Virus record (IMG/VR): IMGVR_UViG_3300044568_001171
Location: 1 to 26,548 of that record
Length of the DNA: 26,548 bases
Reading direction: 5' to 3' (one strand)
Source: a virus
The notes beneath the pieces were generated by a model that did no database searches, had not been told where the DNA came from, and saw only the letters and a list, made by a program, of their open reading frames with translations. The translations under genes were made by a program, and so were the position numbers. Every line of letters begins with the position of its first letter. The first letter of the stretch is position 1. Below, one piece after another: positions 1-26,548 of the stretch.

Positions 1-488
1 TGTGTCATATCTGCGGTAACAACGTTACCAGCAATAATAGTTTTCTTTGGATACTTTTCACGAATCTTGCTGACGAATATACCAAAATGTTCGCTGTATC
101 CATTAGCAACGTCAATACAGATATATTGAATTTCAGGATAGACATTGAAAATCTGTTGTAGTCTTTCTAAATCTTTATCATTAGTACCAGTACTAACAGC
201 AAAGTAATCAGTACCTATACTAAAAATATTATCAGCCAACATATCAAATGTATGACTCTTTGTCAAACAAGTGAAAAGTTTATGACGGCTGATTTCCTCA
301 GCCATCTTAAGTGTGCCAACACCGTCCATGTTAGCAGCCATGATGGGGATACCGTTATAGACCTTGCCGCTATGTTTAAAAGTAAACTTGCGTTCAAGTT
401 CTACTTCTTTGCGGCTACTTAATGTACTACGCTTGGGACGGAATAGTACATCTTTGAAATCTAATTTGATATCCTCTTCAATACGCAT
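1..488 (-). CDS. guaC: GMP reductase, N-terminal part (cut by window edge)
   Basis: GMP reductase converts GMP to IMP with NADPH and returns guanine nucleotides to the purine pool. The visible 162 residues follow E. coli GuaC closely. They begin MRIEEDIKLDFKDVLFRPKR and contain a PIMAANMDGVGT segment, an AVSTGTND segment, CIDVANGYSEHF and AGNVVTADM, all in family order. The catalytic cysteine region lies beyond the window edge, so activity cannot be judged. The ATG shares one base with the TAA of the upstream small membrane gene (TAATG), which suggests translational coupling. In a phage this is an auxiliary metabolic gene. It could shift guanine toward adenine nucleotides for an AT-rich genome (inference). 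Identity is secure; the role is not. Confidence 0.93.
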   Translation of the reverse strand, partial: MRIEEDIKLDFKDVLFRPKRSTLSSRKEVELERKFTFKHSGKVYNGIPIMAANMDGVGTLKMAEEISRHKLFTCLTKSHTFDMLADNIFSIGTDYFAVSTGTNDKDLERLQQIFNVYPEIQYICIDVANGYSEHFGIFVSKIREKYPKKTIIAGNVVTADMT

Positions 489-655
489 TATACAACCTCT
501 TCTACGACCCCTAGTGTTTCTGCTAGTATCAGGAACACACCTGCAAGCACGATATTACCTGCGATCAATAATGCTCCTGCACCTATACGAACAACACTCT
601 TTGCTATACTAGCATAAAAGTGCCCACGGCTAGTATCTTTAGGTTGAATGTCCAT
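488..655 (-). CDS. small single-span membrane protein, 55 aa
   Basis: This short frame lies exactly between guaC and the histone-like gene. It reads MDIQPKDTSRGHFYAS, then a helical hydrophobic stretch of about 25 residues (from IGAGALLIAG through GVFLILAE), and ends in GVVEEVV. The start codon overlaps the upstream TAA, and its own TAA overlaps the guaC ATG, so it is coupled on both sides. The layout predicts an inner-membrane peptide with a charged N-terminus and one transmembrane helix. No family was recognised. The perfect fit between two coupled neighbours is the main reason to call it real. Confidence 0.75.
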   Translation of the reverse strand: MDIQPKDTSRGHFYASIAKSVVRIGAGALLIAGNIVLAGVFLILAETLGVVEEVV

Positions 656-843
656 TAGCCCTTAGCAGCCTTGCGTTCGTTCTTAGTAGCAGTGATTTCG
701 TTACGGCGTGCCTTGACAGCCTTAGCGAGTTCACCTAGAGCCTTACGTGCGCGTGTACCGGCAGCGTTATTGCCCTTCTCAAACTTCTCATGTTCAACCT
801 GATAGTCGGCTAATCTAGCCAAAATGTCATCATGTGCGCTCAT
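655..843 (-). CDS. histone H1-like (Hc1-type) DNA-binding peptide
   Basis: This is a 62-aa, Lys/Arg/Ala-rich helical protein. Residues 23-36 (KGNNAAGTRARKAL) match the signature of bacterial Hc1/histone-H1-like proteins, which typically have an aromatic-acidic helix, then GNxAAGTRxRKxL, then a basic helix. Here an acidic N-terminal helix (DDILARLADYQVEHEKFEK) comes first and a basic tail (KARRNEITATKNERKAAKG) follows. Family members bind DNA without sequence specificity and compact it. In a phage it could coat host or phage DNA. ATG and TAA overlap the neighbouring genes as TAATG on both sides. Family assignment is fairly sure; the target DNA is unknown. Confidence 0.7.
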   Translation of the reverse strand: MSAHDDILARLADYQVEHEKFEKGNNAAGTRARKALGELAKAVKARRNEITATKNERKAAKG

Positions 844-1232
844 TACTTTTCTCCTACATTGTTAAAAGTTAATTCAATCGTACCACCTTGCTCAAACTGA
901 TTCCAAGCAAGAATTTCTTTACCACCATTGCTGCTTTGTACGAACACAGTACCGTTCGCATTAGCAGTCATAGTAATTGTTTGACCATTCGGATCCATCC
1001 AACCACGATCTACCCATACACCAGCAGTAGGACCAAAACTAGCACTACCTTGCATGAACCATACGTTTGGCTGTTGCCAGAACTTCAATGCGTTAGTGTT
1101 GTTTACATCACTAGTTGTATTTGTCCAACTAGTACCCGGCTTTATATTACCAATATCCCCTACGGTGTTATGTGTCACCGTGATATTATAGTTAGTATTA
1201 TTATTAATCGTCAAAGTTGCTTGCCAACTCAT
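843..1232 (-). CDS. hypothetical beta-rich protein, 129 aa
   Basis: The protein is not recognised. It is rich in Asn, Thr, Gly and Trp with alternating hydrophobic residues (for example TLTINNNTNYNITVTHN and GQTITMTANANGTVFVQSSN), which suggests a small all-beta fold. It has no signal peptide, transmembrane helix or cysteine. A GAGGG ribosome-binding site precedes the ATG. Its TAA overlaps the start of the histone-like gene, and it lies 11 bases downstream of the glycosyltransferase. A secreted-lectin or pore-protein-like sandwich is possible, but nothing in the sequence decides this. Confidence 0.72.
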   Translation of the reverse strand: MSWQATLTINNNTNYNITVTHNTVGDIGNIKPGTSWTNTTSDVNNTNALKFWQQPNVWFMQGSASFGPTAGVWVDRGWMDPNGQTITMTANANGTVFVQSSNGGKEILAWNQFEQGGTIELTFNNVGEK

Positions 1233-1243
1233 ATATTACCCTC

Positions 1244-2413
1244 TTAGTATTTGCTTTCTCTTGTATGCTTACGATAATCCGTAGTCATACGTAACCATTC
1301 TTCACCCTTGCCTTCAAGGATGTCGCATATTCTATCTATCGTCTTATCGGTCCAGTCGCTAATTTGTCCAATTCGTGGATGCTCATTGAATACCCAGTGA
1401 TTGAGTTTATTCAATGCGTCATCCTGTGACCAAGGCACATATAATCGTGTATGATCATTGGCAAATGTTTCAGGGAAACTACGATATGCAGGATATACAA
1501 CATTACATCCTAACGCATCTGCTTCGCTGACAGTATTGCTAACCCAGTCTTGCAAAGCACAGTTGAATAATACACGGCTGTCGTTCAATATCCCATAATA
1601 TTCGTCTTTACTGAGGTCGCTATAGATGTTTAGTTTGCCTTCACGTTCTAATCTGTATGTGCGTTCCATATATGAACTATTATTGCTACGTAGTTTTGCA
1701 CCACTCAATAATGCGAATTCAACGTCACCGTTGTGTGCCTTGGTATACTTTTCAATAATGTCCATGAAGAAATCAGGCTGTTTTTCTTGATCCCAACGTG
1801 CGGCAAACACAACTCTGCGCTTACGAATATCAAATGGCTTGATAGACTTGACACGACTACGTACTTCTTCTTTACCGAATGCAAGACCACTGATATTGTA
1901 GATAGGAGCCTTCCAGCCTGCAACCTTCATATGCATGACCATCTCTTCATTGCTAGCAAGAATGATACAGAATTCATTGATCATTTCTTCATACTTGCGC
2001 ATGAAGCCATCCATGCCCCATACATGTAAGAAATCATCTGGATCAATAGTTTGTGCCAAACAGCGAACAAAAATCTTTGGACGATATTGTTCTGGAACTT
2101 GCTTGATGATATATGCTAAACTCTCAAGACCTGAAGTGTACATATCTTCAAAGTAAATCACATCTTCACTTGTGACTTCGCCACTCTTCATCAACTTGAT
2201 GAGATTAGCCATCTGTGTGAGGCTATAGTGTGTGCGACCATGCGCGTCAAGGACTTGACCAACTACGATATTTTGATCACTAGATAATGTATCGCCCGGA
2301 ACAATTACGTAATGTATCCCACGCTTTCTGAATACACGTTCGTTCCAGTCAGTTAGTTGTAATGTATAGCGAGCCTTGTATGGCTCAAGTCCCATGTAAA
2401 ATAATTTTCTCAT
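1244..2413 (-). CDS. GT-B (GT4-like) glycosyltransferase
   Basis: This is a predicted retaining glycosyltransferase of 389 aa that would move a sugar from a nucleotide donor to an unknown acceptor. The C-terminal Rossmann half shows typical GT4 features. VVFAARWDQEKQPDFF (201-216) is the donor-domain opening strand and KxP-type segment. SNTVSEADALGCNVVYP (292-308) carries the conserved Glu (E298) and the family's E-A-x-x-x-G-C/x-P-V-V type signature. The N-terminal half is divergent, as is usual for the acceptor domain. It starts with an AAGGA site and overlaps the cupin stop as ATGA, so the two are probably made together. The acceptor could be DNA, a virion protein or host surface glycan. 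Confidence 0.82.
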   Translation of the reverse strand: MRKLFYMGLEPYKARYTLQLTDWNERVFRKRGIHYVIVPGDTLSSDQNIVVGQVLDAHGRTHYSLTQMANLIKLMKSGEVTSEDVIYFEDMYTSGLESLAYIIKQVPEQYRPKIFVRCLAQTIDPDDFLHVWGMDGFMRKYEEMINEFCIILASNEEMVMHMKVAGWKAPIYNISGLAFGKEEVRSRVKSIKPFDIRKRRVVFAARWDQEKQPDFFMDIIEKYTKAHNGDVEFALLSGAKLRSNNSSYMERTYRLEREGKLNIYSDLSKDEYYGILNDSRVLFNCALQDWVSNTVSEADALGCNVVYPAYRSFPETFANDHTRLYVPWSQDDALNKLNHWVFNEHPRIGQISDWTDKTIDRICDILEGKGEEWLRMTTDYRKHTRESKY

Positions 2414-2766
2414 ACATTTATCCTTGTGATATCTTCCTCAATACATTTATCGCCGTACTGAATCTCAATTATTTTTAGAGGAAAATCTTGATTGTTCTGT
2501 AATTGATGCCAATCTTCGCTATCTATAATAACATATTGATATAAACCATAGTCGCATACATGTTCTATGGAATCATTTTTAAAAGTATTTAGGGTCGCTA
2601 TTCCTTCAGCGACAAACCATAATTCGCTTCTATGGTCATGTTTTTGCATAGACAGGTTTTTACCGGGTTCAACAGTAAGTTCTTTAAGTTTGACGTTAGA
2701 ACCTACTGTATGTAGAACCCGGTAATAGCCCCAGGGCCTGATAGTTGTATCAGGCAGATTTTGCAT
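2410..2766 (-). CDS. cupin, mannose-6-phosphate isomerase type II-like
   Basis: This single-domain cupin of 118 aa resembles the C-terminal isomerase part of bifunctional ManC/AlgA proteins. It has PWGYYRVL (11-18) followed by a metal-binding cupin motif in MQKHDHRSELWFVAEG (40-55), with likely ligands H43, H45 and E48, and H87 in the second motif (EDWHQL). Family members interconvert mannose-6-P and fructose-6-P, or bind sugar nucleotides. Start 2766 was chosen because the cupin fold begins there. The frame is open upstream to an ATG at 2874, but that stretch overlaps the preceding 69-aa gene and does not look like cupin. Adjacency to the glycosyltransferase suggests sugar supply (inference). 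Confidence 0.82.
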   Translation of the reverse strand: MQNLPDTTIRPWGYYRVLHTVGSNVKLKELTVEPGKNLSMQKHDHRSELWFVAEGIATLNTFKNDSIEHVCDYGLYQYVIIDSEDWHQLQNNQDFPLKIIEIQYGDKCIEEDITRINV

Positions 2767-2959
2767 CAATTTCCCACATATCCTTGAAGGACTTTCCTTG
2801 CAAGAATTTGGTGTACTGCCTGTAAGCAAAACTACGATTGCTGTATAGATCAGATTCGTCAAACTTATAACCATATAGCCTACAGAAATTACGATAACTT
2901 TCTAGGTCATCAAAAATTTGATTGACTACAGCATTTGACTTATTAACACCCTTTGACAT
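2750..2959 (-). CDS. conserved-looking small hypothetical protein, 69 aa
   Basis: This is a hydrophilic, probably helical protein with many Tyr, Phe and Asp/Glu residues (FDDLESYRNFCRLYGYKFDE, then FAYRQYTKFLQGKSFKDMWE). The GGAG ribosome-binding site is 7 bases before the ATG, which supports the start. It overlaps the cupin start by 17 bases and follows the QueD-like gene by 11 bases. No family was recognised. There is no membrane segment or signal peptide. Confidence 0.75.
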   Translation of the reverse strand: MSKGVNKSNAVVNQIFDDLESYRNFCRLYGYKFDESDLYSNRSFAYRQYTKFLQGKSFKDMWEIDAKSA

Positions 2960-2970
2960 TTTTCATCTCC

Positions 2971-3423
2971 TCAAATTACTACATTTAGATTTGGTTTTGT
3001 AGTGTTATAACGAATCGTGGCACCGTTCTCACCATCTTCACTGACAGTGATTTCAATGTCACGGCCTGGGTAACGACTAGCAATAACTTCATAGAGGTCA
3101 TCGCTAATCATCTCACAACTCTTGAAGTTTAGTTCCAGTGTGCCTTGGTAGAGACTTTCTAACCAACGCTTGAACTGGATAAACTCAATATCCCTATCGT
3201 TGTGAAATACTTCAATTGCTACATTAAAATGAAAAATGTGTCTGTGTTCGTTTGCGAGAAACGCAACATCTGCAAGTTTAGGATCTGTAGCAGCAGCAGG
3301 AAATTTATGAATACCCTCACGTTGAAAGGTAACCCAAATAAATCGTTTGGCTGCGTTGCTAATGCGAACACGTTTATCAGCCATAGCCTGTTCTGTTTGA
3401 TAAATTACTGGATCTTCACTCAT
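2971..3423 (-). CDS. T-fold protein resembling QueD / 6-pyruvoyl-tetrahydropterin synthase
   Basis: This 150-aa protein has the layout of the QueD/PTPS T-fold. H39 in REGIHKFPAA and H60/H62 in EHRHIFHF match the three zinc histidines (AAHxL... and HGH). IEFIQFK (79-85) matches the conserved DFxxLK. SCEMISDDL (102-110) matches PTSExLA. E129 in VSEDGENGATI matches the substrate-anchoring Glu near the C-terminus. QueD makes 6-carboxy-tetrahydropterin on the path to preQ0. The catalytic Cys normally four residues before HxH is absent (L56 here), so the reaction may differ. It is coupled by ATGA to the 58-aa gene and lies close to the TGT-like gene. The fold call is by eye; the function is inference. 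Confidence 0.6.
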   Translation of the reverse strand: MSEDPVIYQTEQAMADKRVRISNAAKRFIWVTFQREGIHKFPAAATDPKLADVAFLANEHRHIFHFNVAIEVFHNDRDIEFIQFKRWLESLYQGTLELNFKSCEMISDDLYEVIASRYPGRDIEITVSEDGENGATIRYNTTKPNLNVVI

Positions 3424-3596
3424 CGTTCTTCTTCCATTTTGATACGTTCATAATTTTCTTCCCATTCAAGACGCCTTAACCGTTTGATTGCTGATTGAAT
3501 TTCTAAGGTCTTTTGAATATTATCAGTGTTGAAAGGACCCTTGCTCAGTTGTTGCAACTTTTGTTCTAGTATACGAATCTGTTGTGTATTAGCCAT
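3420..3596 (-). CDS. small coiled-coil-like hypothetical protein, 58 aa
   Basis: This is a fully helical, highly charged peptide with heptad-like spacing (IRILEQKLQQL, then IQSAIKRLRRLEWEENYERI). No membrane segment is present. Start 3596 (MANTQQ) was chosen because it lies one base past the TAA of the upstream TGT-like gene (TAAAATG). A longer in-frame start at 3632 would run into that gene. Its TGA overlaps the QueD-like ATG. Position between the two putative 7-deazaguanine genes hints at a shared operon, not a known function. Confidence 0.7.
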   Translation of the reverse strand: MANTQQIRILEQKLQQLSKGPFNTDNIQKTLEIQSAIKRLRRLEWEENYERIKMEEER

Positions 3597-3597
3597 T

Positions 3598-5151
3598 TTA
3601 GTTCTCCAAAACTTCATTGATAGCGTCATCACTATCTTCTATTGTTTCTTCAACCTCTTCTTCAACTTTATCAACACTAAACAATTCATCAAACATCGTC
3701 ATAGCATTGACAGTGCGTTTACCGCTGATGCCCTGACTACCACTCTGCATTTGCATCCAAAACTTGTTATAATATTCTATCACGTTTAGACTATCTTCTC
3801 TAGTCTTTTGGCTGAACACTTCATCAACTACCTTACCAAAGTAAATACCAAAAGTCTCATTCATTATCATTTTTGGAATCACGCCTTGTTCATATTGACG
3901 ATTAGCCTCTTGAACTGCCGTTATATGCTGATAGACATTATGTGCTTGAATTAGAGTGTAACTCAAGGTATCCCAACTTGTCTTTGTCTCCTTGCCTTGA
4001 TTATTTATGAATCCTACACCGCGATAGCAAAGGTCTTTCAACATCATACGATCAGTTACAGGACTATCAGTAAACACATCGTGTATACCTTCTGCTAATA
4101 CAGCATCGCTAAACTTGCGATTGTCGTTAGCGTAACTCTTACTTTCAGCAGTCTTTTCCATACTGTATGACCACTTCTTGTTGTGTTCAATATTAGTATT
4201 AAAATAAGCAAGACCCTTCGCTGCACCATAGAAAGGACTTGCACAGTCAAAGGTAATCATAAAGTTTGGATTGTGATATTTGCGTATAGCCTTTTGTATG
4301 TCAGTAAACAATACTGCATACTCCATAATGCTTGTACCCAAACAATGCAACAAATCGTGTTTGCCAGGAATTAAAAGGCCATCATGGATAATATGTACGA
4401 GGCGCTTCAGCATCAAGTGAATATCAATCTTGTTTTGACCACCGAACGCCCAGCCATTGAAATGATTATCTGGGTAGATATTTGGGTCGCAATACTTTTT
4501 CATTTCTTGATACCAGTCATCACTTTGCTTGTGATTACGACCCTGCATTACGTTCAAGAATTTACAACGACCATCACGGTTCTTGATGAAGTATTCGTTG
4601 TTGATATGTGTGGCTGCAATCGCTTCTTCAATCGTGCTGATACCATGCGCACTCTTGCCGGTTTTCTTATCCTTGATATGATACGTGGTCAAACTTTGTG
4701 ATGGGATATCTAAACACATACCATAGTCCATGTATGTATCCATCCATTTCAAAACGGCCTTGCGCTTTTCTAGTGCGCGTGGGCAGTTAGGATCCTTCCA
4801 GTCTGCTGGCCATTGGCACTTGAGAATCTGAAATCCACCACTATCGCCTAGCATGAACGTTCCCGGTTCACGCTTACGAATAATACTTTCGGCATGATCA
4901 TCAACAGTAGTATCAAGGTTAGCGTGACCTGCACTATACAAGCCCCATTTGTAATTGAACAAACCTTTCTGACTATTCAGAAAGTTTAGACATTCAACAT
5001 CACCGTTGAAACCTGCAGGGATACGGTCAGCAGGAAAGTAATTTTCACCCTCACGCTGTTTGCCCAGTCCACTGATAAAGAATGAACTAACAGCGGGCAA
5101 GAACAATGCCCAATCACTATTTTGTTGATTGCTTAAATTAATTTGTTTCAT
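3598..5151 (-). CDS. TGT / DpdA-like guanine base-exchange enzyme
   Basis: tRNA-guanine transglycosylases swap a guanine for a 7-deazaguanine; the DpdA branch does this in DNA. TGT motifs appear in order: the substrate loop DSGGFQ (103-108), LDIPS (147-151), NVMQGR (200-205, like the VQG segment), GWAFGG (233-238) and TFDCASP (300-306). D302 fits the catalytic nucleophile of FDCVxPTR. The family's C-terminal helix (LLTIHNLYxY) is seen as LIQAHNVYQHI, but the CxCxxC zinc site is missing. At 517 aa it exceeds bacterial TGT (about 375 aa). The extra tail holds a TMFDELFS peptide (485-492) and an acidic end. The QueD-like neighbour favours DNA or tRNA deazaguanine modification. The substrate is not proven. 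Confidence 0.8.
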   Translation of the reverse strand: MKQINLSNQQNSDWALFLPAVSSFFISGLGKQREGENYFPADRIPAGFNGDVECLNFLNSQKGLFNYKWGLYSAGHANLDTTVDDHAESIIRKREPGTFMLGDSGGFQILKCQWPADWKDPNCPRALEKRKAVLKWMDTYMDYGMCLDIPSQSLTTYHIKDKKTGKSAHGISTIEEAIAATHINNEYFIKNRDGRCKFLNVMQGRNHKQSDDWYQEMKKYCDPNIYPDNHFNGWAFGGQNKIDIHLMLKRLVHIIHDGLLIPGKHDLLHCLGTSIMEYAVLFTDIQKAIRKYHNPNFMITFDCASPFYGAAKGLAYFNTNIEHNKKWSYSMEKTAESKSYANDNRKFSDAVLAEGIHDVFTDSPVTDRMMLKDLCYRGVGFINNQGKETKTSWDTLSYTLIQAHNVYQHITAVQEANRQYEQGVIPKMIMNETFGIYFGKVVDEVFSQKTREDSLNVIEYYNKFWMQMQSGSQGISGKRTVNAMTMFDELFSVDKVEEEVEETIEDSDDAINEVLEN

Positions 5152-5467
5152 CTTGTACTAATTTCATTATAATATCAAGTTTTTCTTTTGCGTCTTTTAC
5201 CGCAGGATATTTTTCAGCAAGTTTTTCAACTTTCTTTTCATATTCCATGCGCTTTTTAGCCCACTCTATAACTTCTGCTAACTGCTGATCGCTACGTAAT
5301 TCAATTGTGTTATCAATCTTATACCAAGTTCCATTGTTTTGATTATCACAAACTTCAAACTGTTTTATACTACCGTTCCAACGTACTTGACCGCTAGTGG
5401 CTGGCAGGAGATAAGTTTTATCAACCTGCCATATTATCGGTTGTGTTTGTGATTCTATCTTTATCAC
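5138..5467 (-). CDS. hypothetical protein between clamp and TGT-like gene, 109 aa
   Basis: The protein is not recognised. The N-terminal half is beta-like, with Trp and Gly (IIWQVDKTYLLPATSGQVRW, then GTWYKIDNTIELRS). The C-terminal half is a long charged helix (EWAKKRMEYEKKVEKLAEKY). It starts at GTG, and that codon overlaps the clamp TGA as GTGA. Its TAA lies 14 bases inside the TGT-like gene. The tight spacing suggests it is always made with these two. There is no signal peptide or membrane helix. Confidence 0.78.
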   Translation of the reverse strand: MIKIESQTQPIIWQVDKTYLLPATSGQVRWNGSIKQFEVCDNQNNGTWYKIDNTIELRSDQQLAEVIEWAKKRMEYEKKVEKLAEKYPAVKDAKEKLDIIMKLVQDETN

Positions 5468-6186
5468 TTGCTCTGTGCGGGTAGTAGATAACGATATGTT
5501 GCTAGACCACTATCAACAGTGACTTCAGCAGCACCTTGATCACTGATACGTACAGTCTTGCTACCAGGTAGATCCATGATGGCTAAGAATACCTTGACGG
5601 GCCACTGCCATGCACGGCTCAATGTGCCTTCAACATCTGGATGAAACACAAAGTTACCACTGTGTGTGCTTGCATCACCAAAATAAATCTTTAGATCGCC
5701 CTTGTCAGTCTTTGTAGTAAAGTTGTTTTCTTCGCTGTTAGCACTAGCCTGCTTCTTCAATCGCATGATGCCAGCAACAGTGGGCTCAAACTCAACGTTC
5801 CATGCTGCGCCCTTGAACTTGACATCCTTGACCTTTTCTTCAACGATAGCCTTAGCCATCAATCTGTAGTCATTGACGAAATCACCGACCTTAGTCTCAA
5901 AGTGAACGCTAGTTGCTACATCGTCTTTGTTGCGTGTGACGCTGATCTTGGCATGTTCGTCATAGTCATCAAAGCCCAAGATAGTCTTGAGTTTGCCTAG
6001 ATTTGGCATACCGAACGTGCCGATGAAATCTGCTGATGGATTCTTGAACGTGCCTTCAACGACAACACTCTTATCTTCAGCGATTGCTGAGACAACAGTT
6101 GCCTTGTCTGTGCCATTGACCTTGATGAGTTCAATGACGCCTAGTCCATGTATATACTGAATCAAGTCTTGTAAATTATCTTTCAT
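5464..6186 (-). CDS. 45: DNA polymerase sliding clamp (T4 gp45-like)
   Basis: At 240 aa this is the size of T4 gp45 (228 aa). It has the duplicated beta-rich layout of a trimeric processivity clamp, with alternating strands such as KATVVSAIAEDKSVVVEG and an end typical of T4-like clamps (AAEVTVDSGLATYRYLLPA). In T4 the clamp tethers gp43 and also activates late promoters through gp33/gp55. It is encoded close to the polymerase, behind a strong sigma70-like promoter and a GAGG ribosome-binding site. Similarity to T4 itself is low by eye, so the call rests on fold pattern, length and neighbours. Confidence 0.82.
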   Translation of the reverse strand: MKDNLQDLIQYIHGLGVIELIKVNGTDKATVVSAIAEDKSVVVEGTFKNPSADFIGTFGMPNLGKLKTILGFDDYDEHAKISVTRNKDDVATSVHFETKVGDFVNDYRLMAKAIVEEKVKDVKFKGAAWNVEFEPTVAGIMRLKKQASANSEENNFTTKTDKGDLKIYFGDASTHSGNFVFHPDVEGTLSRAWQWPVKVFLAIMDLPGSKTVRISDQGAAEVTVDSGLATYRYLLPAQSK

Positions 6187-6223
6187 GTTATCCTCTTGTT
6201 GTATTTAGGTAATCCTATAGTGT

Positions 6224-6252
6224 ATAATAGTGGAATTATTTGCATATGTCAA
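6224..6252 (-). promoter_or_regulatory. sigma70-like promoter upstream of the sliding clamp
   Basis: On the minus strand the sequence shows TTGACA (6247-6252), a 17-base spacer and TATTAT (6224-6229), with a GAGG site before the clamp ATG at 6186. The -35 box is perfect and contains the TGA stop of the upstream sulfotransferase gene. This suggests early transcription by host RNA polymerase. Confidence 0.8.
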
Positions 6253-6914
6253 CTATCTTCTTTTCCTTTATAACTATCCCACGATTTGTAATTTGTTAAC
6301 GCTTTATTGTGGGCTATAAAATTTGCATTATTGTATAATTCAAAATCATCTTTCAAATAATTGTGTAAATTTTGTTGATATACCGGGTTTTTCATGTAGT
6401 GATTTGTTATTAATTCTTGAATTCTATTGTCTTTATTAGCACTATGTCCTTTTTTCTTTTCAATTATCGTATCAGCATTTTCTATGTTATTCTTAAAAAT
6501 TTTCGGTAGATCCATATATTCATTCACAAATTTGATAAAAACAGCATTGTGTAATTTATAATTTTTTACGTACCAATGTTGAGTATATGTGTGTATTCCT
6601 GATACCCCTTTTAGGAAAATGTCATTTAAAGTTTCCGGATGATTTAATCCTAATGGAAATTTACCGTCTATATAATCTTGGGTAAATCCGGACAACCAAC
6701 GTTCTACAGGATCTCTTAGAATAACGACAGGGATTTTATCCTCGAGTTGTCCATAATGATATAGTTTGTAGTATTGCCAGTCTATTTGTGAGAAACATTT
6801 GTATGTAAAACTTGAAGCATTTTTAGTTATAGGGATAAAATAAAATTTGCTATTAGGGTGATATATTATAACATCATTAGATGTACCTAATCTTCCTGGA
6901 TGTGTTTTCTTCAT
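6249..6914 (-). CDS. sulfotransferase-family protein, 221 aa
   Basis: The protein is predicted to transfer sulfate from PAPS to an unknown acceptor. The 5'-phosphosulfate-binding region is FIPITKNASSF (26-36), as in the Sulfotransfer_2 group (PKNAST/S). The 3'-phosphate region is RDPVERWLSGF (67-77), a strong family signature. The rest is unusually Lys/Asn/Tyr-rich and looks more AT-rich than the polymerase beside it, which hints at later gain. It sits 3 bases downstream of the polymerase stop, and its TGA is inside the clamp promoter's -35 box. No signal peptide is present, so it should act in the cytoplasm. Acceptor candidates are sugars, proteins or a DNA modification. Confidence 0.82.
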   Translation of the reverse strand: MKKTHPGRLGTSNDVIIYHPNSKFYFIPITKNASSFTYKCFSQIDWQYYKLYHYGQLEDKIPVVILRDPVERWLSGFTQDYIDGKFPLGLNHPETLNDIFLKGVSGIHTYTQHWYVKNYKLHNAVFIKFVNEYMDLPKIFKNNIENADTIIEKKKGHSANKDNRIQELITNHYMKNPVYQQNLHNYLKDDFELYNNANFIAHNKALTNYKSWDSYKGKEDS

Positions 6915-6917
6915 GAT

Positions 6918-9623
6918 TTATCCAAAACTAAACAAATCATCAAACGTGCTATTCGTATCTGTATTGGCTTTTAGATCCCATTTCAACACACCTAGCAAGT
7001 TTTCAACTTTCTTATCTACTAGTGTTGCTTCCATTGCTGCGTCATCAAATGGTAACTCTTGGAACCATTTAGGCAAACGCAATTCGTCTACTGGATATGC
7101 CACGCTTGTAAAGCCTAGTGGATTTGGCTTGAGTTTACAAACGATGACCTTCATGCCATCAAGTATCTTCATGCTATAGTTGTCACTGTTGACACGGCGT
7201 AGATAGTTCCAGTTCAATGCTGCGCGAACGTGACCGGGCATGTTTGCCTTGCCAGTCTTGCTATTAGTTTCTAAATCACCATAGAACGTAAGTTTGTTCA
7301 CGCCCTTTGGACTGCCCTTTGTCCAGCTATCTTGCTTGCCAAGTTCTACCTTGAACTCTTTGATACGCTCAATGACATCTTCTCTAGTCTTACCAGCAAG
7401 TACCATCTCTAATACTTCAAACAAAAAGTCTTGAACATATCTAGGAGTATCTGCACGTTTCAAGTCAAGACCCATAGCCTTGATCTTGCCTTGCTTGCCA
7501 TCCTTATCTAATCTTTTGCCTTCTTTGTCAAAGATGTTGATAGCATAACGCTTCTTTGTGATGAACAAACTGCGATCACCGATCAATTCACGACCAGCCT
7601 TGATGACACACATCTTGCGTGGAACATGGAAAGCACGTTCACAGAAACTTGGGAACGTATCGTTTGCTTGATCAGCGATATTGTCATAGAGTTGGACACA
7701 TAGTTCCTTGCTCCATTCCATCTCACCATTTGCTATTTGCGAATTGAGTATGGGCCAAGCACTGAAATAACAACTATCAGTATCGCCATATACGATAGCA
7801 TCGCCATAATAGTCATACTTGCCAGTGATGATCTCATTGATCTGTGCGCTCATGTGCTTGACGATCTGTCTACCAGATAATGTAACGCTCTGACCAATAC
7901 GCTTGTCATAGAAACGGCAATGCTCATTCAACAATGCGCCATACGCGGAGTTGAGTAGAATCTTACGCACTAACTGACGTTTATCCCAATACTCAATATC
8001 TTCTTTCGTAGTTGATTCCTTGAGTTTCTTCTGCATAGTCTTACGATCACTATACCATTTAGTCAATAGCCCGGGAATCACGCCCTCGCTGTCTGATCTA
8101 AAGATCGTACCGTTCGCACTCAAGATATATGGCTTGTTGCTATCAAAGATTAGTTTCCATACTTCAGCCGCGCTCATCTCTACGCTATCACCGCTCTCAA
8201 AGTCAAGCGTTAGCATAGTGCCACGCTCTTGATTCATCACAGCCTCATACTCAAGACTGCCAAACTGACCTTCCCAGAGTAGCGAACTCATCTCAAGTTC
8301 GTCATCTTCATCGTAACGCGCCTTCTCGCTGGCAAGTTTACGTGCTTTGTCTTTTAGATATTGTTCAGTCAATGTTTGACGCAATTGCCCAACAATAGTC
8401 TCTGGCGCCATGTTGAGTGTGCGTATCGCTGATGGATACAGACTGTTGATGTCAACAGCGCCTACCCACTCATGTATGCCTTTCTTTGGCACAGCAACAT
8501 AAGCGCCTGCTGCTGCCATGTCACCGTCGCTGCTATTCTTTTTCTTGTCAGGAACCATGAGTCCACGCTCATGCGCTTCATTCATCACAGCCATCTCAAT
8601 CATGGCTACAGACCCCATGACAGTTGGCAACAATACAGTATTCTCATGTGCTAGCGCATTAGCAAGATCAAGGAACTTTAGTTTGTTGTGAATCTTCACA
8701 AGCAACATGGTATCCTGACGATTGTACTGTATGAACGTTTTGAAGTCCTTGTTGTATAGTTGGTCAAGCGTTCCTTCATACTGCGTCTTGCGCTCACCAA
8801 CTTCCATCTCACCAATCGCATCTAGGCTATAACTGTGCCTTGATTCATAGTTATACTTCTTATACAACTGTAGATAGTCCATGTGTACACGACCAACTAG
8901 ATCATATGTCGTTTCAGTCTTACCATAACGCTCATATTCTCTTGGCTTTGGCGTTTGACCAAGCAAACAGAATTTGCGTGTATCATCTTTGCTCATCACT
9001 CTAGTCACACGATTTACCATGTAGGGTATATCGTAACCTTCAGAGTTCCAGCCAGTGAGAATGTCAGCATCTTTGATTAGTTCAAAGAATGTCTCAAACA
9101 TCTCTATCTCGCTACGAAATAGAATTGTGTTCGGGAAGTCACTGACTAACTCTTGAGCCGTTTCATCACTCATATGCTTGGGGGGTATAGCAAGTGTCAC
9201 AAGTGCATCTTGCCAGTCCAAGTACATTGAGATAGCCGTCACCGGATTGAAAGGGTCACTAGTGGGACTAAAACCCTTTTCAGGATCGAAATCTACCTCA
9301 ATGTCAAAGAATACTGTATGGAGTTTTGGAGGCTCACAGCCCGAGTAGTTTTCACTCAAACAGCGGAATATCACATTGATATCCGATTCATACAGTTTCT
9401 TATTGCTGTGGATACGTTTTTCTTTTTCAAACTCACTACGCTTGCGTGTGCTGAACCTCGACAATGGCTCGCCATAGATGCTGCGATACTTGCCTTTATT
9501 ATCAGTATAATAGAAAGTATAGTTGGCAGGAAACTCGTTGTATGTGCGCTTGCCGTCAGGCTGGCGCTCTACAACAAATATCCTGTCAGTATCCCTATCG
9601 TGGATAGCGTCTACATAACTCAT
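6918..9623 (-). CDS. 43: replicative DNA polymerase, family B (T4 gp43-like)
   Basis: This is a 901-aa polymerase with 3'-5' exonuclease, close to T4 gp43 in length (898 aa). Exonuclease motifs are FFDIEVDF (105-112; D107, E109), GWNSEGYDIPY (191-201) and YNRQDTMLL (300-308; D304). Polymerase motifs are DINSLYPSAIR (391-401), KILLNSAYG (554-562) and YGDTDS (612-617). All catalytic residues are present. The C-terminus STFDDLFSFG resembles the clamp-binding end of RB69/T4 gp43. The ATG overlaps the DsbA TAA (TAATG) with no clear ribosome-binding site, so translation is probably coupled. The neighbouring clamp fits a replication module. Confidence 0.97.
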   Translation of the reverse strand: MSYVDAIHDRDTDRIFVVERQPDGKRTYNEFPANYTFYYTDNKGKYRSIYGEPLSRFSTRKRSEFEKEKRIHSNKKLYESDINVIFRCLSENYSGCEPPKLHTVFFDIEVDFDPEKGFSPTSDPFNPVTAISMYLDWQDALVTLAIPPKHMSDETAQELVSDFPNTILFRSEIEMFETFFELIKDADILTGWNSEGYDIPYMVNRVTRVMSKDDTRKFCLLGQTPKPREYERYGKTETTYDLVGRVHMDYLQLYKKYNYESRHSYSLDAIGEMEVGERKTQYEGTLDQLYNKDFKTFIQYNRQDTMLLVKIHNKLKFLDLANALAHENTVLLPTVMGSVAMIEMAVMNEAHERGLMVPDKKKNSSDGDMAAAGAYVAVPKKGIHEWVGAVDINSLYPSAIRTLNMAPETIVGQLRQTLTEQYLKDKARKLASEKARYDEDDELEMSSLLWEGQFGSLEYEAVMNQERGTMLTLDFESGDSVEMSAAEVWKLIFDSNKPYILSANGTIFRSDSEGVIPGLLTKWYSDRKTMQKKLKESTTKEDIEYWDKRQLVRKILLNSAYGALLNEHCRFYDKRIGQSVTLSGRQIVKHMSAQINEIITGKYDYYGDAIVYGDTDSCYFSAWPILNSQIANGEMEWSKELCVQLYDNIADQANDTFPSFCERAFHVPRKMCVIKAGRELIGDRSLFITKKRYAINIFDKEGKRLDKDGKQGKIKAMGLDLKRADTPRYVQDFLFEVLEMVLAGKTREDVIERIKEFKVELGKQDSWTKGSPKGVNKLTFYGDLETNSKTGKANMPGHVRAALNWNYLRRVNSDNYSMKILDGMKVIVCKLKPNPLGFTSVAYPVDELRLPKWFQELPFDDAAMEATLVDKKVENLLGVLKWDLKANTDTNSTFDDLFSFG

Positions 9624-9883
9624 TAGAGGGTCTTACCAACTGTCTCCAAGATAGTATTGAGTTCTTCGTTTTCTTTGTTAGTCTCACCTAAGCGGCTCTT
9701 GTGTGCGACCTTGATGGCCTTTTTGAGTACGCTTGGCTTGATTTCAAGTTCTTCTGCGATAGCCTTGATAGTGTCAGTCAAACCGCCGTTGAGTGTTTCG
9801 ACTTCGTGCATCACAGCAAGACCTTCGTTGATCAATTGGGTCAACTTGATTTTTGCTTCGTTATTGAAAGTTCTTGTAGACAT
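9623..9883 (-). CDS. dsbA: DsbA-like double-stranded DNA-binding protein (T4 late transcription accessory)
   Basis: This is an 86-aa helical protein. Its C-terminal two-thirds (IKAIAEELEIKPSVLKKAIK, then a KSR-x-E segment and an acidic tail ending ETVGKTL) follows the layout of T4 DsbA (89 aa), which binds DNA near late promoters. Start 9883 is chosen because a strong AGGAG site lies 5 bases upstream. An in-frame ATG at 9937 would add a hydrophobic leader that is really promoter DNA. Its stop overlaps the polymerase start. The match is by length, helix pattern and gene order, so confidence is moderate. Confidence 0.7.
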   Translation of the reverse strand: MSTRTFNNEAKIKLTQLINEGLAVMHEVETLNGGLTDTIKAIAEELEIKPSVLKKAIKVAHKSRLGETNKENEELNTILETVGKTL

Positions 9884-9908
9884 ATAATCTCCTATAAAAA
9901 GTATATTG

Positions 9909-9937
9909 ATGATATAATAAAATAAGTTGTAAGTCAA
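9909..9937 (-). promoter_or_regulatory. sigma70-like promoter upstream of dsbA-polymerase
   Basis: The minus strand carries TTGACT (9932-9937), a 17-base spacer and TATCAT (9909-9914). The predicted start near 9902 gives a leader of about 19 bases containing AGGAG. It lies just past the methyltransferase stop and probably drives dsbA and the polymerase. Confidence 0.72.
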
Positions 9938-9940
9938 GTA

Positions 9941-11179
9941 TTATTTTTTTGTAAAGATCCAGAGGTCTTCATAGTTGCCACCGCGTGTCTTTTTTGCTTG
10001 TCTTGTGCCCGCGATAGCTGACCATTGAACTTTATAGTGATTGGTAAAGTCTAAATGCCGTGCTGCGATATCACGCATGTCCTCACTTATGGTCATTTTT
10101 ACTTTATCTTTGTTTGTATAATTACTAATGACGAATCCAAATTTAGCATCAGGCTTCATCACTTTAGCACATAGTTTCACTGTTTCTTCCCAATACATAA
10201 TCAACCAACTATTATAGTCGGGAAAGCTGTTCGTGCTTTGATTATCGCTAGGATACAATTCTAAATCAAAATAGGGCGGGCTAAACAATACAGCATCTAC
10301 ACTATTTTTATATTTGTTTATGAAATCATACTTATTATCTAACTGCTCACTGGGGCAAAGATATAAGTCAACGGTCTTTTCGCCCTTCGTGAAAAGTTTT
10401 TTATCATGTTCCTGTTGTAGTAATCTACCGTTGTCAACTACATCAGGTATTACATCTGTAGCAATAAAATGCTTGAAGCCGCTGGCATAAAATGCTAACT
10501 GATAACTATTCCAGCCCATGACGGGGGCAAATAATGTTTCACCGGTAAATACTTCTTTGAGTATTTCCTTATATGTACATGGATTGAATATGCTAGCACG
10601 ATTAGCACCTATCATAAAGTCTAACCAAAACTGACCGCTATCCCCGTCATACTTACAGATATGATCAAAAAATGCAGGCCCTACTAGACTGTTTCGTAGT
10701 TTGAAATCTTCAAACATGACACGCATCAAACCGAAAGTATATTCACTATCAGTAGTCCATAATTTCTTTGTGTTATAGAAATTGACAAAATTGATGTTCT
10801 TACAAATCTTGCCGTACTTACTATTTGTGCGACCAGAAAAAGTATCACCGTTCAATATGTTTGAATCGGGTAAATCTAAATAAAACTCTACAGGTTGTGG
10901 TAACTTACCATAACGATTATACCAAGATAATAGTGTTTGTTTAGCATCTGTTACCAGTATCTTATATAAGTTTTGTTTATATAAGTTTAGCCGTTGTTTT
11001 CTATCATCCTTTTTGCTTACACGATTTACGAATGTATCAAGGTCGCTACGGACTACAAAAGCACCACTGCGATCCATTACATCCAATACACAAATTCTGT
11101 CACAGAATTCTTGATATGTGACACTGGGCAAGTTGAATTGTTGTAGGAAATCTTGCTCGGTAAAAAATAGGTTTTTCAT
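9941..11179 (-). CDS. SPPY-type DNA amino-methyltransferase
   Basis: This is a predicted SAM-dependent DNA methyltransferase of 412 aa acting on adenine N6 or cytosine N4. The catalytic motif IV is SPPY (300-303, in VLFSPPYFDLELY). The SAM-binding motif I is LFAPVMGW (216-223), followed by an acidic strand end in ATDVIPDV (240-247). The order (motif I before IV) and a roughly 200-residue N-terminal extension that could hold target recognition are notable. No restriction gene is adjacent, so this is an orphan methylase, as phages often carry to evade restriction. It is the first gene behind the minus-strand promoter in the divergent region at 11180-11305. Confidence 0.83.
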   Translation of the reverse strand: MKNLFFTEQDFLQQFNLPSVTYQEFCDRICVLDVMDRSGAFVVRSDLDTFVNRVSKKDDRKQRLNLYKQNLYKILVTDAKQTLLSWYNRYGKLPQPVEFYLDLPDSNILNGDTFSGRTNSKYGKICKNINFVNFYNTKKLWTTDSEYTFGLMRVMFEDFKLRNSLVGPAFFDHICKYDGDSGQFWLDFMIGANRASIFNPCTYKEILKEVFTGETLFAPVMGWNSYQLAFYASGFKHFIATDVIPDVVDNGRLLQQEHDKKLFTKGEKTVDLYLCPSEQLDNKYDFINKYKNSVDAVLFSPPYFDLELYPSDNQSTNSFPDYNSWLIMYWEETVKLCAKVMKPDAKFGFVISNYTNKDKVKMTISEDMRDIAARHLDFTNHYKVQWSAIAGTRQAKKTRGGNYEDLWIFTKK

Positions 11180-11199
11180 AGTAACGTATTGAAGTAATT

Positions 11200-11227
11200 A
11201 TTATATACTCTGTTGTAAAAAAGTCAA
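11200..11227 (-). promoter_or_regulatory. sigma70-like promoter for the methyltransferase
   Basis: The minus strand has TTGACT (11222-11227), a 16-base spacer and a perfect TATAAT (11200-11205). The predicted start near 11193 leaves a leader of only about 14 bases before the ATG at 11179, with no clear Shine-Dalgarno. It is half of a 126-base divergent control region. Confidence 0.8.
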
Positions 11228-11267
11228 ACACTTTGTGTAAAGAAATTTATAGATTGGGTATTTGCCC

Positions 11268-11275
11268 GATAAATA
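11268..11275 (+). promoter_or_regulatory. candidate late-type promoter box (GATAAATA) before the DnaE-like gene
   Basis: GATAAATA fits the NATAAATA late box described for T4-like marine phages and lies about 30 bases before the ATG at 11306. A short imperfect hairpin (stem ATTGGG/CCCGAT, 11253-11270) overlaps it. No good sigma70-type pair was seen for this direction. The box is short, so a chance match is possible. Confidence 0.4.
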
Positions 11276-11305
11276 TTTTTACTTAAGGCACATATAGGCT
11301 CAACA

Positions 11306-12985
11306 ATGGACACACGATATAAAGAGTTGGAAACACTCATCAGTAAATTTATTAGGCGTTTACCCGACGACACAGAATACGAAAAGCGTTTAGAAGAAGA
11401 ACTAGAACTCATAGCCAAATTAGGCTTCGCCAAACACTTCCTCCGTGTAGTAGAAATACTAGATATAACCAAAGACATACCACACATGACTCGCGGTAGT
11501 GCGGGCAGTAGTTTGCTATGTTGGTTGCTTGGCATCAGTGATGTAGATCCTATCAAGGAAAACATACCACTGTCAAGATTTATGAATCCAAAACGTGATG
11601 ACTTACCAGACATTGATTTAGACTTCCCGCACTTTCAACAAGAAACGGTCATGAATCGTATATTTGATAAATGGAAAGGTCAGAGTGCCCGTGTTAGTAA
11701 CTATGTAACCTACAAGGAAAAAAGTGCGTTACGTGAGGCAGCAAAACGTTTCGGTGCTAAAGGCAAACTCAAACGCAATTTCAAACTAGAAGAAGTTGTA
11801 CCGGAGTTTGTTGAAGATGCTGAAAAACTAGCAAAAAAATTATTAGGTAAGAAACGCTGTATCAGCAAGCATTGCGGCGGCGTATTGATATTTGATAGAC
11901 CAGTACCTAAAAGCCTCATCAATGGCACTAATCAGATATTGCTTGACAAATATGAGATTGAAGATTTAGAACATTTCAAGATAGACATACTTGCCAATCG
12001 TGGACTATCGCAACTGTTTGAGATAGAGCCAAACATGAATTTATTAGACTATCCTGAATACGATGAAAAAACAGCAGAACTATTAGCGACTGGAAATGTG
12101 TTAGGTGTCACACAAGCAGAAAGTCCTGCTATGCGACGATTGCTAAAAGCGATAAAGCCTAAACGTAGAGAAGATTGTGTATTGGCTACGGCACTGATAA
12201 GACCAGTAGCGACACAAGGTCGTCGCAAAGCAAGTTTCTTCCGTGATTGGAGCAAGGACACATTTGATAATACGATAGTATTTGAAGATGATGCTATCAT
12301 ACTCATCAGCCAGTTGTTAGGTTGTAGCCAATATGAGGCAGATATGTGGCGTCGTGCGTTCGCTAAAAAGAATGAAGAAAAGATTTATGAGTTCATGCAA
12401 AAGATCGGCGACCATGAGCATAAAGAAGAGATATTCGCGGCACTACGTGAACTAAGCAATTTCGGACTATGCCGCGCACACGCTATCAACCTAGGAAGAT
12501 TGATATGGGCTATAGCATATCAGAAAGCACACAACCCGGAGAAGTTTTGGCGTGCTACATTGAAGCATTGTCAAGGCAGTTATAGCCGCTGGGTGTACCA
12601 CCATGAGGCTAAATTAGCGGGCGCGTTCCCAGTCACATATCAAGGCAATGAAGTCAACGAATTATTATCACAAGGACACTGGCATAGCGATAAGTTCTTA
12701 CCAGTATGTACCGAACTACGTAGACCGGGTGAAGTAGAGTTTTGTGGACTTGTTGCTAACTATCGTGTATTCAAGAGTGCGCCCAAACAATATATAACGT
12801 TCGTGACTATTGGTACGGGTAATGGTAAGTATTTGGATGTGATATTAGATCGTGCTGTATCGTTTCACGACCAACCTATATTATGGGGCGTGGGTAAGTT
12901 AGGATATAAAAATAACAGCGAGTATGTCACAGTAAATAAGCACAAGAGACTAAAACTAAAGGACTTACTCAATGCTAACCGCTAA
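11306..12985 (+). CDS. family C DNA polymerase core (DnaE-like), PHP domain missing
   Basis: At 559 aa this is about half the length of DnaE (1160 aa), and it starts near the palm. It shows RGSAGSSL (63-70) and PDIDLDF (101-107; D102 and D104 match E. coli D401/D403). HCGGVLI (188-194) and FKIDILA (223-229; D226 matches D555) follow. Further on are a GVTQAESPAMRRLL segment, ADMWRRAFAKKNEE and AHAINLGRLIWAIAY, all in DnaE order. An OB-fold-like stretch (EVEFCGLVANYRVF) follows, then the protein ends. The catalytic triad therefore looks intact, while the PHP domain and the C-terminal tau-binding region are absent. It is the first gene of the only plus-strand pair. It may be a second, specialised polymerase. 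Confidence 0.88.
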   Translation: MDTRYKELETLISKFIRRLPDDTEYEKRLEEELELIAKLGFAKHFLRVVEILDITKDIPHMTRGSAGSSLLCWLLGISDVDPIKENIPLSRFMNPKRDDLPDIDLDFPHFQQETVMNRIFDKWKGQSARVSNYVTYKEKSALREAAKRFGAKGKLKRNFKLEEVVPEFVEDAEKLAKKLLGKKRCISKHCGGVLIFDRPVPKSLINGTNQILLDKYEIEDLEHFKIDILANRGLSQLFEIEPNMNLLDYPEYDEKTAELLATGNVLGVTQAESPAMRRLLKAIKPKRREDCVLATALIRPVATQGRRKASFFRDWSKDTFDNTIVFEDDAIILISQLLGCSQYEADMWRRAFAKKNEEKIYEFMQKIGDHEHKEEIFAALRELSNFGLCRAHAINLGRLIWAIAYQKAHNPEKFWRATLKHCQGSYSRWVYHHEAKLAGAFPVTYQGNEVNELLSQGHWHSDKFLPVCTELRRPGEVEFCGLVANYRVFKSAPKQYITFVTIGTGNGKYLDVILDRAVSFHDQPILWGVGKLGYKNNSEYVTVNKHKRLKLKDLLNANR

Positions 12986-13289
12986 AGCAAGATTACATAT
13001 ACAGAATCATAATGAACCAAATGGTCGCGCTATCATAGTAGGAGAGCGTGCCGCATTGAAAGCATTGGGCACAGCGTTGACAAAGGCTAGCAATAGCGTG
13101 TTAGGCCTTGAGCAGGTAGAACTATACACAAGCGATGGACATAAGTACGAAATATTAGTGACTTGTGACGCAAGCGAAGAAGAGTGGCAAACATTGCCAG
13201 TACCTTATGATAAGAAACATGACTTGAATGAATTACAAGTCGTAAAGATGTTGGATGAGATCAAGAATACTTCAACTTCAAAAAAGTAA
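12972..13289 (+). CDS. small protein coupled to the DnaE-like polymerase, 105 aa
   Basis: The function is not recognised. It overlaps the polymerase stop by 14 bases and has an AAAGGA site inside the polymerase gene, so it should be made with it. The layout is mixed alpha/beta: an N-terminal strand with NGRAIIVGERAALKALGTAL, then VELYTSDGHKYEILVTCDAS, and a charged Lys-rich end. There is no membrane segment. Its 3' end overlaps the convergent minus-strand gene by 29 bases. A polymerase accessory role is inference from position only. Confidence 0.8.
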   Translation: MLTAKARLHIQNHNEPNGRAIIVGERAALKALGTALTKASNSVLGLEQVELYTSDGHKYEILVTCDASEEEWQTLPVPYDKKHDLNELQVVKMLDEIKNTSTSKK

Positions 13290-13503
13290 AATCTTCATCT
13301 TTCATTGAAATAATAATATCGTGTTTGCTAGTTACTTTAATTTTAAATCCTTTACTCTCTAATAATTTAGCGATCTTACCGCGTAATATATTTGGTCTAG
13401 GGACATGCGGGTCCATTTCAACAAGTATGTTATGGATATCTTTTTGCCAGTTATCCTTTATCCAATCATATAACCATTTGTTTTTGTCTAGACTTACTAG
13501 CAT
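13261..13503 (-). CDS. small hypothetical protein after tilS, 80 aa
   Basis: The protein starts MLVSLDKNKWLYDWIKDNWQ, with a helical, Trp-rich first half and a strand-rich second half (FKIKVTSKHDIIISMKDEDF). Start 13503 was chosen because the longer in-frame extension to 13632 is antisense-like hydrophobic sequence inside tilS. A weak GATGG precedes it. It overlaps the end of tilS by 38 bases and converges tail to tail with the plus-strand gene. No family was recognised. Confidence 0.65.
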   Translation of the reverse strand: MLVSLDKNKWLYDWIKDNWQKDIHNILVEMDPHVPRPNILRGKIAKLLESKGFKIKVTSKHDIIISMKDEDFTFLKLKYS

Positions 13504-14083
13504 CGTAAACCATCTTTTTAATAACTTTATCAATACCAGGATTGACTTTATAGGCATGAGGTACAACATGCTTGCGAATGTAGTTACGCATATACTTATC
13601 ATCGTCATTACTAGTGTCATAGCAGAATTCAAGATTCTTCCGTAAACACCAATTAAAAAATTCTCTTTTAGGAGTAGTCAAAAAAGGTCTAATGACGTTG
13701 CCGCGAATCATAGGGATAAGTTTAGGAGTACCATGCAATGCACCAAACAAATAGGTTTCAATACAATCGTCTAAATGATGTGCAGTAACAACAGTATGAA
13801 AGTTGTTAAAAAATTTATAACGCTCGTCACGCCAGTGTTCCTCTGTGCTTTTGTTTTTAGGTTTTGACTTATTAAGAATACCCACAACTAAAGGGAGATT
13901 TCGGTTTTCACAAAACTGTGAAACAAACTTGTGTGCGTTGGTGCTATTTTCTGTCCTATGATGAAAGAATGCACATGTGACAACATGGCTTCTGCGTAAA
14001 AAATCAACCGCAGCAACGCTATCGATGCCGCCGCTAAAAGCAACAGTGATATCACGCGGAAGTTTTGTCAGTAATTTTATCAT
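13466..14083 (-). CDS. tilS: tRNA(Ile)-lysidine synthetase-like PP-loop ATPase
   Basis: TilS attaches lysine to C34 of tRNA-Ile(CAU) so that it reads AUA. The PP-loop SGGIDS is at 17-22. TAHHLDDCIET (100-110) is the family's second motif. The region ending RPFLTTPKR...YDTSNDDDKYMRNYIR matches the TilS NDxxYxRNxIR signature. At 205 aa it is only the catalytic domain; bacterial TilS has another 100-220 residues for tRNA binding. No cysteine pairs typical of the TtcA family are seen. The predicted transcript starts at or very near the ATG. In an AT-rich phage, AUA codons could make this useful. Identity is good; a phage tRNA partner is not in the window. Confidence 0.85.
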   Translation of the reverse strand: MIKLLTKLPRDITVAFSGGIDSVAAVDFLRRSHVVTCAFFHHRTENSTNAHKFVSQFCENRNLPLVVGILNKSKPKNKSTEEHWRDERYKFFNNFHTVVTAHHLDDCIETYLFGALHGTPKLIPMIRGNVIRPFLTTPKREFFNWCLRKNLEFCYDTSNDDDKYMRNYIRKHVVPHAYKVNPGIDKVIKKMVYDASKSRQKQMVI

Positions 14084-14089
14084 ACTAAC

Positions 14090-14118
14090 ATTTTACATTA
14101 TATAAACTGAATTGTCAA
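14090..14118 (-). promoter_or_regulatory. sigma70-like promoter for tilS, predicted leaderless
   Basis: The minus strand has a perfect TTGACA (14113-14118), a 17-base spacer and TAAAAT (14090-14095). The start expected 7 bases past the -10 box falls on the A of the ATG at 14083. No Shine-Dalgarno exists. The -35 box contains the TGA of the upstream sulfotransferase-like gene. Confidence 0.78.
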
Positions 14119-14747
14119 CTATTTGGATTTGGAAAATTATCTAAAAATATTTTTTCTATTTGGTCATAATTTAATACTATTTCTCTTTTATCATATGGTA
14201 TTTTTTTAAGTATGTTATCATCATCAATATTCATTCCTATTTTAGGAATGGGTAAATATTTAAAATTATGTCCGTTTACCAAATCCTCATAGTAAACTGT
14301 CTCATTACGATATTGATTACTATACTTGTCCCAAAAAACTTGATTCTCTAAACATTTCTCCATAAACAAAATAGCCTTTTTTTTGGGAACCATCATAGGT
14401 TGTAAATTAATTTTTTCTTCATAGTATCTTATATATTTTAATTCAGAATGTAAGCCTATATATTGGCTAAAAAACTGTTCTACTTTGTTTTTTCGTAAAG
14501 TTCTTATAATTATAGGGTCTTTATAATTTTGTAAAGATTCTAATGCTTGAAAATGATGTGTGCTTAATATGTGATTAATATCATCTTCGTGTTGAATCCT
14601 TTTTAAAAAGAAATTTGTAAGATCGCCTATAGCCTGATCATCTAAAAAATTTCTTTCACGATTTAAGAGTTTGCTTAATTTTATATTTAACCAACTGCTA
14701 CCGGTTCTAGGCTCCCTAAAAAGCCACAGTATTTCTTTAAACTCCAT
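14115..14747 (-). CDS. second sulfotransferase-like protein, 210 aa
   Basis: The predicted PAPS-binding N-terminus is FREPRTGSSWL (10-20), close to the PRSGTTWL loop of sulfotransferases. The 3'-phosphate segment is IIRTLRKNKVEQFFSQYI (79-96), matching the R-x(5-8)-[QF]-x-S pattern of the Stf0 and related groups. The remainder is divergent and very Lys/Asn/Tyr/Ile-rich, more AT-rich than flanking genes. It is distinct in sequence from the sulfotransferase at 6249. It ends in the -35 box of the tilS promoter and begins 2 bases after the metallopeptidase stop. Acceptor unknown; cytoplasmic by lack of signal peptide. Confidence 0.68.
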   Translation of the reverse strand: MEFKEILWLFREPRTGSSWLNIKLSKLLNRERNFLDDQAIGDLTNFFLKRIQHEDDINHILSTHHFQALESLQNYKDPIIIRTLRKNKVEQFFSQYIGLHSELKYIRYYEEKINLQPMMVPKKKAILFMEKCLENQVFWDKYSNQYRNETVYYEDLVNGHNFKYLPIPKIGMNIDDDNILKKIPYDKREIVLNYDQIEKIFLDNFPNPNS

Positions 14748-14749
14748 AA

Positions 14750-15976
14750 CTATTGAAATATATTTCTATTTTGTTTACCGTAAATTTTGATATATTTTCC
14801 AGCAAGCATGTCTGCTTCTGCCTCGATTGGGCTACCTGGATAACTGGCTCCTGGTTTTATCATACCCAGTTCATGCTGACGTACATGTACCAATTCATGA
14901 AACACTGTGCGTAGTATGTCTACAAGATTACGATTTTTAGCATATACCCAAACATGGTCATCACCTGGAGTATGTCTGCCTGTATGATGTCCTATCTGAG
15001 CTTCTTTTGTATCAAAACTTAATTTAATTTTGGGTGTGCGATTTAAATTTAATTTCTTACTAGCCCAATTTACAAATTTTTGTACTTCATCGTCTAATGA
15101 TTTTATAGGTGCAATTTTTTCTTCTTTTATATCGTCTAGGTTAAAATGTTTTAAGTTAGGTGTGCGGGGTTCATAAGGTGATTCAATGTCCTGACGTTCC
15201 CAGTCATCTTGCGGTATAGTGATTTTTTCACCACTGATTGTTTGTGGTTGTTGTAAGAATACAAGTTCGCCATTGTACATGGAATATACATAGCCTAGTT
15301 CAACGGCTAAATCTTGATCCATTATTTTGCCGTGAAGTGCCTTTTCTAAAAATGTGTACCAATCTTCATCGCTTTCTGGGATAAGGTCATTACCATAATA
15401 GGTTCCGCTTGTTACCATATATTTCATAACATCGTCTCTATCAGGACGCAATTTAGTAGTACCACCAGGACCTGGAGATTTTTCTATTTTCTTATCACTA
15501 GGCTTCAATGTAAAAATCCTATACTGACCCTTATCATCATCATGATTTGGATTACCAAATGCTAGGTAACTGGGTGGACCACCCATAGATTTTAATCCTT
15601 GTTCATTAATTCTAATCTCATACCTTGGGCCACCACGTTTTTTACCATTTATTTCCATAGGTCTATCATTTCTACCTATAACATGAGCAACGATTTTATT
15701 AGTTCGTAGATCCTTGAAAATCAAATCTACGTCATTGACGGTTCCAAGCCTGCCAGTAGCATAAACGATAGGCAATTGTTTGGCTATTTTTCTGGCTTGT
15801 AAAGATACGACTTCACCTTCATACATGCTCTCGCCGCCACCGTCTCCGCCGCCAGTATCAGCCTCACCACTACCTCCGTAATAGGCAAAGCCAGGGTAAA
15901 AATACTTTCCTAATTTTGCTTTAGTTTTCTTTTTACCCTTCTTTTTTCGTTCAGTAATTATCTCTCTACAAAGCAT
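14750..15976 (-). CDS. HExxH zinc metallopeptidase-like protein with capsid-targeting-like N-terminus
   Basis: The C-terminal domain holds the zinc motif HELVH (360-364) and a downstream SPIEAEAD (382-389) whose E385 is a likely third ligand, as in gluzincin-type proteases. GHHTGRH (329-335) and HVWVYAK come just before. The N-terminus is very basic (residues 9-21), then has YFYPGFAYYG and a Gly/Asp-rich linker (33-49). The middle, about 55-290, was not recognised. The first residues, MLCREIITE, loosely match the capsid-targeting-like start of three other proteins here. ATG and upstream TAA overlap (TAATG). It may act on host proteins after injection or on the virion (inference). Confidence 0.75.
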   Translation of the reverse strand: MLCREIITERKKKGKKKTKAKLGKYFYPGFAYYGGSGEADTGGGDGGGESMYEGEVVSLQARKIAKQLPIVYATGRLGTVNDVDLIFKDLRTNKIVAHVIGRNDRPMEINGKKRGGPRYEIRINEQGLKSMGGPPSYLAFGNPNHDDDKGQYRIFTLKPSDKKIEKSPGPGGTTKLRPDRDDVMKYMVTSGTYYGNDLIPESDEDWYTFLEKALHGKIMDQDLAVELGYVYSMYNGELVFLQQPQTISGEKITIPQDDWERQDIESPYEPRTPNLKHFNLDDIKEEKIAPIKSLDDEVQKFVNWASKKLNLNRTPKIKLSFDTKEAQIGHHTGRHTPGDDHVWVYAKNRNLVDILRTVFHELVHVRQHELGMIKPGASYPGSPIEAEADMLAGKYIKIYGKQNRNIFQ

Positions 15977-16212
15977 TAGCCATTCTCTAAAACGCCATCT
16001 TTGTAGACAAGGAAGGAAGTGATTTTCTGTTCATCTTTCCATCTCTGAAATAGAGCAACATGCGCTTCTGAAAGATGATCTGTATCTGCTCTTTGCGCAT
16101 CATACTCGGCTTCTGTCAAAGTTTGACGAGCCCAAGCATCAAAAAATAGGAAATCGTCTCCTAATTCTGATACAATCTCATAACGCATATTTTCATGTTC
16201 ATAGGATTTCAT
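15976..16212 (-). CDS. small acidic protein, 78 aa, paralogue of the 21290 gene
   Basis: No known family was recognised. Key segments are ELGDDFLFFDAWA (16-28) and FQRWKDEQKITSFLVYKDG. Both recur in the 104-aa protein at 21290-21604, so the two are paralogues. It starts after a strong AGGAG site, and a TATAAATA late box lies just upstream. It is coupled to the metallopeptidase by TAATG. No membrane segment is present. A small adapter or regulator is possible but unsupported. Confidence 0.78.
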   Translation of the reverse strand: MKSYEHENMRYEIVSELGDDFLFFDAWARQTLTEAEYDAQRADTDHLSEAHVALFQRWKDEQKITSFLVYKDGVLENG

Positions 16213-16228
16213 TAGTTTTCTCCTGCTG

Positions 16229-16242
16229 TATTTATATTTATC
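16229..16242 (-). promoter_or_regulatory. late-type promoter, tandem TATAAATA / GATAAATA
   Basis: The minus strand reads GATAAATATAAATA: the exact T4 late box TATAAATA (16229-16236) overlaps a second GATAAATA (16235-16242). The ATG of the 78-aa gene is 17 bases past the box, with AGGAG between. This is the best late box in the window and would also serve the metallopeptidase. Confidence 0.72.
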
Positions 16243-16420
16243 TAGTTTTTATATAATAATTACTAGGCATTTCAAGTTTTTGAATCGCATTTGCTATTTT
16301 CTTAGCAAAGTTATAGTCATAGGTGACCAATATGACTTTCTTAGTATTGGTCACCAAATAACGCACAGGTTGGTATGGAACTACCAGTGTCTCAACTATT
16401 TTGCTAGTGGATTTTCCCAT
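16238..16420 (-). CDS. small hypothetical basic protein, 60 aa
   Basis: This is a Lys-rich peptide with alternating strands and one helix (PVRYLVTNTKKVILVTYDYN, then FAKKIANAIQKLEM). The start overlaps the end of the coiled-coil membrane gene by 25 bases, and AGAAAG lies just upstream. Its stop abuts the late promoter at 16229. No family was recognised. It could be spurious, but it fills an otherwise empty 160-base space in the right frame and direction. Confidence 0.55.
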   Translation of the reverse strand: MGKSTSKIVETLVVPYQPVRYLVTNTKKVILVTYDYNFAKKIANAIQKLEMPSNYYIKTR

Positions 16421-16962
16421 GCTTTCTGTATTTTATCATCAACTTTCTTTTCCAATTCTTTTAATTTCTGATCCGTTTCACGTTCAATAGTACGCAATCT
16501 TGCGTTCATGTCACGGTCTGTGACACCCACGAATCCACGAACTTCTTTGTCAAGTTCACGGTTGCGTCTTTCTGCTGCATCAATGTCTGCTTGTAAACTA
16601 TCAATATCACCCTTTAGGTCTGTACGAACATCACGAATGATATCGTTGCTTTCGTCAACTAATACAGCAGCATTATCAATTTTCTGCTCAAGCTTAGTCA
16701 TGCGCTCTTGTATAGCTGACAAGTCGGGAGCGACATATTCCTGTATCTGTTGCTTCATATCCATGTAATCTTTATAGAACTCAAATGCTCCATAAAGTCC
16801 ACCAAGCACTGTTGATACGATACCTGCTGCTATCATCAATTTAGCAGGGGTGAAACTATAGCCACCAATACTGATGACGGTGTTTTCGCTCATATATTGT
16901 TCTTTGGCAGCTTCTAGATCGTCTATCTTGCTGTCAATATCTGTTTCATTCTTCTTTGGCAT
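16396..16962 (-). CDS. membrane-anchored coiled-coil protein, 188 aa
   Basis: A soluble N-terminus of about 40 residues precedes one transmembrane segment (KLMIAAGIVSTVLGGLYGAF, 41-60). A charged helical stalk from about 66 to 180 follows, with repeated heptads (IQERMTKLEQKIDNA, IDAAERRNRELDKEV, LKELEKKVDDKIQKA). No enzyme motif was seen. A GGAG site 6 bases before the ATG supports the start. It is the last gene of the envelope cassette with the 690-aa and 466-aa secreted proteins, 13 bases downstream of the former. It could serve as a membrane tether or scaffold for them (inference). Confidence 0.82.
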   Translation of the reverse strand: MPKKNETDIDSKIDDLEAAKEQYMSENTVISIGGYSFTPAKLMIAAGIVSTVLGGLYGAFEFYKDYMDMKQQIQEYVAPDLSAIQERMTKLEQKIDNAAVLVDESNDIIRDVRTDLKGDIDSLQADIDAAERRNRELDKEVRGFVGVTDRDMNARLRTIERETDQKLKELEKKVDDKIQKAWENPLAK

Positions 16963-16975
16963 TTATTTTCTCCGA

Positions 16976-19048
16976 TTACTTATATTGTTCTTCTACCATT
17001 TTCTTGTAAGTATCACTATTGCCCTTCTCAAGAAAATAGGCGCCACGAACATTATCTTTGTATACTACATTCTTGTAGATATCTTCTGGCTTATACCATA
17101 TATTGTTGTCATTCAACATAGCACTACGATAACTTGATACATCAGTATCACCACTCATAGCAGCGACGATACCTGATTGATCAGCATCCATGTAGTTCTT
17201 GTTGATCTCATCTTGTTGTTCTTTATTGGCAGCAACTACTTCTTCTGCTCTCTTTTCAGCATCACTCTTTTCGTCTTTGTTATTACCGAGCACGCCCAGT
17301 ATTTCAAGATTAGTAGTGTTTGGTACAACATTGAAAGCGTTTGCGAGATTTGGATCATTTTGTATTGTTACCTTTTCATCTTCTTCAAAAGCACTAACAC
17401 TTGTATCTTCTGATTTTTGTTCTATCTGTGCTAAAACATTTTGTACAAACTCAACATCATCAGTTGAAGTATCAGTCGGCTTGATATCTATGTTCATGAT
17501 ATCAGTAAAACTATCAATAGTATCTACTGAACCATCAACACTTTGTTCTATGTTATTTGCTACGACTTCTTCAACAACTGTTTCAACTTTATTTTCTTCG
17601 GTCATTATCTCAAAATCACTACCATCATTATCAGCAACACTATTATCAATGACATTATCTATAGTGATATTCTCAATAACACTATCATTTGATTTAGTTT
17701 CACCACTTGCCATAGCGATACTTTCAGCCTGGCTTATGCTATCACTTGCGCTTTGTTCTGTTTGTGATTGTGTCTGAGCCATGCTAACATTGTTTAGTTG
17801 ACGACCTGTCTCAAGTAGATCATTGGCACTGTCAATACTATTATCTGCTACAGTTTCATCGTTATCAATTTTATCTTGTTCTTTGGTTTCAACTTCGTCA
17901 TCAACAGTTGATGTGTTTGTTCTTGCTGTAGTAGTTGATAATGTTTCTGTAGTTGCCATATTATTACTTGCTGCTGCTTCTGCTACGCTCAATGCCAATT
18001 CAAGTGTATTTTTACTAATGCTATCGGCAAGTATCTGCGCTTTTTCTTCGTCTGTCAATTCACGATAAGTGACTTCTCTTTCATTAGTTTCTGCTGGTGT
18101 TTCTTCAACAGTAGTTTCTTCGTCTTGTAATAGTTGTTCTAACTCTGTCTCATCAATAGTTTCATCTGCTACAAATACCTCTTCTTCCTCATCAGCAATG
18201 ACTTCTGTGCCATCATCGCTGCCATCATCACTACCTGTGTTATCATCATCAATAGCAGTTTCATCCGCTAACATCTCTGCTACTTCTTCTGGATCACTAT
18301 AGTCTATGATACCATCATCATATAGGTCAAGTGTATTGATAATACAACTTGGGTCATATGGATTCAATGTACAGTCAACGCCTATCACTGGATCGGGTGC
18401 TTCAAGATAACCTATACGAAAATTCACACGATCAATCGATGGACCATAATATCCACCCCAAAACCCTGTGTCTATTCCATAAAAACTAATCACAGCATTG
18501 GTAAACAATTCATCTGACACTTGCGAACTATACCAACCTACTGGCTTATAGCCTAAATTGTTGATTCCAGGATCACCTGCTACGAAATAGTCTGGACCTA
18601 TAGGTATGAAATCAAATACTCCCGCTTCGCCGCTAGCAGTGAAAAATTTGACACTTGCGCCAAATAAGTCCATTGGTCCGTCTGGGTCCTCACAAAAACC
18701 ACCTATGCTGTTATTACAATTCATTCTATAGAAAAAGTCAAAATAAAACTCAAAACTGTTTGTGTTGTATATGCTCAAATCTATATCTGTCTGTAGGATA
18801 GCCCCTTGATAAGAAAATTTGAAACATTGCCCCTGATTTGATAATCCACCACATCCAGGTTGTATGCTGCCACCCGTGGCAGGTGGTGATGTGCTGGTCC
18901 ATCCTTGTGGGATCGTGCCCACTTGACCATTTTCAAAACTAAAATCAGGCACTAGATTACCAGTCTGTGTAGCACCAGCATAGGGATTTTCCTGCCCATA
19001 GGCCTCAGGAAATAATAACAATGCTAATACTAATAATAATCTAATCAT
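16976..19048 (-). CDS. secreted acidic protein with jelly-roll-like N-terminal domain, 690 aa
   Basis: The N-terminus MIRLLLVLALLLFPEAYG is a clear Sec signal peptide with cleavage expected before QENPYAG. Residues 31-215 begin NLVPDFSFENG and IPQGW, as in CBM4/9-type carbohydrate-binding jelly-rolls, and contain several cysteines and aromatic residues. Residues about 235-320 are strongly Asp/Glu-rich. The long middle is low-complexity Ser/Thr/Asp/Asn. A conserved-looking C-terminus is rich in Tyr, Lys and Asn (NIWYKPEDIYKN, then YKKMVEEQYK). It overlaps the N/T-rich gene stop as ATGA. Carbohydrate binding at the cell surface or on the virion is possible. No catalytic motif was seen, and the family of the whole protein is not known to me. 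Confidence 0.85.
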   Translation of the reverse strand: MIRLLLVLALLLFPEAYGQENPYAGATQTGNLVPDFSFENGQVGTIPQGWTSTSPPATGGSIQPGCGGLSNQGQCFKFSYQGAILQTDIDLSIYNTNSFEFYFDFFYRMNCNNSIGGFCEDPDGPMDLFGASVKFFTASGEAGVFDFIPIGPDYFVAGDPGINNLGYKPVGWYSSQVSDELFTNAVISFYGIDTGFWGGYYGPSIDRVNFRIGYLEAPDPVIGVDCTLNPYDPSCIINTLDLYDDGIIDYSDPEEVAEMLADETAIDDDNTGSDDGSDDGTEVIADEEEEVFVADETIDETELEQLLQDEETTVEETPAETNEREVTYRELTDEEKAQILADSISKNTLELALSVAEAAASNNMATTETLSTTTARTNTSTVDDEVETKEQDKIDNDETVADNSIDSANDLLETGRQLNNVSMAQTQSQTEQSASDSISQAESIAMASGETKSNDSVIENITIDNVIDNSVADNDGSDFEIMTEENKVETVVEEVVANNIEQSVDGSVDTIDSFTDIMNIDIKPTDTSTDDVEFVQNVLAQIEQKSEDTSVSAFEEDEKVTIQNDPNLANAFNVVPNTTNLEILGVLGNNKDEKSDAEKRAEEVVAANKEQQDEINKNYMDADQSGIVAAMSGDTDVSSYRSAMLNDNNIWYKPEDIYKNVVYKDNVRGAYFLEKGNSDTYKKMVEEQYK

Positions 19049-20445
19049 CCTACTGGATCTGCCTCTGGCATACTTTCAGTTTTCTTGGCTTCAGTTTCAC
19101 CCTTATCACCAAAAATACTTCTAAACCAGCCCTTCTTTGTATCAGGACGCTCTTCACTATTCTCAGTCCATTGTTGAGTTGCTTCACGACCGATCTTACC
19201 CATATAAGGGCAAGGTGTACCTGCCATCTCCATAGCCTTGAACACTCTTTCATCTTGGCACATCAATGACACTGCTGCGACCTTCATGCCCATATCATAT
19301 AATGTTTTTGATAGTTTCAATCTTTCGCAGTTCATATCTCTGACCGCCTTACCTGCGCTCATACCAATAACTTGTGTCTGTACTGCACCACTGACACCAC
19401 TCACGCAGACATCTTGGCTATAAGTGCTGATCATTGGGGCTATGGCACTTGCCGGTGGAGCCTTGATCTCTTGCTCTACCTTAGTGATGTTTTCATTACG
19501 ATTGATGTTTGTGTTAGTGTTTTCTGTCTTTACATTGCTCTGGCTAGTGCTTTCGCTTTTGTTCACATTCTCGTTCTTGTTCACAGCAGTGCTTGTGCTA
19601 ACATTCACATTGTTATTATTGTTGGTAGCAGTACTCACATTCTCGTTTTTATTCAAGTTTGTGTTAGTGCTGGTACTGACATTATTGTTATTGTTAGTAT
19701 TGACGCTGGTAGTGTTATTCGTGTTGACATTATTTGAGTTGATGTTGGTGTTGTTATTATTGTTATTATTATAAGTAACCTCACCACTCATGTTATTGTT
19801 GTTATTATTTGTGTTTGTGTTTGTGCTTGTAGATGTGTTGATGTTGTTATTGGTATTGTTGCTTGTGGTCGTGTTCACATTGTTGTTATTATTAGTAACC
19901 GTACCGCTCTGTATATTCAAGTTTGTATTTGTGTTTGTATTATTGTTTGTGTTTGTGTTACTGCTTGTAGTCGTATTGACATTATTGTTATTGTTAGTCA
20001 ATGTACCACTTTGGATATTGTTATTTGTGTTGACATTATTGTTAGTGCTATTCACAGTGCTTGTGTTCACATTTGTATTTGTGTTAGTACTGGTCGTAGC
20101 ATTATTATTGTTATAAGTCACAGTACCACTCATGACATTGTTGTTAGTGTTGGTATTTGTGCTTGTAGTCGTATTCGTGTTTATATTCGTGTTGGTGTTA
20201 TCACTAGTACTTGTTGAAGTATTAGTGTTTGTATTTTGATTGACATTAGTAGCAGTACCACTTTGAATATTATAGTTTGTATTAGTATTCGTATTAGTGT
20301 TATCTGTGGTACTTGTAGTATTGCTTGTTGTTGTGACATTGCTTGTAGTATCTACAGTTGAAACCGTAGTTGTCTGTGCCATGGCCACGGTGATCATGCC
20401 AGTACTAAGCACTGCCAATAGCAAGAGCTTATCGGATCTAAACAT
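19045..20445 (-). CDS. secreted Asn/Thr/Ser-repeat protein with cysteine-containing C-terminal domain, 466 aa
   Basis: A signal peptide (MFRSDKLLLLAVLSTGMITVAMA) precedes about 290 residues made almost only of Asn, Thr, Ser and Val (25-310). Within them a short [IVM]-x-SG-[TE] core followed by a T-[NY]-NNN run recurs with SG at 62, 106, 146, 180 and 220, a period near 40. From about 330 a normal globular domain begins, with four cysteines (C347, C373, C396, C412) and the segments VQTQVIGMSAGKAVRD and LYDMGMKVAAVSLMC. The tail is charged. The composition recalls beta-solenoid or amyloid-like surface proteins. The four cysteines suit a periplasmic or extracellular site. It leads the envelope cassette behind a late-type box and a long leader. 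Function unknown. Confidence 0.85.
   Translation of the reverse strand: MFRSDKLLLLAVLSTGMITVAMAQTTTVSTVDTTSNVTTTSNTTSTTDNTNTNTNTNYNIQSGTATNVNQNTNTNTSTSTSDNTNTNINTNTTTSTNTNTNNNVMSGTVTYNNNNATTSTNTNTNVNTSTVNSTNNNVNTNNNIQSGTLTNNNNNVNTTTSSNTNTNNNTNTNTNLNIQSGTVTNNNNNVNTTTSNNTNNNINTSTSTNTNTNNNNNNMSGEVTYNNNNNNNTNINSNNVNTNNTTSVNTNNNNNVSTSTNTNLNKNENVSTATNNNNNVNVSTSTAVNKNENVNKSESTSQSNVKTENTNTNINRNENITKVEQEIKAPPASAIAPMISTYSQDVCVSGVSGAVQTQVIGMSAGKAVRDMNCERLKLSKTLYDMGMKVAAVSLMCQDERVFKAMEMAGTPCPYMGKIGREATQQWTENSEERPDTKKGWFRSIFGDKGETEAKKTESMPEADPVG
19516..20376 (-). repeat. low-complexity Asn/Thr/Ser coding repeats
   Basis: This DNA encodes residues 24-310 of the secreted protein. On the plus strand it is a run of GTT/GTG/ATT triplet blocks. 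Five imperfect modules of 34-44 codons can be seen by their SG core, and a Lys/Asn/Glu variant (NKNENV, NRNENI) appears three times near the 3' end. Such tracts can change length by slippage, so assembly errors or strain variation are likely here. Confidence 0.85.
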
Positions 20446-20482
20446 ATATTTTATTCCATATGCCTTCCCCCAAACGCCCCAT
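20438..20482 (-). other. candidate 14-codon leader ORF overlapping the secreted-protein start
   Basis: The frame reads MGRLGEGIWNKIYV and then TAG, and it runs across the main ATG at 20445 in another frame. It lies in an unusually G-rich patch of an AT-rich leader. No Shine-Dalgarno is seen before it, so translation is doubtful. It could be a leader peptide or just part of a structured RNA. Confidence 0.25.
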
Positions 20483-20547
20483 GCTTTAGGTTCTGGCTAC
20501 TTGCTATCCCTATTATTTTTATTTTAGGATAGACTTTTGTATAGTAT

Positions 20548-20555
20548 TATTTATG
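20548..20555 (-). promoter_or_regulatory. candidate late-type promoter (CATAAATA) of the envelope cassette
   Basis: CATAAATA, followed by ATACTAT, resembles the T4 late consensus and lies about 103 bases before the ATG at 20445. A TTGACC box 11 bases upstream could also pair with a weak TACTAT -10. The 130-base gap 20446-20575 otherwise holds an inverted repeat (CTATCC/GGATAG, 20504-20532) and the G-rich leader. Confidence 0.5.
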
Positions 20556-20575
20556 AGATATCGGTCAAAAATATA

Positions 20576-20749
20576 TCAGTATTTGTTTAGTTTATGCTTG
20601 AGTGCGCTGAACAATTCTGGATCAAGTGTTTTCAGATCCTGCACCCATTGTTCTAGATCAATCTGATGTAATGCTCTGCGAATATCTGCTGCTTCGCGGT
20701 CATAGATATCTAAATCATCCCATTCATGTTCAGGTTTACTGTACAACAT
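20576..20749 (-). CDS. small acidic hypothetical protein, 57 aa
   Basis: This protein is short and strongly acidic. It begins MLYSKPEHEWDDLDIYDREA and continues with two amphipathic helices (IRRALHQIDLEQWVQ and FSALKHKLNKY). A GGAG site lies about 10 bases before the ATG. It overlaps the small membrane gene by 14 bases. Its stop is followed by the leader of the envelope cassette, so it ends this small-gene run. No family was recognised. Confidence 0.7.
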   Translation of the reverse strand: MLYSKPEHEWDDLDIYDREAADIRRALHQIDLEQWVQDLKTLDPELFSALKHKLNKY

Positions 20750-20834
20750 ATGCTATTACTCCGAACAAAATTATGAGTGCCATAATTATATATACGAATG
20801 TTCTAAATCTAACCGTGACTCGGAAAAGTTCCAT
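20736..20834 (-). CDS. very small membrane peptide, about 32 aa
   Basis: The peptide reads MELFRVTVRFRTFVYII and then ALIILFGVIAYVVQ: a basic N-terminus and one transmembrane helix. It overlaps the end of the 76-aa gene by 26 bases and the start of the 57-aa gene by 14 bases. An alternative start at 20867 would give 43 aa. No good ribosome-binding site was seen for either, so it rests on composition and packing. Confidence 0.5.
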   Translation of the reverse strand: MELFRVTVRFRTFVYIIMALIILFGVIAYVVQ

Positions 20835-21039
20835 CAAGTACCAGCCTATGTTGTAGTTGACCTTCATTGAAGATATGTAGCATACCGGGGAACTGTTCAA
20901 ACTCAAATACATATCGTACATCGCCCGTAGTTGTGATTGCGATACCTACGATGATGCCTTCTGCTTGGTAAGTACCGCCTACCTTACGTACTCGGTCGCC
21001 TTCGGTAAACTTAAATTCTGGTAAATCAATAGTTGTCAT
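20809..21039 (-). CDS. small SH3/KOW-like beta protein, 76 aa
   Basis: Residues 11-50 (FTEGDRVRKVGG, then EGIIVGIAITTTGDVRYVFE) look like a small beta-barrel of the SH3/KOW sort: a GDxVxKxGG turn followed by strands. The C-terminal MLHIFNEGQLQ fits a closing strand. An AGGA site precedes the ATG, which overlaps the upstream TGA (ATGA). Similar small phage proteins are common but mostly unassigned. The fold is by eye only. Confidence 0.72.
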   Translation of the reverse strand: MTTIDLPEFKFTEGDRVRKVGGTYQAEGIIVGIAITTTGDVRYVFEFEQFPGMLHIFNEGQLQHRLVLDGTFPSHG

Positions 21040-21269
21040 ATAAAGTCCTTTAGTCCAAAGTGTGCGCGAATCTTATCGCCGTAATCCTTATATGGATAAC
21101 TGGCGTCAGTATTTGCGACTTTAGCGCATTCTTCTACGATTGCTTCAGCAAAACGCTGTAGTGTATCAGGATTAACTTCCGGGTAGAAACTGCCCCCGGC
21201 GTTGAGAGCGATTTCATAAACTTTTTTCGTCATTTTTTTGGGTTTGTATTTTAAGTAATTTTCATTCAT
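21036..21269 (-). CDS. small hypothetical protein, 77 aa, predicted leaderless
   Basis: The core VYEIALNAGGSFYPEVNP and LQRFAEAIVEECAKVAN is a pattern seen in many small phage proteins of unknown role: an N-terminal helix, a short loop, then FAExIVxEC. The start at 21269 is preferred over M13 (21233) because the promoter at 21276 places the transcript start on this ATG. Neither has a Shine-Dalgarno. It opens the operon of small genes running to 20576. Confidence 0.75.
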   Translation of the reverse strand: MNENYLKYKPKKMTKKVYEIALNAGGSFYPEVNPDTLQRFAEAIVEECAKVANTDASYPYKDYGDKIRAHFGLKDFI

Positions 21270-21275
21270 ACATAT

Positions 21276-21303
21276 ATTATAAACAATTATTATACAGAGT
21301 CAA
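21276..21303 (-). promoter_or_regulatory. sigma70-like promoter, predicted leaderless start
   Basis: The minus strand has TTGACT (21298-21303), a 16-base spacer and a perfect TATAAT (21276-21281). The predicted start 7 bases past the box is the A of the ATG at 21269. It overlaps the end of the 104-aa gene. Confidence 0.75.
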
Positions 21304-21604
21304 CACCCCACCAATGGTACACGGTAAATTTATATGTATTTTCTTCTCCTAATCCACCGCTTGATACGAAAACATCATTTTTATAGTTGTGTACAGAAGT
21401 TATTTTTTGTTCTCTTTTCCATCTAGTATTACAGTTTATCCCAAATTCAGTTTGAAAAAAGTTAGGATCGGTGCGCATTATTTCCAATTCTTCTCCCGTT
21501 AGATTTTTTAATGCCCATTCGTGAAAAATAAGAAAATCATCTCCTAATGCTGAGTATAAGATTTTATGTTCGCCATTTTCATTCTTCTCAACTATTTTTG
21601 GCAT
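21290..21604 (-). CDS. hypothetical protein, 104 aa, paralogue of the 15976 gene
   Basis: SALGDDFLIFHEWALKNLT and RWKREQKITSVHNYKND match the 78-aa protein at 15976-16212 in the same order and spacing. The C-terminus (YKFTVYHWWGVDSV) is extra. Start 21604 (MPKIVE) is chosen because the open frame before it reads through the preceding gene. It is encoded with the 64-aa gene and the nuclease. No family was recognised beyond the paralogy. Confidence 0.75.
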   Translation of the reverse strand: MPKIVEKNENGEHKILYSALGDDFLIFHEWALKNLTGEELEIMRTDPNFFQTEFGINCNTRWKREQKITSVHNYKNDVFVSSGGLGEENTYKFTVYHWWGVDSV

Positions 21605-21612
21605 AACCCAAA

Positions 21613-21807
21613 TTATTTGTAATAGATTGTAACTATAAGTTGAGCAGGATGCCAAAAACTTTCTATGTTTTGATGAAAAATGTTATAAATTTTGACTTTT
21701 GGATTATTTGCAAGCCATTCTGCTATAATAGTTTCTGCAATAGCATCATCTATCTTCCAATCCCAAGACCAAAAATCTTTAGAAAATTCAAATACTTTTA
21801 CTTTCAT
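21613..21807 (-). CDS. small hypothetical protein, 64 aa
   Basis: The protein is alpha/beta-like: a strand and Trp-rich turn (MKVKVFEFSKDFWSWDW), then a helix (DAIAETIIAEWLANN) and two strands (VKIYNIFHQN and AQLIVTIYYK). The ATG overlaps the nuclease TAA (TAATG), which fixes the start and implies coupling. No family was recognised. A strand-helix-strand-strand layout would suit a small nuclease inhibitor, but that is only a guess from position. Confidence 0.7.
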   Translation of the reverse strand: MKVKVFEFSKDFWSWDWKIDDAIAETIIAEWLANNPKVKIYNIFHQNIESFWHPAQLIVTIYYK

Positions 21808-22274
21808 TAGTTGCACCAGCTTTGTTTCTTTTCACCAAAATATGCACGGGCATAACCATTCTTGATCAATAGTTCAGATAGACGCTGACCGTCAATAATC
21901 ACATCGCCCAATACACGACCACCGAACTTATCGTGGTCTTTGATCTCAAATTGTATGACTTTTGCTTTTGCTACAGCATCTTTAGTGAATGCGCTAGCCT
22001 TTTGTGCTAATGCATCTTCGCTAGGACATTGGGCGCGGCCGCCCTTCTCTGGTGTATCAACGCCCAATACACGCAATGATAATACTGGCTTTAGACCTAG
22101 ATGTTGTTGCATGAATGGTGCTTCAAATTGTATAGTATCACCGTCACTTACTTTGACAACTTTATATGAATATAATTGCTGACTGAAGATTTTTGGACTA
22201 TAAAATGCTACTGGAAGACCTATTAGTAATCCTACTAAAATATGTTTAGCCCAATAGTTTATTTTACTTGTCAT
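21807..22274 (-). CDS. membrane-anchored staphylococcal-type nuclease (SNase), 155 aa
   Basis: Thermonuclease-family enzymes cut DNA and RNA with calcium. VSDGDT (42-47; D46 as D21 of the S. aureus enzyme), R68, VDTPE (72-76; D73 and E76 as D40 and E43) and R120 in GGRVLGD (as R87) reproduce the whole active site. Residues 10-25 form one hydrophobic segment without an obvious cleavage site, so the enzyme is probably exported but anchored. Two cysteines (C83, C154) could pair. Start 22274 has GGAG at a 6-base distance. It overlaps the preceding 137-aa gene. Likely roles are attacking incoming DNA at the envelope or DNA scavenging (inference). Confidence 0.9.
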   Translation of the reverse strand: MTSKINYWAKHILVGLLIGLPVAFYSPKIFSQQLYSYKVVKVSDGDTIQFEAPFMQQHLGLKPVLSLRVLGVDTPEKGGRAQCPSEDALAQKASAFTKDAVAKAKVIQFEIKDHDKFGGRVLGDVIIDGQRLSELLIKNGYARAYFGEKKQSWCN

Positions 22275-22677
22275 CATAATCTCCAGCAAATCCGCTCATA
22301 TAACGACTGCCCTTGATCTTTCCTTTTACTTTAGGTTCTAATTGAAAGTTTAAAGCACTTCTAAAACCTTGAGGACTTTTAATAGCGATGTCTTGCATTT
22401 TTTCACGATCTGCAGGCTTAGCGTCCATGAATTTCTTTAAAAAGGCTCTAATCACGTTATTATCAAGATGCACCATGCTTTTATCAGCGAACTTAATAGG
22501 TATTGTAAACTCTTCAGCATCATGGTCTCTGGCTTGTAACAAACTCAAACCATGCTTAATCTGCATGAAAATATTCTTAACGTCATCCTGATCAGCGTCA
22601 GGTACTACCTCATCACTGTCGTCAAAATCATCTTTATGTTTCTTAGCCTTTGCTTCCATTATCTCTTGAATTTTCAT
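22264..22677 (-). CDS. hypothetical protein with capsid-targeting-like N-terminus, 137 aa
   Basis: It begins MKIQEIMEAK, very like the T4 internal-protein targeting sequence (consensus MKTYQEFIxEA), with a possible gp21-type cleavage after IME. An acidic stretch (DDFDDSDEVVPDADQDD) follows, then a helical domain, and a basic Gly-containing tail (KVKGKIKGSRYMSGF). A late-type AATAAATA box lies 17 bases upstream. It is a candidate packaged protein; its activity is unknown. Confidence 0.78.
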   Translation of the reverse strand: MKIQEIMEAKAKKHKDDFDDSDEVVPDADQDDVKNIFMQIKHGLSLLQARDHDAEEFTIPIKFADKSMVHLDNNVIRAFLKKFMDAKPADREKMQDIAIKSPQGFRSALNFQLEPKVKGKIKGSRYMSGFAGDYDDK

Positions 22678-22693
22678 ATTAGAACCTCAATAG

Positions 22694-22701
22694 TATTTAT
22701 T
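22694..22701 (-). promoter_or_regulatory. late-type promoter (AATAAATA) for the 137-aa gene
   Basis: The minus strand reads AATAAATACTATTGAGG, close to the T4 late pattern TATAAATACTATT. A GAGG ribosome-binding site and the ATG at 22677 follow directly. The position supports late expression of the putative packaged protein. Confidence 0.68.
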
Positions 22702-22713
22702 ACAAAAAAGAAC

Positions 22714-23286
22714 TTATCGCTTACCTATTTTCATGAATCTAGTATAATCAGTTTCTGGATCTGTTTGGTCTTTGCTACCTAAATAACTTACTACTTGCAT
22801 GGGGAACATATCATTGAATTGTTCCATGTCTGGAATCCTAGTTGTAGCGAATTCAGTACCATTACGCGCTTGTACAGCGATACGCATGCCTTTGGGAACA
22901 TTGTCATACCAATCATAACTCATATCATTCACGCTGGTATTAATAACTATACCTGGAGAATCATAAATGACATCACATGCGTCAGTGTTAATAAAAACTA
23001 GTTGTCCGGGATTGAAAAAAGGTCTTAATAATTCTTCACTGATAGACAGTGCATTTTCATCAGTATCAATCAGTACTATTTTATCAAAAACAATGTCAGC
23101 AGCCTTTATTAAAAGGGCAAGATTGCCAAACCAACTACCCAAAATATAAACAGTACGGGCACATTTATTACCCAAACCTTCTTTGAGTTTACTACATAAC
23201 CAGACTTTACTATCTATGAGATCGTCTGTAAAACTTCCGGCTAATGTATCGGGACTAGCCTCTTGTACAAACTCTTTGCTTTGCAC
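22714..23286 (-). CDS. Rossmann-fold, SAM-methyltransferase-like protein, 190 aa
   Basis: A class I methyltransferase-like core is seen. Motif I is VYILGSWFGNLA (46-57) and an acidic strand end is LIDTDENA (72-79, D74). A further region is INTSVNDMSYDWY (115-127). The N-terminus MQSKEFVQEA resembles a capsid-targeting sequence. It starts at GTG with AAGGA upstream. It lies 6 bases after the Dps-like gene. The acceptor is not evident. The loop around GSWFG differs from the usual GxGxG, so cofactor binding is likely but not certain. Confidence 0.68.
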   Translation of the reverse strand: MQSKEFVQEASPDTLAGSFTDDLIDSKVWLCSKLKEGLGNKCARTVYILGSWFGNLALLIKAADIVFDKIVLIDTDENALSISEELLRPFFNPGQLVFINTDACDVIYDSPGIVINTSVNDMSYDWYDNVPKGMRIAVQARNGTEFATTRIPDMEQFNDMFPMQVVSYLGSKDQTDPETDYTRFMKIGKR

Positions 23287-23292
23287 AATCCT

Positions 23293-23736
23293 TTATGCCC
23301 TTTCTGTCTTAAGTATGGATCTAATCATCCAACCATGCTTTGCGTGTGCATCCATGCGTTCTGCGATATAGTTTTCTATACCGTAATTATTTTCGTTTTT
23401 AGCATGACCCATGCATTCATTTAAACAACTGATTACTATACCGTTGTCGGACAAAATTTCTTCAAACATAAGTTCGGCGCGTGGAATCATAGTCTGACCT
23501 TTAATCTCACTTAATTCTATAAATCTTTCCATGCTACCCGGTGTATATGCATCTAATGTTCTAATATATTCAGCAGTCTTATCTAATGAAGCATATACTT
23601 CAGCATAAAGATCACCGAAAAATTCGTGGTATTGAGGAAAGTTTGGTCCCTCTACATTCCAATGGAACTGCTGCGCTTTGATCACAAACGCATAACTATT
23701 TGCTAATAAATGTTTTAAACTTTCTGATAGGTCCAT
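23293..23736 (-). CDS. dps: Dps/ferritin-like protein, 147 aa
   Basis: The four-helix ferritin-like protein carries the Dps inter-subunit iron site: H25 (FHWNVEG), H37 (QYHEFF), D52 and E56 (SLDKTAEYIR), with spacings 12, 15 and 4 as in E. coli Dps. The end AKHGWMIRSIL also fits. Dps oxidises Fe(II) with peroxide, forms 12-mers and often binds DNA. The N-terminus is short and lacks a Lys-rich tail, so DNA binding is unclear. Start 23736 has GAGGAAG upstream; the longer frame runs into the 47-aa gene. It could protect phage or host DNA from oxidants. Confidence 0.88.
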   Translation of the reverse strand: MDLSESLKHLLANSYAFVIKAQQFHWNVEGPNFPQYHEFFGDLYAEVYASLDKTAEYIRTLDAYTPGSMERFIELSEIKGQTMIPRAELMFEEILSDNGIVISCLNECMGHAKNENNYGIENYIAERMDAHAKHGWMIRSILKTERA

Positions 23737-23737
23737 T

Positions 23738-23881
23738 TTACTTCCTCTTACAAATCTCATCACTTACTGTCGTTCTAAATAGTTCTGGAAATATTCCATG
23801 TACTAATAATATAAATGCCCAACGCCATGCTCTGTATAAATGTTTAAAATATCCTATATTATTATCACTTAAATGTGTCAT
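23738..23881 (-). CDS. DUF6356-like small membrane protein, 47 aa
   Basis: The peptide starts MTHLSDNNIGYFKHLYRAWR, then WAFILLVHGIFPELF, and ends TTVSDEICKRK. The run Y-F-x-H-x-x-x-A-W, a hydrophobic helix, H-G-I-x-P-x-L-F and T-T-x-S fits the DUF6356 family as I remember it. The ATG overlaps the TGA of the 579-aa gene (ATGA), and its TAA is one base before the Dps start. The perfect fit into a 140-base gap supports it. One membrane helix is predicted; function unknown. Confidence 0.75.
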   Translation of the reverse strand: MTHLSDNNIGYFKHLYRAWRWAFILLVHGIFPELFRTTVSDEICKRK

Positions 23882-25617
23882 GGTCTTTGAACAACATATC
23901 TCTGTATAATTCTTTGCCAGTTATTTGTATGGTCTTTTCTTCCGAGTTCTTGATAATCGCGCCACTTATAATTTAATCCATAAAACTTATTTACTTTTTC
24001 TATCCAATCATCAGGATCAACGGTGTTTTCAGGATTTAACATTCTTTGAACGAATTGCTGATACAAATAATCCATTTCAGGTGGATTTTCTTTACTGTAT
24101 TGAATAATTCTTTTAGTTTCATATTCTTTTAATTTCACGTTGTCTTTTAACAAGTCGCTCCATTCTGATCCTATATTAGGATCATGGAATACTTCATCAA
24201 ACAATCCAGGAACTTCAAGTAAATCTTCTTCGTAGAATTTACCACCAATGAACAAATCACCATGATCTTCGTCTGTAGGATCACCAAATTCTTTTACTAG
24301 TAAATTTCTTTTTTCTGCGATATTCACTAACAACTCTTCTAGTTCTTCATTATTATTAGCATAGTACTGTTTAGTTTCTGGATCCATTTTTTGTATCACA
24401 CTTAATCCAAACTTAAGAGCATTACTATAACCTGGCATATTATGAAAACCCATAGTAGTATTTGGGTCGTACTGTTTAGGAGCCGGCTCTACTTTATTTG
24501 TCAAACTTTTTTGAAGGAAATTTTTAAAATCTTCATCTGCTTCATCGAGCGGGCGATCACCATTAAGATATTTGATTATGATGTTATGTACTTGTACTTC
24601 TGGAATGCCTTCTAGTTTTGCGATTTCTGTTTCTCGTAGTCCGTCCTCAAAATACATTTCAATGATACGTCTTATCATTTCGTCATCATTGTCACCACCA
24701 CTACCTGTATCTACAAATTCTTTAAAAACTTCAGGTTCCCATGGTTTATAATTTGAAGTTGATTTTGGTTCATCAAATGAAGGAAGACTATCAACCCAAG
24801 TCTTGGGAGTTTTGTTTGTTGAACCTGATGGAGTTACAGGAGGAGGTGTTTGTGCCGGTGGAGGCTTAACTCCTATATCTTCATATCCTATACCATATTT
24901 GCGCATCAATGCTCTCATCTGTCTCTGTTGAAGTTCTATCTCATTAGCAAGACCGCCTTTCTGAATTGACTTATATAACTGTATCACAGAGTTTAATGCG
25001 CCTGCGCGTGTGCCAGCTTCATCCAATTGACCTTGCAATATTTTCGTCATAGGACTTGCTTCAATACCTAAACCACTACCGCCGCCTATGCCTGCACTAC
25101 CTATCGTTGTGCCTGTGCTATGTGTCTCAGCAATCAGTATACCTTTAAGCATATTTGATTTATTCTCAAAAGGAGTCATCGGATATAATGTCTCGCCTTT
25201 AGGACCTTTAGGATATGCCTTGCTAGAATAATCTAGTGGGTCGTATCCTTTTTCTTTTGCTAAATCCTTAGCGAGTCCCAATGGTAATCCAACAATAGGA
25301 ATAGCATAAGTAATACCTGATAAAGTTGACCCTGCGCCACCTTTTATATCACCTTTACTAAATTTATTTGCTGCATCAACAAAATCTAATGCTCCTAATC
25401 CACGACCAATAAATTTACCTACCTTCTTGAGAGCAGTTTTTAATTTACCGTCTTGTTTAACATCAGGAATTGCTGTGTCCGGCATAGTAGTAGCATCTTC
25501 ATTTTTCTTACGCCCAGCACAATGCGCTTTCTGGCTAAAACCTTTAGGACTTGAACAATCTATGGACCTTTTATATTTTTCAGTCCATTTTTCATTAACA
25601 AAGTCTTTTGCCTTCAT
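23878..25617 (-). CDS. large multidomain protein with capsid-targeting-like N-terminus, 579 aa
   Basis: It begins MKAKDFVNEKW, like the T4 capsid-targeting sequence, then a compact motif with C21 and GFSQKAHCAGRKK (26-38). A Gly-rich hydrophobic stretch (94-116, with GAGSTLSGITYAIPIVGLPL) follows and could insert in membranes. Next are a Gly-rich segment (168-184) and a Pro-rich linker (250-265). A helix-turn-helix-like segment is at about 313-352 (MIRRIIEMYF, then RETEIAKLEGIPEVQVHNII). A large acidic helical C-terminus completes it. No known family covers the whole. It is coupled to both neighbours by ATGA. It may be an injected or internal virion protein (inference). Confidence 0.8.
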   Translation of the reverse strand: MKAKDFVNEKWTEKYKRSIDCSSPKGFSQKAHCAGRKKNEDATTMPDTAIPDVKQDGKLKTALKKVGKFIGRGLGALDFVDAANKFSKGDIKGGAGSTLSGITYAIPIVGLPLGLAKDLAKEKGYDPLDYSSKAYPKGPKGETLYPMTPFENKSNMLKGILIAETHSTGTTIGSAGIGGGSGLGIEASPMTKILQGQLDEAGTRAGALNSVIQLYKSIQKGGLANEIELQQRQMRALMRKYGIGYEDIGVKPPPAQTPPPVTPSGSTNKTPKTWVDSLPSFDEPKSTSNYKPWEPEVFKEFVDTGSGGDNDDEMIRRIIEMYFEDGLRETEIAKLEGIPEVQVHNIIIKYLNGDRPLDEADEDFKNFLQKSLTNKVEPAPKQYDPNTTMGFHNMPGYSNALKFGLSVIQKMDPETKQYYANNNEELEELLVNIAEKRNLLVKEFGDPTDEDHGDLFIGGKFYEEDLLEVPGLFDEVFHDPNIGSEWSDLLKDNVKLKEYETKRIIQYSKENPPEMDYLYQQFVQRMLNPENTVDPDDWIEKVNKFYGLNYKWRDYQELGRKDHTNNWQRIIQRYVVQRP

Positions 25618-26548
25618 TTCTTATTATGACCCTTTGATTCGTGTTTAACATTTCTTTGTTGATACATCTCTTCTGAACCTCTATAGGCTGCTACAGGAAA
25701 TTTAGTTTGCGTATCATATACCATAGTTGGTCTATTTAAATCTTTTTTAGCCATGAGTTGTGCAGCATTCACAGCCTTGTTGATATCATTTGTTTGTAAT
25801 CTTAATCCTGTCGTAGCATTAAACACGACATATCTGCCTGCACCGATAACTTTATTTACCATATCAACTTTGTTTTCTGGTACCTTTTTTGGATTTTGTT
25901 GCTGAAGTTGTTGCATTCTCTTTTGTACTTCCGCATCAAGTTTAGGACGATCACGTTCTAAATAATGTCCCGGAATTTCAACTGGTTCTTCCGGCTGACT
26001 GATATCATGAGGTGCTGATTTAGGCGCGCCCGGCTTTTTATATACAGCATTCGGGTTTGGTACAGGTTTTTGTTCCTTATCTTTTTCAAGTTGCCTATCT
26101 AAAAATCTTTGTAATATTTCCATTTCATTAAGTCCTGTAATTTTATTTCTTGGATCAGTTTCTGGATAGTAGTAATACATACCCTCTGGTCCATGCTCTT
26201 GTCTAACCATTAATGGTTGTATCATAGATATTACTCTAGGATCAATTTGTTGATCAGGATCAAGACCTAACTCACCGAACACGTTTTTAGTATATAGTTC
26301 AGGATCATTTCTGTCTTTTACTGGAGCATACTTATGAATGAATTCTCTTCCAGTAAAACCTTTACGTGCATCTATAGCAATCTGCCTTCTCATGGCATCT
26401 AAACCATCTTTCGGTGTAGCAAATACAGCAAAGCCATTTTTATCCACGCCTATCGCTTTATCTAATACATACCCAGGTTTATTTAAATTCTTAAAAAATC
26501 TTAGATTGCCGGGATTGTTTCTGGGATCACTAAATGTTTGTCCGGGTT
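25614..26548 (-). CDS. NPGNLR-type phage structural or lysozyme-like protein (5' end outside window)
   Basis: 310 residues are visible and the frame stays open to the edge, so the true start lies beyond. The visible start has NNPGNLRF and then GFAVFATPKDGLDAMRRQI and FIHKYAPVKDRNDPELY. This pattern is frequent in phage tail-tip or virion proteins and muralytic-like domains (NNPGNLR, GFAxFxxxxxGxxA, YAPxxDxNDxxxY). After it come a Pro/Lys-rich middle and a C-terminal alpha/beta part (RYVVFNATTGLRLQ, then MVYDTQTKFPVAAYRG). A GTG at 26447 is inside the domain and is not the start. Its TGA overlaps the 579-aa gene's ATG. Confidence 0.75.
   Translation of the reverse strand, partial: PGQTFSDPRNNPGNLRFFKNLNKPGYVLDKAIGVDKNGFAVFATPKDGLDAMRRQIAIDARKGFTGREFIHKYAPVKDRNDPELYTKNVFGELGLDPDQQIDPRVISMIQPLMVRQEHGPEGMYYYYPETDPRNKITGLNEMEILQRFLDRQLEKDKEQKPVPNPNAVYKKPGAPKSAPHDISQPEEPVEIPGHYLERDRPKLDAEVQKRMQQLQQQNPKKVPENKVDMVNKVIGAGRYVVFNATTGLRLQTNDINKAVNAAQLMAKKDLNRPTMVYDTQTKFPVAAYRGSEEMYQQRNVKHESKGHNKK

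Follow-up and report, generated by a model that had tools for sequence, protein, structure and literature searches.

A three-gene phage cassette of two exported proteins and a membrane-anchored coiled coil, repeatedly found in lysis modules and with a probable action on the host envelope at cell burst

INTRODUCTION

In T7-like genomes the spanin genes Rz and Rz1 lie between the holin gene and the large terminase gene, and in phage T4 the antiholin RI acts with its holin T. Approximately 13% of surveyed phages have no recognisable spanin, and the opening of the outer membrane in those phages is an open question (PMC6139136). Marine 'carbohydrate binding' proteins (CBP) are the commonest identifiable genes of metaviromic islands and have been read as receptor-binding candidates (PMC3909814), and curli (type VIII secretion) genes are known in pelagiphages (PMC7029224, PMC9599517, PMC9004378).

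Here we analysed a 26.5-kb virus record, the whole of which is called the window below. It belongs to a T4-like phage as judged by gene content, and encodes a family-B DNA polymerase (9623-6918, minus strand) together with other replication genes. A preliminary description had drawn attention to three consecutive genes, here named A, B and C, and we found no description of this trio as a unit in the open-access literature searched.

RESULTS

Layout of the cassette

The three genes lie on the minus strand in the order A, B, C, with a gap of 13 nt between B and C. The three-gene cassette, signal peptides, repeat, ATGA overlap and membrane-anchored coiled coil reported in the preliminary description are all present, as follows.

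20548-20555, minus strand: CATAAATA, a T4-late-like box ~103 nt upstream of the A start codon, not statistically enriched
19045-20445, minus strand: gene A, 466-aa ORF, exported protein with an Asn/Thr/Ser spacer and a four-Cys domain, PHROG 20531
20374-20445, minus strand: A signal peptide, residues 1-24, from the sequence
19456-20373, minus strand: A Asn/Thr/Ser spacer, residues 25-330, with a degenerate repeat of ~40 residues, from composition and TRF
19141-19455, minus strand: A conserved four-Cys domain, ~residues 331-435, from alignment, with a predicted beta hairpin and helices
19045-19048, minus strand: ATGA overlap between the stop codon of A and the start codon of B, from the sequence
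16976-19048, minus strand: gene B, 690-aa ORF, exported multidomain protein
18995-19048, minus strand: B signal peptide, residues 1-18, from the sequence
18401-18976, minus strand: B N-terminal jelly-roll domain, ~residues 25-216, FBA / Fbs1-type-like by profile and predicted fold
17429-18328, minus strand: B low-complexity linker, ~residues 241-540, acidic here, an acidity not common to all lineages
16979-17188, minus strand: B conserved C-terminal domain, ~residues 621-690, with the motif WYKPEDIY...DN, from comparison with relatives
16396-16962, minus strand: gene C, 188-aa ORF, membrane-anchored coiled coil
16783-16839, minus strand: C transmembrane segment, residues 42-60, followed by the coiled coil, predicted
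16405-16413, minus strand: C C-terminal Asn-Pro-Leu motif, residues 184-186, from the sequence

A late-type box had also been placed before the set. The CATAAATA box does stand there, but the single exact TATAAATA of the window is at 16236-16229 (minus strand), downstream of A-B-C, and the window shows no enrichment of ATAAATA (6 found versus 13 expected by shuffling).

Three other genes of the window were recorded. Among the few on the opposite strand is one (11306-12985, plus strand) for a 559-aa protein resembling the bacterial DNA polymerase III alpha subunit, with NTPase/palm (PF07733, E 8e-43) and finger (PF17657, E 9.5e-17) domains; it is encoded in the same record as the family-B polymerase and is shorter than the matched PHROG DNA polymerase profile (1190 positions). 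A 205-aa PP-loop ATPase (14083-13466, minus strand; PF01171, E 1.3e-32) resembles tRNA(Ile)-lysidine synthase. Downstream of the cassette, a 408-aa protein (15976-14750, minus strand) carries the zinc-peptidase-like motif HELVHVRQHE and gave no match in a Pfam search; a shorter relative of 127 aa comes after the cassette in locus L140.

The three proteins

Protein A begins with a signal peptide (MFRSDKLLLLAVLSTGMITVAMAQ), and a signal-peptide-like N-terminus was found by a crude rule in 126 of the 137 distinct A proteins. Residues 25-330 are 75% N+T+S (N 38%, T 27%, S 10%), with a degenerate period of ~40 residues marked by SG[TE] at residues 62, 106, 146, 180 and 220 and detected by TRF as a period of 120 bp. 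The length of this spacer is not conserved. Since it spans about 7 to 415 residues among intact cassettes, the Asn/Thr/Ser repeat of the window is one extreme of a variable-length linker and not the essence of the cassette; a view of the repeat as its working part finds no support. The conserved part of A is the domain of ~100 aa that follows the repeat, in which four cysteines are invariant in the alignment. Its prediction combined a low-confidence hairpin with confident helices (mean pLDDT 73). Profile and fold searches against the PDB gave no relative of this domain (best Foldseek E 1.7), and a search of predicted viral structures recovered members of the family itself and, as a weak match, a protein from Achromobacter phage phiAxp-2. 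We dropped the idea that the hairpin forms a beta-barrel pore because the strand residues have no consistent alternation over the alignment and the confidence of the hairpin is low. PHROGs placed A in phrog_20531, a family of unknown function, and no Pfam family, curlin included, matched A up to E 0.1. The 'OmpA family' label on A of Roseobacter phage CRP-810 was set aside, as the protein shows the A domain alone, with no peptidoglycan-binding tail in view.

A signal-peptide-like N-terminus is likewise present in 116 of 123 distinct B proteins. In the window protein it is followed by the predicted jelly roll (AF2 mean pLDDT 79.5), which matched FBXO6 in a PDB profile search (E 2.6e-7) and the Fbs2/Man3GlcNAc2 complex in Foldseek (E 6.7e-8); after Fbs1/Fbs2 the fold search lists cyclases of the same fold, tailspike domains and carbohydrate-binding modules. 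Pfam FBA was detected in 3 of 39 B relatives (best E 1.4e-4); the window protein searched on its own gave no FBA match. Judged from profile search and fold prediction, the B N-terminus is a sugar-binding-type jelly roll resembling the glycan-binding FBA domain of Fbs1/Fbs2. The jelly-roll-like N-terminus of the preliminary description is borne out in this way and fits its suggestion that the set binds glycans; structure prediction gave B this assignment and left the Cys domain of A with no relative among solved structures.

Many B relatives carry a nidogen-like (NIDO) domain in place of the FBA-like N-terminus. N-termini of the NIDO type match the RemA adhesin (8gl6, E 3.6e-12), with Pfam NIDO in 6 of 29 relatives. 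The exchange occurs between close relatives. When the window was compared with locus L116, C was 91% and B residues 541-690 were 72% identical, as against 28% for B residues 20-235, one of the two N-termini being FBA-like and the other NIDO-like. Repeats of the form C..NPL..C.GY were seen in B of many relatives, and a PHROGs search with B gave no match.

A single N-proximal membrane segment was predicted in 100 of 129 distinct C proteins. The motif [NDS]P[LM] followed by at most six residues ends 123 of the 129, in a set whose seeds were partly picked by this motif. The 'lysozyme' labels on C of phages CRP-207 and CRP-810 were rejected, as both proteins are membrane-anchored coiled coils ending in Asn-Pro-Leu. 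In most relatives, A and B have the appearance of exported proteins and C that of a membrane-anchored one, in agreement with the envelope-directed character first proposed for the set. The statement that no known phage function fits also stands, Pfam, PHROGs, PADLOC and NCBIfam having given none: an NCBIfam search with the cassette proteins returned nothing above the cut-off, and a known anti-phage defence system was discarded after PADLOC gave weak coiled-coil matches for C and one chance-level match for a B protein.

A, B and C form a conserved unit

Scans of viral contigs returned at least 594 relatives with the A seed and at least 593 with the C seed. All three genes were called in 113 loci, with no exception in order or strand; the counted loci are related to one another, so that these and the following counts are not independent events. 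A and B overlap in 102 of the 115 loci where they adjoin, and the distance between B and C is at most 30 nt in 87 of 91. Loci anchored on C, with at least 4.5 kb upstream, had B upstream in 50 of 51 and a called A in 46 of 51; in the five others A is apparently hidden by an antisense ORF call (L155 and L185 were inspected). Of 38 viral loci anchored on A, all had B and 36 had C. A-B-C is a conserved unit, as the preliminary description had supposed; the outcome that it had named as contrary to its proposal, a failure of the three genes to occur together in related genomes, was looked for and did not arise, and inspection of the neighbourhood of the Cys domain, which it had proposed, found B and C beside A in most loci and the cassette often in lysis modules.

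All three genes are under purifying selection. Comparison of the window with loci L105 and L103, relatives of 91-97% amino-acid identity, gave dN/dS values of ~0.05 for C, 0.12 for A and 0.19 for B. C is the best conserved of the three, and its membrane segment is unusually well conserved. In the same comparison dS shifts within 16398-20445, from 0.03-0.07 in the A spacer and B linker to ~0.6 in the A Cys domain, ~1.1 in the B N-terminus and ~0.9 in C. These jumps suggest recombination with breakpoints in the linkers; we dropped the shift as a trait specific to the cassette, the whole genome being equally mosaic in dS.

By tblastn, the A Cys domain was detected in ten annotated phages that differ widely in genome type, spanning SAR11 phages of the podo, sipho and myo types, a phage of the Autographiviridae and a roseophage. 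The order A, B, C is kept in most of these ten loci, sometimes with small genes intervening before C. HTVC115P has its C gene several genes beyond B, and the middle protein of CRP-207 and CRP-810 is short, with no recognised B tail. N4-like Achromobacter phages carry the A domain with no evident adjoining B and C. Many relatives of freshwater type have an additional gene between B and C (147 aa; L106:6458-6901) or after C (172 aa; L184:8635-9153), each encoding a C-terminal membrane segment. Burkholderiales (Variovorax and others) also encode the A domain, on chromosomes or megaplasmids and in a small conserved locus. Apart from the seed bin, 2 of 377 Gammaproteobacteria had a bacterial homologue, as did 6 of 301 genomes of one family, with uninformative neighbours, and matches in the genome scans were mostly MAG contigs, probably of phage origin.

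The cassette recurs in lysis modules

Phage lysozyme (PF00959) is encoded at most eight genes from the cassette in 40 loci and a GH19-type protein in 17. Neighbour clustering also found several holin-like membrane proteins near the cassette, 'holin-like' being a designation that we give to small membrane proteins from PHROGs without assigned function. Rz- or Rz1-like proteins occur together with A-B-C in 39 loci. In 74 of the 185 loci, a set with many short contigs, at least one lysis marker lies within eight genes. The clearest module is that of locus L124, whose C is 81% identical to the window C and whose genes run holin-like, GH19-type, A, B, C, holin-like, Rz-like, Rz1-like. A-B-C is inside a lysis module in many lineages. 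In the window itself, neither a lysozyme nor a spanin was found near the cassette.

Among the annotated phages, MedDCM-S28-C10 (Autographiviridae) has A-B-C after the tail-fibre genes, between a holin-like protein and the terminase genes, the place taken by Rz and Rz1 in T7-like genomes, and in Baldr and HTVC202P the cassette directly precedes the terminase gene; in HTVC202P it lies away from the M15 peptidase gene. Scanning the sense strand for lipoprotein ORFs gave no plausible candidate in Baldr, HTVC202P, MedDCM-S28-C10 or 49 kb of HTVC023P, an absence that is suggestive only, as the strict pattern missed an o-spanin-like protein of locus L041. The same filter picked up o-spanin-like ORFs in L120 and L124, and it gave no match in the window. 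A and B themselves have signal peptides of the cleavable type with no lipobox cysteine.

DISCUSSION

Our analysis indicates that A-B-C probably acts on the host envelope at cell burst. The best reading of the computed gene order, export and anchor signals, B domain types and lysis-module position, favoured here but still tentative, is a late complex that crosses the envelope and helps to breach its outer part at lysis. The products would form a late, co-translated complex of three proteins spanning the Gram-negative envelope, with C anchored in the inner membrane and its coiled coil crossing the periplasm. The conserved B C-terminus, the A Cys domain, or both would dock on the end of C; the variable lectin-like N-terminus of B would grip glycans of the outer envelope, and A, with its variable polar spacer and disulfide-type domain, would bridge or cluster the complex. 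After the action of holin and endolysin, the complex would disrupt or release the outer layer. Late expression, docking, the glycan target and disruption of the outer envelope are steps that we infer. The role would be accessory where Rz/Rz1 are present, and in the SAR11 phages with no visible lipoprotein the complex could do the job of a spanin. The missing lipobox of A and B, the distance of the cassette from the M15 peptidase gene in HTVC202P and the lack of a lysozyme or spanin close to it in the window speak against this reading.

With canonical spanins accompanying it in 39 loci, the cassette is no universal spanin substitute. This coexistence leaves an accessory role, a glycan-directed role or control of timing. 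A glycan-directed role could consist in loosening the outer polysaccharide layer or in masking receptors on the dying cell and its debris. The latter leads to the main rival explanation, receptor masking or superinfection exclusion, in which, late in infection, B held through C and A would bind to glycans or receptors on the surface of the infected cell and its debris, keeping progeny and competing phages from adsorbing. We consider this explanation unlikely but serious. B is exported and lectin-like, its N-terminal domain is swapped among close relatives such as the window and L116, which is more expected for a changing ligand than for a pure lysis protein, and the set follows the tail-fibre genes in MedDCM-S28-C10; 'putative carbohydrate binding' genes are moreover the commonest identifiable class of marine phage metaviromic islands (PMC3909814). 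However, the cassette shows no means of export across the outer membrane, C would tie the complex to the inner membrane, and exclusion needs no repeated embedding among holin, endolysin and spanin genes. The lysis-module position in many relatives moves the likely role from coating the host surface or blocking other phages, as proposed in the preliminary description, towards lysis, receptor masking being the less probable reading. Both the lysis complex and receptor masking predict late localisation in the envelope.

The position in lysis modules, often beside holin-like proteins, and the strong conservation of C would also suit control of lysis timing, with C binding a holin and A/B serving as a periplasmic sensor, functionally like T4 RI and holin T. 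Such timing control appears improbable, since we found no sequence relation to known antiholins and the size and multidomain build of the proteins are far above those of known antiholins. A virion-associated receptor-binding module, as inferred for the marine CBP of metaviromic islands (PMC3909814), would account for the high variability and for a sugar-binding fold with Foldseek matches that include tailspike domains, but signal peptides on A and B and an anchor on C are unexpected for tail proteins assembled in the cytoplasm. For Achromobacter phage JWDelta, low-depth fingerprinting is reported to show one structural band from outside the cluster, that of the Big_2 protein gp20, and the A relative goes unnamed in those passages; we regard a virion role as improbable too. 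An extracellular fibre or aggregation system, a curli-like 'sibling capture', is very improbable, for although A is exported and Asn/Thr/Ser-rich and pelagiphages are known to carry curli genes, CsgG was found in 0 of 20 cassette-bearing records, several of them fragments (control genomes were positive), A has no Pfam match to any family, and the repeat is dispensable, down to ~10 residues in full cassettes, which leaves a curli-type amyloid, and the amyloid-like fibre formerly suggested for the repeat, unsupported.

Returning to the lysis complex, it is possible, if on the unlikely side, that the cassette represents a previously unrecognised class, a lectin-headed, three-protein, trans-envelope breaching machine built on a new Cys domain, which would work beside or instead of spanins in aquatic phages of Gram-negative bacteria and whose exchangeable head would match the outer-envelope glycans of the host. 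The cassette is abundant in aquatic phages, SAR11 phages among them, and recurs in lysis modules. A lysis role, if true, would give a concrete answer to part of the gap posed by spanin-less phages; receptor masking, if true, would constitute a widespread exclusion device. On either reading, a gene class earlier taken for a host-recognition protein of the virion would become an envelope protein of the infected cell.

Comparison with known systems

The Burkholderiales proteins with the A domain share the signal peptide, a polar low-complexity stretch and the same Cys domain, but their partners are an exported protein of ~230 aa rich in Ser/Ala/Gly, an exported protein of ~110 aa and a response regulator. 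In most of the loci L205, L206, L207, L208, L209 and L188 the regulator is of LuxR type and follows the A-domain gene and its two exported partners. The FBA domain of Fbs1/Fbs2 (FBXO2/FBXO6), F-box proteins that recognise sugars, resembles the B N-terminus by profile and predicted fold, whereas Fbs proteins function in a eukaryotic, cytosolic ubiquitin-ligase context, and jelly rolls match promiscuously. The likeness of B to the NIDO-containing N-terminus of the cell-surface adhesin RemA is limited to one region.

The type VIII secretion (curli) genes of pelagiphages resemble A-B-C in encoding exported envelope proteins in SAR11 phages, with a low-complexity exported protein among them, but A-B-C has no CsgG or curlin match. 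HTVC008M has curli genes (L222:7562-13807) and no A match, and Mosig (L005) has A-B-C and no CsgG match; the two SAR11 myophages possibly carry alternative envelope cassettes. The comparison with marine CBP runs through one gene, B of MedDCM-S28-C10 (BAQ94057.1), which is annotated 'Putative carbohydrate binding domain containing protein'. Like CBP, this gene is variable and lies near tail-fibre and terminase genes. What sets B apart is its signal peptide, together with constant partners that are exported or membrane-bound.

The Rz/Rz1 spanins share with A-B-C the late position in lysis modules, periplasmic cysteines and overlapping genes, and C has the predicted topology of an i-spanin, with an N-proximal membrane segment and a periplasmic coiled coil. 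In contrast to Rz/Rz1, A-B-C has no outer-membrane lipoprotein, consists of three large proteins of which one is lectin-like, and sits with genuine Rz/Rz1-like pairs in 39 loci. It is not the sole system for disrupting the outer membrane in those 39 loci, and possibly is so in four SAR11-type phages.
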